Source of the DNA: a virus
Virus record (IMG/VR): IMGVR_UViG_3300024265_000030
Span: 1-64,000 of that record
Strand: one strand, 5' to 3'
Length of the DNA stretch: 64,000 bases
The position numbers and the translations under genes were made by a program. The first letter of the stretch is position 1; each line of letters opens with the position of its first letter. A model generated the notes under the pieces. It worked only from the letters and a program-made list of their open reading frames with translations, ran no database searches and was not told the origin of the DNA. Below, piece by piece: positions 1 to 64,000 of the stretch.

Positions 1-59
1 CTTTCCCACAGATAATAAAGGCTGTAAAAAAGGACGAGGATACGGTGTATGTCCAGTGA
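1..59 (+). CDS. 3' end of an upstream gene (partial)
   Basis: The window opens inside a reading frame that runs to a TGA at 57-59 and would encode a lysine/aspartate-rich tail ending in KDEDTVYVQ. It overlaps the next start by 11 bases, the usual arrangement here. A second frame is open to a TAA at 86-88, so the assignment is uncertain. No function can be read from 18 residues. Confidence 0.4.
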   Translation, partial: FPQIIKAVKKDEDTVYVQ

Positions 60-249
60 TGAGGAAGAAAAAGAGATTAAAAGATTAACAGAGGAAGCCC
101 GGCGGTATATTATTATGAGATATGTGGTAGACAGGAAACAAATTCCTGATGTATTTACTTGTGATAGCTGTGGGGAAGCACACATCTGTAGTAATGCTTT
201 TGATTTAGAAAATGTTAACGATCGGTGTATCGTAGAGGAGGGTAGGTGA
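49..249 (+). CDS. small acidic protein with CxxC and extra cysteines
   Basis: This encodes 66 residues. The N-terminal third is charged and helical (DEEEKEIKRLTEEARR). It is followed by TCDSCGEAHIC and a final cysteine near the C-terminus, which could make a small zinc site. The ATG lies inside the end of the upstream gene and the stop overlaps the GTG of the next gene, so the three are probably translationally coupled. I do not recognise the family. Confidence 0.6.
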   Translation: MSSDEEEKEIKRLTEEARRYIIMRYVVDRKQIPDVFTCDSCGEAHICSNAFDLENVNDRCIVEEGR

Positions 250-713
250 AAACACATAAACAAATAATTAAGCAAGCACGTGCTCTTAATGCAGAGGGTT
301 CTATATGTGGGATACCCTTTGAAAAATCGAGCGGCACTATATCCTCTTTGCCTACTAAAGGGCAGGTATGTCTTAATTGTAAGAAACAACAATCAGTATG
401 TACCTGTGCTAAGGAGGGTAAAGGCGCTAAATTTAGTGAGGGTAAGTTAAGATACGATTTATTACCGGATAGAGAAATACAAGAAATTGTGCAGGTATTA
501 ACAGATGGCGCTAAACGTTACGCACCTAATAACTGGAAACAAGTTTCTGATCCCATTAATGTATACTATGCTGCATTAGAACGACATATTAAAGCGTGGA
601 GGTTAGGTATATTAAAAGATTCTGATTCTGGTAGAACACATTTATCTCACGCAGGGTGCTGTTTACTATTTTTAATGTGGTTTAATAATGAAAATGAGCT
701 TAGTACTAAATAG
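246..713 (+). CDS. DUF5664-type (dATP/dGTP diphosphohydrolase N-terminal domain) protein
   Basis: This encodes 155 residues from a GTG that overlaps the previous stop (GTGA). Residues 1-58 are a variable region with CLNCKK and CTC, a possible zinc knuckle. From about residue 60 the pattern is that of DUF5664: GAKFSEGKLRYDLLP, then VLTDGAKRYAPNNW, then YYAALERHIKAWRLG, then THLSHAGCCLLFL. This family is annotated as dATP/dGTP diphosphohydrolase-like and is common in phages, where it is thought to trim purine dNTP pools. That activity is inferred from the family. It sits just before thyX, which fits a nucleotide-supply role. The cysteine-bearing N-terminal extension is unusual. Confidence 0.75.
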   Translation: MKTHKQIIKQARALNAEGSICGIPFEKSSGTISSLPTKGQVCLNCKKQQSVCTCAKEGKGAKFSEGKLRYDLLPDREIQEIVQVLTDGAKRYAPNNWKQVSDPINVYYAALERHIKAWRLGILKDSDSGRTHLSHAGCCLLFLMWFNNENELSTK

Positions 714-751
714 TATGGCTTTAATTAATTTGGATGATCTGGAGAAATAAT

Positions 752-889
752 ATGCCAAAAATAACAGAAGTAAATATAATGTTTCCTACTGAGTAAGATG
801 TACACAGAAAGAGACGCGTAGGGGTATCTGTGAAATTTTCCTGTAGGGATAAGTGGGAGTTAGCAAAATACATATTAGAAAAGGAATAA
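752..889 (+). pseudogene. small ORF interrupted by an in-frame TAA
   Basis: An ATG at 752 opens 14 codons (MPKITEVNIMFPTE). A TAA at 794-796 follows, and then the same frame continues for 30 protein-like codons (including VGVSVKFSC and WELAKYILEKE) to a TAA at 887-889, 2 bases before thyX. As one protein it would be 45 residues with a central nonsense codon. It may be a disrupted gene, a readthrough case or a sequencing error. The 12-codon ORF at 715-750 just upstream has no visible meaning. Confidence 0.45.
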
Positions 890-891
890 TC

Positions 892-3000
892 ATGAAAGTA
901 ATTGAACCTAGTTATGAAATTATTAAGTATGATGGAGGCAGTGAGGAACAAGTCTTAAAGCACCTGGAGGCTTGTGGGAGAACTTGTTATAAATCAGATC
1001 ATAAGATTAGACAAGGATCAGCAGAGACATTTGTTAAAGGGTTAATGAAAGCAGGCCATGAGGCAATGATAGAGCATGCTTCTATAGCTACGGGAATGAG
1101 TACTAAAAACTATGAGTTTTTGAGAGATTATAGGTTATTTAATGGTACAACAAAACATATGAGCGATCCTGATATTGGTAAAGATAATGTTTTATCATTT
1201 AAAAAGGATTGGTATGCAAAGACTGCTCTTAATTTTATGAACTTTTCTTATCACGATAATATAGGGTTTCTTGTTTCTGGTAATTTCAGAGCTTGGAGAA
1301 ATCTACTTCATGGGTTTAAACTAGCGCCTGATTTATTATCTACTTTTGTAAGGTTTTTTCCTGTTATGTTTTCTGATTTTGATATTCCAAAAGGAAACTC
1401 AGGTAACAGAGAAGTAGTTGGTATTATGTCTGGTCTGGATAAAATGCTCCCAGCAGTAAAGTTGCTGCATAAGTATGTCTCTGTTCGTTTTATATGTAAT
1501 CGGGGTTTTTGTTATAGTGAAGATACTAAAGTGTTAACCAATGAAGGGTGGAAGTTTTTTCCTGAGTTAAAAGGAAATGAGATGATTTTAACTAAAGACG
1601 ATAACAATAATATTGTAGAAGAACCTATAAAAGAAATTGTTATAGAGGATTGGAATACAGACTTACTCAGTTTTAAAAATACCGAGATGGATTTGCGTGT
1701 TACGCCTAACCATAATATGTGGGTTCTTGATGCTGAGAGTGGTGGTTATAACTATGAAAAAGGAAAGTTTATTAAAGCCAAGGATATGACCAATTCTAAG
1801 TACAAGATAGATAGGGGCGGTAATTGGAAAGGACAGATAGTGGATAGAATAAATCTACCGGATGAGATTGAGTTTGTATCTTCTTTTAATAAAAAGAAAT
1901 GTAAAGGATTTTCAGTCAGCCCAGAGCCTTTTTTGGAGTTATTAGGGTTATGGGTTACGGATGGTACAATATATCCACCGAAAAATGGGAGGGGAAGAAG
2001 GGTATCCATACGACAGACTAAGCCTATAGCACATAGAAGAATAATAGAATTACTTGATAAATTGAATTTTAAATACTCAACACATAAAAATGATATTAGG
2101 ATAAATTGTATTCCTTTATGGCGGTTTTTAATGGATGAGTTTATGCTACCTATTAGTGGGATAAAGTCTTATTTTTTAACCCTTCCGGTTTGGCTTAGAA
2201 ATTTAGATAGTAACTTACTACAATGTTTTATTAAAGGAGTATTATTAGGAGATGGGTTTGAGGATAAAAGCAGAAAATTAGTATATTCTTCTTCTCTAAC
2301 CTTTTGTGAAAACTTAGTCGAGTTAGCTTTAAAAACAGGTAGGTCTGCCTCCATAAGGGAATATCGCCCTAAAGGACATAAAAGATATTGGTCGGATGGA
2401 AGAATAAGCATATGCCAAGCAAGTTATGTTGTTAATATAGGAAAAGAACCTTATGGGGTTTTAACTAAACATTCCGAAGTAGCTAAGATAGGAGAACCAG
2501 AAGCTTATCTTGGTCTGGTATGTTGTGTAGAATTAGAGAAACATCATAGATTATATGTTATGAGAAATGGAAAGGCTTGTTGGTCAGGAAATACACATGA
2601 ATTGGTACGTATGAGGCCATGTAGTTTTGCACAAGAATCAACCAGATACGTAGATTATTCTGATGAAAGTGATCGTGGTAAAGGTGAGATGAAAGCAGTT
2701 AAACCAGAATGGTTTACTCAAGAAGACCGGTTAGAGACGTGGATGATTGCTATGGAGCAGGCAGAAATTAAATATCAAGAATTACGTAAGCTAGGGGCTA
2801 GTCCTGGTGAAGCAAGAGGTGTTTTGCCAATCGATGTCAAGACAGAAATTGTCATTACTACTAACTTGGCTGAGTGGTATCATATATTTAAATTGAGAAC
2901 AGCAAATGCCGCACACCAGTCTATGCGACAGTTAATGCGACCGGTATGTGAAGAGTTTAAAGATGATGAACCGGAAATCTTTGAAGATATAACCTGGTAA
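892..3000 (+). CDS. thyX: flavin-dependent thymidylate synthase ThyX containing an intein
   Basis: ThyX methylates dUMP to dTMP using FAD, NADPH and methylene-tetrahydrofolate. I chose the ATG at 892 (AAGGA a few bases upstream) over an upstream in-frame GTG. The precursor is 702 residues: N-extein 1-206, intein 207-567, C-extein 568-702, giving a mature enzyme of about 341 residues, longer than the usual 220-260. The C-extein begins THELVRMRPCSFAQESTRY, the ThyX signature region, but the normal RHR triplet reads RMR, so the central histidine is replaced. The intein interrupts the protein one residue before THELV, in the most conserved part. Together with the dCMP deaminase at 27.6 kb it could supply phage dTTP. 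Confidence 0.93.
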   Translation: MKVIEPSYEIIKYDGGSEEQVLKHLEACGRTCYKSDHKIRQGSAETFVKGLMKAGHEAMIEHASIATGMSTKNYEFLRDYRLFNGTTKHMSDPDIGKDNVLSFKKDWYAKTALNFMNFSYHDNIGFLVSGNFRAWRNLLHGFKLAPDLLSTFVRFFPVMFSDFDIPKGNSGNREVVGIMSGLDKMLPAVKLLHKYVSVRFICNRGFCYSEDTKVLTNEGWKFFPELKGNEMILTKDDNNNIVEEPIKEIVIEDWNTDLLSFKNTEMDLRVTPNHNMWVLDAESGGYNYEKGKFIKAKDMTNSKYKIDRGGNWKGQIVDRINLPDEIEFVSSFNKKKCKGFSVSPEPFLELLGLWVTDGTIYPPKNGRGRRVSIRQTKPIAHRRIIELLDKLNFKYSTHKNDIRINCIPLWRFLMDEFMLPISGIKSYFLTLPVWLRNLDSNLLQCFIKGVLLGDGFEDKSRKLVYSSSLTFCENLVELALKTGRSASIREYRPKGHKRYWSDGRISICQASYVVNIGKEPYGVLTKHSEVAKIGEPEAYLGLVCCVELEKHHRLYVMRNGKACWSGNTHELVRMRPCSFAQESTRYVDYSDESDRGKGEMKAVKPEWFTQEDRLETWMIAMEQAEIKYQELRKLGASPGEARGVLPIDVKTEIVITTNLAEWYHIFKLRTANAAHQSMRQLMRPVCEEFKDDEPEIFEDITW
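1510..2592 (+). mobile_element. intein with LAGLIDADG homing endonuclease inside thyX
   Basis: This is an in-frame insertion of 361 residues. Block A is CYSEDTKVLTNEGW, block B is LRVTPNHNMWV, and the end is HHRLYVMRNGKACWSGN followed by Thr as the +1 residue. The penultimate residue is Gly rather than the usual His. Two LAGLIDADG helices are visible, LLGLWVTDG (around nt 1940) and FIKGVLLGDG (around nt 2230), so both the splicing and homing parts look intact. Inteins in phage ThyX and other nucleotide genes are well known. Confidence 0.92.
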
Positions 3001-3015
3001 TGCAATATAGAAAAG

Positions 3016-3159
3016 TTGGTTCATTTTAAGTGCGGGTTTTGTGATAAGTGGTGGACAGTAGGAGACGCACCTTCGGATCCCGAGCGTAGAAGATTCTACT
3101 ACCGCCCTTGGCGAGGTAAGAAACAAAGATCAAAAAAGAAGGGGATTAACAATGGATAG
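3016..3159 (+). CDS. possible basic zinc microprotein (TTG start)
   Basis: A 47-codon frame starts with TTG and gives VHFKCGFCDKWW, then an arginine/lysine-rich tail (PWRGKKQRSKKK). It is in the same frame as thyX and directly follows its TAA, with no convincing ribosome site. It overlaps the next gene by 8 bases. The CxxC motif and dense packing favour a real gene; the start codon is uncertain. Confidence 0.35.
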   Translation: MVHFKCGFCDKWWTVGDAPSDPERRRFYYRPWRGKKQRSKKKGINNG

Positions 3160-3427
3160 AATTTTGGATTTAGTTATTAGGCTGATTGAATACCTTAAGG
3201 GCTTTTATCTGTATGACATTGGAATGTTTAAGTATCTACTGACCCACTGGTGGAATTACGTTGCACTGTGTATCCCGGTGTTAGCTTACCTGTGCTTCTT
3301 CGTTATAAAGTGGGTAGTATTGTTTTTCCCTATTCTATTACCGTTTGGGAGAATAATATATGCTCTTCAGCGGAGTGTATCGAATGTAATTAGTAATAAA
3401 ATAACTAATAAGTTCGATAAGAAATAA
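3152..3427 (+). CDS. small membrane protein
   Basis: This encodes 91 residues. A long hydrophobic stretch at about residues 34-64 (VALCIPVLAYLCFFVI, then VVLFFPILL) forms one or two membrane helices. A basic C-terminus follows. The start is preceded by AAGGGGATT. No family is recognised. It is the only obvious membrane protein in this stretch and directly abuts the next gene. Confidence 0.6.
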   Translation: MDRILDLVIRLIEYLKGFYLYDIGMFKYLLTHWWNYVALCIPVLAYLCFFVIKWVVLFFPILLPFGRIIYALQRSVSNVISNKITNKFDKK

Positions 3428-3661
3428 ATGGTAATAACAAAAGACCGGGTAACACTGGTTGGACAGAAGTTTGACATCAAGGCTAAAAACGGGAAGTATG
3501 TAACCTGGGAAGTATTTGATGAGGATCTTAACCCTGTTTTACCTTCTGTGTACCTCATGAATACTAAAGCTAAGCAGAAGGGGTGCATACAGTTGAACCC
3601 ATTAAAGCTGTTAGAGGCAACTAACAAGATGGATACAGTTATGCCACATATCGGAGATTGA
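3428..3661 (+). CDS. hypothetical protein
   Basis: This encodes 77 residues, probably mostly beta strand (VTLVGQKFDIKAKNGKYVTWEV). The ATG follows the previous TAA with no gap, and the stop overlaps the TTG of the next gene. No motif is recognised. Confidence 0.55.
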   Translation: MVITKDRVTLVGQKFDIKAKNGKYVTWEVFDEDLNPVLPSVYLMNTKAKQKGCIQLNPLKLLEATNKMDTVMPHIGD

Positions 3662-3897
3662 ACTTGAAAACAGAATACGAATATATTTATTTTGAACTTA
3701 AAGAAAAGAAACCTAAAACAACTATTTGGTCCTGTCTAAACCGGAAGAGTGGAGATTTGTTAGGCGAGATAAAGTGGTACCCTGCCTGGAGACAGTATTG
3801 TTTTTTACCGTGTCAGGCTACGGTATTTAGTCATGGTTGCTTAAAGGACATTAACAGCTTTATTGAGCAACTACATGAGGAGAGGAAACGTGCATAA
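3658..3897 (+). CDS. conserved small protein (GEIKWYPAWRQYCFLP pattern)
   Basis: This encodes 79 residues from a TTG. The block SGDLLGEIKWYPAWRQYCFL followed by TVFSHGCLKDINSFIE is a pattern I know from many phage and bacterial small proteins of unknown function. Conserved tryptophans and cysteines suggest a compact beta fold. It sits in a coupled run of small genes. Confidence 0.6.
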   Translation: MNLKTEYEYIYFELKEKKPKTTIWSCLNRKSGDLLGEIKWYPAWRQYCFLPCQATVFSHGCLKDINSFIEQLHEERKRA

Positions 3898-4144
3898 ATT
3901 TTTAAAGTCTGTGGTAGCTGCTGCTACAGTCACGGCTAGTAAGGAAGGACAGAGGAAAATTGAAATTAATGTAAAAGTACCAAAAGTAGTTAAGGCGTAT
4001 GTTGATCTACTATTAAAAGCAAATGAGACATTAATGAAAATTAAAGCAGAGCTAGGTGTGGTAAATCCAGTTTATGAACTTATGCGTTTATTACAAAAAG
4101 AAAATGAGCAACTACAACAGAAGTTTTTAAAATTGGAGAAATAA
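3890..4144 (+). CDS. small coiled-coil protein
   Basis: This encodes 84 residues from the GTG at 3890, preceded by AGGAGAGG; this is better than the upstream in-frame TTG. Residues 50-84 (ELMRLLQKENEQLQQKFLKLEK) form a leucine-heptad coiled coil, so it probably oligomerises. It overlaps the upstream stop. No family is recognised. Confidence 0.55.
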   Translation: MHKFLKSVVAAATVTASKEGQRKIEINVKVPKVVKAYVDLLLKANETLMKIKAELGVVNPVYELMRLLQKENEQLQQKFLKLEK

Positions 4145-4158
4145 CAAAGGAGATGGAG

Positions 4159-4422
4159 ATGACAAATCAAGAATATATTGGAAATATATCTTACATATTA
4201 GCAGAGACAAATACCTATATGGATACTAATATATTAATTGATCTGCTAAATACTAATGGTTTCGAGCAGCAGCGGGGCGGTCCTTATATTAAAGGAGGCC
4301 GTGGTATATTTAAACTATTATCAAGCACATATGCTCATTTTGAGGGAAATAGTTTTACACAGAACAATATAGCGACACGTTTCGTTGAAGTAGGGACGCG
4401 AGAGCCAGCTTGGGTTGAATAG
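4159..4422 (+). CDS. hypothetical protein
   Basis: This encodes 87 residues. The ATG at 4159 is six bases after AAAGGAG; an ATG at 4153 touches that site and is less likely. The N-terminal half looks like a helical pair (ILIDLLNTNGFEQQRGG), and the middle is glycine-rich. No recognised motif. Confidence 0.55.
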   Translation: MTNQEYIGNISYILAETNTYMDTNILIDLLNTNGFEQQRGGPYIKGGRGIFKLLSSTYAHFEGNSFTQNNIATRFVEVGTREPAWVE

Positions 4423-4431
4423 GGGAAAAGA

Positions 4432-4710
4432 TTGACAGAAAAAACATTAAAAGCATTAAAGATACTACAGGATAATCCAAACATAGCAGCAAGAAGATTT
4501 GCTAAATTAATGTGGCCGGATAGTATTATGCATCGTAGAGTTTCAAATACAGGAAACGGCGCTACTACAGGTAAAGCAGGATGGTTATGTGGCGGTAGCT
4601 ATTTAGCAAAACTTTGTAATAAAGAGCTTGTGTACAGATACCTTACTAGTAACGGGTATACTTGGACGTTTTCTCTTTCGCGTAAAGGAGTGGAGGTATT
4701 GAATGGGTAG
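4432..4710 (+). CDS. winged-helix-like DNA-binding protein
   Basis: This encodes 92 residues from a TTG after AGGGGAAAAGA. The layout suggests a winged helix-turn-helix: helix TLKALKILQDNPNIAARRFAKLMW, a variable loop, then SYLAKLCNKELVYRY and a wing ending FSLSRKGVEVLNG. Similar small proteins are frequent in phages. Target and effect are unknown. It overlaps the next gene by 8 bases. Confidence 0.55.
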   Translation: MTEKTLKALKILQDNPNIAARRFAKLMWPDSIMHRRVSNTGNGATTGKAGWLCGGSYLAKLCNKELVYRYLTSNGYTWTFSLSRKGVEVLNG

Positions 4711-5443
4711 AATAATCAAAGTCCCAATACGTAGAGGAGAGCTTGCTTTCTCTTATAACGTAAGTGTAGACTCAACCGGTATGTTCACTACGACTATACC
4801 TAATGAAATAGCCAAACAAATACAAGATGCAGGTATCAGGCTTGATTGTAATAAGCTCAGTAATCCGGGGCACTTTACATCTGATACACTAAAAGGAGTA
4901 CAGGCTAAGGTTAGGGCTATTGTAGATGAGTTTTCAAGTAGAGAACTTATAGAAGAGAAAACGGTTCTTCAATATAAGATAAAAACCCGATGTACTTATT
5001 GTAAAAATCCTAAAGGAGGGTTTGTACCGAATGGTTCTCCTGAGTGGGTGGGGTCAGATGATTTTAAGTGGTATAGCGGTACTGAAGATTTACACTCAAG
5101 TAACCGACAACCATTTGGATTGGATTTATATGTTGCTCCTAGGATAAAAAGGGTATATAAGTATCTCAGCGGTAGAGAAGTAGTAGAATACGATCGAATA
5201 GAAGACCAAGATGTTGACCCTAAAACTAATCTCTATTGGTTATTAGGTATACACACTATGACTACTGACCATTGGGACGAGTTAGATGAGATTGAATATA
5301 CAGAACAAAGGGCGTTGTTTTTTGTTGATTTTATAAAATATATCTGTAGTATAAATGAGAAATTAATAGATTTAGTAAAACCAGAAAATCTGATTAAAGC
5401 ACTTGATAACCCTACTAAAGCATTACCTTTTGAGGAGAAATGA
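4703..5443 (+). CDS. hypothetical phage protein with CxxC
   Basis: This encodes 246 residues. The N-terminal part is beta-rich (FSYNVSVDSTGMFTTTIPNE), with a CTYCKN pair at about residue 97 and a long acidic helical C-terminus. It immediately precedes the nuclease-like gene at 5444 with no spacing, so the two are likely co-expressed. I do not recognise the family. Confidence 0.6.
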   Translation: MGRIIKVPIRRGELAFSYNVSVDSTGMFTTTIPNEIAKQIQDAGIRLDCNKLSNPGHFTSDTLKGVQAKVRAIVDEFSSRELIEEKTVLQYKIKTRCTYCKNPKGGFVPNGSPEWVGSDDFKWYSGTEDLHSSNRQPFGLDLYVAPRIKRVYKYLSGREVVEYDRIEDQDVDPKTNLYWLLGIHTMTTDHWDELDEIEYTEQRALFFVDFIKYICSINEKLIDLVKPENLIKALDNPTKALPFEEK

Positions 5444-6205
5444 GTGAAATTAGAGGCAGTTAATTCTATGCATGTCATGACAGCACTGATGTGCTACTTT
5501 AGATATAAAAGAAATGCATTAGTAGCTAGTGAGGTAGATCTTTATTCTTATGGTAAAAGTGATATTGTAGCTGATACTGGTAAAGTCACTTATGATGTTG
5601 AAATTAAGACGACAATTAACGATCTTAAACGTGACTTTAAAAAGTATAAACATAGTATGTTAGACTATGCTGCAGGTAAGTCTAGCTACTGGGTGCCGAA
5701 TTATTTTTATTTCTGCTTACCTGTTCTGTTAATAGATAAAGCAAAAGTAATTATAAACGAGCAGGGAAATAAATTCGGTATACTTTCTTATGATTATGAA
5801 AATTCTAGATTTTATATACCAGAGAAGTTTATTAAATCAGTACAGATAGGTAAAAAGATACATAATAGGTATGATACCGGAATTAGAAAGAAAATAGTAA
5901 AGAGGTTATCGTCTGAGTTATGTATTATATATCAAGATAAGTATGATATACGGAAGGAGGAAAAAATGTTCCTAGGATTCAATGCAGATAAAATTACGCT
6001 GGATAACTTTGAAGGTGTATTTAAGTGTAGGAAGAAACCGATAGTTATACATGCTTTACAGATTAACTTTCCTGAAGGATTCATAGTGACCACCCCTTCA
6101 GGAAAAGTAAAAGGAGAACCGGGTGACTATCTTATGTTTGGGCCTTCAGGAGAAAAGTATCCCTGTAAGAAGGATATATTTGAAAAAACATACACTAAGG
6201 TATAG
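5444..6205 (+). CDS. MmcB/PD-(D/E)XK-like nuclease fused to a PGDYG domain
   Basis: This encodes 253 residues from a GTG. Residues 1-70 resemble the MmcB/YraN-like restriction fold: SEVDLYSYGKSDIVA gives an acidic residue and YDVEIKTTINDLKRDFKKY gives the E-x-K pair. The last 60 residues (FKCRKKPIVIHALQI ... EPGDYLMFG ... YPCKKDIFEKTY) match the PGDYG-type phage domain of unknown function. These are normally separate proteins. A perfect internal ribosome site (AAGGAGG at 5954-5960, ATG at 5966, same frame) suggests that the C-terminal domain can also be made alone. The nuclease assignment is moderate and the PGDYG assignment is good. Confidence 0.65.
   Translation: MKLEAVNSMHVMTALMCYFRYKRNALVASEVDLYSYGKSDIVADTGKVTYDVEIKTTINDLKRDFKKYKHSMLDYAAGKSSYWVPNYFYFCLPVLLIDKAKVIINEQGNKFGILSYDYENSRFYIPEKFIKSVQIGKKIHNRYDTGIRKKIVKRLSSELCIIYQDKYDIRKEEKMFLGFNADKITLDNFEGVFKCRKKPIVIHALQINFPEGFIVTTPSGKVKGEPGDYLMFGPSGEKYPCKKDIFEKTYTKV
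5954..5968 (+). promoter_or_regulatory. internal ribosome binding site and in-frame ATG
   Basis: AAGGAGG is followed by five A and an ATG in the frame of the larger gene. It would make a roughly 79-residue PGDYG protein. It may be a relic of two genes fused by loss of a stop, or a true dual-start gene. Confidence 0.6.
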
Positions 6206-6223
6206 GTTAGGGAGAGATAAATA

Positions 6224-6550
6224 ATGGATGATAATTTAAAGAAAGGTATTATACTTGCTTCTATTCAGAAAATGTTCGGTGATAATACTTTTAATATTTG
6301 TACAATAGATAACTGCTCGGCTTTAAGTAAGCCTAAAAGAAAGCCTGCACAGTATGTAGAACTTAATGCGCTTCATTGTGTTAACTGGAAGGATATGACT
6401 CCTACTGTATATGCTTTTATCGTAGAGGCTGTTGAGGATATATTTCAGATAAAAGTATTTAAGGAAAAACCGACAGAAAGAAGAAAACATACAATACAGA
6501 TGAGGATATATAAAAAGCTAAAAGAGCTTAGAGTAAAAAGACATGTGTAG
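6224..6550 (+). CDS. hypothetical basic protein
   Basis: This encodes 108 residues with a GGGAGAG ribosome site. The C-terminus is strongly basic (RRKHTIQMRIYKKLKELRVKRHV), suggesting nucleic-acid contact. No family is recognised. The stop overlaps the next ATG. Confidence 0.55.
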   Translation: MDDNLKKGIILASIQKMFGDNTFNICTIDNCSALSKPKRKPAQYVELNALHCVNWKDMTPTVYAFIVEAVEDIFQIKVFKEKPTERRKHTIQMRIYKKLKELRVKRHV

Positions 6551-6731
6551 TTATTGTAAGTGGGAAAAAGTTCGGGATAAGTGTAAGGTTATGCTTGACG
6601 ATCCTGATTTCTCTTTTGCTTATAGCTCGCTTGAAGGTATACAAGAGTGGGTTGAGCTTAACGAGCATGTAACAGAGAGTCAAGAAGATGCTGTTGAAAA
6701 TATAGCTAATAGTGTATACGGGAGGATGTGA
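6543..6731 (+). CDS. small CxxC protein
   Basis: This encodes 62 residues beginning MCSYCKWEKVRDKCK, a three-cysteine cluster, followed by an acidic helical tail. The ATG overlaps the previous stop by 8 bases. No function is assigned. Confidence 0.55.
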   Translation: MCSYCKWEKVRDKCKVMLDDPDFSFAYSSLEGIQEWVELNEHVTESQEDAVENIANSVYGRM

Positions 6732-7030
6732 TGGTTGAAATAGACTATAGAATTGAAGTTATTAAGGAATCTACTACAGGCGATACTTACATATTAGTGA
6801 CTGCTGGCTTAAAATATGATAGGTATTATCTTAGTAAGTATGGAAAGTACAAAACATTAAATGACAATAAGCAGACTGATTATAGTGATTTAATTAAAGT
6901 ATCCCCTGCTGTCCTGCAGAGTCTTGCTAATGCATTATGTGGTTTCGGTTATATTAAAGCTAGTGGCGCTACTCTTGCAGCAAAAGATGAGCATATAAAT
7001 GATTTAAGAAGCATGTCTGACAGACTATAG
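6731..7030 (+). CDS. hypothetical protein
   Basis: This encodes 99 residues from the ATG at 6731 (GGAGG five bases upstream, TGATG junction); a GTG one codon earlier is possible. Alternating charged and hydrophobic residues suggest a beta-rich N-terminus followed by helices (AVLQSLANALCGFGY). No recognised motif. Confidence 0.55.
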   Translation: MVEIDYRIEVIKESTTGDTYILVTAGLKYDRYYLSKYGKYKTLNDNKQTDYSDLIKVSPAVLQSLANALCGFGYIKASGATLAAKDEHINDLRSMSDRL

Positions 7031-7100
7031 GCAAATCGTGTAGGCTCTGATAGACTCATTGACTTTATAGATAAACTGATAGAAATAAAGGAGGAGGATA

Positions 7101-7253
7101 ATGAAAAAGCTAAATAGATGTTCAGGTTGTGGCCGCCAGCATAAAAAGAGTCATGAGAAACGAGTGCGAAAAAATAATAAGTACGCAGAGGGGTGTGTAA
7201 CTTATGAGCAGCAAAGAAATAAAATACTAAAAGAGAGGGTAGGTAGTGGGTAA
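7101..7253 (+). CDS. zinc-binding microprotein
   Basis: This encodes 50 residues after GGAGGA: CSGCGRQHKKSH, a later cysteine (EGC), and a basic tail. It overlaps the GTG of the methyltransferase by 8 bases. It may be a zinc-ribbon accessory protein, but the function is unknown. The preceding 70 bases hold no gene. Confidence 0.55.
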   Translation: MKKLNRCSGCGRQHKKSHEKRVRKNNKYAEGCVTYEQQRNKILKERVGSG

Positions 7254-7971
7254 AAAGACATCATATGTCATCAACATTTCTAAAAATAATTACTATAACA
7301 AACCAAAAGAGAATTGTATTGAAACCCCTTTGTCTTTAGCTGATTTTATATTTAATATGTTTGATGATACAGTTATGTTAAGAAATGAGTCCAGCTCTGA
7401 TACTCTGCGCGTATGGGATATTGGCTGTGGTAAAGGTAATTTAAGCAGGCCATTTAAGAAAGCAGGGTATAGATGTACCGGTATAGATATAAATTACTGG
7501 TATAAGGAATTTTATCCGGGTAAGTTTATCCCCTGTGATTTTATTGCTCAGTCTACTGAACTTTTACAAAAGTTCAGTAGCAAGTACACGGATCATCTTA
7601 TTCTTTGTAACCCACCTTTTAACTACAGGGATGGTTCTACTCCGGAGGAAGTGTTAACTTACTGGAAGGGACAGGGTTTTGAAAAAGAACCCCTATACCC
7701 CCATGTATTTTTACATAAAATATTTGAAGTATTCGGGACTAGGGCTAAAGTTGTACTGTTTGTACCGATGGGATTTTTAAGGAATCAAAGGATACTAAAA
7801 AAAGGTAACTTTTCTGAACGATATCAGTGGTTAGTAGACACTGAAGAGCAAATAACCAGTATCCTTACTGTACCTATGAATATGTTTGAAGGTGTTCTTG
7901 TTCATAGCGATATTTTGTTTTGGAATATACAAGGTATGCGGCCCCACTACATGTACGAGCAAGCAGAATGA
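7246..7971 (+). CDS. SAM-dependent methyltransferase with NPPF motif
   Basis: This encodes 241 residues from a GTG. The class I Rossmann motif is VWDIGCGKGNLSRPF (SAM-binding loop), followed by GYRCTGIDIN and the catalytic ILCNPPFNYRDG. An NPPF (N/D-P-P-Y/F) tetrad is typical of N6-adenine or glutamine amino methyltransferases, so a DNA or RNA adenine is a reasonable but unproven target. The stop overlaps the ATG of the radical-SAM gene (ATGA), so the two are coupled and may act in one modification pathway. Confidence 0.8.
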   Translation: MGKKTSYVINISKNNYYNKPKENCIETPLSLADFIFNMFDDTVMLRNESSSDTLRVWDIGCGKGNLSRPFKKAGYRCTGIDINYWYKEFYPGKFIPCDFIAQSTELLQKFSSKYTDHLILCNPPFNYRDGSTPEEVLTYWKGQGFEKEPLYPHVFLHKIFEVFGTRAKVVLFVPMGFLRNQRILKKGNFSERYQWLVDTEEQITSILTVPMNMFEGVLVHSDILFWNIQGMRPHYMYEQAE

Positions 7972-8894
7972 GAGTAGGTTTATATGCTCCTGACTCTACG
8001 ATACCAAACCTTGCACTAATGAAATTATCGGCGTACCATAAGCTGAAACATGATATGGTAAGTTGGTATTCTCCTACAGACACTTACGATAAAGTTTATA
8101 TATCTAAAATATTTACTTTTACGAAATTAGATTTTAATGAACAGCCTTTTATTAAAGGTGTAGAGTACGGGGGATCAGGATATAGTTTAAATACAGAACT
8201 ACCTTTGGTTATAGATGATATTTCTCCCGATTACTCTATTTATCCAAAATTTAAACAGGCCTTAGGGTTTACTACACGAGGCTGCATACGAAAATGTTGG
8301 TTCTGTAGTGTATACGAGAAAGAGGGTATGATTAAACCATATAGAAGTATAGAGCAGATAGTGGGTGATAGAAAAGAAGTTCTACTCTTAGATAATAACA
8401 TACTAGCGCATGAACATGGTATAAAACAAATAGAAAGACTAACAGAGATGCAAGTAAAGGTTGATTTTAACCAAGGGTTGGATTTTAGGTTAATTGATAA
8501 GGCAGTTGCCAGGTTACTTGCTAAAATAAATTGGTTAGTTCCATTGCGGATTGCATGTGATAGTATAGATTATATAGGTAAGGTAGTTGAAGTAATAAGT
8601 TTATTACGCTGGTATAATGTTACCCCGAGTAGGTATTGTGTTTATGTATTAGCAGTAGACTTTTTATCAACATGGAAACTGATATGCATCTTAAAAGGTT
8701 TATTTATTGATCCTTATGTTCAGATATATAAAGACAGAGATAACACAGAGCCTGAAAAAACAGTTAAAGAGTTAGGGATGTGGGTAAATCAAAAGCGTAT
8801 GTTTCGCAGTATGTCCTTCTATAGTTTTCTTAAAGTACGAAACAGCTTAAAGTATTTTGAAAAACATATAGGTACAATAAAGGCATGGAGTTAA
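7968..8894 (+). CDS. radical SAM protein
   Basis: This encodes 308 residues from the ATG at 7968, overlapping the methyltransferase stop; an upstream in-frame ATG at 7920 is buried in that gene. The N-terminal 100 residues resemble the B12-binding-like half (MRVGLYAPDSTIPNLAL). Then TTRGCIRKCWFCSV supplies the CxxxCxxC that holds the 4Fe-4S cluster. A TIM-barrel-like remainder follows (LLLDNNILAHEHG, FNQGLDFRLI). Related radical-SAM genes occur in large phages. The substrate is unknown. Confidence 0.82.
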   Translation: MRVGLYAPDSTIPNLALMKLSAYHKLKHDMVSWYSPTDTYDKVYISKIFTFTKLDFNEQPFIKGVEYGGSGYSLNTELPLVIDDISPDYSIYPKFKQALGFTTRGCIRKCWFCSVYEKEGMIKPYRSIEQIVGDRKEVLLLDNNILAHEHGIKQIERLTEMQVKVDFNQGLDFRLIDKAVARLLAKINWLVPLRIACDSIDYIGKVVEVISLLRWYNVTPSRYCVYVLAVDFLSTWKLICILKGLFIDPYVQIYKDRDNTEPEKTVKELGMWVNQKRMFRSMSFYSFLKVRNSLKYFEKHIGTIKAWS

Positions 8895-8914
8895 TTAAGG
8901 GTAATATTTAAATA

Positions 8915-9220
8915 ATGCTATTAAACGTAATGCAAATACCGGCACCGTATAATTTTGTAGTTCAGGTGAGATTTAAAGATCAGCCTATTTATGAATCTTA
9001 TTTTGCAAAACTGGTATCTTTAACTGATAAAAAAATAGCTAATAGGGTTGAGCTTATTGAAGGTGTACATCTGGAATCTGAAAATATGAGAGCAGAAAAG
9101 TTTAAGCGAATGCCCTTTGAAGTAGGGTACGATAATGTAATAGGCTTTTTAGTAATTAGAGTTGATGGTGAGATACTTGCTAGTGCAGGCGATATGAAGA
9201 AAGCAATCAGGAGTGAATAA
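8915..9220 (+). CDS. hypothetical protein
   Basis: This encodes 101 residues with mixed alpha/beta character and no cysteine motif. The ribosome site is weak. No family is recognised. Confidence 0.5.
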   Translation: MLLNVMQIPAPYNFVVQVRFKDQPIYESYFAKLVSLTDKKIANRVELIEGVHLESENMRAEKFKRMPFEVGYDNVIGFLVIRVDGEILASAGDMKKAIRSE

Positions 9221-9313
9221 ACGAATGATAATACTATTAGGTTAGTAATAAGGATGATTGTAGGTTTCTGTTTCTGGGTTCCAGCAACAATGATATTTTA
9301 AAGGACAAAATTA

Positions 9314-9484
9314 ATGAGTGATAATAAAATAATGAATAAAAAAGAAATATATATAAAACTTATAGAAGATTATTGCAGGTTATTGCGTAAACCGGATAAA
9401 ACATTTATAGAAAAAATGCAATTTGATAATGCACGAATATTGTTTTTTGATTATTTTTTAAATTATAAAGGACAAAGTAGATGA
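9314..9484 (+). CDS. small helical protein
   Basis: This encodes 56 residues after AAAGGACAAAATTA. This leader is repeated almost exactly before the genes at 9481 and 9688. The protein is lysine-rich and helical. Its stop overlaps the next ATG. The 90 bases upstream hold only a 15-codon hydrophobic frame that I do not call. Confidence 0.5.
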   Translation: MSDNKIMNKKEIYIKLIEDYCRLLRKPDKTFIEKMQFDNARILFFDYFLNYKGQSR

Positions 9485-9675
9485 AAAGACCATTCATTCT
9501 TAATGTACCAAACAATAGAAAAAATATATGTTATAGATATGGCTGTAATCATTGGTATTTATGTTTAAAATATGACCCTAAAAAAGAAGGAAAAAATGAT
9601 GAAGATATGACAAAGTGTATTGGTTTTATTGGAATAGGTGAAGAAGAGTCATATAAAAAATACAATATAGATTAA
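9481..9675 (+). CDS. cysteine-containing small protein
   Basis: This encodes 64 residues with CYRYGCNHWYLC and a later cysteine, possibly a metal site. It is preceded by AAAGGACAAAG. No family is recognised. Confidence 0.5.
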   Translation: MKRPFILNVPNNRKNICYRYGCNHWYLCLKYDPKKEGKNDEDMTKCIGFIGIGEEESYKKYNID

Positions 9676-9687
9676 AGGACAAATCAA

Positions 9688-9873
9688 ATGGCAAGTGAAT
9701 CATTTAAAGCTAATCATTTAGCAGATTATTATATAAAACAAAATGATGAATTAAAAGAATTTATAAAAGCATGGGCTTTAAGTTGGCAATACCATAGTAA
9801 TTTTGAAATAGAATTATTTAAAGATCAAGCTATAATTTTATTAAAAAAATATGAGGACAAAATAAATGAATAA
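9688..9873 (+). CDS. small helical protein
   Basis: This encodes 61 residues, aromatic and charged (FIKAWALSWQYHS). It uses the same AAAGGACAAA leader as its upstream neighbours and overlaps the next ATG. Function unknown. Confidence 0.5.
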   Translation: MASESFKANHLADYYIKQNDELKEFIKAWALSWQYHSNFEIELFKDQAIILLKKYEDKINE

Positions 9874-10006
9874 TGGTTGTAAAAAGTGGTTATTTAAATT
9901 AAATGGATATAATGGGCCGTATGTGATACATGGTGATGAATGGGATTATGTAGGAATAACACTTGAAATACTTATTAGAGCTATGTGGGCGATTAATCGG
10001 GAATGA
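9866..10006 (+). CDS. microprotein
   Basis: This encodes 46 residues, tryptophan- and glycine-rich at the start (MNNGCKKWLFKLNGYNGPYV). GAGGACAAAATAA lies upstream, and the start overlaps the previous stop. No homology is recognised. Confidence 0.45.
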   Translation: MNNGCKKWLFKLNGYNGPYVIHGDEWDYVGITLEILIRAMWAINRE

Positions 10007-10022
10007 GTGATAGGGGGGCAGT

Positions 10023-10400
10023 GTGAGAATATTTAAAACGATTTTATTTATAGGTTTTGAAATAAAACAATTGATTAATAAATTACTATATTTAGCAGGA
10101 CTGAAGAAAAGAATAAAAATAATAGATAAATGTATTTATACAGGGCATAGTGTTCCACGTAAATTTAGTGGACTAGTTAAAAATTGGCACTATAAATATA
10201 AATGGAGATGGAAAAAAATGGACAATTTTTATTTGATAAAAAAACATATAGTATACATAACTGGAAGTGGCTCATGTAAGTTAATTCCCACTATAGAAAT
10301 CTTTTATGCTCCTCATAGAATAATTATAGCAATAGAATGGTTATGGGGAGGTATTGGGTGGTGGATTAATAGAAAAACAAAGGTAAATAAGGAGGGGTAG
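10023..10400 (+). CDS. basic, tryptophan-rich protein
   Basis: This encodes 125 residues from a GTG after GGGGGG. It is very basic (KYKWRWKKMD) with hydrophobic segments at both ends (FKTILFIGFEIK; IIIAIEWLWGGIGWWI), so membrane association is possible. It overlaps the next GTG. Function unknown. Confidence 0.5.
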   Translation: MRIFKTILFIGFEIKQLINKLLYLAGLKKRIKIIDKCIYTGHSVPRKFSGLVKNWHYKYKWRWKKMDNFYLIKKHIVYITGSGSCKLIPTIEIFYAPHRIIIAIEWLWGGIGWWINRKTKVNKEG

Positions 10401-10567
10401 TGGATACTACGGATATAAAATTAATCGGAGATATACTGCAGGAAGTTAAAGAAAAAAACATAGCTGCTATTATTGTATGGGACGTTGCGTCTAATAAGTT
10501 TAAGGTTTTAAAAATGCCTGTCGATAAAATACATAATTTAAGACAGAAGATGGGAATAGATAACTAA
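10400..10567 (+). CDS. small hypothetical protein
   Basis: This encodes 55 residues from a GTG behind GGAGGGGTA: an alpha/beta pattern (IGDILQEVKEKNIAAIIVWD). It is the last gene before a 114-base gap that should carry the signals for recD2. Confidence 0.5.
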   Translation: MDTTDIKLIGDILQEVKEKNIAAIIVWDVASNKFKVLKMPVDKIHNLRQKMGIDN

Positions 10568-10681
10568 CTTGGTTTGGTCAACCTCACGAAAAAATATGCA
10601 CATGACCATTTATATATCAGTAACATACTAAAAATGAGTATGCACTGAACGCATAATTAAAAGCATAAAAGGAAAAGGTTT
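10568..10681 (+). promoter_or_regulatory. intergenic leader of the RecD2-like gene
   Basis: There is no gene here. Two similar words, ATATGCAC near 10592 and GTATGCAC near 10638, flank an AT-rich centre. The segment ends in AAAAGGAAAAGG, the ribosome site for the next gene. A clean -35/-10 pair is not evident. Confidence 0.3.
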
Positions 10682-12901
10682 ATGGAAGTTTTTTTTACAG
10701 GTGAAATTAGACACATCATTTTTAACGCTCCGGACACAGGCTTTACTGTAGCTGTAGTAACTGTCACTAATGTTATATCAGGCGAAATTCAAACAAAAGA
10801 AGTTAAAGTGAGTGGGGAGCTGCCGAAAGTATCAGTTGGTGAAGTTCTTGAGATAAAAGGAGAATGGGTTGAAACAAAATACGGTCAACAGATAAAGATA
10901 GTATCTTATAATTATTCTCACCCTACTACAGAACATGGTATTTTTAATTTCTTAAAGTCCGGACTAGTTGAAGGCATAGGCCCTACCTTAGCTGCAGAAA
11001 TAATTGATAAATTCGGGACCGAGGCTCTAGATATCCTAGACAACGATATAACTAGATTATCTGAAATAGAAGGTATAGGGGTAAAAAGGATTACTACGAT
11101 AAAAGAATCCTGGCTTAAACATAAAAAGATACGAGAGGTTATGATTCAGCTGCAGGCGTATGATATCTCTACCGGTTTTTGTATGAAAATCTATGATAAG
11201 TATGGAGTTGACTCACTGAATGTTATACAGAGAAACCCGTATAGGTTAGCTTATGATATAGAAGGAATTGGTTTTATTAAAGCAGATAAAATTGGTTTAA
11301 GATTAGGTTTCCCTACTGATTCTCCGGAAAGAATTAAAGCAGCTTTACTATACACCTTAAATTTAAAAACAAGCGAAGAGGGTCATGTATGTTACCCTTA
11401 CTCTCTACTGATTGTTGCTACTATGGAACTACTCAATGTAGAAGAAAAACTAGTATATAGTGCTTTTACCGACTTAGTAAAGGAAGAAAAAATCATTTAT
11501 GAAAAAGTAGAGGATAGGATCGGTGAGCAGTGGTATATATATCCAATAAAGCTCTATCGTTATGAAAAGCAAGCAGCTGTCTTTTTAAAAAGTATTATGG
11601 ATCAAACAAATAGTACATTCAGAATAGAAGATATAAGAGACGAAGCTGATGTAGCTAATGAGGTGTATAATATAGCTGAAGGGTACGATATAAAACTTAC
11701 GCAGAAACAAATGGATGCTGTAGTTAATTCTCTTACAGGAAAAGTTTCAATAATAACAGGTGGACCCGGAACAGGTAAAACAACAATTATTAAGATAATT
11801 ATAAGATATTTAAATAAGAATTTTGGTGATGTATTAATTTCCATGGCAGCGCCTACAGGTAGAGCAGCTAAGCGAATGAAAGAAGTAACCGGCCATTCGG
11901 CTTCTACAATTCACAGACTGTTAGAGTTTAATCCTGGTGTTAAACGATTTATAAAAGATGAGGATAACCAACTTTTATGTAGGTACTTAATAATAGACGA
12001 GTCCTCAATGATAGATATTTCTCTGATGTACTATTTATTGAAAGCAGTACCCGAAGATACAGTAATAATTTTTATAGGTGACATGTATCAATTACCATCT
12101 ATAGGCCCTGGAAATGTGCTGAGAGATATGATCGGCTCTGAAATAATACCTACTGTTACACTGGATGTTGTTTTTAGACAAGCAAAAAATAGTATGATAT
12201 CTGTTAATGCTCATCTTATTAATGCAGGTAAAATGCCGCACTTAATACCTTTTAAAAACGGAAATGAATCCCCCTTTTATTTTATAGAAGAAGAAGATCC
12301 AGAGAAGATAAAAGATAAAATAGAAACTCTTGTAAGTAAATACCTGCCTGAAAAGTATGGGTATGATCCTATGCGAGACATACAGGTATTAAGTCCCATG
12401 AATATTGATAAAATTCTTGGTACTACTGTATTAAATCAAGAACTACAGCAATTATTGAATAAGTCACAAGTAGAAATAAAAAGAGGCTACCTTCTATTCA
12501 AAGAGGGTGACAAAGTAATGCAGATTAAGAATAACTATGATAAAAATGTGTTTAACGGGGATATAGGTTACATCGATAGTATACGTGATAAAAAAGTCTA
12601 TGTTAACTTTGATGATGGTATAGTTATTTATGAAAATTTTGATTTAGATGAACTTCGCCTTTCTTATGCAGTTTCGATACATAAATTTCAGGGTAGTGAG
12701 TATCCTGTAATAGTATTACCTATCACTAAACGACATTATAGACTATTACAGCGTAATTTAATATACACAGGTATTACCAGGGGTAAAGAGCTTGTAATTT
12801 TAGTAGGATCTTCGTATTGGCTGCAGATAGGTATAAATAATAATAAAATACAGAAAAGGCACACTTTTTTAAAAAAGAGAATTATTTCAGAATCTGCTTG
12901 A
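10682..12901 (+). CDS. recD2: RecD2-type SF1B DNA helicase
   Basis: This encodes 739 residues, the usual RecD2 length. An OB-like N-terminus (GEIRHIIFNAPDTGFTVAVV) and helix-hairpin-helix repeats (GLVEGIGPTLA, LSEIEGIGVKR) precede the motor. Walker A is GGPGTGKTT (about residue 360), motif Ia is APTGRAAKRM, Walker B is IIDESSMID, then FIGDMYQLPSIGPG, VFRQA, and the C-terminal SIHKFQGSEYP and YTGITRGKE. RecD2 is a 5'-3' helicase without RecBC partners; in a phage it would serve replication or recombination. It is the largest gene of the left block. Confidence 0.93.
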   Translation: MEVFFTGEIRHIIFNAPDTGFTVAVVTVTNVISGEIQTKEVKVSGELPKVSVGEVLEIKGEWVETKYGQQIKIVSYNYSHPTTEHGIFNFLKSGLVEGIGPTLAAEIIDKFGTEALDILDNDITRLSEIEGIGVKRITTIKESWLKHKKIREVMIQLQAYDISTGFCMKIYDKYGVDSLNVIQRNPYRLAYDIEGIGFIKADKIGLRLGFPTDSPERIKAALLYTLNLKTSEEGHVCYPYSLLIVATMELLNVEEKLVYSAFTDLVKEEKIIYEKVEDRIGEQWYIYPIKLYRYEKQAAVFLKSIMDQTNSTFRIEDIRDEADVANEVYNIAEGYDIKLTQKQMDAVVNSLTGKVSIITGGPGTGKTTIIKIIIRYLNKNFGDVLISMAAPTGRAAKRMKEVTGHSASTIHRLLEFNPGVKRFIKDEDNQLLCRYLIIDESSMIDISLMYYLLKAVPEDTVIIFIGDMYQLPSIGPGNVLRDMIGSEIIPTVTLDVVFRQAKNSMISVNAHLINAGKMPHLIPFKNGNESPFYFIEEEDPEKIKDKIETLVSKYLPEKYGYDPMRDIQVLSPMNIDKILGTTVLNQELQQLLNKSQVEIKRGYLLFKEGDKVMQIKNNYDKNVFNGDIGYIDSIRDKKVYVNFDDGIVIYENFDLDELRLSYAVSIHKFQGSEYPVIVLPITKRHYRLLQRNLIYTGITRGKELVILVGSSYWLQIGINNNKIQKRHTFLKKRIISESA

Positions 12902-12926
12902 TTTTTTTCTGAAAATATGTTATTCT
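12898..12926 (+). promoter_or_regulatory. sigma70-like promoter of the segregation locus
   Basis: The -35 TTGATT (12898-12903) overlaps the recD2 stop. A 17-base spacer and the -10 TATTCT (12921-12926) follow. The predicted transcript would start inside the palindrome at 12926-12939, so an operator-bound repressor would block it. Confidence 0.6.
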
Positions 12927-12958
12927 ACTCATATGAGTAAGGGAGTACTATATGAGTA
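12926..12958 (+). promoter_or_regulatory. palindromic operator at the RHH gene
   Basis: TACTCATATGAGTA (12926-12939) is a perfect 14-base palindrome. A second, imperfect site, TACTATATGAGTA (12946-12958), covers the ATG of the ribbon-helix-helix gene. Tandem short palindromes are the usual targets of RHH repressors, so autoregulation is likely. Confidence 0.65.
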
Positions 12959-13146
12959 ATATTAGACTAAATGTAAATCTTGATAAAGAGCTGTATAAGA
13001 AACTTAAGCTAAAATTAATGCAAAGAGACGAAACCATTACAGACTGGATAATCAGACAGATTGATAGTTACGTAAATAATGGGATTAAAATAAATTCGGA
13101 TATAAGTAGTCCTCCTGGAAATATCGATTTCGGGAAGGATGTCTAA
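12952..13146 (+). CDS. ribbon-helix-helix DNA-binding protein (ParR/CopG-like)
   Basis: This encodes 64 residues. The beta strand IRLNVNLDKELYKKLKLKLM leads into helix-turn-helix DETITDWIIRQIDSYVNN, the standard RHH shape. It lies directly upstream of a ParM-like gene and behind a palindromic operator. I infer that it represses its own operon and may act as the centromere-binding adaptor of the actin filament. The tail (SSPPGNIDFGKDV) might contact the filament. Confidence 0.75.
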   Translation: MSNIRLNVNLDKELYKKLKLKLMQRDETITDWIIRQIDSYVNNGIKINSDISSPPGNIDFGKDV

Positions 13147-13222
13147 CTATATCACTGGTGATTATATATTGGATAAATATGTATATGACCGTATAAACAA
13201 ATTTAATCAGAGGAGGAAAGTT

Positions 13223-14335
13223 ATGGCTGAAAAAAAAACAGTGCCTAAGCTCACGATACCACTTATTTCGTGTGATTTTGGTTATGGTATTACGAAAATC
13301 TTTAACGGGGTTGATGATCCGCTGGGTATCAAATCACTAGTAGGGGATCCTATTGGTTTAATCAAGTTTCAAACAAAAATTAAAGAAAGTAAAAAAAAGG
13401 GAAAATATGATTTAGACTGGATATCCTGCAGATACCCTAAAACTGATAAACGCTATTTTATCGGGGAATTGGCCCGGAGGCAGTCTGCACATGTTTACTA
13501 CATTACAGATCAAGATAAACTATCGTATGATAGTACGAAAGCTCTCATTGATACCGGTATTGCTTTAATGCTCCCTGAGACAGTAAAAAATAAACCTATA
13601 CCTTTGGCTTTAAATGTAGTGACAGGATTACCAGTCAGCCAGTATGTTAAAGTACAGCAGGAAGGATTACGTAAATCACTTTTAGGTGAGCATAGTATAG
13701 AGTTTGACTGGGATCGTGATAATTCCTTTAAACATGGATATAAGTTTAAAATTAACGAGATATCTATTATACCTCAACCTGTTGGTACTTTCTATAATAT
13801 TATCCTTGACAATAAAGGTGATTTTTTGCCTGAGTATGAAACACTGGCATCCGGGAATGTAGCTCTTATAGACGTAGGGTACGGCACGACAGACTTATGT
13901 GTACTAAAAGGTATTGAGTACATAGAAAAGAGCAGCAGAAGCTCTAATACGGCAATGAGTAGTGTATTTAGCTATATTAGCAGTAGACTAGCTGAACATT
14001 CCGGAATTGAAATACCTGTATGGAAGATAGAGCCTGTTATCTCCGGGGATAGTAAAGAAATGCTTATCAGGCTGGAAGGTAAGACATACAAATTAGATAA
14101 TATCTACCAGCAAGCTATTGATGCTATTTTTGAGGAACTAATGGCAGCAGCTAAAGGATTGTGGAGAACAGAACATCAGATCGACACTTATATTATAATG
14201 GGCGGTGGAGCAAAACCATTTGCAGAAAAATTCAAAACTACTTTCGGGACTAAAGGTAGTGTAATAATAGCTGATGATCCTGTATTCTCTAATGTTAAGG
14301 GTTATTATAAATACGGAAGGAGGTTGTTTAAATGA
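13223..14335 (+). CDS. ParM/actin-like ATPase
   Basis: This encodes 370 residues from the ATG at 13223, which has AGGAGGAAAG upstream; an in-frame ATG at 13139 would add 28 residues but has poor spacing. The actin-fold motifs are phosphate 1 (CDFGYGITKIF), phosphate 2 (VALIDVGYGTTDLCV) and the adenosine loop (IIMGGGAKPF). Plasmid ParM filaments push replicons apart. The phage relative AlpC moves viral DNA inside the cell. Either role suits the adjacent RHH protein. Confidence 0.82.
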   Translation: MAEKKTVPKLTIPLISCDFGYGITKIFNGVDDPLGIKSLVGDPIGLIKFQTKIKESKKKGKYDLDWISCRYPKTDKRYFIGELARRQSAHVYYITDQDKLSYDSTKALIDTGIALMLPETVKNKPIPLALNVVTGLPVSQYVKVQQEGLRKSLLGEHSIEFDWDRDNSFKHGYKFKINEISIIPQPVGTFYNIILDNKGDFLPEYETLASGNVALIDVGYGTTDLCVLKGIEYIEKSSRSSNTAMSSVFSYISSRLAEHSGIEIPVWKIEPVISGDSKEMLIRLEGKTYKLDNIYQQAIDAIFEELMAAAKGLWRTEHQIDTYIIMGGGAKPFAEKFKTTFGTKGSVIIADDPVFSNVKGYYKYGRRLFK

Positions 14336-14727
14336 ATGAAATAAAGATAAAAAAGGTTGAAGGCGGTTACTCTATAGAGGCTGTTACAGAATTAGAAGAA
14401 AAGGAGATAAAAGAAAATGAGTTAAATAAAGAGTTTAAACTTCAGGAGTCTGTACATGCTACTATAGAGGATGCTTTTGCTAAACAATTGGAATTATTTG
14501 AAAAGCGAACCGAAAAAGGTAAAGGCACTGAATATGGAAAAATAACTATTCTGAGAACAGCAGATATACCTACCGATGTCTTAAAGAAAAAAGCTACAGC
14601 TGAGGCAACTGTTGAAGCAGCAGTATTACCGGAAGAGGTAAAAACGGTTAAACATGAAGATGTGATACAGTTTGAAAAAGGTGCTGTTGAGAAAATAAAA
14701 GAAGCAGAGAAAGAGCAACTAAAATGA
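14332..14727 (+). CDS. acidic, lysine/glutamate-rich protein
   Basis: This encodes 131 residues, with ATGA overlap to the actin-like gene. It is charged throughout (ELEEKEIKENELNKEF) and alanine-rich near the end. It is probably partly disordered or coiled coil. It could be a third component of the segregation operon, from position only. Confidence 0.5.
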   Translation: MNEIKIKKVEGGYSIEAVTELEEKEIKENELNKEFKLQESVHATIEDAFAKQLELFEKRTEKGKGTEYGKITILRTADIPTDVLKKKATAEATVEAAVLPEEVKTVKHEDVIQFEKGAVEKIKEAEKEQLK

Positions 14728-15008
14728 AGAAAAAACTAATAGCTATACTGGCTATTGCCGGAGCTGTTCTTACTGCTGTTCTCCTCATATTAAAGGAAGT
14801 TTTAAAAGGTAGGGTTACATATAATCATCTTGAAGATCTTAAAACCGGTATACGTGATGAAAAGAAGAAAAATGTAGATATTATCCGAGATAGCACAAAA
14901 GCAGTAAAACTACAGGATAAGATTATTAAGGAAAAAGCAAAACAGATCAAAGAGATGAATATGAATGAGCAGTTAGATTATGCTAAAAAGTTAGGGCTGG
15001 TTAAATGA
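14724..15008 (+). CDS. membrane-anchored coiled-coil protein
   Basis: This encodes 94 residues: MKKK then an uncleaved hydrophobic anchor (LIAILAIAGAVLTAVLLIL), followed by a lysine-rich helical domain. The N-in anchor resembles small inner-membrane phage proteins. It is coupled by ATGA overlap to both neighbours. Confidence 0.55.
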   Translation: MKKKLIAILAIAGAVLTAVLLILKEVLKGRVTYNHLEDLKTGIRDEKKKNVDIIRDSTKAVKLQDKIIKEKAKQIKEMNMNEQLDYAKKLGLVK

Positions 15009-15283
15009 GAAGATTCTTTAGAGAGTTATTTAAACCGGCATTAAAGTGTAAAAGAGTAGGGCATAAGATTACTGTAGAATATTTGAAAATAAGAAAAGAA
15101 GGTAGCTTCGGGTGCGCAGTTGAGGATTTTAACGCTAAAAGAAAAATATGCGGAAGATGCGGTAAAGTTATTAAAAAACCTTATAACCTTACAGTGCTTG
15201 ATTTCTATACTAGCTGTAGTATGCCTGACTACATGTGGGATGAAATGAGAGAGAATGGGTATTTAATTTTAAAATATTATTAA
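15005..15283 (+). CDS. zinc-ribbon protein
   Basis: This encodes 92 residues. It opens with a CKRVGHK pattern and has KICGRCGKVIKKP near residue 48, a pattern shared with the products at 15495 and 15722. It may be one of three related zinc-ribbon genes clustered here. Function unknown. Confidence 0.55.
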   Translation: MRRFFRELFKPALKCKRVGHKITVEYLKIRKEGSFGCAVEDFNAKRKICGRCGKVIKKPYNLTVLDFYTSCSMPDYMWDEMRENGYLILKYY

Positions 15284-15294
15284 AAGGATAAACT

Positions 15295-15495
15295 ATGGAC
15301 ACTAGAACAGGCAACTTAATTTCAATAAAAGAGCTTGAAGCTCTTAAACAACAGGATCCGGATGAAGCGAAGTTTTTTAAAGAGATTGAAGCTACAAGAG
15401 AGCAAGCGAAAAATATGAGAGTTGGCCGTAATGATAGATGTCCTTGCAGCAGCGGAAAGAAATTCAAACATTGTTGTTTAGTAAGGGCTGGGTAA
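15295..15495 (+). CDS. SEC-C motif microprotein
   Basis: This encodes 66 residues. The C-terminus [19 protein letters not shown] is a complete SEC-C zinc motif, as at the tail of SecA, where it binds SecB or ribosomes. A short helical N-terminus precedes it. Stand-alone SEC-C proteins are often adaptors; in a phage it might target host translation or secretion, but that is speculation. AAAAGGATAAACT gives the ribosome site. Confidence 0.85.
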
Positions 15496-15701
15496 TGTGT
15501 ATATTTCATAAATGGGTGCTTGCTGAGATGACTGAAGGTATGAGGAAGAGGGGCTGTACAGGTAGAAGGGTTTGTATGAAGTGCGGTCGCTTGGAAATAA
15601 GGAAATCAAGCTTTTACTTTGGCGGTAATTGGTTACATAATAGGGATGTTGATCCTAAACAAATAAGAGTATTAATACCCCGGCCGGTAGAAAGCGATTA
15701 A
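15495..15701 (+). CDS. zinc-ribbon microprotein
   Basis: This encodes 68 residues from the ATG at 15495, which overlaps the SEC-C stop (TAATG); an in-frame upstream ATG lies inside that gene. MCIFHKW and VCMKCGRLE make the metal site. It is similar in layout to its neighbours at 15005 and 15722. Confidence 0.55.
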   Translation: MCIFHKWVLAEMTEGMRKRGCTGRRVCMKCGRLEIRKSSFYFGGNWLHNRDVDPKQIRVLIPRPVESD

Positions 15702-15721
15702 TAGGTATATCTGTTTATAAT

Positions 15722-15871
15722 ATGAAAAATCTACTATGTCTCTTACTCGGTCATATAATTACCAATATAGATTATATTAATTTTGAAGCCGACTGTGGTA
15801 GATGTGGTAAAAGGTTAGAGGTATCCTACGATATGTGTTACGGTGAAACTTATGTTGTAAGAGAGAAATAA
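15722..15871 (+). CDS. zinc-ribbon microprotein
   Basis: This encodes 49 residues: MKNLLCLLLGHI then ADCGRCGKRLEVSY. The CLLLGH ... CGRCGK arrangement repeats that of the two preceding zinc proteins. The stop overlaps the UDG start. Confidence 0.55.
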   Translation: MKNLLCLLLGHIITNIDYINFEADCGRCGKRLEVSYDMCYGETYVVREK

Positions 15872-16491
15872 TGGATAATATAATTTATGGTCCTGATTGT
15901 ATACGCTGCGGACTACACCATACTAGAAAAAATGTAGTGTACGGTAAAGGTAATCTCAAAGCTAACATCTTAATGTTAGGGGAGGCACCGGGTGCCGTGG
16001 AAGATGAGCTAGGTTGGTGTTTTGCTGGTAAATCGGGAGGGTATCTTGATACAGAAGTACTTGAATACGCCAGTTTACGCTGGAATATTCCTGCAACGGC
16101 TAATGTATGGATTGATAATGTAGTTCGTTGCCGACCCATAAAATTTGAGCACGGTAAGGTTAGAAACAGACAACCAAATGGTATTGAATTACAAGCCTGC
16201 GGGGTATACACACGTAATTTAATTAGTGTAGTTAAGCCTTATTTAATTATATGTTTGGGTGCAGTACCTGCCAGGTATATCATACATTTATCAGGAGAAG
16301 ATATTATATGGAGGAGAGGCGAGTTGTTTTTTTGGGAGGGTAGGGCTGTGCTGCCTTTACACCATCCTGCAAAATTCTGCTATGATTACGAGACAACCAG
16401 AAAAGAAACAAGACTCCATATAGACAATAATAGAAAGTACATAACAATGGCTTTAAATAATATAAATATATCCCAGGAGATGATTAGATGA
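15871..16491 (+). CDS. family 4-type uracil-DNA glycosylase
   Basis: This encodes 206 residues. DCIRCGLHHTR gives the N-terminal cluster cysteines. GEAPGAVEDELG and FAGKSGGYLD form motif 1, WIDNVVRCRP the middle block, LQACGVYTRNLI a third cysteine region, and LPLHHPAKF the HPS/HPA motif. Family 4 enzymes carry a 4Fe-4S cluster and remove uracil from DNA. In a phage this would keep uracil out of DNA, consistent with the dTMP pathway genes. Confidence 0.85.
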   Translation: MDNIIYGPDCIRCGLHHTRKNVVYGKGNLKANILMLGEAPGAVEDELGWCFAGKSGGYLDTEVLEYASLRWNIPATANVWIDNVVRCRPIKFEHGKVRNRQPNGIELQACGVYTRNLISVVKPYLIICLGAVPARYIIHLSGEDIIWRRGELFFWEGRAVLPLHHPAKFCYDYETTRKETRLHIDNNRKYITMALNNINISQEMIR

Positions 16492-16907
16492 AAAAGTTAA
16501 TTATTGTAGTTTTATGTATGTGTATGTTTTTACTTATAGCAGAAGAAAAACGAGTTATAAAGTTATTTGAAAATGGTGTGAGAGATTTTACGTATACTAA
16601 CTCTTTTTGGCTTGTTTCTCCTTTTGTCTTTACTGAACTGTTAGCGGCTTATTCAGTACAGACAAACTACTTGCAAAAAAGTACAAGCCAGGATAAAATA
16701 ATAAATGCTTTAATAACTCAAACTAATTTGGATCTAAAATTAATTAGTTATACTGAAATGCAAAATAAGCAACTAAACACTGAACTTCAGAGTAAGAAAC
16801 TCCAATTAGTGTTGTGGACAGGTGGAAGTTTAGTGGTAGGGATAGGATTAACTGCTTTAATATACAATATAGCAGGTAACCATATAAAATCTATTAATAA
16901 GGAGTAA
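16488..16907 (+). CDS. membrane protein with coiled coil
   Basis: This encodes 139 residues. It has an N-terminal signal or anchor (LIIVVLCMCMFLLIA), a central helical segment rich in Gln/Asn/Leu (residues 60-100), and a C-terminal membrane helix (LVLWTGGSLVVGIGLTALIY). The topology would suit an envelope or lysis accessory protein, but there is no lysis gene nearby to support that. Confidence 0.5.
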   Translation: MKKLIIVVLCMCMFLLIAEEKRVIKLFENGVRDFTYTNSFWLVSPFVFTELLAAYSVQTNYLQKSTSQDKIINALITQTNLDLKLISYTEMQNKQLNTELQSKKLQLVLWTGGSLVVGIGLTALIYNIAGNHIKSINKE

Positions 16908-16911
16908 GTTT

Positions 16912-17814
16912 ATGTCAGAAAATGAAGTAAAAAAAGAGGATGGATCGTCTATACCCATGGATGCAAGAATGGATATACCGGAAGACGCTCCAGGAAATTT
17001 AGAGCCGAATATACCTCAGCCTGAGCCTGAGTTCCTGCGGCCTGGTGTAAATAAGTCTGAAGGAGGTGTACCACACCCTGAGTTCCCGGCAAACGATGAA
17101 AATAAACCTGAAGAAAATATACCTCAGCCTGAGTTTACAAATGAATCAGTAGCAGCTGTACCCCCTCCCCCGCCGCCGCTAATTAATGCAGCAGAAGATA
17201 AATTTATACTGGATGAGCCTGTAGTAATAGACGACTCTGCAGTAACAAATGAATCTGTAGCAGAAGATGAACCTGCAGTAACAGGTGAACCTGTAATAAC
17301 AGATGAGCCTGCAGTAACAGGTGAACCTGTAATAACAGATGAGCCTGCAACAGGAGATGTACCGGCAGCAGGAGATGAGTTGCAAGAAGCTGATGCCCCT
17401 ATCATGAGTAAAAAACAATTGCGCGGCCTTGTAAAAGAAGCAGGTATGAAAATCCCAGGATACAAAAAATTATCTGCAGAAAAATTACAGAAGGCAATTC
17501 ATGAGTATGTTCCTCCGGTAGTAGTAACAGATGAGCCTACAGCAGATATTAAAGATGAAGTACCTGGCGAAGTACCTATTGAAGATACTGAAGAGGGAGC
17601 ACCTAATGAAGAGCATAAAGGTAACTCAGAAATAAGGCACCTTAAAAAAGTTGTAAGAGCAGAGTTAAGTAAAAATTACGCTGAGCGTATACTTACTGCG
17701 TTTGATACAGCACTTAAGGAAGAGAATGATGGTTATCCGAAAAAGATATTACTTGGAGCTATAAAACATATTCTTAATCCTAAAATTGCTGCTAGTATTG
17801 CCCCTAAACTGTAA
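16912..17814 (+). CDS. low-complexity Pro/Glu/Val repeat protein with SAP/HeH-like tail
   Basis: This encodes 300 residues after AAGGAG. Residues 1-160 are disordered: repeated PQPEPEF-like and tandem AVTGEPVITDEP units, with a polyproline run. Residues 165-200 (MSKKQLRGLVKEAGMKIPGYKKLSAEKL) look like a helix-extended-loop-helix or SAP-type nucleic-acid-binding motif. The C-terminal 80 residues are helical. It may be a flexible scaffold that tethers DNA. The repeat DNA itself suggests slippage expansion. Confidence 0.6.
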   Translation: MSENEVKKEDGSSIPMDARMDIPEDAPGNLEPNIPQPEPEFLRPGVNKSEGGVPHPEFPANDENKPEENIPQPEFTNESVAAVPPPPPPLINAAEDKFILDEPVVIDDSAVTNESVAEDEPAVTGEPVITDEPAVTGEPVITDEPATGDVPAAGDELQEADAPIMSKKQLRGLVKEAGMKIPGYKKLSAEKLQKAIHEYVPPVVVTDEPTADIKDEVPGEVPIEDTEEGAPNEEHKGNSEIRHLKKVVRAELSKNYAERILTAFDTALKEENDGYPKKILLGAIKHILNPKIAASIAPKL

Positions 17815-17819
17815 AGATA

Positions 17820-18068
17820 ATGAAAAAATCAATTGAGGATGTTTTAAGAAAAGAACTAGGTAGTATTCATGACTCTGGTAAGTTAAGAGATATTGTAATT
17901 ATTCTTAGTGGTTTATTACTACAGGATATGAAAGCGGTATCTGAAAAATTTACAGAACTTAAGAGACAGTTACAAGAAAGCCCTAATAAAGAAGATGCAT
18001 CTTTTATACGGTTTTTAACTGTACTACTATCTCTTGCTATAGGTAATATGGCTAAAAGAAAAAAATGA
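17820..18068 (+). CDS. small helical protein
   Basis: This encodes 82 residues, alpha-helical (DIVIILSGLLLQDMKAVSEKFTELKR), with a hydrophobic C-terminal helix (IRFLTVLLSLAIGNM). It is coupled to the next gene by ATGA. No family. Confidence 0.5.
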   Translation: MKKSIEDVLRKELGSIHDSGKLRDIVIILSGLLLQDMKAVSEKFTELKRQLQESPNKEDASFIRFLTVLLSLAIGNMAKRKK

Positions 18069-18358
18069 AAAATTATCTAGGCACTAAAGACGTATATAAG
18101 CTTTTACGCATTAGTAAATCAGCCATTAATAACTACGTAAAAACGGGCGTATTTAAAGCAAAAAAGAAAGATCCTTTTGGAAAATCGATTAGGGTTTATA
18201 CATGGGAAGATATACGGCAATTAGCTTTATTAAGGTACGGACCTATAGTTACTAAGGAATTTATAATCAAATGTCCTTACGGTACCTGTAAAAAGCCAAT
18301 GAAGGTCTCGCTATTATACTTAGCATATGAAGAATTAAAAAGTAAAAAGTATATTTAA
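18065..18358 (+). CDS. excisionase/MerR-like helix-turn-helix protein
   Basis: This encodes 97 residues: GTKDVYKLLRISKSAINNYVKTGVF is a MerR/Xis-type HTH, followed by a wing (FGKSIRVYTWEDIRQLALL) and a CPYGTC pair. It is probably a small DNA-binding regulator. The stop overlaps the next ATG. Confidence 0.65.
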   Translation: MKNYLGTKDVYKLLRISKSAINNYVKTGVFKAKKKDPFGKSIRVYTWEDIRQLALLRYGPIVTKEFIIKCPYGTCKKPMKVSLLYLAYEELKSKKYI

Positions 18359-18612
18359 TGGAGAGTAATATGGAAGATCTACAAAAACAGATTGAAGATT
18401 TAATTAATAGAAATTGTGCTGAAAATGAGAGTAATACACCTGATTTTATTTTAGCTGAGTATCTACTCGATTGTTTAAGAACATGGAATAATACAACGAA
18501 AAAAAGAGATAAGTGGTACTCAGTTAATTTAGAGCCTGGTAATAGTAGTTTTGCTTGCTGTACCGACTCTGATAAAGCAGTTAAAAATGCCCATCATGAA
18601 GAGGTACACTAA
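18358..18612 (+). CDS. conserved phage small protein (NTPDFILAEYLLDCL)
   Basis: This encodes 84 residues. The string NESNTPDFILAEYLLDCL is one I recognise from many phage and prophage proteins of unknown function. A second in-frame ATG (18370) follows GGAGAG and may be the true start. It is the last gene before the structured RNA region. Confidence 0.65.
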   Translation: MESNMEDLQKQIEDLINRNCAENESNTPDFILAEYLLDCLRTWNNTTKKRDKWYSVNLEPGNSSFACCTDSDKAVKNAHHEEVH

Positions 18613-19165
18613 AATATACACAAGGGCAACGATACTGACACCCTTGCAAGAAAACGGACAGTAGAGGAAAAACTTCTTCTGGTATCACGGCAGTCGAGAA
18701 GCCAAGTAAACAGAGAGGATAAAGGAGGTTAAACCCTCCTCCACGCGAGAGCCGCGTTAGGATCAACTGGTGGTTGCTGAGGGATTGCGCATAACCGATG
18801 TAATTGACTGCCACGTTTTATTATCTAGTAGAGCGGACGATATCCATCCTTACTAACGTAAGGAGACAGAGGCGAGTTCATAGAAATATGTTCCGGATTT
18901 TCTATGCTCTATAAAGATAGAGGCTTTTGTGGTTTAGCCTACTGTTCAATTAAACACTCCCTCTTCAGAAACGTGGGCTACGTTTTTGGCGGTTTTCAAG
19001 GTTTGTCTGTATCAAACCTTGGTTATGGAAAAAGGGAGATTTGTAACTTCCTACTATGATGGCTGAGGGTGTCTTGCTGCCGGTGAGGAGTTCTGCAGAA
19101 TTTCAAGACACGGATGGATCTACTGGGAAACCGGGGAGAATGCGGCCCGATGCCATGTCTTTATT
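18613..19165 (+). ncRNA. long structured RNA candidate (about 550 nt)
   Basis: No protein frame spans this stretch, but it is full of perfect inverted repeats: CAAGGG/CCCTTG (18621/18641), GGCAGTC/GACTGCC (18689/18806), GGAGG/CCTCC (18724/18735), CCTTAC/GTAAGG (18848/18858), CATAGAAA/TTTCTATG (18879/18899), CTCTAT/ATAGAG (18907/18917), CTCCCT/AGGGAG (18957/19033) enclosing CAAGGTTTG/CAAACCTTG (18997/19013), and GTGTCTTG/CAAGACAC (19069/19104). It is more G+C-rich than the flanking genes. Size and phage setting resemble the ROOL or GOLLD classes, but I cannot match a consensus by eye, and I see no group I or II intron core. Confidence 0.7.
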
Positions 19166-19174
19166 TATGTTATT

Positions 19175-19417
19175 ATGATTATAAATAAGAAACGTATCTT
19201 TTGGATCTTAATATGTGGTTTGTGGGTATTTAATATTTATATGCTCTTTTTTAGAAGAACACAGCCGCAAGAACACGTTATTAAGTTTACCAATATTGAG
19301 GATTTACGAAAAGAAGATCCTGAGGATCCTCGCATAAAAGAATTTGAAGAAATAATTGAAGAATGGAGGCCAATAATTGAATTGAATATTAGAGCATGGA
19401 TTAAATCAAATGAATGA
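19175..19417 (+). CDS. small single-pass membrane protein
   Basis: This encodes 80 residues. The N-terminal anchor (IFWILICGLWVFNIYMLFF) is followed by an acidic helical domain. It sits between two structured RNA candidates. No strong ribosome site is seen. A 17-codon frame follows at 19427 that I do not call. Confidence 0.5.
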   Translation: MIINKKRIFWILICGLWVFNIYMLFFRRTQPQEHVIKFTNIEDLRKEDPEDPRIKEFEEIIEEWRPIIELNIRAWIKSNE

Positions 19418-19447
19418 GGAAATTATATGAGTCACAATTGCTTTTAC

Positions 19448-19476
19448 TTGATTTATGTTGTATACTTTATTATCTT
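19448..19476 (+). promoter_or_regulatory. promoter-like sequence upstream of the acidic peptide and second RNA
   Basis: TTGATT (19448-19453), a 17-base spacer, then TATCTT (19471-19476), in an AT-rich gap before AAAGGAGG. It would transcribe the acidic gene and the RNA beyond it. Confidence 0.4.
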
Positions 19477-19492
19477 ATAAAAGGAGGAAACT

Positions 19493-19651
19493 ATGACTGA
19501 TGAAGAAAAAAACGATGACGCTCTGGAAGAAACTGCAGACGATACTGTAGAGGAAGGAACTACAGACGATAAGTCTGCTGACTATGATGATGAGTCTGCT
19601 GATGATGAGTCTGCTGATGATGATGATGAATCTACAGATGATGATGAGTAA
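19493..19651 (+). CDS. extremely acidic repeat peptide
   Basis: This encodes 52 residues behind a perfect AAAGGAGG. More than half the residues are Asp or Glu, in repeats such as DDESADDESADDDDEST. It has only one lysine cluster (EEKND). It may mimic nucleic acid or bind basic proteins. The opposite strand has an open frame, but that is a by-product of the repeat. Confidence 0.6.
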   Translation: MTDEEKNDDALEETADDTVEEGTTDDKSADYDDESADDESADDDDESTDDDE

Positions 19652-19674
19652 ATAGAACAACGAGGAATAACATA

Positions 19675-20040
19675 ACATTTTTACCCAGTCGTTATAGACG
19701 TAGGTTCAAACCAAACTGGGTAAATAAAAGCTGTGACTGAATAACTGATGTAGTGTGAGTAAGGTATATACCACCCTGAGGAAATGCAGGGTAAAAAGCT
19801 TACTTAGCTTGGTATGGTAGTTCTCTGTGGAAATTAAGGTATTCTCTTTTATAAATGGACCAATTTATAAAAGAGAAGTCGGCACGTATGGATATACTCT
19901 ACTCTACCGTGTCCGTGGGGGTAAAGCCCTTCTCCATTTATTTCTGGGACGTACGCGACTTCCAGAAGGATGACTGAAAATTTAACTGCAGACTTAACTT
20001 GTAGGTAAAATGACAATCCTATCGGCTTTTTATTCTAAAG
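19675..20040 (+). ncRNA. second structured RNA candidate (about 360 nt)
   Basis: There is no protein frame. Inverted repeats: TTTACCCAGT/ACTGGGTAAA (19680/19715), enclosing a T-loop-like GGTTCAAACC; AGTAAG/CTTACT (19758/19799) around ACCCTG/CAGGGT (19773/19787); a 14-bp perfect hairpin with loop GGACCA at 19843-19876; and GGCACG with CGTGTC (19881/19908, one wobble). It ends in GGCTTTTTATT near 20025-20035, a possible terminator. It lies between the acidic peptide and the DUF433 gene. Confidence 0.65.
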
Positions 20041-20053
20041 GACAACACTAAAA

Positions 20054-20281
20054 ATGGAATTAATAACTTATAACAATAACAGACCTTTTATTAAAGACAC
20101 AAATATATCTCTAGCAGAGATTGCTAAAAGCTTACAGGGAGAATTGTCGATCGATAACATTTTAAAATCGTTCCCTAGCTTAACCCTTAGTCAAGCAATT
20201 GTAGCTTTTCTCTTTTGGAAAAACAGTAAACATGAAAAACTGTTTACTGAAAATAGTGAAGCTGTAGCTAATATAGCTTAA
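20054..20281 (+). CDS. DUF433-like protein
   Basis: This encodes 75 residues. RPFIKDTNISLAEIAKSL ... SIDNILKSFPSLTLSQAIVAF follows the DUF433 pattern (a small helix-turn-helix-like domain, often the antitoxin of a PIN-type toxin). No toxin gene is adjacent; the neighbours are structured RNAs and an RRM protein, so a role with RNA or transcription is possible. AAAGGACAACAC upstream gives the ribosome site. Confidence 0.65.
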   Translation: MELITYNNNRPFIKDTNISLAEIAKSLQGELSIDNILKSFPSLTLSQAIVAFLFWKNSKHEKLFTENSEAVANIA

Positions 20282-20308
20282 ATATATAATAAATAGGAGT
20301 AGAAAAAG

Positions 20309-20587
20309 ATGTCAGAAAACACAAACATTTATGTCGGGAATATCCCTTATTCCGCAGACGAAGGATCGTTGAGGGAGCTATTCGTTAAACACGGAGAGGT
20401 AGAATCTGTGAAGGTAATAACTGACAGAGATTCTGGTAAATCTAAAGGATTTGCCTTTATTAACATGATGGATGAAGAAGGAACTCAATCTGCAATTAGT
20501 AATCTACACGAATCTGATATGGACGGTAGAAAATTGGTTGTAAATATTGCCAGGCCCCGTAAACAGCAGGAAAATAGAAGCTATTAG
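20309..20587 (+). CDS. RRM-type RNA-binding protein
   Basis: This encodes 92 residues, a single complete RNA recognition motif. RNP2 is IYVGNI and RNP1 is KGFAFINM, with the usual betaalphabeta-betaalphabeta spacing (SLRELFVKHGEVESVKVI; ESDMDGRKLVVNIARP). A basic, Gln-rich tail follows. Bacterial RRM proteins are short and bind single-stranded RNA. This one sits among three structured RNA candidates, so binding those RNAs is a natural hypothesis. Confidence 0.93.
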   Translation: MSENTNIYVGNIPYSADEGSLRELFVKHGEVESVKVITDRDSGKSKGFAFINMMDEEGTQSAISNLHESDMDGRKLVVNIARPRKQQENRSY

Positions 20588-20798
20588 AGGCGGCATTTAT
20601 CTTTAGGTAAAGAGCTTAAACCCAGCTATAAGAAATTACTCACACACAAATTTATCAAGGATATATCAAGACAGTATTACCATGTTTGCAAACATAGGTA
20701 TGTACCCGGGACTATCAGATACAGCATCTGTAAGAGTAACTGTATATGATAGTTCCGGCTGTGTTGATATGTATCTCTACATTGAGCCTACTGAATAA
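20588..20798 (+). pseudogene. decayed copy of the gene at 21122
   Basis: The stretch parallels the gene at 21122 almost codon for codon (RRHLSLGKELKPSYKKLL ... ISRQYYHVCKHRY; later YDSSGCVDMYLYIEP in another frame). It lacks a start codon and carries an internal deletion that shifts the frame near 20725. It directly follows the RRM stop. It is a tandem-duplication remnant split by the RNA at 20796 and the gene at 20938. Confidence 0.8.
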
Positions 20799-20910
20799 TT
20801 ATACTGTGGGCTTCCCCTGGCCACTGACAATGGAAGCATCTGTACGGGCAGCCATGAAGTTTCCCCAGCCCGTGAATAACCGGATATCAGGGTGGCTTAC
20901 TATATAATTA
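20796..20910 (+). ncRNA. third, small structured RNA candidate (about 115 nt)
   Basis: The outer stem is TAATTATA/TATAATTA (20796/20903). Inside are GCTTCC/GGAAGC (20810/20832) and ACGGGC/GCCCGT (20844/20869). It is G+C-rich against AT-rich surroundings and has no protein frame. It could be a small RNA, a cis-regulatory leader of the gene at 20938, or a relic of the pseudogene's 3' flank. Confidence 0.5.
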
Positions 20911-20937
20911 TTTAGGACAGAAGTGAGGATTTATTTT

Positions 20938-21129
20938 ATGAGTTGTGACCATCACATAGAAAAGAGAAATTTTATATGTATTAGGGATTCTGCTATTGTT
21001 TATAAATGTAGCTGTGGTATGTATGTTTTTAATTCTACTCCAGAGGGAGTAGTAGCTGAGGATAGTGACCGTATGACAGATACTTTGCGGAATGTGCTGC
21101 AGGCAGTAAAAGGTATGTTTGGTGGGTAG
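20938..21129 (+). CDS. small His/Cys metal-binding protein
   Basis: This encodes 63 residues from the ATG at 20938 (GAGGA eight bases upstream); a GTG at 20923 is the alternative. CDHHIEKRNFIC and KCSCGMY give four cysteines and two histidines, probably one zinc site. It overlaps the following gene. Confidence 0.55.
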   Translation: MSCDHHIEKRNFICIRDSAIVYKCSCGMYVFNSTPEGVVAEDSDRMTDTLRNVLQAVKGMFGG

Positions 21130-21397
21130 ACATTTATCTTTAAGTAAAGAACTGAAACCTGGCTATAAGAAACTTCTCAAGCATAAATTTGTTAAGAACA
21201 TATCCAGACAATACTACAGTGTTTGTAAACATAGATATAAATCAGGCACTATTCGTTATAAAGCGGATACATTTTCCGGGATTCGGGTAACCGGTTATGA
21301 TAGTTCCGGTTGTGTTGGTATGTATATCTACATTGAGCCTAAAGATAAAATTGAAGATGTAAAAAGATTTATAGAAAAAGAATGGAGGGTAGTATGA
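21122..21397 (+). CDS. hypothetical basic protein (parent of the pseudogene at 20588)
   Basis: This encodes 91 residues from the GTG at 21122 (or TTG at 21119). Basic N-terminus (RHLSLSKELKPGYKKLLKHKF), a beta-rich middle, and GYDSSGCVGMYIYIEP. A near-identical but broken copy lies 530 bases upstream. Function unknown. Confidence 0.6.
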   Translation: MGRHLSLSKELKPGYKKLLKHKFVKNISRQYYSVCKHRYKSGTIRYKADTFSGIRVTGYDSSGCVGMYIYIEPKDKIEDVKRFIEKEWRVV

Positions 21398-21561
21398 CTG
21401 ACGAAGAAGAACAAGAAATTGCTTTTCAAAAAGAATTAGATGATAGTCCACTATCAGGTCCTCCTCAGAGTGTAAAGTGCGGTGGTAGTGGGTCCGGTTT
21501 AGCAATAGCAATAATGTTGGGAGGTATGGCTTTAATTATATTAAAGCTGTTTTCCTGGTGA
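21394..21561 (+). CDS. small C-terminally anchored membrane protein
   Basis: This encodes 55 residues: an acidic start (MTDEEEQEIAFQKELDD), a Gly/Ser linker, then a C-terminal membrane helix (LAIAIMLGGMALIILKLF). ATGA overlap with the upstream gene and an upstream GGAGGG support it. Confidence 0.55.
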   Translation: MTDEEEQEIAFQKELDDSPLSGPPQSVKCGGSGSGLAIAIMLGGMALIILKLFSW

Positions 21562-21589
21562 TATATTCTACCCAGAGACAGGAGTATAA

Positions 21590-21802
21590 ATGTTTAACCC
21601 AAACGGTAAACGCAAGATGTTTGAATATATGGGAGAAAACTCAGCAGGATCGATAATAGAAGAAAGATGGATTGATGTTGAAATCCTGGACTGTGATGAG
21701 GATGAGAAAGTTTATGTAGTTCGACATGAGTATGGTTCAGTGGAGAAGATCGAAAAAAAGAATGGGGATGAGTATCAGTTCTATGATGAGAGGGAGGTGT
21801 AG
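21590..21802 (+). CDS. small beta-rich hypothetical protein
   Basis: This encodes 70 residues with GACAGGAG upstream. The pattern (WIDVEILDCDEDEKVYVVRHEYGSV) suggests a small beta barrel. It shares its last base with the next GTG. Confidence 0.5.
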   Translation: MFNPNGKRKMFEYMGENSAGSIIEERWIDVEILDCDEDEKVYVVRHEYGSVEKIEKKNGDEYQFYDEREV

Positions 21803-22065
21803 TGGATGATAAATCTATTTTAAAAAGGGTAATTGATCGGTACTGGATCCCAAAGGTAAATATGTGTGGTGAGTATAAAGGTGTTGTAGGATTCATAGCT
21901 ATAAGAAGAACTCATAATCCTAAGAAGTGGAGTTGTTATATAGCAGGGGTACCAGGCAGCGATACTGATAATGATATTTGTTTGGTGGTAGAGCACGGTA
22001 CTAAGCTGCAGCCTCGTGCTGCGGTAGCTATGTTTCCGTCTCTTGATATAGCTGATTATGAGTAA
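21802..22065 (+). CDS. hypothetical protein
   Basis: This encodes 87 residues from a GTG. The block GEYKGVVGFIAIRRTHNPKKW suggests a compact alpha/beta fold. Its stop immediately precedes the tRNA-like sequence. No family is recognised. Confidence 0.5.
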   Translation: MDDKSILKRVIDRYWIPKVNMCGEYKGVVGFIAIRRTHNPKKWSCYIAGVPGSDTDNDICLVVEHGTKLQPRAAVAMFPSLDIADYE

Positions 22066-22149
22066 GCCAGAATGGTGGAATAGACAGATACGCTTATCTC
22101 AAAAGCAGACGGGGGTAAACTCATGCCGGTTCGAGACCGGCTCCGGGCA
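22066..22149 (+). tRNA. degenerate tRNA-Leu (CAA)
   Basis: It lines up with bacterial tRNA-Leu along its length: D-arm TGGTGGAATAGACAGATACG, loop CTCAAAA with anticodon CAA, a long variable arm, and a perfect T-arm (GCCGG TTCGAGA CCGGC, 22125-22141). The acceptor stem (22066-22072 with 22142-22148) has two mismatches and the anticodon stem is mostly unpaired or wobble. No CCA is encoded. It may be a decayed or highly diverged tRNA. Confidence 0.65.
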
Positions 22150-22199
22150 TATTATATTATTTCGTATTTTAACCTTCTCTTGTCAACAAGTAGTGGCTT

Positions 22200-22229
22200 G
22201 TGGGTAATATGATAGTCCCACCGGTTTTT
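22200..22229 (+). terminator. rho-independent-like terminator of the left block
   Basis: GTGGG (22200-22204) pairs with CCCAC (22217-22221), followed by CGG and five T. It lies between the end of the rightward block and the convergent leftward genes. Confidence 0.55.
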
Positions 22230-22485
22230 ATATAATTATATGTTTAATATTTCGGTTATTTACAAAATGAGCTTCGTTATAATAAGTAAATAGTTCTTTT
22301 GCGTATTTCTTCAATTGATATCTTTTATAGACATCTGTCAGTCTGCTATAAAGAAGTTTCACCTCGGAGTATGTCAATTCTTTGATGTGTCTTTTGTATA
22401 TCTCTCCTGCAAGCACTTTTTCAAATACCATATTTCTGAAATGATTGGATAATAGTTTTAAAATGAGGTTATTATTTATTTGCAC
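22228..22485 (-). CDS. small basic helical protein
   Basis: This encodes 85 residues from a GTG preceded by AAGGAAG and overlapping the previous stop by 14 bases; longer in-frame starts fall inside the upstream gene. It is rich in Lys, Tyr and Leu, helical (YKRYQLKKYAKELFTYY). It ends the leftward block opposite the terminator. Function unknown. Confidence 0.5.
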   Translation of the reverse strand: MQINNNLILKLLSNHFRNMVFEKVLAGEIYKRHIKELTYSEVKLLYSRLTDVYKRYQLKKYAKELFTYYNEAHFVNNRNIKHIII

Positions 22486-23263
22486 GGTTTCTTCCTTTTG
22501 AAATAAAATCATCTCTATTAAATTGCTCAGGAAAATCTCTTTCAGCATTATACTTTAATCGAAACTTTTCATAGGAATCTTTACTGTTAATATAATCGTA
22601 CACATATGTTTTGTAAGAATCTCTTTTATATTTAAGTCTTTTTATATGAGTAAAGTCCTTTTTATTAAATAGATCAGGAAAATCTATTTCAGCATTATGC
22701 TTTAAACAAATCTTCTCAACCCTATCAGAACTTTTACGATAATCAGTCGTGTATTTTTTATAACTACTTCTTTTATGTTTAAGTCTTTTTATATGAGTAA
22801 AATCGTCTTTATTAAATAAATCAGGAAAATCTCTTTTCGCAGCTCTTCTATACCCTATAGTCTCAAGCATTGTAGTTGAATTTTTATATGCTTGTTTATA
22901 TTCTTCGTAAGTATCTTTAACATATTTACGTAAATAGTTAAAATCATTTGTATTAAACTGATCAGGGAAATCTTTCTTAGCATTATCTTTTAGAGAACTT
23001 CGTTCACTATACTTAATACTCTTATTATAATCTATAACGTATTTTATATAAAAATCCCTTTTATGTTGTCCTTTATTTGCCCACAATTTAAACTCGTTTG
23101 TAATTAATCTTTTTAGATATTTGAAAGAAAGTATATGATTCTTATTTAACATAGCTTCTGATTTATTCCGAGGTACAGTATAATTGACAAGATTATGTGA
23201 GTATTTAATTAAATTAGTTATATATACTAATGATTTCTTATCTTCTTTATTAAACTGTCGCAT
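22472..23263 (-). CDS. tandem-repeat protein (four ~48-residue repeats)
   Basis: This encodes 263 residues. After a 65-residue head come four repeats, each with an aromatic helix (KRDSYKTYVYDYINS), an ENAxxDFPDLFN core (NAERDFPEQFNRDDF; RAAKRDFPDLFNKDDF), and THIKRLK as a link. The repeats are basic and aromatic, which would suit DNA or RNA binding. It overlaps the helicase gene by 14 bases and probably works with it. I know no named family. Confidence 0.65.
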   Translation of the reverse strand: MRQFNKEDKKSLVYITNLIKYSHNLVNYTVPRNKSEAMLNKNHILSFKYLKRLITNEFKLWANKGQHKRDFYIKYVIDYNKSIKYSERSSLKDNAKKDFPDQFNTNDFNYLRKYVKDTYEEYKQAYKNSTTMLETIGYRRAAKRDFPDLFNKDDFTHIKRLKHKRSSYKKYTTDYRKSSDRVEKICLKHNAEIDFPDLFNKKDFTHIKRLKYKRDSYKTYVYDYINSKDSYEKFRLKYNAERDFPEQFNRDDFISKGRNRANK

Positions 23264-24755
23264 GTCGCCTCTTTAATATATCCATTAATCTATTTAGTTC
23301 AGGGTACCTAGATTTAATAAAATTACCATTTCTAATCATCATATTAATTTCTTTAATAATGGCTCTTGCTGTTTTCTCGTTTTTGATTTCTTTGATAACT
23401 TCAGTTAATTTTTGACGAGAATTGATAGCTTCTTGTATATGGGGTAGTAATTCTTCATCCATTTGGTATGTACATCCGTCACCTAATTTATAAACTGCTA
23501 TCTTTTGTCCTACTCCTAGTTTAATTTGTGAAACTAAATTGGTGTTAGAAGCACTTGATATAAATCTTAATATTTTAGTAATTGCATGATGGGCACTTGC
23601 AAAATCTAATATAATAGCTTCTTCCTTACCTAACATAGCTCTCAAGGCACGACCTAGTCTTTGAAGAAATGTGGCAAAATTACTAACTGGTGTCAAAAAT
23701 AGAATACCACCGACTGCTGGGGCATTGTAGCCTTCTGATACTATATTAAGGTTTACTAAAACTCTGATCTCTCCTTTTTCTAATCTTCGTACAGCTTCTT
23801 CATTATGACTGTCCGAGTACTCAGATAAGATAACTTCTGCTGGAATACCTGCTTCATTTAATCTATTAGTAATATACTTGGCGTATTTTGTATTACCTGC
23901 AAATGCTATAGCTGAGGATCCTTCTGGAAAATACTTATTAACATTATTTAAAATAGCCTGAACACGTTCTTCTATAAAAAGGGTTTTATCTCTATCTTTC
24001 TTTTTGTACTTTTTCTTCTCAATATACATCTCGTCTTCAAGTAGCGAGTCTGTGTTATCGTGACATTGGATAAATCTATAATTAGATACCCATCCCGCCT
24101 TTATAGCTTCTCCAAGTGTAACATTGATTAAAGCTTTATTATTAAACAAACTGGTAACAGATTTATTATCCGCTCTGTCAGCTGTTGCAGTCATTCCTAA
24201 TTTAAAACTATCAAAATAAGATAAAATGTTAAGCCATGTGTCCGCTACTGAATGGTGGGCCTCATCTGCAATTACTAATTCAAATTCGTCTTTCTTAAAT
24301 CCGTGTTTATATCTATATAGGGTGGGTACCATAGCAATAGTGACAGATTCATTGAATCTATAGTATGTGCCACTTCTCATAACAGAACTCTCTATACCTA
24401 AGATAAAGAATAGTTCTTCCCAAAGTGAGTACATTATAGATTTACGATGTGTCAGTATAAGTGTTTTATGTGATTTATTTTGTTTTAATAACCATTGGAT
24501 GACCATTGCGGCTATTCGTGTTTTACCAAAGCCAGTGGCTCCTAAGATAAGAGCACCATGCCCTATTAGTCCTTTATGTTGTTTATTTCTTTTCTTATAA
24601 TAAGTCTTATATTCTTTAGTAAACCCTGTTAGTGCCTTCTTTTGTTTAGTGTAAGGCGGTGGCACAACTCCTTGTTTTTTGTAATAATCTAAAGCTTGCT
24701 CTTTTAAAGCATCTTTTTGTCTTTGATTTGCTTCTTTCCATGTTTTTTGTTTCAT
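23250..24755 (-). CDS. SF2 DEAD/DEAH-type helicase
   Basis: This encodes 501 residues. Motif I is LGATGFGKTRIAA, Ia LILTHRKS, II IADEAHHS (DEAH), III GMTATADR, and VI QRLGRALR, so both RecA-like domains are complete. A lysine-rich N-terminal helix precedes motif I and a helical C-terminus follows motif VI. This resembles phage UvsW/RAD3-like or restriction-type (type III/HsdR-like) translocases. The overlap with the tandem-repeat gene suggests a helicase-adaptor pair. Confidence 0.88.
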   Translation of the reverse strand: MKQKTWKEANQRQKDALKEQALDYYKKQGVVPPPYTKQKKALTGFTKEYKTYYKKRNKQHKGLIGHGALILGATGFGKTRIAAMVIQWLLKQNKSHKTLILTHRKSIMYSLWEELFFILGIESSVMRSGTYYRFNESVTIAMVPTLYRYKHGFKKDEFELVIADEAHHSVADTWLNILSYFDSFKLGMTATADRADNKSVTSLFNNKALINVTLGEAIKAGWVSNYRFIQCHDNTDSLLEDEMYIEKKKYKKKDRDKTLFIEERVQAILNNVNKYFPEGSSAIAFAGNTKYAKYITNRLNEAGIPAEVILSEYSDSHNEEAVRRLEKGEIRVLVNLNIVSEGYNAPAVGGILFLTPVSNFATFLQRLGRALRAMLGKEEAIILDFASAHHAITKILRFISSASNTNLVSQIKLGVGQKIAVYKLGDGCTYQMDEELLPHIQEAINSRQKLTEVIKEIKNEKTARAIIKEINMMIRNGNFIKSRYPELNRLMDILKRRHATV

Positions 24756-24768
24756 ACTATTTCTCCTT

Positions 24769-24987
24769 TTAGTTTATTTGTGCCTGCATCTTTTCAGCTG
24801 TGTTCTTAAATAACGTTATACCGTCTCCTCGTGGTACGTTGGTTACCCAATGACACTCAGCATAGTCCTGTGGCAGTGTAAAAGCTATTGCCATGGCCGG
24901 TCTTTCTTTCAGTTTAAAATGCTCAGTTATCACTTGTTCTAATTTTTTAGATAATAGAGTCAAATCTCCGGTATTAGATATACTCAT
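24769..24987 (-). CDS. conserved phage small protein
   Basis: This encodes 72 residues. The segment MAIAFTLPQDYAECHWVTNVPRGDGI recurs in phage proteins of unknown function (often ... VTNVPREDGI). It lies between the helicase and an RHH gene with GGAG sites on both sides. Confidence 0.6.
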   Translation of the reverse strand: MSISNTGDLTLLSKKLEQVITEHFKLKERPAMAIAFTLPQDYAECHWVTNVPRGDGITLFKNTAEKMQAQIN

Positions 24988-24996
24988 CTTCTCTCC

Positions 24997-25173
24997 TCAG
25001 AACCCTACATAATTTTCTAAACAGAAATCAATCATTTGTCTCACTAGTTTTGCCTTAGACAAGCTATACTTCTTTGCAATTATACTCAGTTTTTTCTCCG
25101 TTGCACGAGAAATATAAATCGTCTGAATAAACTTATCTTTTTCTTTACTTAGTTTATGCGGTTTAAATTTCAT
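24997..25173 (-). CDS. ribbon-helix-helix-like DNA-binding protein
   Basis: This encodes 58 residues. The strand QTIYISRATEKKLSIIAKK and following helix YSLSKAKLVRQMIDFCLENY fit an RHH fold. Its ATG overlaps the stop of the Spo11-like gene (ATGA), so it is coupled to it. It may regulate that operon or bind with the enzyme. Confidence 0.6.
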   Translation of the reverse strand: MKFKPHKLSKEKDKFIQTIYISRATEKKLSIIAKKYSLSKAKLVRQMIDFCLENYVGF

Positions 25174-26093
25174 TCTCCAAACCCCTCGCTTATTTTGCTA
25201 AGTTTCTTTTTATCCTTCTCTTCTTTTTTAATTTGTTCATTAAATCTATCTTCATTCATTACAGATAATACTTCATCATCAATGAGCTGGTGTAGTATAC
25301 TTGGATTAAGAGCGTCAACTTCCCAGGAGGTATTTCCGTATTTATTAACATAATCCTTAGCTCTGGGATCAGATAGTTTTGCAGGATTTGGTGGTGGGTT
25401 ATATTGTTGGATCTGGTCCCAGGTTAAACCTATATGTTTTATTGTAAAAGCAGGATCTGACCATTTTACTATATCTTTTTTAAGTATGTAGGGGTCAAAA
25501 TAGGTTAACCCAAAATCTTTTAATCTATCTCTAATATCTCTAACCATGTCAAGTCCGGAGGGATCGTGATCTCCAAGATAAAATATAATAGAAGGTTTAC
25601 AGGCATTTTCAATACGTTTATAAGCATCATACATAGCTGTGACAGAGCTATACCCTCTATTAACCATAAGATTAATATGATAGTATGAAGTTTTGCGCTG
25701 TAACACACCGCTGAGGGCATCTTTTTCCACCCACAATTCTATGTAGTAGTCTTGGTCTTTTTGTCTGTTAAGTCGGTATGTTTGAACTGTATCATTAAGT
25801 GCATCAGGAATATCATATACCCAATAAGGAAGTTTTGGCACACGGATCCGATCCTCTATAGCTCCCCAATCAACTACACCGGCCATGCGCCCCTTCTTTA
25901 AAAGATTGCTCAACTTGGCGTATTCTTTTACATTGTTTGGGATAACATCTCTAGATACCAGTTGGTAATAAAGCTGCCGTAATGTGAGCTTGTATCCCTG
26001 TTCCTGGTAATCTTCTATAATCTCGTTAACAGTTTCAAGTTGAGCTTTATTAGCTTTATTAAGTCTTAGTTTTGTGTCGAATGTTTGTTTCAT
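25170..26093 (-). CDS. TopoVI-A/Spo11-like protein with Toprim domain (Mini-A type)
   Basis: This encodes 307 residues. LTLRQLYYQLVSRDVIPN carries the tyrosine expected for the Spo11/TopoVI-A winged helix. IELWVEKDALSG supplies the Toprim glutamate and FYLGDHDPSGLDM the DxD metal pair. TopoVI-A normally needs a B (ATPase) subunit; none is nearby. Stand-alone Mini-A proteins are known from bacteria, plasmids and viruses with undetermined activity, and this fits that group. A DNA-cleaving or topology role in replication is inferred. Confidence 0.8.
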   Translation of the reverse strand: MKQTFDTKLRLNKANKAQLETVNEIIEDYQEQGYKLTLRQLYYQLVSRDVIPNNVKEYAKLSNLLKKGRMAGVVDWGAIEDRIRVPKLPYWVYDIPDALNDTVQTYRLNRQKDQDYYIELWVEKDALSGVLQRKTSYYHINLMVNRGYSSVTAMYDAYKRIENACKPSIIFYLGDHDPSGLDMVRDIRDRLKDFGLTYFDPYILKKDIVKWSDPAFTIKHIGLTWDQIQQYNPPPNPAKLSDPRAKDYVNKYGNTSWEVDALNPSILHQLIDDEVLSVMNEDRFNEQIKKEEKDKKKLSKISEGFGE

Positions 26094-26250
26094 TAATCAC
26101 CTCCCGGAAATATGGTAAACATTTGATGCATGCAGCTACATAATGTTGGCATAAATGTTCTAGCCAGATGAAATAGTTATTTTGTGTTATTTTACCACAT
26201 ATATGACATTCTTGTTTATCGCATGTATTGTGTTCTACAAGTATATTCAT
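26059..26250 (-). CDS. small zinc-finger protein
   Basis: This encodes 63 residues: CDKQECHICGKITQ, then HLCQHYVAACIKC. Six cysteines and several histidines suggest one or two zinc sites. It overlaps the start of the TopoVI-A-like gene by 35 bases, longer than usual, so the start of one of the two may be off. Confidence 0.5.
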   Translation of the reverse strand: MNILVEHNTCDKQECHICGKITQNNYFIWLEHLCQHYVAACIKCLPYFREVINETNIRHKTKT

Positions 26251-26253
26251 AAC

Positions 26254-26484
26254 TTATGCTCCTCTCTTGAGTGCCTCTTGTTCTTTGTTATCTTTATCGT
26301 TCAAAAACATTATAGAGCCGCTCATCTCTATATCTATTGAATGATTGTATTTATTAAAGTGCTGAGCTGCTAAGCCAACTGCATTTCTACTATCAACATC
26401 AAAGTCACAGTACCTGCATTTAGCGTGGTAAAACTTAGATAACCATTTATGCCGTTTATATTTCATAGTCCCTTGTTTCACCAT
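26254..26484 (-). CDS. small CxxC/H zinc protein
   Basis: This encodes 76 residues from the ATG at 26484 (AGGGGAATT upstream) overlapping the previous stop. CRYCDFDVDSRNAVGLAAQHFNKYNH is a C2H2-like finger. It is a plausible nucleic-acid-binding microprotein. Confidence 0.6.
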   Translation of the reverse strand: MVKQGTMKYKRHKWLSKFYHAKCRYCDFDVDSRNAVGLAAQHFNKYNHSIDIEMSGSIMFLNDKDNKEQEALKRGA

Positions 26485-26915
26485 AATTCCCCTGTCATAG
26501 TATAATCCCTATACTCCTTGTCACATTTATCAGAGCATAGGTACTCATGATCATAACAAATACCACCACAGTTAGGGCATTTACCGGTGAGTTCCCCTCT
26601 AGCCTCATCAGCCGGTACGTAAGCAGATATAATACATAAACAAAATTGAAGTACAGTAGGGTCTACAATACTACTGTCCCAGGGATCAGTAAGCCACCAG
26701 TGAGGATATTTGTTCTCGATCTCCCACCTATCTATTGTATGGACAAGGCCGCGTACACGCTGCAGTTCTGGAAATACTTTTTTCATTTCTAGTGTAGCTT
26801 CAGCACATGTTCTTAGTACATGGTTAGGGTCTTCACTAATATTCTTTTCGATCCAATCCTGATATTCTTTTACACGGGCACTGTGCTGTAAAGCTTTGGT
26901 TATATTATCTATCAT
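26478..26915 (-). CDS. conserved phage protein with C-terminal zinc motif
   Basis: This encodes 145 residues. HWWLTDPWDSSIVDPTVLQF and VPADEARGELTGKCPNCGG form a pattern I recognise from phage proteins of unknown function. CPNCGGICYDHEYLCSDKC closes the zinc site. The N-terminus is helical with a conserved cysteine. Confidence 0.65.
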   Translation of the reverse strand: MIDNITKALQHSARVKEYQDWIEKNISEDPNHVLRTCAEATLEMKKVFPELQRVRGLVHTIDRWEIENKYPHWWLTDPWDSSIVDPTVLQFCLCIISAYVPADEARGELTGKCPNCGGICYDHEYLCSDKCDKEYRDYTMTGELW

Positions 26916-27111
26916 TTATTACTTCCTCCAATTTAACCTGAATTGCATTCCGGTATTCATTTAATAAATCAAACTTTTCTCTTGTTTCCTCAAACCACGT
27001 ATCCGGAGGATGTTCTATTTCATCTTTATCAAAATACTCTGAAAGTATCTCATTAAGGGATGAGTCCAGGGAATCAAAGATTCTCCTTTTGTTCTTTTTA
27101 GATATTCTCAC
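26905..27111 (-). CDS. small acidic helical protein
   Basis: This encodes 68 residues from the GTG at 27111 (TGGAG nearby, one base after the upstream stop); longer in-frame starts lie inside the lipoprotein gene. It is helical and acidic (SLNEILSEYFDKDEIEHPP). It overlaps its downstream neighbour. Confidence 0.5.
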   Translation of the reverse strand: MRISKKNKRRIFDSLDSSLNEILSEYFDKDEIEHPPDTWFEETREKFDLLNEYRNAIQVKLEEVINDR

Positions 27112-27112
27112 T

Positions 27113-27616
27113 TTATATATCTCCAGGAATAAGCACATGTAGCGTATAGTACATATCTTCGTAAGTACGTACATATAAATCTCTTCTATCTAATAATCTA
27201 ATACGATTACTTTCAGAGTATAATCTATGATGTAAATAAGCTTGTGCTATTTCTACTACTTTAACATAAGTTAAATTATCATCTGACACATAAAGTTCAG
27301 CTATAGACTGTGGAGTAATATTACTGTTTGAAAATACTACAGTGTGAAAGCTGAAATAATTAAAATAGTTAGATGGTGTTATATACCCTGTCATTACCAA
27401 ATACTCAAATGGTAAATTATTAGTAAAATAATAGTTAGAAATATAAGTGATGGTATTGGTGTAGTAGTTTTCTACAGTATTTGAGTAGTAGTGGTGGTGC
27501 TCTATAGTGTTGGTGTAGTACTTATTTACTACCTGTGGTTCCAATGGTTCCATAGGATTGTTAGTGCAGCACACAAACAAGAGTAGTGATACTAATAATA
27601 TAATTAACTTTTTCAT
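27113..27616 (-). CDS. lipoprotein with Tyr/Asn-rich repeats
   Basis: This encodes 167 residues. The type II signal is MKKLIILLVSLLLFVCCT with the lipobox around LLFVC. Residues 30-70 are an unusual series of YYTNT/YYSNT repeats, followed by a folded C-terminus (ELYVSDDNLTYVKVVEIAQ). A phage lipoprotein exposed at the membrane could block superinfection, as known in other phages; this is an inference. Confidence 0.65.
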   Translation of the reverse strand: MKKLIILLVSLLLFVCCTNNPMEPLEPQVVNKYYTNTIEHHHYYSNTVENYYTNTITYISNYYFTNNLPFEYLVMTGYITPSNYFNYFSFHTVVFSNSNITPQSIAELYVSDDNLTYVKVVEIAQAYLHHRLYSESNRIRLLDRRDLYVRTYEDMYYTLHVLIPGDI

Positions 27617-28053
27617 AATTCCTCCTTCCAGTCCTCTGGATACAATATAAACATTTCTTCTCCTTCTTCTTTTCTAAGAAAAACCCGATTAATACCTGCA
27701 TTGATTATAAATCTTTTGCATAGTATACATACCTGAGTATGGCCGTAAATATACAAATCTCCATCGGTACAGTTAACCTCCCCTGCCTGTATAATAGCAT
27801 TTTGTTCTCCATGTACAGACCTACAGCTTTCGTATCTAGTTCCGGAAGGGATATTGTTCTTTATACGGTAACATCCTTTATACTTTTCATCGCAAGGCTT
27901 ACAGCCTGCAGGTGTATTGTTATAGCCAGTCCCTTTTATTTTTTTATGTGAATTTACAATAACCGCACCTACATGAGCACGAAGACAGTCAGAACGTAAA
28001 GAAGCAGTTCTAGCTATTTCCATGAAGTACTCATCCCAGGATAGTCTATTCAT
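27613..28053 (-). CDS. dCMP deaminase-like cytidine/deoxycytidylate deaminase
   Basis: This encodes 146 residues from the ATG at 28053; an earlier in-frame ATG lies in the upstream gene. RLSWDEYFMEIARTASLRSDCLRAHVGAV is the family's N-terminus. SVHGEQNAI is the catalytic H-x-E, and HTQVCILCKR the Cys pair, with Val in place of the usual Pro before the first Cys. It would turn dCMP into dUMP, the ThyX substrate. Confidence 0.88.
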   Translation of the reverse strand: MNRLSWDEYFMEIARTASLRSDCLRAHVGAVIVNSHKKIKGTGYNNTPAGCKPCDEKYKGCYRIKNNIPSGTRYESCRSVHGEQNAIIQAGEVNCTDGDLYIYGHTQVCILCKRFIINAGINRVFLRKEEGEEMFILYPEDWKEEL

Positions 28054-28333
28054 AAGATTTATCCTTAAAAACAGGATCAAAAACACCCATATCAAAATCA
28101 TGTATTAACTGTGTAACATTGTAAAATATGTACCCCGATACTTCTTTACAAAAACCTATTTCTTTAAGAAACACCTCCTTTCCTTCTGAAGGAAAACTAG
28201 CATTATTTCCGTTTTCAAATATAACAGAATTACCTGGATACCCTAAATCATATTCATCATAACAAACACCAATGGTGCCTGCTTTGTTGTCTAAGGTACC
28301 TATTCCTAGTTTAACAACGGCCCCTGTCTTCAT
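28046..28333 (-). CDS. conserved small phage protein (GTIGVCYDEYDLG)
   Basis: This encodes 95 residues. KAGTIGVCYDEYDLGYPGNS and VIFENGNNASF match a recurrent phage protein of unknown function. It is probably a small beta barrel. It overlaps both neighbours. Confidence 0.6.
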   Translation of the reverse strand: MKTGAVVKLGIGTLDNKAGTIGVCYDEYDLGYPGNSVIFENGNNASFPSEGKEVFLKEIGFCKEVSGYIFYNVTQLIHDFDMGVFDPVFKDKSYE

Positions 28334-28716
28334 TTATTTCCCTTCTCAAAGTACTCTAAGAACTTAATCATAAGGTTAGACGCTTGAGTATCATACAAGT
28401 CTTGTGCTTTTAAAAACTCCATAGCTATTTTTTCCTGTTCAACTTGGAGTGGTAGTTTTCCTGTATTACTTATGCTCGTTTTCCACTGTTTAGAAAAAGA
28501 CCACGCTACCGGTTTATCGTGTGTGCGTATATAAGCTTCCAGACCATCATGTAACCCTTTTGAATAGCTAAGTACTACAGTGTTAACGTATCCTATTGGT
28601 AAATAGGCTTTTTGTTTAATTTCTGTTATTATCCAAATGAATAAAGCTATTATTGCTAAGGTGCAGATTACTGCTGTTACTCTAATAACTTTATGGCTTA
28701 TCTTTATAGTATTCAT
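28330..28716 (-). CDS. membrane protein, paralogue of its neighbour
   Basis: This encodes 128 residues: an N-terminal anchor (VTAVICTLAIIALFIWII) and a domain with YSKGLHDGLEAYIRTHDK, LQVEQEKIAMEFL. The same blocks occur in the next gene (28713), so the two are diverged duplicates. Function unknown. Confidence 0.6.
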   Translation of the reverse strand: MNTIKISHKVIRVTAVICTLAIIALFIWIITEIKQKAYLPIGYVNTVVLSYSKGLHDGLEAYIRTHDKPVAWSFSKQWKTSISNTGKLPLQVEQEKIAMEFLKAQDLYDTQASNLMIKFLEYFEKGNK

Positions 28717-29120
28717 TTTATCTCCTTATAATGGTTTATACACTTTAACATATAGTTAGATGCAATAGGGGTCGATAGTCCTTGTTTATCAAGAAATTCC
28801 ATAGCTATTTTTTCCTGGTCTAACTGTAGTATTGACGTTTGTATGTTGTCTGTTCGTACTACCCATCGTGACCATTGCGTAGGCGTGCCTCTATACCTAA
28901 ATGTTCTTGTATATGCTTCAAACCCATCATGAATCCCCAGGGAGTAACCAGTTATCATAGCCATCGATTTAACACTTACAAATTTTAAGTGTTCTATCTT
29001 TCTGTTGCATTCTTTTATTTCCTTGTTTTTACTCATTCTGCCTAACGTTATCCCTAGTATCACACAAAGACTTATTATAATAGTGGTGTAAGTTGTTTCT
29101 ACTATTGTTTTTTTGTTCAT
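28713..29120 (-). CDS. membrane protein, paralogue of its neighbour
   Basis: This encodes 135 residues from the ATG at 29120 behind GGAGGATAT. An anchor (TTIIISLCVILGITLG) is followed by YSLGIHDGFEAYTRTF and LDQEKIAMEFLDKQG, the same layout as the gene at 28330. Adjacent duplicates may form a hetero-oligomer. Confidence 0.6.
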   Translation of the reverse strand: MNKKTIVETTYTTIIISLCVILGITLGRMSKNKEIKECNRKIEHLKFVSVKSMAMITGYSLGIHDGFEAYTRTFRYRGTPTQWSRWVVRTDNIQTSILQLDQEKIAMEFLDKQGLSTPIASNYMLKCINHYKEIK

Positions 29121-29344
29121 ATATCCTCCAATAAACACAGGCGATTATAATCAAAATATTTATACTCCCACCCTGGTCCATATTTTTTAAGCTTCTCGTG
29201 GATATGATCTTTCTTAATTTCATTAGTAAGTATTTTATCCTCTATACTATCGGGGCCTATTGTAGCATGAGAAACCCTACCAATAAAATAAAGATAAAAA
29301 AGTATAGAGGTAATACACACTATTATCACTAATAAGTTTTTCAC
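29117..29344 (-). CDS. small anchored membrane protein
   Basis: This encodes 75 residues with an N-terminal signal anchor (LLVIIVCITSILFYLYFIG) and a charged C-terminus. ATGA overlap with the paralogue pair suggests a three-gene membrane operon. Confidence 0.55.
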   Translation of the reverse strand: MKNLLVIIVCITSILFYLYFIGRVSHATIGPDSIEDKILTNEIKKDHIHEKLKKYGPGWEYKYFDYNRLCLLEDI

Positions 29345-29355
29345 GTAGTCCTCCT

Positions 29356-29640
29356 TTAAAATTGGTTTATTTTTTTATTAATTTCTTCTTTTGATAGCTT
29401 AGGTACCTCTTCTGTTGTCTCTATATCAGTTTTAGGTGAATTAGGTGTATTAGGTTTTTCTGACTGAAAACGTCCGGGTTTAATACCTTGCGCATTTGAA
29501 GAAAAGATATTTTCGATATAACTATCAAACTGGATTGCTTTCCGAATAGCTTCTTTTATTTTATATGTCTTATTAACGGAACCAATATGTTTGATAATAT
29601 CTTTATCTCTAACAGCATGAAAAGCGATTGTAAGTCTCAT
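29356..29640 (-). CDS. RHH/ParR-like small protein
   Basis: This encodes 94 residues. LTIAFHAVRDKDIIKHI then NKTYKIKEAIRKAIQFD resembles the strand-helix-helix of StbB/ParR-type adaptors, followed by a proline-rich, charged tail. It could be a second partner for the ParM-like filament at 13.2 kb, by resemblance only. Confidence 0.4.
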   Translation of the reverse strand: MRLTIAFHAVRDKDIIKHIGSVNKTYKIKEAIRKAIQFDSYIENIFSSNAQGIKPGRFQSEKPNTPNSPKTDIETTEEVPKLSKEEINKKINQF

Positions 29641-29984
29641 TACTTTTTAAGTATTTCCCCATTCAACGAAACATTATTAATATTATTTCGTTGAAAAATA
29701 TCTTTAATTCTGCTTTGCTCAACTTTACATTTGGCTGCTAGTCTTAAGTCTCCTGCTTCCTCCGCTTTTTCTTTTAAGGTATGTACCTCCCTACAGTAAT
29801 TAGCTATTCTAAGGGAGTCTCTGTCCGTAAAATAATCTAGTATTTTATGCATTTGTGTTTCTGCTTGCGCATACATTTTTTTAGTTAATTTCCCAATACC
29901 CGGGATTTCCTCAAATAACCAATGTATGAGCGAGATTACTTTAAGGATAAGTAAACTAATATAAACTAATACAATCCGATACAT
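29640..29984 (-). CDS. membrane-anchored helical protein
   Basis: This encodes 114 residues: an N-terminal membrane helix (IVLVYISLLILKVISLIHWLF), then a helical soluble part (CREVHTLKEKAEEAGDLRLAAKCKVEQ). It overlaps the sigma-like gene by 29 bases. Confidence 0.5.
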   Translation of the reverse strand: MYRIVLVYISLLILKVISLIHWLFEEIPGIGKLTKKMYAQAETQMHKILDYFTDRDSLRIANYCREVHTLKEKAEEAGDLRLAAKCKVEQSRIKDIFQRNNINNVSLNGEILKK

Positions 29985-30618
29985 TTAATACCTCCATGTT
30001 GTTAATTAATACTCTTCTGAGCTTACCGTAGAAATTGTGTATAGCCTCTTTACTACAGCTAAACTCTTTACTTAGTTCTGCTTGTGTGACAGCAGGGTTA
30101 TTTTTTAAGACAGCTAGTGTCTTCTTAATCTTTATTTTCTGGTTTTTCCACCTCCTCTGATCAGTTATCAATATGTTCTCTAAAGTAGTTAGTATATAAG
30201 ATAATTCAATTTTATTAAAAAACTTCACAAACAAATAGTTTGATCCAAAATAAGTATCAATGGTATTATTGAGCTCAGCAGGGTCTCTGTATTCAACATA
30301 ATTTTTATCATTATGTAACTCCCTCAACTGGTCTCTACACTCACAGTAAGCTTTAACCTTTATACATCTTTTTATAAAATTGTATATCTCTTTGTTACTT
30401 TTCTGTGTATCCACTAGTTTTGTTATAATAGATACAAAGTATTCAGAAACACTAGAAATAATAACGTGCCTATCCACATTAAAGGTATTATACTGCAGGC
30501 AGGCATAGTCAGCGTAATAGTTAATAGAAGAGTAAAAGGCAGAGAATAATTTAGAGAAATACATCTCTTTTTTACTGCTCCTATAGTTATTTATAAGTTG
30601 TTTTAAATTGTGATACAC
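29956..30618 (-). CDS. sigma-70-like/ECF-type transcription factor
   Basis: This encodes 220 residues. An N-terminal helical region has the look of sigma region 2. The C-terminus has a region 4-like HTH: NPAVTQAELSKEFSCSKEAIHNFYGKLRRVLI. Overall size and layout fit a small sigma factor. A phage sigma factor could read the repeated promoter-like elements at 37.4, 44.1 and 49-50.6 kb or the motif at 57.4 kb. The assignment rests on the C-terminal HTH and length. Confidence 0.5.
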   Translation of the reverse strand: MYHNLKQLINNYRSSKKEMYFSKLFSAFYSSINYYADYACLQYNTFNVDRHVIISSVSEYFVSIITKLVDTQKSNKEIYNFIKRCIKVKAYCECRDQLRELHNDKNYVEYRDPAELNNTIDTYFGSNYLFVKFFNKIELSYILTTLENILITDQRRWKNQKIKIKKTLAVLKNNPAVTQAELSKEFSCSKEAIHNFYGKLRRVLINNMEVLNVSDCISLY

Positions 30619-30634
30619 ACCTTTCCTCCCCCTA

Positions 30635-31966
30635 TTAATCTAATGCTACTACAGAACTCTCCATATCTTCATCAGATACGAAACCTTTCTTTTTCAAATA
30701 CTCCACGCCCCTGGGAGTAATCTGTCTTCCTGTCTTTAATCTATGTATATAACCAAGTCTATATAGTTCAGGCTCAACGATCTTCTCTATATGTCGTGGA
30801 TCCTCATACGTAAATTGCGCCATACTGTTAAGGCCGACTGTTTGTGGGTATATACTAAAGAGATGCTTAAGAATCTTTATATCTGTTTTAGTATACAGTC
30901 CATTTTCATCTAAGTCAAGTACATCAAAAGCTTCCTCTGTAATACCTATATCAATCTCTTTTTTATTATTCTTTATAGCCACCTCTCTAATTGTCGTAGA
31001 ACATAAGTTAATGGCTATCCTCGGCACCCCTTTTGACCTTCGGGCTACTTCCAGCGCAGCTTCATCCGTTATGCTTTCAACAAAGTCTAGTTTAGATATA
31101 CAGAACTTCACTACCTCCTTTAATTCTGAAATGGTATAGAGATCAAGAACAAGCTTGTACAAAAATCTATCGTAAACTGGATTAAGTAGACCCCCAGGGT
31201 CAGTAGTAGCTCCAATAATCGTAATTGGAGTAAATCCAAACCTCTGAGAGTGGTTTCCTTGTTTTACAGTTATAGTTCGGTCCTCTAGGCATGTTAGCAA
31301 ATTATTTTGAGCTCTTGGCGCTATGGTGTGGATTTCGTCTATGAATAAAATATTTACGCTATTACGTTTGGAGCATCTTCTTACTAGGTCTAATACATCC
31401 GTATCTTTTTGAATATTGTTACCGATGGTAGAAATTACATCTACACCAAGCTCATTAGCAATGATCTGAACTAAGGTTGTCTTACCTGTACCGGCCGGTC
31501 CGTTAATAAGGATATGCCCTAAAGGCTGATTTCTGGCTTTAACTGAGTCTATTGCTATCCTGATCTTCTTAATCGAGTCAACCTGGCCAATAAAGTCATC
31601 AAATGTTAGGGGCCTTAACTCATTTACTGGCTCTAGATTTTCTATTGTTTTTACCGTTCTTTTAGCTTCTCTTTCAGCTTTTTCCTTTTTGCCTTTTTCT
31701 CCATACTCAGTATTTTCTTTTCTTCTTTTGTCCATACAGCCTTTGCACACACTACCCCATCGGTTACGCTTATAAGTATTTAGTAAAGGGGCCATTATTA
31801 CATCGTCATCTGATACTTCTCTACCACATTCTTGACATTTTGTTGTATTTACTGTCACAGACGGGCCTTCTATTTTTGGATGAAGGAAAAGATCAGATGA
31901 TACTTTTGATGCATCTTTATCGAAACTATCACTAAAGGCATGCCCTGCAGTTTCGCCCATTTCCAT
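30635..31966 (-). CDS. ruvB: RuvB-type AAA+ branch-migration ATPase with N-terminal zinc finger
   Basis: This encodes 443 residues, about 100 longer than cellular RuvB. Residues 35-85 are an added CQECGREV ... CKGC zinc finger and a charged linker. The AAA+ core then follows RuvB: LRPLTFDDFIGQ, GPAGTGKTT (Walker A), ILFIDEIHTIAPRAQ (Walker B), GATTDPGGLLNPVYDRF (sensor 1 and arginine finger), KGVPRIAINL (sensor 2), and a winged-helix C-terminus. RuvB drives Holliday-junction migration with RuvA; no RuvA is seen, and the zinc finger may replace it. Confidence 0.88.
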   Translation of the reverse strand: MEMGETAGHAFSDSFDKDASKVSSDLFLHPKIEGPSVTVNTTKCQECGREVSDDDVIMAPLLNTYKRNRWGSVCKGCMDKRRKENTEYGEKGKKEKAEREAKRTVKTIENLEPVNELRPLTFDDFIGQVDSIKKIRIAIDSVKARNQPLGHILINGPAGTGKTTLVQIIANELGVDVISTIGNNIQKDTDVLDLVRRCSKRNSVNILFIDEIHTIAPRAQNNLLTCLEDRTITVKQGNHSQRFGFTPITIIGATTDPGGLLNPVYDRFLYKLVLDLYTISELKEVVKFCISKLDFVESITDEAALEVARRSKGVPRIAINLCSTTIREVAIKNNKKEIDIGITEEAFDVLDLDENGLYTKTDIKILKHLFSIYPQTVGLNSMAQFTYEDPRHIEKIVEPELYRLGYIHRLKTGRQITPRGVEYLKKKGFVSDEDMESSVVALD

Positions 31967-31969
31967 GCG

Positions 31970-32155
31970 TTACCTCCTTATTATAGATTTTTTCTTAGAT
32001 GTACTATAGTCTTGTTTACAGCTATAACATTTCCCTTTATACTTTTCTCCTTTCTGATGTATAAGTTCAAATTCTGTTTCGCATTTTAAACAATTAGCCT
32101 TTATCTTTTTTGGTGTGTGGTCCATTTCAAGTACAATTATAATTTCTTTGTTCAA
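31970..32155 (-). CDS. zinc-ribbon microprotein
   Basis: This encodes 61 residues from a TTG that overlaps the upstream stop. CLKCETEF and CYSCKQDYS form a four-Cys ribbon, with a basic tail. It directly precedes ruvB. Confidence 0.55.
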   Translation of the reverse strand: MNKEIIIVLEMDHTPKKIKANCLKCETEFELIHQKGEKYKGKCYSCKQDYSTSKKKSIIRR

Positions 32156-32385
32156 TGCTTCTTCTTTTTATAATAAACTTCAAACGGATTGAAAACTTGA
32201 AGTATATCACCGTTATCAAAACATACTTCCCAGAAACGACCTTCACCGACTTCATTAATTGTTTTAACTGTTGTCTTTGGTTCAGTTACCCACTGGCTTT
32301 TACCTACTCTGGCTTCCATGTAGTCTTCACCCGGGCCGGCATAAGTGCCGGGAGTATAATTCCACCTGATATACTCTATTTCCAT
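32152..32385 (-). CDS. small hypothetical protein
   Basis: This encodes 77 residues from the ATG at 32385 (AGGAGG upstream); the longer in-frame start is inside the previous gene. The pattern GEGRFWEVCFDNGDILQVFNP resembles a recurrent phage protein. It is probably a small beta domain. Confidence 0.6.
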   Translation of the reverse strand: MEIEYIRWNYTPGTYAGPGEDYMEARVGKSQWVTEPKTTVKTINEVGEGRFWEVCFDNGDILQVFNPFEVYYKKKKH

Positions 32386-32386
32386 G

Positions 32387-32785
32387 TTACCTCCTAGGGT
32401 TTTTAATATTCTTTTTAGATAAATTCGGTAATAATTCTTTACAGTTGTTTTCACCTGAGTGCTGATTTACTCCTTTTTTTACCGCTACCTTCCACTCCAT
32501 AATTGTTTTTTCTAATGCTGATTTAAAGCAGGGTAGTACCTTCTTTTTCCAGAAATCTGTTTCTAAAGGTTCAAATGGTGTGTCTTCTATACGCTCCTTA
32601 CACTCATACAGACTACACGAAGAAGGTATAGGGTTGCTCATATAAGATATAAACTCAAATGATTTAAAATCAATGCGATTTATATGTATTGTTATAGCTG
32701 TACCACTCTTTTTGTCTAGTAGATGCCCTGTCATTAAGTGTGGTTGAACATAGTTCCATATAATCTTTTTAATTAAATGTTGCAT
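32387..32785 (-). CDS. hypothetical protein
   Basis: This encodes 132 residues with a conserved-looking first half (DKKSGTAITIHINRIDFKSFEF) and a basic C-terminus. No family is recognised. Confidence 0.5.
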   Translation of the reverse strand: MQHLIKKIIWNYVQPHLMTGHLLDKKSGTAITIHINRIDFKSFEFISYMSNPIPSSCSLYECKERIEDTPFEPLETDFWKKKVLPCFKSALEKTIMEWKVAVKKGVNQHSGENNCKELLPNLSKKNIKNPRR

Positions 32786-32796
32786 AGCTTTTCCTA

Positions 32797-32976
32797 TTAA
32801 TGGTAGATTTGCCCTGTTAAGTCTGCTATATCAGAGGCAAGATCAGCAAATGCTTTTTCATCGTAAGCCAATGCATGTTTCTTGCTATCTACTTGTTTAT
32901 TAGCAGCAAGCATACCCTCTCTGCGGGTAATTAATTCTTCTAACTGAATACGAATATCTAATAGTCTTTCTTCCAT
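32797..32976 (-). CDS. small helical protein
   Basis: This encodes 59 residues: LLDIRIQLEELITRREGMLAANK is a coiled-coil-like helix. The start shares a base with the upstream stop (TAATG). It may be an oligomeric microprotein. It lies just after the HNH gene. Confidence 0.55.
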   Translation of the reverse strand: MEERLLDIRIQLEELITRREGMLAANKQVDSKKHALAYDEKAFADLASDIADLTGQIYH

Positions 32977-33575
32977 TATAAACTTCCTCCTTCTTTAATA
33001 ATCTGGGTTACTGCTTTTTCAAAAGGCATATCATACTTAGTGATGCGTTTATGTAAAGTTTGATATTTAATATTAAAATAAGTAGCCCACTCTTTTATGT
33101 TTTTTGTTACGCCCCTGTATGTTATCATTTTTTTATTATGCGTCACCCCTCTACGTGTAAAGTTTAGTTTTGTAGTAAGTGCTTTTTCCACAGACCACCC
33201 TTCTTTTAGACGTTTAGATAAGGTAGCTACGTTAATATTATAATTTTCAGCCCATTCTGCTAAGCATAATGCTTTACCCTTATACTTAATAAATCTATTT
33301 TGTCTCGTATTTCGCTGTTGTTCTTTTGTGGTTGCCCATTTACAGTTTTTTTTACAATAAGACTTACTATTGTCTATACGATCTAATGTCATATTTTTAG
33401 GGCGTTCTCCCATATCTTTAAGAAACATTATAAAAGAAGTCAACCAATGTGTACATACTGTAATACCTCTTCCCCCGTACCTATGGTAGTCTTTTCTTTT
33501 AGTGTCATTGCATCGCCGTTTCATATTAATCCAAGTAAAGTACGTAGGTGTATTTCTGTAACCATGTTTTTCCAT
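32976..33575 (-). mobile_element. HNH endonuclease (phage homing type)
   Basis: This encodes 199 residues. GYRNTPTYFTWINMKRRC, DYHRYGGRGITVC and LDRIDNSKSYCKKNCKWAT are the standard phage HNH nuclease blocks. Two C-terminal DNA-binding repeats follow (LAEWAENYNINVATLSKRL and IKEWATYFNIKYQTLHKRI). Such genes spread as free-standing homing endonucleases. Here it sits immediately downstream of a truncated PP-loop gene, which suggests that it landed in or next to that gene. Confidence 0.9.
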
Positions 33576-33619
33576 AAGGGCCTCTTTAAAACTGTATAAC
33601 TGTTATAAACATTATAACT

Positions 33620-33739
33620 TTAAAATAGATGTATGTCAGATTGATCAAGTAATTTAAGTACCATTGCACTGGAATCTTTACCTCCGGAGAAAGAAACGAG
33701 TATCTTATCATAGTCATTAAGATCGTTAAAAAGCTGCAT
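33620..33739 (-). pseudogene. truncated PP-loop (PAPS reductase-like) gene
   Basis: This is 39 codons with an AGGAG site: DYDKILVSFSGGKDSSAMVLKLL is the N-terminal ATP-binding PP-loop (SGGKDS). A full PAPS reductase or tRNA-modifying PP-loop enzyme needs 150 or more further residues, all missing here; an HNH gene follows. This is probably a gene broken by insertion of that element. Confidence 0.75.
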
Positions 33740-33753
33740 AACTTCTCCTATAC

Positions 33754-34215
33754 TTACTTTCTCTGCTTTTCTTTTATTTTATAAGGTTCACGGCGTTTTT
33801 CTATAAATATATCATGTTTCTTTTTATAATAAGTATTATAAACTTTTAAATAATTTGAGTATAGCTTTGCACTGCAAGTATCAATATGCCGTCTCAAGTT
33901 TCGTATTTCCCCAATTGCTTCTAATATACCTGGTTGTGCTCTCATTGCTTCAACGATTAACTCTTCGCTACGTATGTCATAATACTTATCAAGTAGTGCT
34001 TTACCCTGCTTAGCATCCGGATTAAGGATTACTTCTGCAACCATCCCTTCTAGTTCTACTATTTGTTTACGATCGTAGTATATCTCCTTCTGCATGTTAC
34101 TAGTTCGTTTAGTTAATACTGATATTTCTTTTTTCTGATGAAGGTAAATATAACCAATAGAGATGTACAACCCAGTCAGATAAATAAAACTTATGATAGT
34201 TATTTTCTTAATCAT
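33754..34215 (-). CDS. membrane-anchored coiled-coil protein
   Basis: This encodes 153 residues: an N-terminal anchor (IISFIYLTGLYISIGYIYL), then a heptad region (KEISVLTKRTSNMQKEIY) and a basic C-terminus. It has an i-spanin-like shape, but there is no partner gene. Confidence 0.5.
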   Translation of the reverse strand: MIKKITIISFIYLTGLYISIGYIYLHQKKEISVLTKRTSNMQKEIYYDRKQIVELEGMVAEVILNPDAKQGKALLDKYYDIRSEELIVEAMRAQPGILEAIGEIRNLRRHIDTCSAKLYSNYLKVYNTYYKKKHDIFIEKRREPYKIKEKQRK

Positions 34216-34438
34216 TTCTTATATTCCTTTTACAAAAATCATAATAGTAATCAGCCTCTTCACTACACCCTTGTACACCACATATCTGCTCTATAGCTGT
34301 TTCACTTATTCTGTGTTCATCAACAAGATGTGCGTGGTTAGAACATAGTTGAGTCCAGTACCTAAAAGCGGTACCTTTTTCTTCTACCCAGTCATCAAGT
34401 ATAAGGTCAATTTCTTTACCTTTAATTTGTAATAACAC
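34208..34438 (-). CDS. small conserved zinc protein
   Basis: This encodes 76 residues. WTQLCSNHAHLV and ICGVQGCSEEADYYYDF carry Cys and His pairs. The pattern looks conserved in phages. It overlaps both neighbours. Confidence 0.5.
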   Translation of the reverse strand: MLLQIKGKEIDLILDDWVEEKGTAFRYWTQLCSNHAHLVDEHRISETAIEQICGVQGCSEEADYYYDFCKRNIRND

Positions 34439-34934
34439 TCAAAGCCTCCTTAAACTCTATTAGCTCATTTTTAATTAAAGGGTTGCAGTTATTACATATT
34501 TCAACGTGATACTCCTTGCCTACTTTAATCTCAAATGCCTCATTTTTTTGTGGGTATAGCCATGTAATAACACGACCACACCGGTTACATAGCACAGGTG
34601 CGGATACTCTACTGAGTATCTTATGCTCGCATTTCCCGCAATGATGCAAAGACCATATTGCATCAGGATCTATTTTATTTAATTCTATACGTACACCGAT
34701 ACGATCTACAAGAAATACTAGTTTAGGCATAGCAACGCGACTAATTATCCTTGCACATTTTTCACAACGTAGGGTTATCTGAGCAAGATGTATAAACATA
34801 ACGCTTATATAGGGTATTTTAGGCTGATGCTTTTCTTCTGCTATAAGAAAATATTTATCTCTCTTATAACGAATATATCCGATTACTTTATTGTTATACT
34901 TCTGTTTTAAATACGCAGGTAGGTATGTAATCAT
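34422..34934 (-). CDS. multi-zinc-ribbon protein
   Basis: This encodes 170 residues with four CxxC pairs (CEKC, CGKC, CNRC, CNNC), enough for two ribbons, separated by beta-rich segments. It is probably a nucleic-acid-binding or scaffold protein. No family is named. Confidence 0.55.
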   Translation of the reverse strand: MITYLPAYLKQKYNNKVIGYIRYKRDKYFLIAEEKHQPKIPYISVMFIHLAQITLRCEKCARIISRVAMPKLVFLVDRIGVRIELNKIDPDAIWSLHHCGKCEHKILSRVSAPVLCNRCGRVITWLYPQKNEAFEIKVGKEYHVEICNNCNPLIKNELIEFKEALSVITN

Positions 34935-35031
34935 CCCTTTTCCTCCATGCTTGTTTAACTAAACCTTCAAATGTCCAACCTAATTCAAGATGTACTTTAA
35001 TATCATATTCTTTGAAGTTATCTTTACCCGT
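34894..35031 (-). CDS. small protein with possible ACG start
   Basis: A 45-codon frame has no ATG, GTG or TTG, but opens with ACG GGT AAA behind GAGGAATAAT. The product GKDNFKEYDIKVHLELGW ... LVKQAW looks protein-like. It overlaps the next gene by 41 bases. See also the similar case at 51937. Confidence 0.35.
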   Translation of the reverse strand, partial: TGKDNFKEYDIKVHLELGWTFEGLVKQAWRKRDDYIPTCVFKTEV

Positions 35032-35032
35032 A

Positions 35033-35287
35033 TTATTCCTCGAATGAAAACTGATCTATCGGATAAGGTATATCACCTCCTATAGGGAATCCCCAGGCAT
35101 CAATGAATTTAGGAAATTTATTATTAGTTTCGTGATACACTTTTAATGCACCTGCTAGACTGTCATCTTTATAAATACTCATTGTTCCTTCTTCACCTTT
35201 GTCAACAGCCACTTCAAACCAGATACCTTTCTTAAGACTAACTGGTTGATTATTACATGTTAGATTAGGTGTTATTTTTATCTGCAT
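35033..35287 (-). CDS. conserved small protein
   Basis: This encodes 84 residues. QPVSLKKGIWFEVAVDKGEEG, then GALKVYHETNNKFP, suggests a small beta barrel. The 110 bases upstream hold no gene. Confidence 0.5.
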   Translation of the reverse strand: MQIKITPNLTCNNQPVSLKKGIWFEVAVDKGEEGTMSIYKDDSLAGALKVYHETNNKFPKFIDAWGFPIGGDIPYPIDQFSFEE

Positions 35288-35400
35288 AGTTACCCCTCAG
35301 TAAATATAGCTTTCTCGATACCATGATGTATAAATACAACTTTTTACTGTGCTAATTCCTTTTTGTTTATGCTTTTAAAAAGTTATTGGTAGCTTTTTGC

Positions 35401-35520
35401 TTAGTATTTCAAATGAGAAAAATGGGTTAGGACATTATACATCCTCAATGTTTCTTCTATTTTTTGTTCAAGCATATCAAGCTCAGCAAGTAAATCATAA
35501 AAATGTATCACTTTATCCAT
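35401..35520 (-). CDS. leucine-heptad microprotein
   Basis: This encodes 39 residues from the ATG at 35520 behind GAGGAG: FYDLLAELDMLEQKIEETL is a short coiled coil. A longer in-frame start overlaps the gp88-like gene. It may be a dimerising regulator. Confidence 0.45.
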   Translation of the reverse strand: MDKVIHFYDLLAELDMLEQKIEETLRMYNVLTHFSHLKY

Positions 35521-35599
35521 TATTTTTATCTCCTCAGAGTTTTTTTTAAAGTCTTCATTATTTCTTTGTCGGTGAATTACAGTCAAGATAATCATCCAC

Positions 35600-36277
35600 T
35601 CATCTAATTACTTCCTTAATAAAGCGTATTTTATTAGGGGAATAACACTTCCTACAATTGATACAGCCGCCCTCCTTAACACCTTTACAGTTAATTTTTA
35701 TACGTTTATGGCCTGCAAGAAAATCTTTGGTATACACAGAAAAGATTTTGTCAAATTGTTTAGGTACAACGGGCATAGGATCGTTAATTGTGGGATTAGA
35801 GTAGATATAGATTATATTTTTAGGCTTAAACTTTAAGTGCTGTGCTGTAACAATATCTAAGCGTTTTGTCCAAAAACCGAATATTGTTTTTGGATTTTTA
35901 CGAGCAATATTTAGATAGTTTTTCATATGAGTTAGGTTTAACAATTCTCCATGAGCACTAAACCGGAGTATAGGCTTACAAATTACAGGTAATATATTTT
36001 CCGGAAGAACATTAGATGATAATAATTTAGAATTATATTCAAATGCTAATACGCAACTAGCTCTTAGTCCTTTTAACATTTTTCGGGAATAACAATAAGC
36101 ACAGATAGTATTTGTTTGAGAGCGGTTACAACAAAATGGATTTGTAAGCGAGTTAGTATTTATTGACCACATATTTCTCATCTTACCACTCATATCTTGT
36201 GTTACCCATACCCAGCTATTCTTTTTTGCGTATACTAGTGCATGTGCTATTTTATTAGGTATTAAAACTTGTTGCAT
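35600..36277 (-). CDS. gp88-like (gene product 88 domain) protein
   Basis: This encodes 225 residues. SLTNPFCCNRSQTNTICAYCYSRKML is the signature block of the mycobacteriophage gp88-type family, with further Cys pairs near the end (GGCINCRKCYS). The clustered cysteines could hold an Fe-S or zinc site. The barrel-like middle (RFSAHGELLN, KTIFGFWTKR, IYIYSNP) looks like a radical-SAM-type fold. No activity is established. Confidence 0.75.
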   Translation of the reverse strand: MQQVLIPNKIAHALVYAKKNSWVWVTQDMSGKMRNMWSINTNSLTNPFCCNRSQTNTICAYCYSRKMLKGLRASCVLAFEYNSKLLSSNVLPENILPVICKPILRFSAHGELLNLTHMKNYLNIARKNPKTIFGFWTKRLDIVTAQHLKFKPKNIIYIYSNPTINDPMPVVPKQFDKIFSVYTKDFLAGHKRIKINCKGVKEGGCINCRKCYSPNKIRFIKEVIR

Positions 36278-36286
36278 ACGGTCTCC

Positions 36287-36467
36287 TTAGTTTGAGTTTA
36301 ATTTTTGTGAGTCAACTTCTTTTGCAGACTGACAATAAGCCGTAGGTTTTACTGTGAAAAAGTTAGCTGTAGAGCCTACTTCCTGTACTGGATTTCAATG
36401 CTTCCTTAGCTGCCTCTACCTCATTTTCAGCGTCAACATCTATCTCCCAAAATACTCTATATTCCAT
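36287..36467 (-). pseudogene. small conserved gene with a +1 frameshift
   Basis: MEYRVFWEIDVDAENEVEAAKEAL runs into an early stop. One base fewer near the GCATTGAAA run restores a frame with GSTANFFTVKP and a stop at 36287. The joined sequence matches a common phage pattern (YRVxWEIDVDAxxxxEAAxxAL then STAxxFxV). The total length is 3n+1. Confidence 0.7.
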
Positions 36468-36472
36468 TATAT

Positions 36473-36676
36473 TTACTCCTCGAAATCAAATATTTCTATC
36501 TCAGCTTCTTTATTATCATAAAGATAATCTCCGAGAGAGATAAATAGCTCTCCGTCTGTAAGTTTTTTAGCTAATTTTTCTTCGTCTATTTTACTTACAT
36601 CAATCTTCTCACTCTTTATATTTGTGGCTATGGTTATTTTTGCACCGCGAACCCAACCTTGAAAACAAAAATCCAC
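36473..36676 (-). CDS. conserved phage small protein (GELFISLGDYLYD)
   Basis: This encodes 67 residues. FQGWVRGAKI and LTDGELFISLGDYLYDNKEA, EIEIFDFEE recur in phage proteins of unknown function. Its last residues are echoed by the remnant at 42012. Confidence 0.65.
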   Translation of the reverse strand: MDFCFQGWVRGAKITIATNIKSEKIDVSKIDEEKLAKKLTDGELFISLGDYLYDNKEAEIEIFDFEE

Positions 36677-36999
36677 TAATACACCTCCTGCATGTAATGA
36701 TTATGATCATATTCTTCATCAAGAAAATTAATTACTTCGTCATATTCTTCTTCAGTAAGTTCTTTCACATTTTCGTCATCATCGTTCAAGCTATGTCCGC
36801 CTCCACCATTATCACTAGTTGCTTCATATTCATAAGTGAAAGGAATAGATAATTCTCTACACAAGACTGTACCAGAAGCTTCAATGAGAATATAGTTATT
36901 ATGTTCATTCACATGATCAATATGCTCAACAAATGCATCAAGACCAACATCATCTACTTCAAAATCAACATCATCTACTTCTATTTTTGTTATATTCAT
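36676..36999 (-). CDS. acidic hypothetical protein
   Basis: This encodes 107 residues, strongly acidic (VDDVDFEVDDVGLDAF; LNDDDENVKELTEEEYDE). It shares its last base with the next gene. Function unknown. Confidence 0.55.
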   Translation of the reverse strand: MNITKIEVDDVDFEVDDVGLDAFVEHIDHVNEHNNYILIEASGTVLCRELSIPFTYEYEATSDNGGGGHSLNDDDENVKELTEEEYDEVINFLDEEYDHNHYMQEVY

Positions 37000-37012
37000 A
37001 GTTTACCTCACA

Positions 37013-37052
37013 CAAAAATAAGGAGCTGCGGAAGGAGCAAGACCACAGCCCC
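37013..37052 (-). terminator. rho-independent terminator
   Basis: On the minus strand GGGGCTGTGG pairs with CCGCAGCTCC (two wobbles), followed by a run TTATTTTTG. It closes the gene at 37060. Confidence 0.7.
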
Positions 37053-37059
37053 TATAAAA

Positions 37060-37419
37060 CTAAGCTACTTTCCCTAGTAATTTAATTACTTCTTTAGCGT
37101 TAGGACTATTTTTCTGTACAGCATCTTCTATCGCTTTCCAGATAGGATCAATACTAACAGTTACATAGGAATATGCGTTTACCGGCACCCTTTTAAATGT
37201 AATATTAAACAGAGAGGTTAGGGCTTTATGGATTTCCGGTATACCCTTAGTAAACCCATTAGCAACAACAATCTTTTTTGTGCTGTCATAAATCTTTTTT
37301 GCTGCATTCTCTTTTGCCAGTTCAGCTTGTAATGTCTCATTGGCTTTTAGGTTAGCCTTCACCTCATCGTTAGCTTGTTTGCTTTTAAGATAAAGTAGTA
37401 CCTCGTTCCATGTTAACAT
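37060..37419 (-). CDS. hypothetical protein with its own promoter element and terminator
   Basis: This encodes 119 residues from the ATG at 37419 behind AAAGGAGAA. It is helical and Lys/Ala-rich (LKSKQANDEVKANLKANETL), ending with IWKAIEDAVQKNSPNAKEVIKLL. A copy of the repeated 33-34 bp element lies just upstream and a terminator just downstream, so it is a separate, probably abundant transcript. Confidence 0.6.
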   Translation of the reverse strand: MLTWNEVLLYLKSKQANDEVKANLKANETLQAELAKENAAKKIYDSTKKIVVANGFTKGIPEIHKALTSLFNITFKRVPVNAYSYVTVSIDPIWKAIEDAVQKNSPNAKEVIKLLGKVA

Positions 37420-37452
37420 ATGTTCTCCTTTTATAAAGTTTGTAAAACTCTT

Positions 37453-37486
37453 TGTACTAAAGCTGACTTTCGCCAGCAAAGTCTCA
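37453..37486 (-). promoter_or_regulatory. repeated element, copy 1
   Basis: Forward strand: TGTACTAAAGCTGACTTTCG, then CCAGCAAAGTCTCA. Read leftward this gives GAGACT then TTTAGT near a -10 position. It is one base longer than the other six copies. It lies 34-67 bases upstream of the gene at 37419. Confidence 0.65.
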
Positions 37487-37509
37487 GTAGCGAAAGATAA
37501 TTCGTTTTT

Positions 37510-37671
37510 TTATCTTTTTTTACCTTTGAAAGAAAGAGTAAATTCTGCTATTTTGTATTCAAAATTACTTGTTACATGTTTAATACTTTTGCCGGTAAGT
37601 AGTTTTTTAAACTCTTCTTCAGAAAGTATAAAGTTTGTTTCTTCTTTATCAGGGATATAACCTATGGTCAT
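37510..37671 (-). CDS. small hypothetical protein
   Basis: This encodes 53 residues from the ATG at 37671, one base after the upstream frame's stop (GAGGAT further upstream); an ATG at 37689 is possible. IPDKEETNFILSEEEFKKLL then a beta-rich end. Function unknown. Confidence 0.5.
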   Translation of the reverse strand: MTIGYIPDKEETNFILSEEEFKKLLTGKSIKHVTSNFEYKIAEFTLSFKGKKR

Positions 37672-37672
37672 T

Positions 37673-37868
37673 TTATGTATGATCCTCATTACAAAATTCC
37701 TCACTGACCTCTTGATTAACATTCCATGAACTATCAACATATTCTTTATCATACACACTTGAAGTATTAACGGTGTTCAGCTTTTTCTAATGCGCTTTTA
37801 AGATTATTAGCTGATACTGTTATTGTACCGACAATTGTATATTCTACAGCTATTCGGTATATTTTCAT
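37673..37868 (-). pseudogene. small gene with a +1 frameshift at an A5 run
   Basis: MKIYRIAVEYTIVGTITVSA, then NNLKSALEKAE, ends prematurely. Removing one A from GAAAAAG (near 37780) continues the frame through YDKEYVDSSWNVNQEV to a stop at 37673. The joined protein (about 64 residues) has a common phage pattern. The start overlaps the upstream stop (TGATG). Confidence 0.7.
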
Positions 37869-38065
37869 CAATACACCTCACTGAATTGTGTATTAGGATC
37901 ATCTAGTTCAACTTTAAGTTTATAATAATATTCAACATCTTCTTTTGTAGGATCACAGTCTTTTTGTATATCATTATCCAGTACATCTACATCCAGATCA
38001 GAGTTTGTTGAGTATACATTCTGAACAAGACCACCTTTAATAACTATAATTACCCTATCTTTCAT
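37868..38065 (-). CDS. conserved small protein (GGLVQNVYST)
   Basis: This encodes 65 residues. VIIVIKGGLVQNVYSTNSD, VDVLDNDIQ is a widespread phage/bacterial small-protein pattern of unknown function. It overlaps both neighbours. Confidence 0.6.
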   Translation of the reverse strand: MKDRVIIVIKGGLVQNVYSTNSDLDVDVLDNDIQKDCDPTKEDVEYYYKLKVELDDPNTQFSEVY

Positions 38066-38346
38066 TGTTCCTCCTTATTGTCTTTCCAAGTAACATCAGT
38101 ATCGTAGTCTTTAAATATACCACCGTCAGTAGGCACACATTCATTAACATTGAATGCAACTGCGTAACCTAAGCCGTCATCTGCGTATGAAGCTTTTCCA
38201 TGTGTACCTCCAAAATGGTCAGTTATAAGTTCAGCTAAACTAAAAAGAAAATGTAGGTATGAGTCTTGATCATCAATAATCTCCCGATCATGAGTTGCTT
38301 TGTGAATAATATCTCCCATTTCTTTGTCAGTGATTATTTTGCTCAT
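38062..38346 (-). CDS. conserved phage small protein (ECVPTDGGIFKDYDTDVTWK)
   Basis: This encodes 94 residues. ELITDHFGG and NECVPTDGGIFKDYDTDVTW recur in phages. The final four genes here overlap by about four bases each, so they form one operon. Confidence 0.65.
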   Translation of the reverse strand: MSKIITDKEMGDIIHKATHDREIIDDQDSYLHFLFSLAELITDHFGGTHGKASYADDGLGYAVAFNVNECVPTDGGIFKDYDTDVTWKDNKEEQ

Positions 38347-38546
38347 TTCTTTTCCTTTGGAATAATTGTTATTTCATCCTCTGTTGCAGTTATTTCCATA
38401 TCGTCTTCTTCTTGAATAATCTCACCGGAAGTATAACCCTTTACAATTAAATCGGCAATATGTTCTTTAGAAATATCTGTGAGTTCATCTATATCTGTTA
38501 TAGCTAAGCTCCACCAACCTGTTTTCATTTTTCTACATTTCCCCAT
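38343..38546 (-). CDS. conserved phage small protein (EHIADLIVKGYTSGEI)
   Basis: This encodes 67 residues. WWSLAITDIDELTDISKEHI then LIVKGYTSGEIIQEE is a recurrent phage motif; the C-terminus is acidic. Function unknown. Confidence 0.6.
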   Translation of the reverse strand: MGKCRKMKTGWWSLAITDIDELTDISKEHIADLIVKGYTSGEIIQEEDDMEITATEDEITIIPKEKK

Positions 38547-38739
38547 TTAATACTCCTGTTTCAAAAGATGTTTCCAATGGAAATAAATCTGGTAAATCAC
38601 ATTCACATACTTTATCAAATATAACTGTAGCACCCCTCACTACAAAATCTTCCACTGGTGATTTAAAATCTTCTGTAAAAATTATATCTTGTTGATAGAT
38701 AAGACTGCGTACTGCACAATGAATAATTCTTATTTTCAT
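38533..38739 (-). CDS. small hypothetical protein
   Basis: This encodes 68 residues, mixed alpha/beta, with CECDLPDLFPLE near the end. It overlaps its neighbours by 1 and 14 bases. No family. Confidence 0.5.
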   Translation of the reverse strand: MKIRIIHCAVRSLIYQQDIIFTEDFKSPVEDFVVRGATVIFDKVCECDLPDLFPLETSFETGVLNGEM

Positions 38740-38966
38740 CAGTCCTCCAGTGTATGCTCTAAATATGTTATCATATCAAATTCTGGATTAATACCGTATT
38801 GTTTACCCAGCTCTCCTTCCACATCCAATTCGTCTTTAGCTTTTATTTTTTGTATACCTTTAACAACTCTTTTTGCACTTTTCTCTTTCTTATAAACTCC
38901 TGCAATATCACCATAAGTGTCAGGATAACCTTCAATTACAGTTATAACAATATAAACTTTCATCAT
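38739..38966 (-). CDS. small hypothetical protein
   Basis: This encodes 75 residues behind AGGAGG. VYIVITVIEGYPDTYGDIAG suggests a beta hairpin, followed by a lysine-rich helix and acidic tail. ATGA overlap with the upstream gene. Confidence 0.55.
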   Translation of the reverse strand: MMKVYIVITVIEGYPDTYGDIAGVYKKEKSAKRVVKGIQKIKAKDELDVEGELGKQYGINPEFDMITYLEHTLED

Positions 38967-39292
38967 TCCTCCTGTGTGTCCGGTACTTCAAACACTCTTG
39001 TTCGAGTAACTAATTCAGTTATCAGTTCTTCTTTTGTATCAAATTCAGCACACCCTTCTATCTGTACAATAGTCCAATTACGGCCAAGAACAGGATAACA
39101 GTCTTCATTGTTTTCTCTTTGAAGATCATCAGTATTACTAGTCCTATATCTTTCTAATATGTTCTTTAATTTACTTGCAAGCGCACTTTTAGTATTAAAT
39201 ACTATTTCAGAACACTCACTCCATAGTAACTCTTGATACTCATTTTCACCGTCCTGCGTTTTTACAGTAATTAATAAATATTTCTTAGCCAT
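38963..39292 (-). CDS. hypothetical protein
   Basis: This encodes 109 residues with a conserved-looking core (YPVLGRNWTIVQIEGCAEF). It probably forms a small alpha/beta fold. Function unknown. Confidence 0.5.
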   Translation of the reverse strand: MAKKYLLITVKTQDGENEYQELLWSECSEIVFNTKSALASKLKNILERYRTSNTDDLQRENNEDCYPVLGRNWTIVQIEGCAEFDTKEELITELVTRTRVFEVPDTQEE

Positions 39293-39341
39293 TATACCTC
39301 CATAAAATAAGTTGCTTCATTAAGCTCATTTACTAATTCAG

Positions 39342-39593
39342 TTATTTATCCTCAAATGTAAATTGGTCACTTTGTAAGATTTTAAGATCACTCTCAACCG
39401 CATCCTCTTCGTTTATTTCCTCCGTAGTTTCTTCCAGAGTTATAAATGTATTTTTTAAAGAGCTGTGGTTTTCTGAAAATATATCCCGTGCAATACCTTC
39501 ACTGTTTTCGTTGATCAGTGTTTCGTCTAATAGTTCATTACCATCACAAGCATAGAGGTATGCTTTCCATGCTTTTACCAGTACCTTAGACAT
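39342..39593 (-). CDS. acidic hypothetical protein
   Basis: This encodes 83 residues. The N-terminal VKAWKAYLYACDGNELLDE then an acidic second half (EETTEEINEEDAVESD). No family. Confidence 0.5.
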   Translation of the reverse strand: MSKVLVKAWKAYLYACDGNELLDETLINENSEGIARDIFSENHSSLKNTFITLEETTEEINEEDAVESDLKILQSDQFTFEDK

Positions 39594-39741
39594 TACCTGC
39601 CCCCATGGAAGACATAACTATAATAGCTGCTTCTTTACGTGAAATTCCGCGTTTCTCATTTTCCTGTTCACATACCTCACAAGCTTTCTTGTATGTATCT
39701 CCCCAGTACCAAGGCTCTGCACAAGAACCATTACCCTTCAT
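39586..39741 (-). CDS. small cysteine protein (AEPWYWGDTYKKACEVC)
   Basis: This encodes 51 residues. GNGSCAEPWYWGDTYKKACE then VCEQENEKRG is a phage-type block with three cysteines. It is coupled through ATGA to an 11-codon ORF just upstream (MKELKFKCKKL) that could be a leader. Confidence 0.55.
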   Translation of the reverse strand: MKGNGSCAEPWYWGDTYKKACEVCEQENEKRGISRKEAAIIVMSSMGAGNV

Positions 39742-39787
39742 AATTTCTTACATTTGAATTTTAATTCTTTCATACTCTCAGCTCCTT

Positions 39788-40186
39788 TTAATTAAAACAG
39801 TTAAACCTTAGTGCTTTCTTCTTAATACCTTCACCAATATTTGTATACTCTTTATCCATTATCTGTTCAGAGTTAAGCTCCTGTTCAGAGTCGTCAACAT
39901 GATTGCGGATATAGAATATCTCACCACCATAATTAATTGTCTTACTGCTTCTTAGCCCGCCGTTAAGCATTAGTCCAAACTCAACACCATTTTCATACCC
40001 ATAGTCTCCGGCTTTATTACATATCTCTTTTAGCTGATCCAGTGAATTAACAGTAATCTGTCTTTTGAAATATTCTGTCATCTGGGCATCAGATAGTTTT
40101 GTCCAGTACCCAGGGCTAATTATAGGAAATAGTGCTTTCAGTCTGAGTATAATTTCTCGTCTACTGTACTTACTTAATTTTTTCAT
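39788..40186 (-). CDS. hypothetical protein
   Basis: This encodes 132 residues: a basic helical N-terminus (KLSKYSRREIILRLKALF), then FGLMLNGGLRSSKTINY and SEQELNSEQIMDKEYTNIGE, which look conserved. Function unknown. Confidence 0.55.
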   Translation of the reverse strand: MKKLSKYSRREIILRLKALFPIISPGYWTKLSDAQMTEYFKRQITVNSLDQLKEICNKAGDYGYENGVEFGLMLNGGLRSSKTINYGGEIFYIRNHVDDSEQELNSEQIMDKEYTNIGEGIKKKALRFNCFN

Positions 40187-40197
40187 ACTTTGCTCCT

Positions 40198-40404
40198 TTA
40201 CTGCACTATATTAAGAACATGCTGCCTAAGCTTGCCTGGTATAGCATGCCCGCTGTTTCTACTACATTTAACAGTATCATAACCGTCTGATTCATTAGCT
40301 AGTTCTGCTGCCACACCGTGTTTACTGATACGGTTTATTATAAATCCGTCATCTACTCTTTTATGTTCAAGTTCTGCTTTACAAACAGGACATTCATACT
40401 TCAT
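40198..40404 (-). CDS. small zinc-ribbon protein
   Basis: This encodes 68 residues from the ATG at 40404 (GGGGTGAGT upstream). YECPVCKAELEHKRV and a later Cys/His. No named family. Confidence 0.55.
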   Translation of the reverse strand: MKYECPVCKAELEHKRVDDGFIINRISKHGVAAELANESDGYDTVKCSRNSGHAIPGKLRQHVLNIVQ

Positions 40405-40414
40405 ACTCACCCCC

Positions 40415-40762
40415 TCAAAACATATCATTTTCTAATAAACCTTTGTCTATAAACTCAGTAATATCTTTATTGCATTTCGGACATTTAAAGATACCGTAAC
40501 TATCTCCAGTTAAACCTTTAATACTGATTTTGTGTTTACAGTGAGGACAGTCCATAAAGGGACGACTTTCAAGACCTAAGTTTGCATTAATAATACTGGT
40601 AATAGTAAATTCTTCTGTCCACTCTTTATGGCACTCATTACATATAACATTACGCCAAGCATTAATATAACTAAAACCGGTATCACTGCCAGTGGTATTT
40701 TTGCTTCCACAGTAAAGACAGGTATTTGGCATTTTCAAATATTCTTCTATATCAATATCCAT
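40415..40762 (-). CDS. double zinc-ribbon protein
   Basis: This encodes 115 residues with four CxxC pairs (CLYC, CNEC, CPHC, CPKC), two complete ribbons. It could bind nucleic acid or act as a docking protein. Confidence 0.6.
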   Translation of the reverse strand: MDIDIEEYLKMPNTCLYCGSKNTTGSDTGFSYINAWRNVICNECHKEWTEEFTITSIINANLGLESRPFMDCPHCKHKISIKGLTGDSYGIFKCPKCNKDITEFIDKGLLENDMF

Positions 40763-40778
40763 ACCGGCCTCCCTTTTT

Positions 40779-40961
40779 CTAATTTTTATACATTAAATCT
40801 TCCGCTACTGATAAATCAAACTTACCCTCAAACCAGTGCCATATTTCTTCCCTGTGTGTACCAACACCAAAATGTAAAAATCTCTGTTCTATCTCCTCGT
40901 CTTCATTTATTGGTATATCACCTAATCTTAACCATAGCTTTTTTGCTTTCGTATGCATCAT
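40779..40961 (-). CDS. conserved phage small protein (THREEIWHWFEGKFDLSVAEDL)
   Basis: This encodes 60 residues. LWLRLGDIPINEDEEIEQRF and GTHREEIWHWFEGKFDLSVA are a common phage block of unknown function. ATGA overlap with the upstream gene. Confidence 0.65.
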   Translation of the reverse strand: MMHTKAKKLWLRLGDIPINEDEEIEQRFLHFGVGTHREEIWHWFEGKFDLSVAEDLMYKN

Positions 40962-41128
40962 TTGCTGTCTGTTATATCCCAGTCTTTTATTTCAGTATCT
41001 TCGATTTCAGCATTATCAGTATTACTGATGAAGTCGTAATCCATTTCCTCAAGCACTTCGTTAATATCGATACCTTTGTTTGCTCTGATTATTAATCGTA
41101 CCTTTACATCAACATATACTTTTCTCAT
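40958..41128 (-). CDS. conserved phage small protein (YVDVKVRLIIR)
   Basis: This encodes 56 residues behind AGGAGATAAAT: YVDVKVRLIIRANKGID, EMDYDFISNTDNAEIED. The same pattern recurs in phage genomes. It is coupled to the downstream gene. Confidence 0.65.
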   Translation of the reverse strand: MRKVYVDVKVRLIIRANKGIDINEVLEEMDYDFISNTDNAEIEDTEIKDWDITDSK

Positions 41129-41151
41129 ATTTATCTCCTACATTGATTAAA

Positions 41152-41343
41152 TTATTCGCAACTTCCACAATGCTGCCAATCACAGTGATAACAGTTATTC
41201 CCGCAATAACCCATACGCTCTCCGTCTAATTCATATCCACAATCAGGACATATGGATACATTACACTTTAAACAAAAAATAGAACAACGGTCTGCTTCAT
41301 ACTTAGTTCCACATCCTTTACATATAATGGTTTCTTCATCCAT
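41152..41343 (-). CDS. cysteine-rich zinc protein
   Basis: This encodes 63 residues with 12 cysteines in CxxC pairs (CKGCGTKY, CLKC, CPDCGYEL, CGNNCYHC, CGSC). It probably binds two or three metals. Function unknown. Confidence 0.55.
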   Translation of the reverse strand: MDEETIICKGCGTKYEADRCSIFCLKCNVSICPDCGYELDGERMGYCGNNCYHCDWQHCGSCE

Positions 41344-41344
41344 C

Positions 41345-41818
41345 TTATTTGTTCCTCAATACTGCTTCTAATATTTCAACAGCTTCTATGGAACCCCATT
41401 CTTTCAGTTCATTAATTGCATATTTAATACCGTCTTTCAGTTTATCAACTTTATTATCCCAGACAATTTCCGGATGTTCAACATACCCGTCAGTATGTAT
41501 CCTGAAACTACCACCACCAAATTGGCCAGGATGCATTTTGTCACAAGTAAAAGCATTTCCAAATATAAGATAAGGAAGTTTATTTTTCTGTATAAGTTTA
41601 CCCAATGCTGTTAAAAAGGGTTCAGGCAAATTGTTTTCATCTCCGCAGCCCCCCGCATACATGTAAAAACTTTTGTGTTTTTTATAATATTCAAATGTAA
41701 ATCCGTGAATATTACATTCATCTTCAGATTGCTCTGCTAGCCTTATCAGTATATCCGCTTCCTCTTTAGTTGCTTTTAATGCCTGTGCTGGCGTACATTG
41801 CACATAGTTATTAGCCAT
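41345..41818 (-). CDS. hypothetical protein
   Basis: This encodes 157 residues. It has Ala/Glu-rich N-terminal helices, a GGCGDENN loop, LIFGNAFTCDKMHPGQFGGG and a helical C-terminus. I do not recognise a family. It shares its first base with the upstream stop. Confidence 0.55.
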   Translation of the reverse strand: MANNYVQCTPAQALKATKEEADILIRLAEQSEDECNIHGFTFEYYKKHKSFYMYAGGCGDENNLPEPFLTALGKLIQKNKLPYLIFGNAFTCDKMHPGQFGGGSFRIHTDGYVEHPEIVWDNKVDKLKDGIKYAINELKEWGSIEAVEILEAVLRNK

Positions 41819-42015
41819 CAGTCCTCCCCATTTACATGGTCAAGAAATTCTCTGTGTGTTGAGTACCTTTCAAATATCTGTTCAAGTATATCAGCTTTCA
41901 ATATCCAGTGTCCTTGTTCTACCTTTTCCCCGTGCTTAATTATTTCAACACTTTGATCATGGAATAAATCTAATACAGCCCGCTGTTCCTTTTTAGTTAG
42001 CTTATATACTCTCAT
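41818..42015 (-). CDS. small hypothetical protein
   Basis: This encodes 65 residues, charged and helical (LTKKEQRAVLDLFHDQSVEII). It overlaps the remnant gene at 42012. Confidence 0.5.
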   Translation of the reverse strand: MRVYKLTKKEQRAVLDLFHDQSVEIIKHGEKVEQGHWILKADILEQIFERYSTHREFLDHVNGED

Positions 42016-42086
42016 AAGACTTGTTCCTCAAAATCAAATATTTCAATTTCTTCATCGCTGCTGCTGTATAGACAATCACTAGTCAT
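42012..42086 (-). pseudogene. remnant resembling the C-terminus of the 36473 gene
   Basis: This is 24 codons ending LYSSSDEEIEIFDFEEQVL, which parallels LYDNKEAEIEIFDFEE at the end of the product of 36473. The rest of that gene is missing, so this looks like a truncated second copy or a minimal peptide. Confidence 0.5.
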
Positions 42087-42264
42087 GTTTTTCCTCTACA
42101 ACATGACCACATTCACCACAGCAGTAACAAGAGCTATAGTCTTTTCCAATGCTCAACTTAGCATAACACTTACCATCCCAAGCCCTAGGCTCAACATAGC
42201 GGGTATATATTTTATCAACTTTATCTGGATATTTTTTGCATTTTGGACAGTATAAGTATTTCAC
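42079..42264 (-). CDS. zinc-ribbon protein (RYVEPRAWDGKCY)
   Basis: This encodes 61 residues: LYCPKCKKYPDKV and CYCCGECGHVVEEK frame RYVEPRAWDGKCY. I know this combination from phage genomes without a function. It shares its first base with the upstream stop. Confidence 0.6.
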   Translation of the reverse strand: MKYLYCPKCKKYPDKVDKIYTRYVEPRAWDGKCYAKLSIGKDYSSCYCCGECGHVVEEKHD

Positions 42265-43301
42265 TATTCACCTCTCGTTACTAATTGCTTTTTGTCAACA
42301 CCGGCAGCAGCCAGCATTTTCTGCATAAAGGCTACTTGTTTATAACTGTCAATTTCTTCTGTACCTTCTGGAACAAGACCGAAATACTCACCTTGAAAAC
42401 CGGCCATAACTTCACCTGGCGAGTCTTTATAATCATCAAAGTCATCACTCTTAACTGCTCTGCAAAATAATTCAGGCCTGAACCAGTATTTAACGGGTAG
42501 CTTTTGTATATTACCGACACTGATTTGAACATACCCAAGATTATGAAAACCACTTGTATCTCTCCATTTCCAGTTTTCCCGTACAATGTTCATTACAATT
42601 CGTGCTTTATTGATAAACTGTTTTGTATATTCTGCAGCATAACCGGCATATGTTTTCTCAAAACCAAATACACGGCGTGTATCATCATCAACATCTTTCA
42701 ATATTTCCCGATTTATCTCGTTCATTAATTTTGTCTTTGAGTTTATAAACGAAATAAATGTCCAGTGTCTTATACGTTCTTCCAAATCTTTAATATCCGG
42801 TAACACTCTACCTTCACGAATATACACTTGTGGACAAAGCAAAAACTCACCTTCATCACGCAAGGTTATTTTTGTATTCGGTAACTCTTTAGATATTTGA
42901 ATGAGTGTTAAATATACCATCATAGCATTTAGTTCATTACCGCCGACTTTGGTAGACCCACTTGTTTTACTCCGGTCATCATCTTTGAGATAAACTAACT
43001 TTTCCGATGCAAGCTGTTTCACAATGTCAATATGATTTTTACCTTCACTCCCAAGCTCATTGTATCTCTTTTCAATATGTTCCTCGCTTTCAGCTTTTCC
43101 TTCACCTTCTATATTCCAGCTTTTTTCTTTCCAGTAAGGATAATAGCCGTACACATCAAGGTCGAAATTTTCGCAAGTCCATAGCTTACCAACCTCTCCC
43201 GTGTTTAATCTTTGTGAATTATCAAATATGTAAAGTGCTTCTCTATCAGTAAAACTCTTTCCGTTCAACTTCTCAATATCATAGTGTAATGTTCTTCCCA
43301 T
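42264..43301 (-). CDS. large hypothetical phage protein
   Basis: This encodes 345 residues, the longest gene of this section. It is mainly alpha/beta, aromatic and acidic (FDLDVYGYYPYWKEKSWNIE; HWTFISFINSKTKLMNEINR). It has no helicase, nuclease or cysteine motif that I can see. Neighbouring small genes share its direction and overlap it. Confidence 0.6.
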   Translation of the reverse strand: MGRTLHYDIEKLNGKSFTDREALYIFDNSQRLNTGEVGKLWTCENFDLDVYGYYPYWKEKSWNIEGEGKAESEEHIEKRYNELGSEGKNHIDIVKQLASEKLVYLKDDDRSKTSGSTKVGGNELNAMMVYLTLIQISKELPNTKITLRDEGEFLLCPQVYIREGRVLPDIKDLEERIRHWTFISFINSKTKLMNEINREILKDVDDDTRRVFGFEKTYAGYAAEYTKQFINKARIVMNIVRENWKWRDTSGFHNLGYVQISVGNIQKLPVKYWFRPELFCRAVKSDDFDDYKDSPGEVMAGFQGEYFGLVPEGTEEIDSYKQVAFMQKMLAAAGVDKKQLVTRGE

Positions 43302-43311
43302 CCTTTACCCC

Positions 43312-43531
43312 CTAATTTAAAATACTTGATTCTTTTGCAATTATTCTAAGTTTATTACCAGTTAATTTCTTCCGTAACCATTTATGATATTTTTTTATCA
43401 TCAGTAGTATTAATACCGAACTGCTCAGGTATTGAAGTACCTTCCATATAAACTGCTACATACAATCCTATTTCATATAGTTGAGTAATAACTTTGATTC
43501 TCTTCTTTTTATCTACGTAAGTCGTTACCAT
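43312..43531 (-). pseudogene. small gene with a +1 frameshift at an A7 run
   Basis: MVTTYVDKKKRIKVITQLYE ... FGINTTDDKKIS ends early. With one A fewer in the A7 run near 43395 the frame continues YHKWLRKKLTGNKLRIIAK to a stop at 43312, giving about 72 residues. The length is 3n+1. It overlaps the upstream gene by 23 bases. Confidence 0.7.
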
Positions 43532-43715
43532 ACTTGCTCCTGTTAATCTTTTTATTTAAGTCTGCCTCGTCAATTAATACTTCTTGCAAATCATCATCAA
43601 GCCACATCAAACAACCTTCTTTTTGACATAGAGGACAGTCCTCCCTACCTATATCAACAAATAATTCTGTATCACAATTATTGCATCTTACATAATCAGC
43701 CCAATTTTCACCCAT
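43509..43715 (-). CDS. zinc-ribbon protein
   Basis: This encodes 68 residues: YVRCNNCDTELFVDIG, DCPLCQKEGCLMWLDDD form a classic four-Cys ribbon, followed by an acidic helix. It overlaps both neighbours. Confidence 0.6.
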   Translation of the reverse strand: MGENWADYVRCNNCDTELFVDIGREDCPLCQKEGCLMWLDDDLQEVLIDEADLNKKINRSKYGNDLRR

Positions 43716-43914
43716 TTTTATGCTCAGCTAAGTAATCATCCACTTTTCGTAGGTGATAAAATACATGGTTTTTATCTGGTAGATTTTCAATATTCTCATA
43801 TTGCGGGTCATCAGTATCAATACCAGTTATTTCTTCATAATGCGCACATTCTTCTGAATAAGAATAACTGATAATCTCGATTATAGATTTTATAATATCA
43901 TTTGGTATTTCCAT
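43708..43914 (-). CDS. small conserved protein
   Basis: This encodes 68 residues from the ATG at 43914 (GGAGG upstream); longer starts fall inside the next gene. HYEEITGIDTDDPQYENIEN and HVFYHLRKVDDYLAEH look conserved. Function unknown. Confidence 0.55.
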   Translation of the reverse strand: MEIPNDIIKSIIEIISYSYSEECAHYEEITGIDTDDPQYENIENLPDKNHVFYHLRKVDDYLAEHKNG

Positions 43915-44089
43915 CATTATCCTCCGTGTAATAACCCTTATCATCAGTATTAACGAGTTGACCCTCAAAGTATGTGTTATTTTCATAAAACCCAATAACT
44001 TGAAATTTACCGTTTTCATCAAGTATAAGAAGTGCTCCGATAGAGAATATCTTGTCACCAGCTTTTAAGTAATGTTTTTTACTTGTCAT
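43898..44089 (-). CDS. small hypothetical protein next to a repeated element
   Basis: This encodes 63 residues, beta-rich (FSIGALLILDENGKFQVIGFY). The start has AAGGAG upstream, and only 14 bases separate the ATG from the repeated element at 44104, so any transcript from it would have a very short leader. Confidence 0.55.
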   Translation of the reverse strand: MTSKKHYLKAGDKIFSIGALLILDENGKFQVIGFYENNTYFEGQLVNTDDKGYYTEDNDGNTK

Positions 44090-44103
44090 ACTTTTGCTCC
44101 TTC

Positions 44104-44136
44104 TGTACTAAAGCTGACTTCCGCCAGTTTGTCTCA
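44104..44136 (-). promoter_or_regulatory. repeated element, copy 2
   Basis: Forward: TGTACTAAAGCTGACTTCCG, then CCAGTTTGTCTCA. The end overlaps the stop codon of the gene at 44134, so the element sits exactly between two genes. Confidence 0.65.
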
Positions 44137-44310
44137 AGCCAGCAGAAATTGCTTACCGGTTTTCTTACTGTAACCGAATAAACAACCGTTACCATTGCCT
44201 TCTTCATCACAACTGGCATATATAACTACGCCATTATCAAACTCAATAGCTGTTGTCGGATTATATGTATCGTTTTCCCAACCTTCATTTGCTAATTCTT
44301 TATCGGTCAT
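44134..44310 (-). CDS. small phage protein
   Basis: This encodes 58 residues. DKELANEGWENDTYNPTTAI then VVIYASCDEEGNGNGCLFGY resembles phage proteins of unknown function. Its stop lies inside repeated element copy 2. Confidence 0.55.
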   Translation of the reverse strand: MTDKELANEGWENDTYNPTTAIEFDNGVVIYASCDEEGNGNGCLFGYSKKTGKQFLLA

Positions 44311-44349
44311 TGGCCGTACCTTTATATGTTCTGGCTATTATATTTTCCA

Positions 44350-44580
44350 CTATACTAACTCCTTTAAATCGGGTATTGTAACTTGGTCAGGGTTTTCCTT
44401 TGTTCCTACAAATACTGAATACCCTATATCGTCAAGTTTATAACCAATCCCTAATAGAAAATCAACTGCTTCTCTTTTTGATTTAAACTTTCTTATATTA
44501 CCGTTTTCACTGTCAAGAAGAAATTCTTTAGAGTTTAATGTGATGTTCTCAATGTGTTTGCTTATAACAATATTAAGCAC
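44350..44580 (-). CDS. small hypothetical protein
   Basis: This encodes 76 residues: SKREAVDFLLGIGYKLDDIG and a beta-rich end. No family. It overlaps the upstream gene by 8 bases. Confidence 0.5.
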   Translation of the reverse strand: MLNIVISKHIENITLNSKEFLLDSENGNIRKFKSKREAVDFLLGIGYKLDDIGYSVFVGTKENPDQVTIPDLKELV

Positions 44581-45271
44581 TTATTGCCTCCCTTATTTCA
44601 AGAGGAGCATTACCTTTTATCTGTGCTTTGAGCTTTTTATTATGTTCCTCTAACTTATTTTTTATCTCACAGTTAATCTCACCTTTAGCTGAAGGAAGTA
44701 AATCGCTCTTTTCAAAATCATATCCGTAGTATCCCCAGCAACCACCTTTCTCATTACCTTCCGGATCTTCAATCATATACCCATATACATCGCCTGCACA
44801 GTACTGGTCATAGGTTTCTACTTCAGCAGTTAATACCTGTTTAGCTTTCTCAAGCATAACTTTTGATACTCTTTTGGAGCTACATTTACCGTCTTTATAA
44901 CTGCCACAACATTCCAGTATTTTCTTTCTGGTAGTATAGGTAAACCCTATCTGCCCACTGTCAAAATGTGCGTGCCCCTGTGGTAGTCCGCACCCATAAA
45001 AATTACCGATTTTAATATGAATACCGGAATGGTCATACATATAAAGCGGAGAAATCAAGACAGCTCCTTCCTCAACAAGATACTTATACAATTCTTCCCA
45101 ACTGTCAAACATATCAGATGTGAGCTTTGTTTTATCTCCCAGTGTGTGTCTCCCATGAAAGCAAACCATAACCCCAAGATTATCCCATTCTCGTGGACTT
45201 TCATTAATAGTGTCATCAGGATAAATGTTAATCTTATAACCTTTGTGTTCAATTGTTTTTATACTATCCAT
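44573..45271 (-). CDS. conserved phage protein (ESPREWDNLGVMVCFHGRHTLGD)
   Basis: This encodes 232 residues from the ATG at 45271 behind AAAGGAG. The blocks ESPREWDNLGVMVCFHGR and LYMYDHSGIHIKIG, then SGQIGFTYTT, recur in phages and mobile elements. A fold or function is not known to me. The C-terminal 60 residues are lysine-rich and helical. Confidence 0.7.
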   Translation of the reverse strand: MDSIKTIEHKGYKINIYPDDTINESPREWDNLGVMVCFHGRHTLGDKTKLTSDMFDSWEELYKYLVEEGAVLISPLYMYDHSGIHIKIGNFYGCGLPQGHAHFDSGQIGFTYTTRKKILECCGSYKDGKCSSKRVSKVMLEKAKQVLTAEVETYDQYCAGDVYGYMIEDPEGNEKGGCWGYYGYDFEKSDLLPSAKGEINCEIKNKLEEHNKKLKAQIKGNAPLEIREAISA

Positions 45272-45272
45272 A

Positions 45273-45980
45273 TTATGCTCCTTTGTTTTTGTTATACCAT
45301 TTAATAAACTCAACCACTGCTTTGTAAACTGCTTTTTGTGTACTTTCACCATGTTCCATTACAATAGTTTTATTTGAGCGCAATTTAAGTATATCGCAAT
45401 GACATTTGGTTATTCTAACCATATAATCACGCATATCTTGTATCTTCTCTGCTACAGGCATTAACCAACCCCATGAAGTATCATAATCATCATGCCTAAA
45501 ATCCGTGTATTCCACACCCATAAACTCTGCTATAAGTTTATTATCTTTGTTCATATTAGCTACTGTTTGTTTATACCACTTAATAAACGTAACTACGGTT
45601 TCAAAAGTAGCTTGTAGCTTATTTGTACTTTGACACCATATCCACTTTTTTAATATGACTTCTTTTGTTCCACCATCATCTAAGTCCTCATCATAAAAAG
45701 TATCTACTCCACATCCATTTTTTCTTATATTTACAACAAAAGAAGTATACTCATTTATTTTTAATGTTTCTATCTTCTCAACTACCGGCATTAACCAATC
45801 CCATGAAGAGTGGTAGCTTGTTGATTTACAAAAATCTTGTATAACCTTTTCAGGAGTAGAGCCTGTAACTGATAACCAGGGCTGTTTTGACAGGCTATAA
45901 CAATCGGGATTTACTAATGTGGGTTTCAAACCCATAAACTCTACTATTAATTTGTATTCAGCTGTATTCATACTATCCAC
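45273..45980 (-). CDS. internally duplicated phage protein (SWDWLMPVVEKI)
   Basis: This encodes 235 residues from the GTG at 45980. Two halves each contain KLIVEFMG/KLIAEFMG, SSWDWLMPVVEKI/TSWGWLMPVAEKI and FIKWY near the end, so it is a fusion of two copies of a phage domain normally found singly. The copies have diverged. Function unknown. Confidence 0.7.
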   Translation of the reverse strand: MDSMNTAEYKLIVEFMGLKPTLVNPDCYSLSKQPWLSVTGSTPEKVIQDFCKSTSYHSSWDWLMPVVEKIETLKINEYTSFVVNIRKNGCGVDTFYDEDLDDGGTKEVILKKWIWCQSTNKLQATFETVVTFIKWYKQTVANMNKDNKLIAEFMGVEYTDFRHDDYDTSWGWLMPVAEKIQDMRDYMVRITKCHCDILKLRSNKTIVMEHGESTQKAVYKAVVEFIKWYNKNKGA

Positions 45981-46587
45981 TTACAGCCTCCTTTAGTTTT
46001 ATATACTCATTGGCATATATACTCTCTATTACTTTGTCGTAAAAATAGTCTTCATCAAGATATTCTGTATCGCAGTAGAATTGTAAAATAGCGCCCAAGT
46101 GATGAGTACCTAAATTACTATAATTCTCTGTTTTATTTTTCCAATCTAAAGGTGAGTTAGAATAACCAGGTATAAACCCGTCACAACCAGTATAGTGTGA
46201 CACAAGATAGTTCAACCACTCATCTTTGTGTTTTTTCAGATAATTAATAATCCATTTCTGTAGAGAAGTTTTACTGTGTACGTGTATCTCAATATCTATT
46301 GCGTCATTTCTGAAATTATATTCTTTCGGAGAAATAACCTGCTGCATAACAATCTTTTTAATTGCAGGTATCCCTTCACTTAGAGTAGCTGATAAAATAT
46401 CAACAAACCTTGTGCACACATCTTTTTCGTATGCTCTATAGTCTATATCCAGGTCATCATAAGTATATTCTTTTCCTTTTGGCGCATTTTCATTTAAGTA
46501 TTGAAGTTCATCTTCATCACCATTAAATTCCCAGATAGTATTATAAAATCCACTGAATACCGGAGCCCATGTTTCTATTTTATTCAT
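45973..46587 (-). CDS. conserved phage protein
   Basis: This encodes 204 residues. ETWAPVFSGFYNTIWEFN and the Asp-rich KEYTYDDLDIDY match recurrent phage proteins of unknown function. It overlaps the duplicated gene downstream. Confidence 0.6.
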   Translation of the reverse strand: MNKIETWAPVFSGFYNTIWEFNGDEDELQYLNENAPKGKEYTYDDLDIDYRAYEKDVCTRFVDILSATLSEGIPAIKKIVMQQVISPKEYNFRNDAIDIEIHVHSKTSLQKWIINYLKKHKDEWLNYLVSHYTGCDGFIPGYSNSPLDWKNKTENYSNLGTHHLGAILQFYCDTEYLDEDYFYDKVIESIYANEYIKLKEAVSG

Positions 46588-46590
46588 TTC

Positions 46591-46929
46591 TTAGTCCCTC
46601 CCTTTTAATCGTTTTATATTAAATCGTTTATACTCCTCAACAGAGTATTTATCTTTAGCTTTTCGTATTGCACCTTTCCGAGTATATGCTTTTATGAACT
46701 GACAGGAACAGCTGTCACCATAAAAGAAAGTCCATTCACGTCTATATACCCAGAGAGGCAGTACACGAAATAATCCCTGACCGTTAATAAAATGTTCATG
46801 TGTATAATCATAATTACAGTACACGTATAACCAGCCTTGCTCAATAGTAATTCTACCTCTGTGCAGTTTTAATTGGTCGATTAATATATAATGCAGAGCA
46901 ATAACACACAGTAGTATAGTGATAATCAT
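46591..46929 (-). CDS. small membrane-associated protein
   Basis: This encodes 112 residues with a hydrophobic N-terminus (MIITILLCVIALHYILI), then an aromatic domain with Cys residues (WTFFYGDSCSCQF) and a basic tail. No family. Confidence 0.5.
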   Translation of the reverse strand: MIITILLCVIALHYILIDQLKLHRGRITIEQGWLYVYCNYDYTHEHFINGQGLFRVLPLWVYRREWTFFYGDSCSCQFIKAYTRKGAIRKAKDKYSVEEYKRFNIKRLKGRD

Positions 46930-47141
46930 TTGTTCACTCGCTTCTCAAATTGTTCTTGATTTTCAACATACCAAATACCTTTTAATCTTTTACAGATTTT
47001 ACCAACATCTTGTTTTAATACACGCCCTAATGGTTCAAATAGGTATTCAGTATGTGTATGCCGACAATGCTCACATTCAACTTTTATTGGAAAATTATCC
47101 CTACGCCCAACATCTTGTTGTTTAATTATATATCGATTCAT
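46926..47141 (-). CDS. small CxxC protein
   Basis: This encodes 71 residues: VECEHCRHTHTEYLFEPLGR, with Lys-rich ends. ATGA overlap with the gene downstream. Function unknown. Confidence 0.55.
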   Translation of the reverse strand: MNRYIIKQQDVGRRDNFPIKVECEHCRHTHTEYLFEPLGRVLKQDVGKICKRLKGIWYVENQEQFEKRVNK

Positions 47142-47317
47142 TTACATATCCTCATTATATCAACAAACATTATACCAACAAGCATTATATCACCGTTCCA
47201 TTTTATATTATCTGGATTATCCTCGTAATATATTCTGCCCCACTGCTCCTGTATGTAATTATAATCACCTTGAAAGATAATTCCATTCTTATCGATTATT
47301 GCATATTGGCCTTTCAT
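47138..47317 (-). CDS. small hypothetical protein
   Basis: This encodes 59 residues from the ATG at 47317 (AAGGAG upstream); a longer start overlaps the next gene. YAIIDKNGIIFQGDY, then a hydrophobic end (MLVGIMFVDIM). No family. Confidence 0.5.
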   Translation of the reverse strand: MKGQYAIIDKNGIIFQGDYNYIQEQWGRIYYEDNPDNIKWNGDIMLVGIMFVDIMRICK

Positions 47318-47688
47318 ACAATTTGCTCCTTGTTGTGTAATACCGAACATTCCTTTTTAGAAGGAATACCTTTCTTTTTACCCTCCAGAATATCGCATAT
47401 CAGCCTATATGTATCTGTTGTTTGCTGATAATAGGTTTTTTCATCATCCCTACAGTTACCATCATGGATTTCCCGTGCATTCCAGTCTCTTTCATCAAGT
47501 ATCTTCTGCTTTAATGAAACACAACTATAATACCCTATAAATCCTTGTCTGCTGTAATGAGCAATAAACCCAGATTTAATATGCAGCCAGTCATAAGCTA
47601 CCTCTGTTAATAGCTCAATATCAGTACAGGCCAATACAATACTTCGTACAATCTTATTAATAATAAATTGTGGTTCTGGTTCTAACAT
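47314..47688 (-). CDS. hypothetical protein
   Basis: This encodes 124 residues, mixed alpha/beta, with a Cys/Arg-rich middle. No recognisable motif. It starts 42 bases from the SSB-like gene. Confidence 0.5.
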   Translation of the reverse strand: MLEPEPQFIINKIVRSIVLACTDIELLTEVAYDWLHIKSGFIAHYSRQGFIGYYSCVSLKQKILDERDWNAREIHDGNCRDDEKTYYQQTTDTYRLICDILEGKKKGIPSKKECSVLHNKEQIV

Positions 47689-47730
47689 TATCCTCCCGAT
47701 CAGTCTTTAAAATTTTATAGCATATCATAC

Positions 47731-47976
47731 TTATTTCGCAGGTAAAAACTTAACTTCTCTACCGTTAATATGTGTACCCTCAAGATGGCCACTTACAAGC
47801 ACATGACTGCCCGTCTTTAAATAACGAATACAGTTTTCTGCCAGTTGATTTGTTACACGAACATTAATGGTCTTGTTTTCCTTATTCCGGACATCAATTG
47901 TAAAAAAGCTGTATTCACCTTCGTTAGTTACATCACTTGCTAAATGCCCTTCAATAACTACAAGATTTAAGTTCAT
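47731..47976 (-). CDS. SSB-like OB-fold protein
   Basis: This encodes 81 residues. NLVVIEGHLASDVTNEGEYS and FFTIDVRNKENKTINVRVTN, then LKTGSHVLVSGHLEGT, follow the SSB OB-fold pattern. The acidic C-terminal tail of cellular SSB is absent, so it may be a short PriB-like or specialised single-strand binder. It would act at replication or recombination intermediates. Confidence 0.75.
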   Translation of the reverse strand: MNLNLVVIEGHLASDVTNEGEYSFFTIDVRNKENKTINVRVTNQLAENCIRYLKTGSHVLVSGHLEGTHINGREVKFLPAK

Positions 47977-48209
47977 ACTATGCTCCTTGTTTTTTTATTC
48001 CACCATTCATCATTTGCAAACGGTAAATCCAGCCATGTTTTATTATCAACATTACTTATGAATAACGAGGTATTGGTATAGAACGGATAATTATCTTTTA
48101 ACCACTGTTCAACTCTCGGTGTATAGCGGACATACAAATCCGATGCATGAGTATCAAAGTCCTGCTCATTTACATCAGTATGTTTTATCAATTCGGCTTT
48201 TAAATCCAC
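47973..48209 (-). CDS. conserved phage small protein (FDTHASDLYVRYTP)
   Basis: This encodes 78 residues. DFDTHASDLYVRYTPRVEQW is a recurrent phage block. ATGA overlap with the SSB-like gene. Function unknown. Confidence 0.6.
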   Translation of the reverse strand: MDLKAELIKHTDVNEQDFDTHASDLYVRYTPRVEQWLKDNYPFYTNTSLFISNVDNKTWLDLPFANDEWWNKKTRSIV

Positions 48210-48391
48210 TGTACCCTCCTTTTCGCATTTAAGTATTTTACAGTAGCCTGTTTAAAAGTAAGTCCTTTATCCATGTAATACTTAGTCCGAACCAATTGAA
48301 AGAAATCCAACCGTGCAGTCAGGCAAGCGTATTTAAACTGCTTTAAAGTTAATCTATTATTAAACGAAACTGTTCCGAATATTATCATCAA
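48200..48391 (-). CDS. small basic protein
   Basis: This encodes 63 residues, basic and aromatic (LDFFQLVRTKYYMDKG; LNAKRRVQW). No family. Confidence 0.5.
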   Translation of the reverse strand: MMIIFGTVSFNNRLTLKQFKYACLTARLDFFQLVRTKYYMDKGLTFKQATVKYLNAKRRVQWI

Positions 48392-48422
48392 TCCCTCCGC
48401 AGTTCATTATAATTACCCACTT

Positions 48423-48629
48423 TCATACACCCTCCAGGTTAGCCTTTAAAATTTCAATAATCCCCTTTACACCTCCACTAATACCGGACACATTCCCATT
48501 AATATGGGTCACGTTATGAACCTCATTCAAGCAATCTGAGCATGGCAAGTCTTTATGTTTACAGTATAGGTGTGTTGGTTGTAATAATGTTAGCTGTCTT
48601 TTAATTCTCTCATCCATTTTATTTTTCAT
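48423..48629 (-). CDS. small protein with NVSGISG motif
   Basis: This encodes 68 residues. CKHKDLPCSDCLNEV is a Cys cluster, followed by ITHINGNVSGISGGVKG-like repeats similar to those in phage proteins. The start is preceded by GGAGAG. Confidence 0.5.
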   Translation of the reverse strand: MKNKMDERIKRQLTLLQPTHLYCKHKDLPCSDCLNEVHNVTHINGNVSGISGGVKGIIEILKANLEGV

Positions 48630-48707
48630 ACACTCTCCAGATTAGCATCTTATAGTTTATATCTATTTATCTAATAGAAGTCCATTAGACCACTATTACA
48701 TAAATAG

Positions 48708-48744
48708 AAAGGGAGAGAAAGGATAAACTCTCCCCCTCCCTTTT
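48708..48744 (-). terminator. terminator-like hairpin, possibly bidirectional
   Basis: AAAGGGAG (48708-48715) pairs with CTCCCTTT (48736-48743). It is downstream of the gene at 48770, and T-rich sequence is present on both sides. Confidence 0.55.
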
Positions 48745-48769
48745 ATCACTTAAGACTTAGTATCTAGTA

Positions 48770-49024
48770 CTATGCAGATACAGTCAGGACTTCGTTCTCT
48801 CCAAGTTTATCTATTTGTGTATCATAGTTACCATCAGAGAACTCTTTTAGTACATCAGCATACCTAAGTATAGCTGCAATTTTAGCTTTACCTAAACTGA
48901 ACCCACCTTTAGTAAAATTACCAGAGATACGTACTACAGGTGTACCGTTCATAGAATAGAACTTCTCTAATTTAGGCTCTATTATAGCAGGCTTACTTGA
49001 CGTGGTTGTTTTAACAAGTTTCAT
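48770..49024 (-). CDS. hypothetical protein with dedicated promoter region
   Basis: This encodes 84 residues with a Gly/Lys-rich, beta-like core (VRISGNFTKGGFSLGKAKIA). A repeated element lies 125 bases upstream and a terminator hairpin is just downstream, as for the gene at 37060; both are probably well-expressed single-gene units. Confidence 0.6.
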   Translation of the reverse strand: MKLVKTTTSSKPAIIEPKLEKFYSMNGTPVVRISGNFTKGGFSLGKAKIAAILRYADVLKEFSDGNYDTQIDKLGENEVLTVSA

Positions 49025-49148
49025 GTTATGCTCCTTTTAAAAATGTATATGTTAATTATGATGAAAACATAGCGTCACCATAATAATAACCAAAGTCGTA
49101 ATTGCTTACAAACAACTGAAGTATTGTTGTAATAATTGCTGCACTTTA

Positions 49149-49181
49149 TGTACTAAAGCTGACTTCCGCCAGCAAGTCTCA
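49149..49181 (-). promoter_or_regulatory. repeated element, copy 3
   Basis: TGTACTAAAGCTGACTTCCG, then CCAGCAAGTCTCA. It lies upstream of the gene at 49024, with a leader of about 125 bases. Confidence 0.65.
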
Positions 49182-49460
49182 AACCAAAGTTGACCATTGT
49201 TATCAACAACTTATGAACACTACTGGTACACTACCCCCATAGAAAAAGAGAGTAAAGTACAGTAAGTATATACATATAAAGAATAATTATAACATAATAA
49301 CAGTAATATACACAGAGAGAGGAGGGAGGGGTACACATAAAGCCTACACTGATTTAGTATACTATACCTTAGTATAACCTATATCCATCCATACAGTTTA
49401 TTAATATCTCCGGTATACCCATAACCATCTATATTCTTATTAACATCTTATAAAAACATC

Positions 49461-49613
49461 CATAGACAGCTTATAGACAACATGTGACTGTCTATAGATC
49501 AGCCTATAGACAGCTTATAGGCAGCTTATAAATAACCATAGATCAGCCTATAGACAGCTTATAAATAACCATAGATAGCTTATAGACAGCTTATAGACAA
49601 CATACGACTGTCA
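49461..49613. repeat. iteron-like direct repeats
   Basis: The unit TATAGACAGCTTATA, or close variants, occurs about five times, with CATAGATCAGCC and AAATAACC between. The array is flanked by a longer direct repeat: TAGACAGCTTATAGACAAC near 49463 and near 49582, each followed by an ACTGTC. Spacing and AT-rich surroundings are those of a replication origin or a multi-site operator. Confidence 0.65.
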
Positions 49614-49865
49614 ACGCTAAGGGAAAAGCCGGTCAGCCGCCCCCACACCCCTGTCCTTCTGATCCCGCTATACCCTTACACTTTTTTTAGTGTTCAGCTG
49701 TAGATTAACCAATAGCTCAACCATAGTTCAGCCTACACCCTCCCTACCTTAGCATAAAAGGTAGAGAGGGAGATAAGCTTAGAGGAGGGAAGTATATTAA
49801 CCGTTACTGTTATACTAACAGTAAGGTCATCTGTTATATAGTATATGTATTTTACCTGCGCTTTA

Positions 49866-50106
49866 TGTACTATAGCTGACTTCCGCCGGTTTGTCTCAAA
49901 CTGTAGCTCTACCGGCTATCAGCAGAAAATGATTCAACACGTCATTCTGCCGACTATCGGCAGTTTGCTGTGACACGTCATTTAGCCGCACTTTATGTAC
50001 TATAGCTGACTTCCGCCGGTTTGTCTCATCCTTACGTCAATAACGTAAGGATGATTCAACACGTCATTCTGCCGACTATCGGCAGAATGATATGACACGT
50101 CATTAT
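49866..50106 (-). promoter_or_regulatory. repeated element copies 4 and 5 with hairpin modules
   Basis: Copies at 49866-49898 and 49996-50028 (TGTACTATAGCTGACTTCCG, then CCGGTTTGTCTCA). Each is followed by a hairpin (CTGCCGACTATCGGCAG at 49947-49963 and 50069-50085) and an ACACGTCATT word. A second hairpin CCTTACG/CGTAAGG lies in unit 5. Leftward reading suggests tandem promoter-operator cassettes. Confidence 0.65.
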
Positions 50107-50246
50107 GGTCACTTCTAACATAAGCGTAAATAGAGTAAAACACACCTATTTATCCTGTATTTTGCTCTATTTATGCTTATAAGATGCTATTTAGCATACA
50201 CTTAGCTACTATACTCTAATAATAACAGCTTTAAGTCTATACTACG

Positions 50247-50423
50247 TTATAGAAAGATATCTATCTCTCTAATATCGTCCAGTATAATAGTATGTTTGTA
50301 CCGTGGATGTATATAGCCTTTTTTCTTGTAATACCTCTTAAGTATCATTAACCTATCGGCCTGGATTATACCAATAGTCTCTTTACCCTTATTCTTAACC
50401 TCTATTATTTTGGTTAAAACCAT
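50247..50423 (-). CDS. small basic protein within the control region
   Basis: This encodes 58 residues from the ATG at 50423 behind AGGAGG. It is basic with alternating hydrophobics (IGIIQADRLMILKRYYKKKG). It lies between repeated element clusters, so it could be a regulator of them. Confidence 0.55.
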   Translation of the reverse strand: MVLTKIIEVKNKGKETIGIIQADRLMILKRYYKKKGYIHPRYKHTIILDDIREIDIFL

Positions 50424-50472
50424 TATACCTCCTGTTGTATTATCAGCAGTTATGATAAATAACCGCACTTTA

Positions 50473-50627
50473 TGTACTATAGCTGACCTCCGCCAATTTG
50501 TCTCATCTTTACGTTAATAACGTAATAATGCTATGGTACGTCATTCTGCCGACTATCGGCAGAATGATATGACACGTCATTTAGCCGCACTTTATGTACT
50601 ATAGCTGACCTCCGCCAATTTGTCTCA
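50473..50627 (-). promoter_or_regulatory. repeated element copies 6 and 7 with hairpin module
   Basis: Copies at 50473-50505 and 50595-50627 (TGTACTATAGCTGACCTCCG, then CCAATTTGTCTCA), slightly diverged from copies 4-5. Between them is CTGCCGACTATCGGCAG (50546-50562) and the ACACGTCATT word. Confidence 0.65.
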
Positions 50628-50865
50628 AACTGTAGTTCTGCCGATAAGTATATATAGTCATATCTTCATTTTGTATCGGTAATAATAGTTCGGTAATAAC
50701 CTTATAGCCTTATAGTGCTATTATACGAAAACGCCCCGTCTTCTTGCGTCCTACGTCCAGACCTCTCCCAGGTTGAGAAGGCTTTGATATATGTCAATAG
50801 TACGGCAACTATAAGATGTCAGATTCTATTTAAGACCTATGCGGATAACCGATAACTACTTTATA
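50628..50865. other. non-coding stretch after element copy 7
   Basis: There is no credible gene. It holds CCGATA and TATCGGT about 30 bases apart, and a leftward TTGACATATATCAA-like sequence. I cannot assign a role. Confidence 0.4.
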
Positions 50866-51327
50866 CTATGATAGATGAGCCAATAACTTATATTTTGCTT
50901 TAAAGTTTAATATAGTAGACCCGGGATGTACATGCTTTTCTCTAAGTTCTGCTACCTGCTTACCAATCTTACCATATCCGAATACAATATCCCTTCTAAG
51001 CTTTTCTAGTTTTCTCGGACTAACACCCTTTTCCTCTTGTCTGAGTAGATATCTCTCTTTATCTCTTTCTGTTTTTGCCCATATTATTTCTCTATACACT
51101 GTAGATAAAAGTGTTTTTAGTTTAGTCCCCCTGTGTGTTACATAACCCACAGGTTTAATATACACCCTTTTTATCCGTATCTTTTCCTGTTCCTTCTTTT
51201 CCTCAACTCGTGCTAGTCTGTCTGATTCAATTAACCTTTGTGCATTCAGTACATTAATAGTCTCAATTGCTTTTTCTCTTGTACCTGCTGTTGCAAGTAA
51301 CCTTACTAATGTTTCTCTAAAACTCAT
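50866..51327 (-). CDS. basic hypothetical protein
   Basis: This encodes 153 residues, Arg/Lys-rich (KIRIKRVYIKPVGYVTHRGTK) and helical (AKTERDKERYLLRQEEKG). It is a candidate nucleic-acid-binding protein. It borders the control region. Confidence 0.55.
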   Translation of the reverse strand: MSFRETLVRLLATAGTREKAIETINVLNAQRLIESDRLARVEEKKEQEKIRIKRVYIKPVGYVTHRGTKLKTLLSTVYREIIWAKTERDKERYLLRQEEKGVSPRKLEKLRRDIVFGYGKIGKQVAELREKHVHPGSTILNFKAKYKLLAHLS

Positions 51328-51347
51328 ACTTCCCTCCTGTTATTAAA

Positions 51348-51773
51348 TTATAAAATACCACCCTTTTTAAATGAATAATAGTTTTCCTCATTTACAGTTA
51401 CAATTAAATGGTCTAAGAAGTTAAGCCCTATGTACTTTGCAGCCTTATTAACGTTCCTGGTAAAAGTTATATCCTCCTGTGATGGTGAAGCATCGTCAGA
51501 CGGATGATTGTGGATTATCACGAAGTTACGAGCATTAACTTTTAGTAGAGGTATAAATATATCTGCAGGAGTACACGCTATTGTGTTATAGCCTCCAATA
51601 GCGATATCCTTCTTTATAATCACTTTATTCTTGATATTCATACCTATAACTACCATCTTCTCATTATACTCAAACTCACCCTTTACAAACTCCCTGACTG
51701 ACTCCGGTGTCTTGATAAATGTGTCAAAGTTGTCGCTGCACTGCAAATAAAAGTATTTAACTTTAAATTCCAT
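51348..51773 (-). CDS. RadC-like JAB/MPN protein
   Basis: This encodes 141 residues. FVIIHNHPSDDASPSQEDI is the JAMM zinc motif (HNHP ... D), with the RadC-type tail AAKYIGLNFLDHLIVT. Compared with RadC it lacks the N-terminal helix-hairpin-helix domain. RadC proteins associate with mobile elements; the activity is unproven. Confidence 0.85.
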   Translation of the reverse strand: MEFKVKYFYLQCSDNFDTFIKTPESVREFVKGEFEYNEKMVVIGMNIKNKVIIKKDIAIGGYNTIACTPADIFIPLLKVNARNFVIIHNHPSDDASPSQEDITFTRNVNKAAKYIGLNFLDHLIVTVNEENYYSFKKGGIL

Positions 51774-51785
51774 GCTTCCTCCTTT

Positions 51786-51950
51786 TTAAATATTTACACC
51801 TACTGATCGTGCCCAAAGATATAAGCTCTCAGCATTATAAACCCACTGCCTAAGTTCTTCTTTATCAAATCTAGTAGCATTAGGGCATTTCTCACGGATA
51901 TGAGCTTTTATTTCCTCTTTATTCTGTTTAATAAACTCAGTTAGACTCAT
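51786..51950 (-). CDS. small helical protein
   Basis: This encodes 54 residues with AGGAGG upstream. TEFIKQNKEEIKAHIREKCP then a Trp-rich helical end. Function unknown. Confidence 0.55.
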   Translation of the reverse strand: MSLTEFIKQNKEEIKAHIREKCPNATRFDKEELRQWVYNAESLYLWARSVGVNI

Positions 51951-52089
51951 ATTTCCTCCTTTTATATTTCTTTTTAATATGATACTTAGTTAAATGGGAT
52001 GGATGCCCAAAATACCTTGGTAAACCTGCGTGTAATGTCTGTTTTCTATGTTTACGAGCTAATTTAGATGCTTGCTGCTTTTTACCCGT
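51937..52089 (-). CDS. basic microprotein with probable ACG start
   Basis: This encodes 50 residues. The frame has no ATG/GTG/TTG, but an ACG follows GGAGGTGATAC, a near-perfect ribosome site. The product (GKKQQASKLARKHRKQ, GLPRYFGHPSHLTKYHIKKK) is strongly basic and protein-like. An RNA-binding role is plausible. It overlaps both neighbours slightly. Confidence 0.5.
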   Translation of the reverse strand, partial: TGKKQQASKLARKHRKQTLHAGLPRYFGHPSHLTKYHIKKKYKRRKYESN

Positions 52090-52333
52090 GTATCACCTCC
52101 TCCTTTGTGTAATAGACTTGAACTGCTTCACATGACTTACTAAGCTTAATGAGTATGCCCCCGTTAATGTGGAGGCATAGGTCTGGACCGAATATCAATG
52201 TTGTATCTTGCCAAGGTGTTTTAGGTTTCATAAACTCACCTAGAGGATATACCTTTCTGTAGTAAAGGAAGAAAGGATTACCTGCAGCATCGTATTGCAC
52301 TTCTCTCCAATGATAATTAGATTTTAATAGCAT
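52082..52333 (-). CDS. hypothetical protein
   Basis: This encodes 83 residues, beta-rich (YHWREVQYDAAGNPFFLYYR), with IFGPDLCLHINGGILIKLS. It overlaps both neighbours. No family. Confidence 0.5.
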   Translation of the reverse strand: MLLKSNYHWREVQYDAAGNPFFLYYRKVYPLGEFMKPKTPWQDTTLIFGPDLCLHINGGILIKLSKSCEAVQVYYTKEEVIHG

Positions 52334-52518
52334 AACTTACCTAATGCCGGTTCAGGGGCATTTTCAATAAAATCATTAATTATCCCTGTGTCTATATACT
52401 CCTTTTCAAAGTATTCTGCTTTTTTCTTAGAAAGTTTACCTTCGATAAAATTTAAATACATTTCCTTAATGCCTTCACTAATTAAAGTATTATACTGATC
52501 TTTCTCTTTATTAAGCAT
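52324..52518 (-). CDS. small helical protein
   Basis: This encodes 64 residues, charged and helical (EKDQYNTLISEGIKEMYLNF). Function unknown. Confidence 0.5.
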   Translation of the reverse strand: MLNKEKDQYNTLISEGIKEMYLNFIEGKLSKKKAEYFEKEYIDTGIINDFIENAPEPALGKLCY

Positions 52519-52530
52519 AATTACCTCCTT

Positions 52531-52710
52531 TTATGCTACGCCTATGTCTTCAAGAAACTGATCCATTATACATTCTTCTACTTCTTCTGCGCCGGGACAA
52601 CACTTAATTTTGCATATTTGTTTATTATATTCTGAGCAGTACCACAGCTTAATGACATTTACTAACTCTAGTTCTAAACAATTACAACCCTTACATTCTT
52701 CTACTCTCAT
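52531..52710 (-). CDS. cysteine-rich small protein
   Basis: This encodes 59 residues with eight cysteines (ECKGCNCLELELV, YCSEYNKQICKIKCCPG). It may hold a zinc or Fe-S site. ATGA overlap with the DUF2958 gene upstream. Confidence 0.55.
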   Translation of the reverse strand: MRVEECKGCNCLELELVNVIKLWYCSEYNKQICKIKCCPGAEEVEECIMDQFLEDIGVA

Positions 52711-53039
52711 GCATGCCCTCCTGATTTTACCTTATCTATTACTTCCTGTAATGTGTAATCATCGAAGTACATATCTCTTTCTACTGATAACCCGAATTGT
52801 GGAAACTTTAAAGCCTCAAGCTCATCTTGACTTACTGATCCACATTCAGCCATCTGTGGATCTCCAAGATTTACAAATGCCTGGTAGATTCTATCTTTAG
52901 GATCATACTCATAGCAGTACCAGCTGCATGCACCACCGCCAAAGAACTTGACTATAATCTTGATGTCTTTAGCTTGTTTCTGCGAAGTGTCACCTTGCTT
53001 CTTAAAACCTTCTAATACTTCTTTAGTTAGTAATTTCAT
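52707..53039 (-). CDS. DUF2958-like protein
   Basis: This encodes 110 residues. MKLLTKEVLEGF, VKFFGGGACSWYCYEYDPKD and ELEALKFPQFGLSVERDMYF follow the DUF2958 pattern, seen on mobile elements with no known function. Coupled on both sides. Confidence 0.75.
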   Translation of the reverse strand: MKLLTKEVLEGFKKQGDTSQKQAKDIKIIVKFFGGGACSWYCYEYDPKDRIYQAFVNLGDPQMAECGSVSQDELEALKFPQFGLSVERDMYFDDYTLQEVIDKVKSGGHA

Positions 53040-53542
53040 ATTTCGCTCCTTAATTGATATTTCTTACCACAATCACAATTAACTAAATAATTAGCGTCCG
53101 GTTCTACAGCCCTACTCCCTCCACAGTAGGGGCATTCTACATCTACTATACTATCTAACGTCATGGGTACACCAACTACAGGAACCTTATCTTTTATTTT
53201 AATAACTTCACTTCCTGCAGTAAGTTCTTTCTTAGCCTTTTCATCCCAATACTCAGGAACCTCACCTTCCAGTTTATACGCATAGTCTGTAGCTATCTCA
53301 TCCTCAGAATCATACCTGGCACATAACTCATAGTAAGTTCCAAAATCATGCGGAAAGCTTTTGACTACAAGCGTACATCCTGTAGGCGGTTCTCCGTGTA
53401 CACGAACTAACTGATTCTTAAATACCCAGCACTCCTTTCTCGCACGAGCTGCATACTGATTAGATCCAACATTTACACAATCTTCACCATAAGGAGAAGT
53501 CCCTATGTTTAAAATCTCCATATTGTAGTTTATACTATTCAT
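53036..53542 (-). CDS. conserved phage protein with C-terminal zinc ribbon
   Basis: This encodes 168 residues. YNMEILNIGTSPYGEDCVNV and LVRVHGEPPTGCTLVVKSFP, HDFGTYYELCARYD are recurrent in phages. VECPYCGGSRAVEPD ... VNCDCGKKY is an added ribbon. Function unknown. Confidence 0.65.
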   Translation of the reverse strand: MNSINYNMEILNIGTSPYGEDCVNVGSNQYAARARKECWVFKNQLVRVHGEPPTGCTLVVKSFPHDFGTYYELCARYDSEDEIATDYAYKLEGEVPEYWDEKAKKELTAGSEVIKIKDKVPVVGVPMTLDSIVDVECPYCGGSRAVEPDANYLVNCDCGKKYQLRSEI

Positions 53543-53780
53543 GCATAATCTCCTTTTTTAATTTATTAAATAACTCCTTTCCTCCTTGCTTTGTAAATTG
53601 TACTAACTGAAACCAGCCAAAGTGGCCATATGTAGGGTAATGTTCTCTATACTCAGCAATTAATCCGCACCGGTTACAGCACCTAAAGTATTTCATGTGT
53701 CCTGTAAATGGTGTTTGACTATATACCCACTTATGCCCGAATAACCTACACCTAAGTTTTACTATGCTTGTAAATACCAT
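53535..53780 (-). CDS. zinc-ribbon protein
   Basis: This encodes 81 residues from the ATG at 53780 (GGAGGAAGG). LRCRLFGHKWVYSQT and FRCCNRCGLIAEYREHYP carry the zinc ligands. A common small-protein pattern in phages. Confidence 0.6.
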   Translation of the reverse strand: MVFTSIVKLRCRLFGHKWVYSQTPFTGHMKYFRCCNRCGLIAEYREHYPTYGHFGWFQLVQFTKQGGKELFNKLKKEIMHE

Positions 53781-53793
53781 ACCTTCCTCCTTT

Positions 53794-53970
53794 TTAACTC
53801 CAATCCAATAAACACTCAGCCTCATACACACATATCTTTTCATTTTTGTTATCGTCTAAATACTGAAGTAGCTCTGCTACGTTACAGAATCTTTTGATCT
53901 CTTTCTCTGTAGATACCTCACTGGGTAATAACCTTTTCTTCGGATATGTAACAACAAAATAATCTTTCAT
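53794..53970 (-). CDS. small hypothetical protein
   Basis: This encodes 58 residues from the ATG at 53970 (AAGGAGG upstream). YFVVTYPKKRLLPSEVSTEK is beta then helical. No family. Confidence 0.5.
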   Translation of the reverse strand: MKDYFVVTYPKKRLLPSEVSTEKEIKRFCNVAELLQYLDDNKNEKICVYEAECLLDWS

Positions 53971-53981
53971 ACTTTCCTCCT

Positions 53982-54170
53982 TTACCTGTCTATTCGTTTT
54001 AAAAGCCAACTAACACGCTTTAGCCATTTATCTCTTTTATGTACCATTAATCCTGTTGCGTATACGTATGTAAGGCTTGCATTCTGTGCAACTAACATGG
54101 CTTTACACTTATCATACCTATATGCCTTCTTTACGCAAAAGGATATTAAGCTATGAACAATAAGCCTCAC
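53982..54170 (-). CDS. small basic protein
   Basis: This encodes 62 residues, basic (DKCKAMLVAQNASLTYVYAT; HKRDKWLKRVSWLLKRIDR). ATGA overlap with the upstream gene. It may be membrane-active or nucleic-acid-binding. Confidence 0.45.
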   Translation of the reverse strand: MRLIVHSLISFCVKKAYRYDKCKAMLVAQNASLTYVYATGLMVHKRDKWLKRVSWLLKRIDR

Positions 54171-54406
54171 GCTATAGCCTTCTGTAGCCCGTCAATAACA
54201 GCCTGTACCATCTTGTCATCATCTCCCGGTATAGCAACTACGCTCTTAGGGCCTTCATAGTTACTATAGAATACGTACTTCATCACACTAACCTGCTTCC
54301 TGCCTTTATAAGAGCCTTTTACTACGAGTATGTGTGAGACTGATGATACCTCAATAGCCTGAATAATCTCCTGATCTGCATTAAGTTTGTACTTAGAAGT
54401 TTCCAT
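54167..54406 (-). CDS. small hypothetical protein
   Basis: This encodes 79 residues from the ATG at 54406 (GGGAGG upstream); an ATG at 54445 would add 13 residues and overlap the upstream stop. Alternating strands (IQAIEVSSVSHILVVKGSYK). No family. Confidence 0.5.
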   Translation of the reverse strand: METSKYKLNADQEIIQAIEVSSVSHILVVKGSYKGRKQVSVMKYVFYSNYEGPKSVVAIPGDDDKMVQAVIDGLQKAIA

Positions 54407-54441
54407 TAAATCCTCCCTTGTAATTGGTTTTGGTGGACATA

Positions 54442-55179
54442 TCATATCTTTAGCCTTATTCTACTGATAAGTTTCCTTACAGAGCCATAGGATGCTATTC
54501 TGCCATACTTAGTGATAAGCATGTTATACACTAGCTCCGTATTCATCTTCCTTAGCTGGATATCCGTTAGCATCACTTTAAGCTTATCCGTTGTTGTCTG
54601 TCTCTTAAAGTTACCTCGACTTATCTCTCTAATAGCGTTTACCTTATTTCGGAAATACTCAAACTTACCGTCCTTCTCCTTACCTATGAAATCTGATAAC
54701 CAATCATTAGCTGTCTGCTTACCACATGATATGTTGATTAGTGTTAGCTTAGGATTCTCTTTTATACGGCTCTCTATCCAGTCTAGTTTAGCCTCTTTAT
54801 CTTTAACACTTCTAAGGTTCTCTTGCTGTGTTTCTTTCATGTTGCCTTTATGTCCGTCACCTATACTAACGAAATCAGCTATGCTCTCATGCTCTACAAC
54901 TACATCCGCATGGCTATTACTCTCCTTTTTCATACTTTCATCCACCAACTTATCTAAGCTTTCTATCTGGTAGGAATCGAGCATATCCTTATTTTCGAGA
55001 TAGCGTCTGTCTCCTCTGATTGTTTCTATTACAATCTTAGCTAAGGCCTGTTCTGCGCCCTTAGCATCCTCCTTGAAGCTAACTGTATCCATAACTTCTG
55101 CTATCTCTAATACATGTATGTTGAAATCATTTAACCCTATTTCAGCTATAATCAAGTCTCTTACGAGTATGTCATCCAT
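54442..55179 (-). CDS. hypothetical protein with C-terminal helix-turn-helix
   Basis: This encodes 245 residues. An acidic helical N-terminal half is followed by a basic half, and the C-terminus (LVYNMLITKYGRIASYGSVRKLISRIRLKI) looks like a helix-turn-helix. It could be a DNA-binding regulator. No family is recognised. Confidence 0.55.
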   Translation of the reverse strand: MDDILVRDLIIAEIGLNDFNIHVLEIAEVMDTVSFKEDAKGAEQALAKIVIETIRGDRRYLENKDMLDSYQIESLDKLVDESMKKESNSHADVVVEHESIADFVSIGDGHKGNMKETQQENLRSVKDKEAKLDWIESRIKENPKLTLINISCGKQTANDWLSDFIGKEKDGKFEYFRNKVNAIREISRGNFKRQTTTDKLKVMLTDIQLRKMNTELVYNMLITKYGRIASYGSVRKLISRIRLKI

Positions 55180-55195
55180 TAGGTATCACCTCCTT

Positions 55196-55549
55196 TTAAC
55201 TACGGATTAACTCTCTAATAGTTTGATTCTGAGCTTTAAACTCCCTGAGTTTATACAAATAGCCTTTACTTCTTACATACAGCTCAGCTAGTGCGTACTT
55301 CAGATTCCTCATAGCCTGTTTCTTTGTTGCTACTGTCATCTCCGGAACTTGACTAAGATCATTAAAGTCCACAGTAATCTCTTTATCTAATAGTTCCACT
55401 GTACCTGCTAACCTGGCAATCTTACTGTCTAATACATCAGGACTAACACCATAAAACATCCTTCCCAGGATACTGTAAGTCCTCTGAATACATGGCTTTT
55501 CAAACTCATCAAAATCTCTAAATGTGACATCATTTAATAATTCTTGCAT
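55196..55549 (-). CDS. helical hypothetical protein
   Basis: This encodes 117 residues from the ATG at 55549 behind GGAGGTG; longer in-frame starts overlap the upstream gene. It is helical (QAMRNLKYALAELYVRSKGY). Function unknown. Confidence 0.5.
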   Translation of the reverse strand: MQELLNDVTFRDFDEFEKPCIQRTYSILGRMFYGVSPDVLDSKIARLAGTVELLDKEITVDFNDLSQVPEMTVATKKQAMRNLKYALAELYVRSKGYLYKLREFKAQNQTIRELIRS

Positions 55550-55550
55550 A

Positions 55551-55793
55551 CTACACCTCCATATAGATTGGTTTATTAGAGAACATATATTTAATTTCCC
55601 TGTTCTCTCTAATAGGGGAAATGTGGGTAAACTTTGTTGAACTACCCTGTAGTACTGCTCTTGCTGCACTGATACCGGTTAACCAATACTTACCTTGTAT
55701 AGCAGCAATAGCTTCTTCTCTAGACATTAACTCCTGCAGCTTACTCTCTTTCCAGCACTCATTCTTTTTAATATAAGCAATGTATCTATTCAC
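55551..55793 (-). CDS. small protein, paralogue of 55974
   Basis: This encodes 80 residues. EEAIAAIQGKYWLTGISAAR, TKFTHISPI and the ending FSNKPIYMEV are echoed in the product of 55974. The two flank a small zinc-like gene. Confidence 0.55.
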   Translation of the reverse strand: MNRYIAYIKKNECWKESKLQELMSREEAIAAIQGKYWLTGISAARAVLQGSSTKFTHISPIRENREIKYMFSNKPIYMEV

Positions 55794-55984
55794 TATGCCT
55801 CCTTTTTAGTATATAGTGGACGAAACATACATGTAGATAAATCGTTAAAACACAGCACTCTCCAATACTTATGAGGATAGTCGTCAGGTACCCTTCCCGC
55901 TTCTTTTAGTTGTCTCATGTCTACAGCCTTGCAGTAATGACCACTCCCGTCCTCATGGTAGTTTAAACAATCGTTATGAGACAT
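55793..55984 (-). CDS. small Cys/His protein
   Basis: This encodes 63 residues: HNDCLNYHEDGSGHYCKAVD and two later cysteines, possibly a metal site. It shares ends with both neighbours. Confidence 0.5.
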   Translation of the reverse strand: MSHNDCLNYHEDGSGHYCKAVDMRQLKEAGRVPDDYPHKYWRVLCFNDLSTCMFRPLYTKKEA

Positions 55985-56237
55985 TTGTTACCTCCTTGTA
56001 AATAGGATTATGACTGAAAAGGTAGAAAGTCTTCTTCTTAGCAGAAACATACACAGGTGAAATAAAGCTAAAGTTAGTAGTAGTCTTTTTAGCATAGACA
56101 GCTTTAGCCATAAACTCTGTGCCTATGAAGTGAAAATCTCCTGCATACAGCTTCGTTGCTGCCTCCTGCAGTGTCTTTATCCTTGACACTGCCCTCCTGT
56201 GCCAGCCCTCATGTTTTTTAGTGTAAATACTAAACAT
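55974..56237 (-). CDS. small protein, paralogue of 55551
   Basis: This encodes 87 residues. YTKKHEGWHRRAVSRIKTLQ, TNFSFISPVYVS and FSHNPIYKEV parallel the gene at 55551. A local duplication with a third gene between. Confidence 0.55.
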   Translation of the reverse strand: MFSIYTKKHEGWHRRAVSRIKTLQEAATKLYAGDFHFIGTEFMAKAVYAKKTTTNFSFISPVYVSAKKKTFYLFSHNPIYKEVTNVS

Positions 56238-56460
56238 AAGCCATCACCCCCTTTATTTTTCTTTCTATTTGCATTAACTTGATTAAACCCGGCTCAGCAT
56301 CGATCTTCTTCAGATTAACACTAGCTATAATCAACCTTCTTGCCTGCTCTAGCTGCTCTAGTCTCATCCTCTTATAATCAATAGCAGGCCTGTCATAGCA
56401 ACGAATACACACACCCTCTGTACACTTAAAACACTTAGCTTTTATGTTTAATTCATGCAT
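56230..56460 (-). CDS. small zinc protein with coiled coil
   Basis: This encodes 76 residues from the ATG at 56460 (GGAGGTGAG upstream). KCFKCTEGVCIRCYD holds four cysteines, followed by a Leu-rich helix (MRLEQLEQARRLIIAS). Possible DNA-binding dimer. Confidence 0.55.
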   Translation of the reverse strand: MHELNIKAKCFKCTEGVCIRCYDRPAIDYKRMRLEQLEQARRLIIASVNLKKIDAEPGLIKLMQIERKIKGVMAYV

Positions 56461-56461
56461 T

Positions 56462-56683
56462 CTACTCACCTCCTTGAGTTAGTTCTGTAATACTTCTTCT
56501 TCCGGATAACCGTACAGCAAGATTGTCATCACCAACTGAATACAATAACCCAGGCATGTCCGGAACAACCTCAGCTAGTGTAAGATACTTTGGCCTAGGC
56601 ATAAGCCTCTGTAGAGCCCTTTCCATATCAAGCTGCGCTCTAACCTTACGATTCCACTGATAACTCTTTTTGTTAATAGCCAT
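56462..56683 (-). CDS. small basic protein
   Basis: This encodes 73 residues. SYQWNRKVRAQLDMERALQR then VVPDMPGLLYSVGDDNLAVR. Function unknown. Confidence 0.5.
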   Translation of the reverse strand: MAINKKSYQWNRKVRAQLDMERALQRLMPRPKYLTLAEVVPDMPGLLYSVGDDNLAVRLSGRRSITELTQGGE

Positions 56684-56695
56684 ACTCTCCTCCTT

Positions 56696-56965
56696 TTAAT
56701 TTGATTCAACTACTCTAAGCTCGCAGTCTTTAACTGAGCAAGCCTTACAACCAATACCTCTATGAATACAATACATAGCTTCAACACCAAATATGCCATC
56801 TTGACATTTTTGACATAAACCATTTATACGAAACTCTTTAACGCTAAGAACATCTTTAAACTCAGTAACAGGATTAATGTCTTTTTTACATAAAGGGCAT
56901 TTGCTTTGCTCAACATTGTTTACTGCATCCCTAAAGCCTACTTTCTTTATTAAATCTTTATTCAT
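56696..56965 (-). CDS. conserved zinc protein (KEFRINGLCQKCQDGIFG)
   Basis: This encodes 89 residues. SKCPLCKKDINPVTEF, LSVKEFRINGLCQKCQD and IGCKACSVKDC give three Cys pairs. The middle block is a common phage pattern without a known function. It lies just upstream of a tRNA-like sequence. Confidence 0.65.
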   Translation of the reverse strand: MNKDLIKKVGFRDAVNNVEQSKCPLCKKDINPVTEFKDVLSVKEFRINGLCQKCQDGIFGVEAMYCIHRGIGCKACSVKDCELRVVESN

Positions 56966-57017
56966 AACAACAGCCTCCGTACCTGCCTACCTTTCGGTTA
57001 GGACTTATAGGTAAACT

Positions 57018-57076
57018 GCCAGTGATGGGAATCGAACCCAATAGCCTTATTATTTCAGCTTCAACCTGACACTGGC
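57018..57076 (-). tRNA. tRNA-like element without a D-arm
   Basis: On the minus strand GCCAGTG (57070-57076) and CACTGGC (57018-57024) make a perfect 7-bp acceptor stem. A T-arm (TTGGG TTCGATT CCCAT) is next to it. Between them are only about 28 bases, with no room for a normal D-arm and at best a short anticodon-like arm. Total 59 nt. No CCA is encoded. It may be a mini tRNA, a T-arm mimic or a decayed tRNA. Confidence 0.55.
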
Positions 57077-57090
57077 GATTAATGAACATT

Positions 57091-57246
57091 CTACTTACTT
57101 TTCTTTAATTTGTTTAATGCTCTCTGGATGTTTACATAAGTAACCAGTTTGTCATCCTTCAAATAAAATCTCATCTTGTTTCCGTTCTCTGTAACTTTTG
57201 TGATTCTTGTGCAATACCCAAGATTAATGTGATTCGCATATTCCAT
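57091..57246 (-). CDS. small basic protein, first of the leftward block
   Basis: This encodes 51 residues behind AAGGAG. RITKVTENGNKMRFYLKDDK suggests a beta structure with a Lys-rich helix at the end. It is the first gene after the divergent region. Confidence 0.55.
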   Translation of the reverse strand: MEYANHINLGYCTRITKVTENGNKMRFYLKDDKLVTYVNIQRALNKLKKSK

Positions 57247-57369
57247 TTGTTTCTCCTTCGCTTAGGGTTAAACTCGGATCAACCAACTACGGATGGGTGC
57301 CCCTTATTCCCAAGCTGTTAAATCATATTTATTTACTATTTAACTACCCTCCCCAGCGCACTTGGGTGA

Positions 57370-57570
57370 GGTTCGTTTTTATAGGGGGTCATGGTGAAAC
57401 GTATCTAAAAATACGAAGGTTCGTACTATAGGGGGTCATGGTGATTTATAGGAAGGTCGGGAAAAACGTATCTGAAAATATATCCGGTCTCTTTTTACTC
57501 TATAATGTATGTCCGGTCTTCTTTTACTCTTTTTATAGAGGGTGGTCGAAAAAAGCGTATCTGAAAATAT
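57370..57570 (-). promoter_or_regulatory. three repeated promoter-like units (leftward)
   Basis: On the minus strand each unit has TATTTTYAGATACG followed, 16-18 bases later, by TATAAA, with a GACC word between. Forward-strand marks: GTATCTAAAAATA (57401), CGTATCTGAAAATA (57467), CGTATCTGAAAATAT (57556). TATAGGGGGTCATGGTGA occurs twice (57380, 57427). This may be a phage-specific promoter set for the leftward block. Confidence 0.6.
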
Positions 57571-57853
57571 GGCGGGCACTACTGTTACTCTTACTCTGGT
57601 CTTATTGTTATTCTCTCTGATAGTATAATGAATGATCCTGCATTTTTTCTTTTGACTATGTACCTACCGGTCAAATTCAAACCGAATTTAAAATGATAAC
57701 TATTATGTTAGACCTCTTTGTATACTGCACACACTTACCTTATCCCTCCTACACTTTTTATGCATAAATATACCCTTTTATCTTATTTCTCTACGCTTTT
57801 ACTGCATTTCTTTACACATCTGTTTATTTCTCTACGTATCTTTTGTGCTATTA

Positions 57854-57882
57854 TTGACAATACTGTAATTATGTTATATAAT
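57854..57882 (+). promoter_or_regulatory. perfect sigma70-type promoter for the rightward block
   Basis: TTGACA (57854-57859), an exact 17-base spacer, TATAAT (57877-57882). Both boxes match the consensus at all positions. It should be used by the host polymerase without phage factors, so it is likely an early promoter for the genes from 57962. Confidence 0.85.
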
Positions 57883-57961
57883 TTAAGTAAGTAGAGGGAC
57901 GCTAAGGGAGGAAGATAATATGATAACTTTAATGTATGTATATAAAAGATAGAGACCTCCC

Positions 57962-58231
57962 TTGAAAAAGATATCCAGAAGCGATATACAAAAATTATTT
58001 GGGGATGAGAATATTGACCTCCTTATTGATAGTGGTATTAAAGCCGGTACTGATATACGTAGTATACGTATAGTTATAGTAGACTATCTCTTATGTAAGT
58101 TTTTTGGAGATAGTGATAGAGAAGAGTTTAAGGAATATCCTGTTAGCGGTAAGCTGCGTATTAGCGGTAAGCTGCGTGAAAATATAGAAATAGGGGAGAA
58201 TAGGTATGGACGTAAAAAACGTAGATTTTGA
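57962..58231 (+). CDS. hypothetical protein, first gene of the rightward block
   Basis: This encodes 89 residues from a TTG without a good ribosome site; the frame is open from the promoter region. SRSDIQKLFGDENIDLLIDS then DYLLCKFFGDS, with a small repeat SGKLRISGKLRE. A 10-codon ATG frame at 57920 precedes it. No family. Confidence 0.45.
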   Translation: MKKISRSDIQKLFGDENIDLLIDSGIKAGTDIRSIRIVIVDYLLCKFFGDSDREEFKEYPVSGKLRISGKLRENIEIGENRYGRKKRRF

Positions 58232-58580
58232 AAAGATAAATAGAGAAGCTATACTCAGTTTAGAAGAGGACAGTGAGAAAAGATTAGAGTATAGGAGTTC
58301 AACTGAATATAGGATATTGAAAAGAAAGATAATTGAACACTGTTATGCTGATAACCATATTGTAGACAATGAGTATGTAGATACTCTTTTTGATAATGTT
58401 ACTAATGATGAGTTCGTATACTTCTTTGAATGTACTGTGTTTGATAAAAAAAGGACGGTGGTAGGTGTGTCTCCTTCTGAGAGCGTTATTGTTTATGGAC
58501 TAACATTTATAGTGACTTTCGGTCAGGATGCAAGTTACGAAGTATATAAAGAGAGGAAAGATGAAACCAATAGTGTTTAA
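58206..58580 (+). CDS. acidic hypothetical protein
   Basis: This encodes 124 residues with GGGGAGAATAGGT upstream. An acidic helical N-terminus (LSLEEDSEKRLEYRSSTEYR), then a beta-rich end (VYGLTFIVTFGQDASYEVY). It overlaps both neighbours by about 20 bases. Confidence 0.5.
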   Translation: MDVKNVDFEKINREAILSLEEDSEKRLEYRSSTEYRILKRKIIEHCYADNHIVDNEYVDTLFDNVTNDEFVYFFECTVFDKKRTVVGVSPSESVIVYGLTFIVTFGQDASYEVYKERKDETNSV

Positions 58581-58809
58581 AGAAAGCAATGTTACATTTG
58601 CTAAAGATCAAAAGCAGTATTTACCTTTACCTGCTTTTAAGAATGAAAATGGTCATGTAATTTCATGCTGGAAGTTATCGCTAGTAGAAAGAATGAAATT
58701 ACTATTTACAGGTAAACTATGGATGAATATACTTTCGTTTAATAAACCGCTATCTCCTATTTTACCAAGTGTTAAATATCCTTTTATAAAAGATAAAAAT
58801 GATGGGTAA
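58561..58809 (+). CDS. conserved phage small protein (MKPIVFKESNVTFAKDQ)
   Basis: This encodes 82 residues from the ATG at 58561 behind GAGAGGAAAG. KPIVFKESNVTFAKDQ, YLPLPAFKNENGHVISCWKL and LLFTGKLWMNIL recur in many phages; function unknown. The longer in-frame start is in the previous gene. Confidence 0.65.
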   Translation: MKPIVFKESNVTFAKDQKQYLPLPAFKNENGHVISCWKLSLVERMKLLFTGKLWMNILSFNKPLSPILPSVKYPFIKDKNDG

Positions 58810-59026
58810 GCTGCATACTATACGAAGATATATACTGCGTGATCCTGAACGTTTTATTGATGGTTACTGGAGTGATGGTACAAAAAGATTTAAAGGTGTA
58901 CGTTACGATAAAGGTAAAACATCAACAGTAAACCGGTTCACTTACTCATATAGGTCATTTGTTAAACATATATTAGCTGGAGTAGGCATGTCCGACGACA
59001 GGGAGAGGAATAGCGATGGTACCTGA
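58799..59026 (+). CDS. small basic protein
   Basis: This encodes 75 residues. LHTIRRYILRDPERFIDGYW then a Lys/Arg-rich part. Its 3' end runs into the tRNA-like element starting at 58976. No family. Confidence 0.5.
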   Translation: MMGKLHTIRRYILRDPERFIDGYWSDGTKRFKGVRYDKGKTSTVNRFTYSYRSFVKHILAGVGMSDDRERNSDGT

Positions 59027-59099
59027 TGGGTTCACAGCTTATCCTTTGCTAATGGGTTAATCGCCATTGTTAGGCAGGTTCGAATCCTGCCTCCAGCAT
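58976..59099 (+). tRNA. tRNA-like element with oversized middle
   Basis: GCTGGAG (58976-58982) pairs perfectly with CTCCAGC (59092-59098), and a perfect T-arm (GCAGG TTCGAAT CCTGC) precedes it. The 3' end ATA has no CCA. The part between is about 90 bases, too long for a normal D, anticodon and variable arm; it contains AATGG/CCATT and GCGAT/ATCGC pairs and could hold an intron or an extra domain. It overlaps the end of the upstream gene. I cannot assign an anticodon. Confidence 0.45.
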
Positions 59100-59114
59100 A
59101 TTTAGAGGGAAATA

Positions 59115-59603
59115 ATGAAATTGAAAGACATACCGGCACTAGAGTGGCACAGTTTTAAGGTTAATAGTAGTAATGTTAGAAAATACTTAAATGCTGTTAT
59201 AGATGAAAACGAAAAGCTTAAAGAAGCAGGATCAGCGTGTGTAGAGTTATTAAGAGAAATGACTAACCTATATATTGCAGCTGATCATTCTGATTCCATA
59301 CTTGCTTTTACAATAGCGCAGCGCTTTATAGATTTAATAGGGGGGGAACGGATGGGAGCATTTGACGCATTTTATAAGGGCGAGAAAGCAAAAGAGTATT
59401 ACAGGAAAGCTAAACTATTTGAAAAATTATCTTTTGATTTGAATATTAATGTTCGTAAACTTGAAGACGTGAATAAACAACTTCAATTAAAGTACAGTGA
59501 ATTAATAATGGCAGTTGGGAACAAATATAAAGGTGAGACCAGGCATGAGACTGCTTTACGTTATATTAAAAATGCTGAACGTGTAAGAGGGAAGGGGAAA
59601 TGA
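59115..59603 (+). CDS. helical hypothetical protein
   Basis: This encodes 162 residues behind AGAGGGAAATA. It is helical (VIDENEKLKEAGSACVELLR; LFEKLSFDLNINVRKLEDVN). Function unknown. Coupled to the next gene. Confidence 0.5.
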   Translation: MKLKDIPALEWHSFKVNSSNVRKYLNAVIDENEKLKEAGSACVELLREMTNLYIAADHSDSILAFTIAQRFIDLIGGERMGAFDAFYKGEKAKEYYRKAKLFEKLSFDLNINVRKLEDVNKQLQLKYSELIMAVGNKYKGETRHETALRYIKNAERVRGKGK

Positions 59604-59797
59604 AGAAAGAATTAACAGGGAAGGATGCAGCTGAGATAGTTGACAGATCCACAATCTTTATGCTAAAGGAAAGGATTGGACAATTAGAAGCTGAACATAA
59701 ACGATTATTAAAAAAGGTAAGGTGTGGGTGTGGAAAGAAAGCCAATACTCACCTATGTAGTGACTGTTACGTAAATGACTTAGTAGATTTACATTGA
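59600..59797 (+). CDS. small coiled-coil zinc protein
   Basis: This encodes 65 residues: MLKERIGQLEAEHKRLLKKV is a coiled coil, then CGCGKKANTHLCSDC a four-Cys ribbon. Typical of a small dimeric DNA-binding protein. ATGA overlap. Confidence 0.55.
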   Translation: MKKELTGKDAAEIVDRSTIFMLKERIGQLEAEHKRLLKKVRCGCGKKANTHLCSDCYVNDLVDLH

Positions 59798-59807
59798 GGA
59801 GAGTATA

Positions 59808-60026
59808 ATGAAATGTAAAAAATGCGGTACTACTATTAGTGCATGGACTGATATAAAAGAAGAACCTCCTGAAAGAAAGCTACTGATAATAACAGACGGC
59901 AAAAAAAATGTCGGTGTAGCTTTTTACTATAAGTACTGTCAGAAGTTTTTTGTTGGTGATCTTGAATGTAAAAATGTTGTACAATGGACGCTCTTGCCTA
60001 AGCCTACAAAAAAGAGGAAAGCATGA
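59808..60026 (+). CDS. DUF551-like protein with CxxC
   Basis: This encodes 72 residues: MKCKKCGTTI, then WTDIKEEPPERKLLIITDGK and VVQWTLLPKP, the DUF551-type pattern found in phages. GAGGAGAG upstream. Function unknown. Confidence 0.6.
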   Translation: MKCKKCGTTISAWTDIKEEPPERKLLIITDGKKNVGVAFYYKYCQKFFVGDLECKNVVQWTLLPKPTKKRKA

Positions 60027-60220
60027 AACTAAAATATCCGGCATCTCATTTTGTAAGTACTCCGTCTGGAAAAACATATGCTTGCGAAAAACATCTATCG
60101 GCGATAAGAGCTATATATAGGGTGTTAGGTTGTAATACGGAAGTAATTAAATTAAATAAGAAAGGTAAACACGAGTGCGACAATTGTGTTAACGAGAATA
60201 GTATAAATAATGATACATAA
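60023..60220 (+). CDS. conserved small Cys protein (CDNCVNE)
   Basis: This encodes 65 residues. TPSGKTYACEKHLSAIRAIY and ECDNCVNE resemble a common phage zinc protein. ATGA overlap with the previous gene. Confidence 0.6.
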   Translation: MKLKYPASHFVSTPSGKTYACEKHLSAIRAIYRVLGCNTEVIKLNKKGKHECDNCVNENSINNDT

Positions 60221-60437
60221 ATTAGAATATAGCTACTATACGAAGAAAGCAATAATAAATGGCAGAACAAAATTCAAGCATGAAGATTTTCGTAAAGGTA
60301 TCCTGGATTTTGATACTAATAAATACTGGGATGATGAAAATAATTATTATAATGTTGTATCTGATTTTCTACAGGATTCAGGTGTAAAGAAAGGGTATAT
60401 GCTTACAGTAATTAAGAAGGAGGAAAAGGATGACTAA
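60210..60437 (+). CDS. small hypothetical protein
   Basis: This encodes 75 residues. EYSYYTKKAIINGRTKFKHE then acidic (DFDTNKYWDDENNYYNVV). No family. Overlaps both neighbours. Confidence 0.5.
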   Translation: MIHKLEYSYYTKKAIINGRTKFKHEDFRKGILDFDTNKYWDDENNYYNVVSDFLQDSGVKKGYMLTVIKKEEKDD

Positions 60438-61032
60438 AACTGAATTTGTTGCTAAGTACAAAATAGATTTTCAAGGAGTAAGGGACTTAGAGGGCATCTT
60501 AGATGATAATGCTAAGGATACTTTCAGCGAATATTTAATTAAACACAAATTAAAACCTGACATTGAAAAAGGGATTGAAGCTGGTGATTTTATCCAAACT
60601 ACAGATATGGAGGAGTATACCGCGACAGGTGTAGTTGCATCTATTAAAGGGAAGATTGTAGTTTGGTGTACTAATAGAAAATTTAAGTCTGATGATTTAA
60701 ATAACTTTAAGTCTGTAAAAATTGTAGCTAAGAAAGATACTCAAGAGTGGGAGACTTTATTTATAAGTAACTTTGGTAATTTAAATTATTGCTCTGATAC
60801 TGAAATTAATGCTCTACGGGGCTCCCTTAGAAGTTTAAATGTTAAAGAAGAGCTATTATCTTTTATCCCTGAAGTAGGATCAGAGTTAAAAAGAATAACA
60901 GATAATCTTGCAACGGCCAACCACGATATAAATATTTATAAAGACTTAGTAGGTCAGGTCGCTCCTGGTATGTTAAAGTTAGTAGAACAATATGAAAAAA
61001 GACTAAAACAAAAATTAGAAAAACAACAATGA
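60430..61032 (+). CDS. hypothetical protein
   Basis: This encodes 200 residues behind AAGGAGG. A helical N-terminus, a beta-rich middle (TGVVASIKGKIVVWCTNRKF), and a C-terminal coiled coil (LKLVEQYEKRLKQKLEKQQ). No family. Confidence 0.55.
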   Translation: MTKTEFVAKYKIDFQGVRDLEGILDDNAKDTFSEYLIKHKLKPDIEKGIEAGDFIQTTDMEEYTATGVVASIKGKIVVWCTNRKFKSDDLNNFKSVKIVAKKDTQEWETLFISNFGNLNYCSDTEINALRGSLRSLNVKEELLSFIPEVGSELKRITDNLATANHDINIYKDLVGQVAPGMLKLVEQYEKRLKQKLEKQQ

Positions 61033-61409
61033 AGCATTACTACTTTGGCTGTAATAAACAGGCCGGACATTTTTGGTTTACTTCTGTTAATAAAGGAGAA
61101 TATTTAATCCCACACTGTAGCTTTAGTATACCAAAAGAACTAGGTAGTATTAGAACATCTATTGACAGCTCATTTTGCCCTGCAGACACCGAGGTAGAAG
61201 GAATCTCTAACCTTTGGCTTTTGATCTCAGGTAAAAAAAGATGGACAATATTATCTTTTTGGGATCACAGTGTTGACAGTAGGCCCGGAAGTAATAGTAA
61301 CTTTGTAATAGAAGGAGAGCATAATTTCAATAAAATGATAAATTTAATAACTAAATATTTTCCTTTTATTATAACACGGTTTCATTTTGACATAAAGATG
61401 CAGGGATAG
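61029..61409 (+). CDS. conserved phage protein
   Basis: This encodes 126 residues. YYFGCNKQAGHFWFTS, PKELGSIRTSIDSSFCPADT and LWLLISGKKRWTILSFWDHS follow a phage pattern of unknown function. ATGA overlap. Confidence 0.6.
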   Translation: MKHYYFGCNKQAGHFWFTSVNKGEYLIPHCSFSIPKELGSIRTSIDSSFCPADTEVEGISNLWLLISGKKRWTILSFWDHSVDSRPGSNSNFVIEGEHNFNKMINLITKYFPFIITRFHFDIKMQG

Positions 61410-61410
61410 T

Positions 61411-61644
61411 ATGATTGAAGTTTATGTAGAATGGTATGACAGTCAGTCTTCTAATGTATGGACTGAAAAAAAGGACATTCACTATAAACATATACCGGCA
61501 GTAACAAAAGGATATAGAGTAAAAGAGACAGACAAGTATATTGTTGTTAGTCATTCCTATGACAAAGAAACCAACAGCTGGTGTGGATATTTACTTATAC
61601 CCAAATGCAGCATAATTAAAATAGAGAAAAAGGTAAGCAGATAA
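61411..61644 (+). CDS. small hypothetical protein
   Basis: This encodes 77 residues, beta-rich (YVEWYDSQSSNVWTEKKDIH; IVVSHSYDKETNSWCGYLLI). A small barrel is likely. No family. Confidence 0.5.
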   Translation: MIEVYVEWYDSQSSNVWTEKKDIHYKHIPAVTKGYRVKETDKYIVVSHSYDKETNSWCGYLLIPKCSIIKIEKKVSR

Positions 61645-61719
61645 ATGAACACCCAAACATTAATCATTTTAAAGACTAGATATATAATAGTACTAGAAAA
61701 AGAAGGTGTATGTGGGTGA
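61645..61719 (+). CDS. possible 24-residue peptide
   Basis: An ATG directly after the previous stop opens MNTQTLIILKTRYIIVLEKE, with a TGA at 61717. It overlaps the next gene by 14 bases. Coding status is uncertain. Confidence 0.3.
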   Translation: MNTQTLIILKTRYIIVLEKEGVCG

Positions 61720-61963
61720 TAGTACATTATCAAAAAAAGAAATTGAAGATTTATTAGGCTCTGCAGAAGAGTTTAAAAAAATAGGGAAAAATAAACCACG
61801 CTCTTTACCTGGAAAAATGAAAAGGGCATTATCTAGGATGGATAATGAATTTAAAGGGAAAAGGTTATATTATGAGGATGGTGAATATTATGTATGCTGC
61901 AAAGATGTACCTGGTTTATATTGTAAAGTAGATAGTTTACGGAGGATATATGGGACAAACTGA
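61706..61963 (+). CDS. small basic protein
   Basis: This encodes 85 residues from a GTG (61706 or 61712). LSKKEIEDLLGSAEEFKKIG then a Lys/Arg-rich part and YYVCCKDVPGLYC. Function unknown. Confidence 0.5.
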   Translation: MYVGDSTLSKKEIEDLLGSAEEFKKIGKNKPRSLPGKMKRALSRMDNEFKGKRLYYEDGEYYVCCKDVPGLYCKVDSLRRIYGTN

Positions 61964-62123
61964 AAGAAAATACAGCAAAAACAAAAAGCGATGCACTAAA
62001 TGTAATATAGTATTCCGGGGCTTATTTATCGCATATAAAACACGGGTATACTGTATGACATGCGGAAGTAAAATTGAAGTTTCACCCACTATAAGTATAG
62101 GTGAGTATATAAGTGCAGCATGA
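61950..62123 (+). CDS. zinc-ribbon microprotein
   Basis: This encodes 57 residues behind GGAGG. NKKRCTKCNIVFRGLF and YCMTCGSKIE form a four-Cys ribbon with a basic N-terminus. Overlaps both neighbours by 11-14 bases. Confidence 0.55.
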   Translation: MGQTERKYSKNKKRCTKCNIVFRGLFIAYKTRVYCMTCGSKIEVSPTISIGEYISAA

Positions 62124-62355
62124 ATTTTCTGAATGGTTTAATATTGATGATTATAAGAAACATTTAACCAGAAATATGAATGAGGTATACTTACTATACA
62201 ATTTTAAAAAAGGAAATTTGTTGGTCTATATAAATGGTGTAAAAATAGATGAAATTGAAAATGTGCCTATATCCGGATCAGATATGACAAAAAAAAGTAC
62301 ATTTATAATACCGTCTGTAGTTTTTAAGTATTTATCAAATGCTGAATATAATTAA
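62113..62355 (+). CDS. small hypothetical protein
   Basis: This encodes 80 residues from a GTG. SEWFNIDDYKKHLTRNMNEV, beta-rich middle, and SDMTKKSTFIIPSVV at the end. No family. Confidence 0.5.
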   Translation: MQHEFSEWFNIDDYKKHLTRNMNEVYLLYNFKKGNLLVYINGVKIDEIENVPISGSDMTKKSTFIIPSVVFKYLSNAEYN

Positions 62356-62372
62356 AATAAAAGGAGAAACTT

Positions 62373-62612
62373 ATGAGTAAAAGAATTGTAAGTGCAATAC
62401 GCATACCGGCACATAAGCTTATATTTAAAATGCGGCACAGAGAACCATTTCGTAACAAGATATGCCGGTTTGTAGCCAGACATTTACCTGATAGATTAAT
62501 TTATTTTGTTGTTATATGGGTGGGCGCTCAATGCTCTAGCGCTAATAATAAACCTGTGCCGGATATAACATGGCAAGATATGGCAAAACACTATGAAAAG
62601 AGAGATTATTAA
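62373..62612 (+). CDS. conserved small protein (ICRFVARHLPDRLIYFVVI)
   Basis: This encodes 79 residues behind AAAGGAG. RNKICRFVARHLPDRLIYFV then DITWQDMAKHYEKRD recurs in phages. The hydrophobic run may be a membrane segment. Function unknown. Confidence 0.6.
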   Translation: MSKRIVSAIRIPAHKLIFKMRHREPFRNKICRFVARHLPDRLIYFVVIWVGAQCSSANNKPVPDITWQDMAKHYEKRDY

Positions 62613-62790
62613 TAATCGGTTTTTAGGGATATGTCAGAAATGCGGAAATAAGGTTAGAGTAAGATTATCCGAAGAAGCTACTTTAGCCTTCAGAGTTAAA
62701 GAATTAAAAAAGATAGTGGGTATATATGCCACCAATGAATGCTGCCCTGCACCAAATAGATGTAAAGGTGGTTATAAAATAAAACATTAA
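62593..62790 (+). CDS. small zinc protein
   Basis: This encodes 65 residues. ICQKCGNKVRVRLSEEAT and CCPAPNRC hold Cys pairs. Overlaps the gene upstream by 20 bases. Confidence 0.55.
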   Translation: MKREIINNRFLGICQKCGNKVRVRLSEEATLAFRVKELKKIVGIYATNECCPAPNRCKGGYKIKH

Positions 62791-62805
62791 AAGAGAGGTA
62801 AGTAA

Positions 62806-63183
62806 GTGAAAAGTTATGGAAAAGAACTGATACTGGATATTCATGGTTGTAATGCTGCGACGTTTACCCGGAAATCTATTAAAGCATATTTCCAGGAGCT
62901 GTGTATCAAAATAGATATGAAAAGGGAAAAGCTTTGCTGGTGGGACTACAAGGGACATCCGGAATTATACGAAAAAGCACCTGACCATCTTAAAGGCACT
63001 TCAGCTGTACAATTCATTAAAACATCTAACATCACCGTGCATACCCTGGATGTCAAAAAGATGGTATTGTTGAACATATTCTCATGTAAGGATTTTGATA
63101 TAGAGGAAGCTGTAGGTTTTTCAAGTGAATGGTTCAAAGGCAAGAAATGCATATACAACACTGCAAGTAGGGGAGCATTATGA
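62806..63183 (+). CDS. S-adenosylmethionine decarboxylase-like protein
   Basis: This encodes 125 residues from a GTG behind AGAGAGG. YGKELILDIHGCNAATFTRK, then HLKGTSAVQFIKTSNITVHT and LLNIFSCKDFDIEEA follow the SpeD/SpeH layout used to make decarboxylated SAM for spermidine. The usual autocleavage ESHIS site is replaced by TSNIT, so activity and pyruvoyl formation are uncertain. Phage relatives with this form are known. Spermidine could help package or neutralise DNA. Confidence 0.7.
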   Translation: MKSYGKELILDIHGCNAATFTRKSIKAYFQELCIKIDMKREKLCWWDYKGHPELYEKAPDHLKGTSAVQFIKTSNITVHTLDVKKMVLLNIFSCKDFDIEEAVGFSSEWFKGKKCIYNTASRGAL

Positions 63184-63230
63184 ATGTAGAAATCCTCAAA
63201 CAGCAGCTGCATGAGGAGAGAAAGAAATGA
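63180..63230 (+). CDS. possible 16-residue peptide
   Basis: ATG overlapping the SAM decarboxylase-like stop, then MNVEILKQQLHEERKK and TGA. It also overlaps the next ATG. It may be a translational coupler. Low confidence. Confidence 0.25.
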   Translation: MNVEILKQQLHEERKK

Positions 63231-64000
63231 AATATTTCTATAGTTCTGCCTCCCAAGGATTCTTTGGTGAAGGATACGCTTGGCACAAGCCAATCCTACT
63301 GACAGAGTCAATACGAAGGTTTATCAAGAGAGAACGGACTCTGACACAGGACGGATTCTCATTCTGTACAATACCCAAGTTCCCAGACTTTCCATTCGTA
63401 TGTAAAACAATCACACTGAATCCCAAAAAAGGAACACCCTGGAGATTTACTCCTCCACCTATTACTATGATAACTCGTAGTTGTTGGAACAAGATCAGAT
63501 TGCATAACAAAGGGTTTGATTGGTTTATTAAGGAGTATACGTGGAGATTTGCTTCTGGAGAGAAATGTGGAGATCTGTATAAACTTATTCCTTCATTGTA
63601 TGGAACAACAGATGAACTTCAAAGAATGATAGATGGCTTGGAAGAGTATCTTGATTATATGATTAAAATGGTAGAAATAAATGTATCTTGTCCCAACGTA
63701 AAAGAAATAGCTGAAATCAAACTTCCGGAGTCGCCATATCCATTATCATTAAAGCTACGATATGATGATGATCCACGTAGGTATGATCTTTCTAATGTTA
63801 AAAGAATAACTTTGAACTCTATACCTGCTAGTCGCTACATTAAAGGTATGCCTGGCGGGATCTCGGGTAAACTGGCACAGAGTAGAAACTGGGACTTCAT
63901 ACGAAAGTATCAGATACAGATTGCTCCGGAGATAGCCGGATGTTCAATTACCAAGATGGAGGATATTGAAACACTAAGCAAACCCCCATATAACTGTAAA
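63227..64000 (+). CDS. dihydroorotate dehydrogenase-like protein (partial, 3' end beyond window)
   Basis: The frame runs from the ATG at 63227 to the window end, 258 residues so far. IEVNVSCPN of PyrD-type enzymes appears as VEINVSCPNVKEI. YPLSLKLRYDD provides the typical substrate-flavin region, and later GMPGGISGKLAQSRNWDFI, IAPEIAGCSITKMEDI match the phosphate/FMN part of the barrel. An early ITLNPKKGTPWRF block has the usual product-fold position. It would oxidise dihydroorotate in pyrimidine synthesis, or act as a related FMN enzyme. It is the last gene seen; more is outside the window. Confidence 0.7.
   Translation, partial: MKYFYSSASQGFFGEGYAWHKPILLTESIRRFIKRERTLTQDGFSFCTIPKFPDFPFVCKTITLNPKKGTPWRFTPPPITMITRSCWNKIRLHNKGFDWFIKEYTWRFASGEKCGDLYKLIPSLYGTTDELQRMIDGLEEYLDYMIKMVEINVSCPNVKEIAEIKLPESPYPLSLKLRYDDDPRRYDLSNVKRITLNSIPASRYIKGMPGGISGKLAQSRNWDFIRKYQIQIAPEIAGCSITKMEDIETLSKPPYNCK

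What the first reader, a model, noticed from the sequence alone, without database searches (positions are those of the whole stretch)
18613..19165. 550-nt structured RNA with at least nine perfect stems
Stems of 5 to 9 bp nest and branch (for example GGCAGTC/GACTGCC encloses a G-rich hairpin; AGGGAG closes a 3-way region). Size, G+C contrast and position after a phage gene block are those of ornate large RNAs. It has no intron core or tmRNA features that I could find.
Basis: partly seen in the sequence, partly recalled or inferred. Interest (0 to 1): 0.85.

Follow-up and report, generated by a model that had tools for sequence, protein, structure and literature searches.

The report
Orphan structured noncoding RNA candidate, phage
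A 180-kb phage genome fragment carries an unusually G+C-rich, non-coding 550-base stretch, on the coding strand of a tightly packed gene block, that probably makes a folded RNA of a kind not in the RNA catalogues; no relative was found, so neither the fold nor a function could be confirmed.

Summary
The stretch is real and non-coding. It lies in a densely packed rightward phage gene block, has no coding signal or protein-family match in any frame, and is the most G+C-rich low-coding segment of the 180-kb record (43% against 35%). Beyond chance are three local hairpins of 8-9 bp (0.27 expected) and a three-way junction at 18955-19040 (z -4.3, picked after the fact). The whole folds only moderately better than shuffles (z -1.8 to -2.7), and the reverse strand does as well (z -3.0). 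Rfam gives no match, even at E up to 10: no GOLLD, ROOL, OLE, HEARO, intron, RNase P or tmRNA. No relative was found in IMG/VR, GTDB genomes (by sparse patterns only), phages or plasmids, so covariation, the decisive test, could not be done. Best reading: an orphan structured RNA segment of a polycistronic transcript, possibly a large phage ncRNA outside known classes. A second ORF-free block (19652-20053) and an Rbp-type RRM gene, rare in phages, lie just downstream. Function is inference only.

The parts
18613..19165 (+). RNA1: ORF-free, G+C-rich intergenic segment, candidate structured non-coding RNA
18955..19040 (+). three-way junction: 6-bp closing stem CTCCCT/AGGGAG, hairpins 18969-18985 and 18997-19021
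   Evidence: -30.8 kcal/mol, z -4.3, 0 of 300 shuffles as stable when folded alone; but closing stem has pairing probability 0.04 and the 9-bp hairpin 0.23 in the full-length ensemble
18689..18812 (+). domain closed by GGCAGTC/GACTGCC with G-rich hairpin AGGAGG/CCTCCT inside
   Evidence: stem pairing probability 0.91; domain 18676-18822 as a whole not better than shuffles, z -0.5
18847..18922 (+). three successive hairpins TCCTTAC/GTAAGGA, CATAGAAA/TTTCTATG, CTCTAT/ATAGAG
   Evidence: pairing probabilities 0.98, 0.97, 0.64
19069..19111 (+). hairpin GTGTCTTG/CAAGACAC
   Evidence: 8 bp, probability 0.75; competes with a long-range pairing to 18637-18647 in the MFE structure
18358..18612 (+). upstream gene, 84 aa (PHROG 31227, unknown function; likely true start 18370)
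19175..19417 (+). downstream small ORF, 80 aa, N-terminal hydrophobic stretch, no Shine-Dalgarno visible
19652..20053 (+). RNA2: second ORF-free segment, with 15-bp perfect hairpin 19842-19877 and 10-bp stem 19680-19724
   Evidence: fold z -2.1, repeats, no Rfam match, no relative in phages
20309..20587 (+). RRM protein, NCBIfam Rbp_regulator (above curated cut-off), possible RNA-binding partner
   Evidence: only 3 of 50,697 phage records have a similar protein

Best explanation
RNA1 is a structured, untranslated segment of a rightward polycistronic phage transcript. It probably persists as a folded RNA (at least the hairpin row 18847-18922 and the three-way junction 18955-19040) and acts as RNA, either freed by nuclease processing as a stable trans-acting phage RNA or in place on the operon mRNA. 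The neighbouring Rbp-type RRM protein is the most plausible protein partner. Shown: it is non-coding by every test run, has elevated G+C, contains more long local hairpins than chance gives, and matches no Rfam family. Inferred: transcription, processing, the overall fold, any partner and any function.
For: Flanking genes overlap or nearly touch while this gap is 562 nt. Coding score is about 0 in all six frames while the credible neighbouring genes score 0.11-0.41. No Pfam or PHROG family in any frame. Highest G+C of all low-coding segments in the record and among the top 0.4% of 500-nt windows, a known mark of structured RNAs in A+T-rich genomes. More stable than all 43 sampled 553-nt windows of the genome (partly a G+C effect). 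Global MFE below all 100 shuffles; hairpins of at least 8 bp enriched; three-way junction z -4.3. RRM gene, rare in phages, 1.1 kb downstream.
Against: No relatives, so no covariation. The fold z-score is modest, and the reverse strand does equally well. Ensemble entropy is not below that of shuffles. No promoter above chance and no own terminator.
Confidence: 0.55

Rival explanations
1. Cis-acting leader: RNA1 is a long 5' untranslated region that controls the ORF at 19175 (and perhaps 19493), which starts 10 nt after it and has no visible Shine-Dalgarno sequence, so that folding or protein binding would set its translation.
For: Position directly upstream; no SD before ATG 19175 while 19493, 20054 and 20309 have one; the ORF has a normal coding score.
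Against: 553 nt is long for a leader; no promoter above chance before it; the controlled protein is unknown and has no relatives.
Confidence: 0.15
2. No RNA function: remnant of a decayed or foreign segment, or DNA without function, whose hairpins are mostly what a 43% G+C sequence gives.
For: Modest z-scores equal on both strands; stem number near chance; a decayed gene copy does exist nearby at 20588-20800; no conservation found.
Against: No coding remnant in any frame; phage genomes rarely keep 550 nt of dead sequence; a three-way junction with z -4.3.
Confidence: 0.2
3. DNA-level element (replication origin, packaging or recombination site) whose inverted repeats act as cruciforms or protein-binding sites.
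For: Equal folding of both strands.
Against: No tandem repeats or iterons in RNA1; it lies inside a co-directional gene block, not at a strand switch.
Confidence: 0.08
4. Group I or group II intron, or other known ribozyme, too diverged for Rfam.
For: Size and stem content.
Against: No Rfam intron match at E up to 10 with lax filters; the flanking ORF 18358-18612 appears complete against its PHROG and no split gene is seen; no intron ORF.
Confidence: 0.02

Closest known systems
ROOL RNA (Rfam)
   Same: About the same size (size from my own knowledge); encoded by phages and prophages; function unknown (PMC12286853).
   Different: No Rfam match at any threshold tried; no tRNA island; no covariation data; multimer formation untested.
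GOLLD RNA (Rfam)
   Same: Large phage-encoded non-coding RNA.
   Different: GOLLD is often over 800 nt with a conserved 3' region (PMC12286853); no match here.
OLE RNA (Rfam)
   Same: About 600 nt; works with dedicated proteins (PMC9723947).
   Different: Found in Gram-positive extremophilic or anaerobic bacteria; no sequence or structure match here; no OLE-associated protein was sought.
HEARO / omega RNA of IscB-type systems
   Same: Structured RNA of mobile elements.
   Different: No match, and no IscB or TnpB-like match among the adjacent genes scanned.

Membership tests
ROOL | match to the Rfam covariance model | tested here: not met
   no match at gathering threshold or at E up to 10
ROOL | frequent proximity to tRNA islands (not strictly defining) | tested here: not met
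   ARAGORN finds no tRNA in the 180-kb record; one degenerate tRNA-like stretch at 22066-22149 below threshold
ROOL | homo-oligomeric nanocage | not testable with these tools
   needs cryo-EM or mass photometry
GOLLD | match to the Rfam covariance model | tested here: not met
OLE | match to the Rfam covariance model | tested here: not met
Group I / group II intron | intron core (Rfam) and an interrupted gene | tested here: not met
   no match; flanking ORFs complete
tmRNA / RNase P / tRNA | Rfam or ARAGORN match in 18613-19165 | tested here: not met
structured non-coding RNA (any) | covarying base pairs among relatives | tested here: inconclusive
   no relative found in phages, plasmids, IMG/VR or GTDB scans, so it could not be scored
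structured non-coding RNA (any) | non-coding | tested here: met
structured non-coding RNA (any) | folding energy below matched shuffles | tested here: inconclusive
   z -2.7 and -1.8; reverse strand -3.0; three-way junction -4.3

The most novel reading that the evidence does not exclude
RNA1, perhaps with RNA2 about 490 nt downstream, is a new class of large phage-encoded ornate RNA that works as a ribonucleoprotein with the phage's own Rbp-type RRM protein.
Probability: 0.15. Interest if true: 0.75.

Novelty: new variant of a known kind. Interest (0 to 1): 0.38.

Why it matters
Large phage RNAs such as GOLLD and ROOL have known shapes but no known function. Another such class with a plausible protein partner encoded beside it would give a direct handle on what these RNAs do. 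As it stands it is a candidate: one sequence, no relatives, moderate structure.

Tried and rejected
Rfam at gathering and at E up to 10: only low-complexity chance matches. Distant blastn in phages and plasmids for RNA1, and in phages for RNA2: none. IMG/VR scans with the adjacent HTH gene, the RecD-like helicase, terminase and DNA polymerase: only one near-identical contig (IMGVR_UViG_3300009788_000095), which starts at window position 20925 and so lacks the RNA; the helicase relatives share no synteny and no RNA1 match. Exact 16- and 17-mer scans of IMG/VR: seven chance hits, none extending. RNA1 read through as pseudo-peptides to allow degenerate pattern scans of IMG/VR and GTDB genomes: no relative; these scans can only find close relatives and RNA-type divergence would be missed. 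Decayed-gene hypothesis: six frames against Pfam and PHROGs with X at stops, codon-usage score: no support. Moorella phage MTATph1 was looked at as a possible kin by gene content but is too distant. RNA1-RNA2 pairing: not better than shuffles (8 of 40 as good). The 49-51 kb ORF-poor region was examined as a possible second RNA locus: it is a repeat array, not similar.

Full report
What is there. The stretch 18613-19165 lies between the stop codon of an 84-aa gene (PHROG 31227) and the start of an 80-aa ORF, in a rightward gene block of a 180,316-base IMG/VR record. The neighbouring genes overlap or nearly touch; this gap is 562 nt. The record carries terminase, portal, major head protein, DNA polymerase, DnaB-like helicase and UvsX-like genes. 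Its nearest cultured relatives are remote: terminase about 30% to Bacillus phage Slash and Microcystis phage MaeS, DNA polymerase below 30%.

Non-coding. No frame holds an ORF over 77 aa. A codon score trained on the phage's own genes is about zero or negative in all six frames for the whole stretch, while the credible neighbouring genes score 0.11 to 0.41 in their own frames. All six frames, with X at stops, match nothing in Pfam or PHROGs beyond chance. G+C is 43%, the highest of any low-coding segment in the record, whose mean is 35%.

Structure. Their number is close to chance: 14 perfect stems of at least 6 bp within 130 nt against 11.1 +/- 3.0 in dinucleotide shuffles. Local hairpins of at least 8 bp are enriched, three against 0.27, none of 60 shuffles reaching three. 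Folding energy of the whole is -171.4 kcal/mol, z -2.7 with no shuffle of 100 as stable, but z -1.8 in an independent run of 40 shuffles, and the reverse strand gives -3.0. The ensemble is not better defined than that of shuffles. By domain, the three-way junction at 18955-19040 stands out (z -4.3, 0 of 300) and the 5' end 18613-18690 to a lesser degree (z -3.2), whereas the domain closed by GGCAGTC/GACTGCC (z -0.5) and the 3' domain (z -0.6) do not; these domains were picked after looking, so their z-scores are optimistic. In the full-length ensemble the junction's closing stem has probability 0.04, so the global model is not trustworthy.

Known families. Rfam 15 gives nothing at gathering threshold for the window, and for this region at E up to 10 only snoRNA- and microRNA-type chance matches, mostly in a GATGATGA repeat of the neighbouring ORF. 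GOLLD, ROOL, OLE, HEARO, introns, RNase P and tmRNA are therefore not matched. No gene is split, which speaks against an intron.

Relatives. None was found. Blastn with 11-base words finds nothing in 50,697 phage or 72,556 plasmid records. IMG/VR and GTDB scans by exact patterns and by degenerate pseudo-peptides found only chance hits; these scans see close relatives only. One IMG/VR contig is near-identical to the record but starts at position 20925, after the RNA. Without relatives covariation cannot be scored, and neither a conserved fold nor its absence is shown.

Surroundings. A second ORF-free block, 19652-20053, has a 15-bp perfect hairpin and moderately low folding energy (z -2.1) and likewise no relatives. 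Some 255 nt downstream of it is a single-RRM protein that passes the curated cut-off of NCBIfam Rbp_regulator; similar proteins occur in only 3 of 50,697 phage records. Rbp-type RRM proteins are global RNA binders in Bacteroides (title of PMC11697453), so a phage ribonucleoprotein is a reasonable guess and no more. The ORF at 19175 directly after RNA1 lacks a visible Shine-Dalgarno sequence, which leaves room for a cis-acting role.

Verdict. The most probable reading is a structured untranslated RNA segment of the operon transcript, outside the catalogued families; 0.55. A cis leader (0.15), non-functional sequence (0.2) and a DNA element (0.08) remain possible. The claim 'ornate large RNA' is not excluded and not shown.

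Noticed in passing
window 19652-20053: Second ORF-free, moderately structured block with a 15-bp perfect hairpin (TTCTCTTTTATAAAT/ATTTATAAAAGAGAA) and a TTTACCCAGT/ACTGGGTAAA stem enclosing a T-arm-like GGTTCAAACC.
   Followed up: partly
window 20309-20587: Phage-encoded RRM protein at the NCBIfam Rbp_regulator cut-off; similar proteins in only 3 of 50,697 phage records.
   Followed up: partly
window 22066-22149: Degenerate class II tRNA-like (Leu-like) sequence missed by ARAGORN, Rfam tRNA 19.3 bits (below gathering), at the point where gene direction switches; possible tRNA remnant or attachment site.
   Followed up: partly
window 20588-20800 and 21119-21397: Decayed duplicate of the gene at 21119-21397 lies just after the RRM gene.
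   Followed up: no
window 49851-50640, with single copies at 49139, 44083 and 37447: Repeat unit of about 125 bp containing CTTTATGTACTATAGCTGACTTCCGCC..TTTGTCTCA, in an ORF-poor region; folds far better than shuffles (150-nt window at 49951, z -7.5).
   Followed up: no
L007 around 9150-9240 (record 73150-73240): Two near-perfect palindromes of about 30 bp sharing TACTGGACAA..TTGTCCAGTA in a long gap between genes.
   Followed up: no
window 853-3000: ThyX-like thymidylate synthase that appears to carry an intein (read by eye from the ORF, not tested).
   Followed up: no
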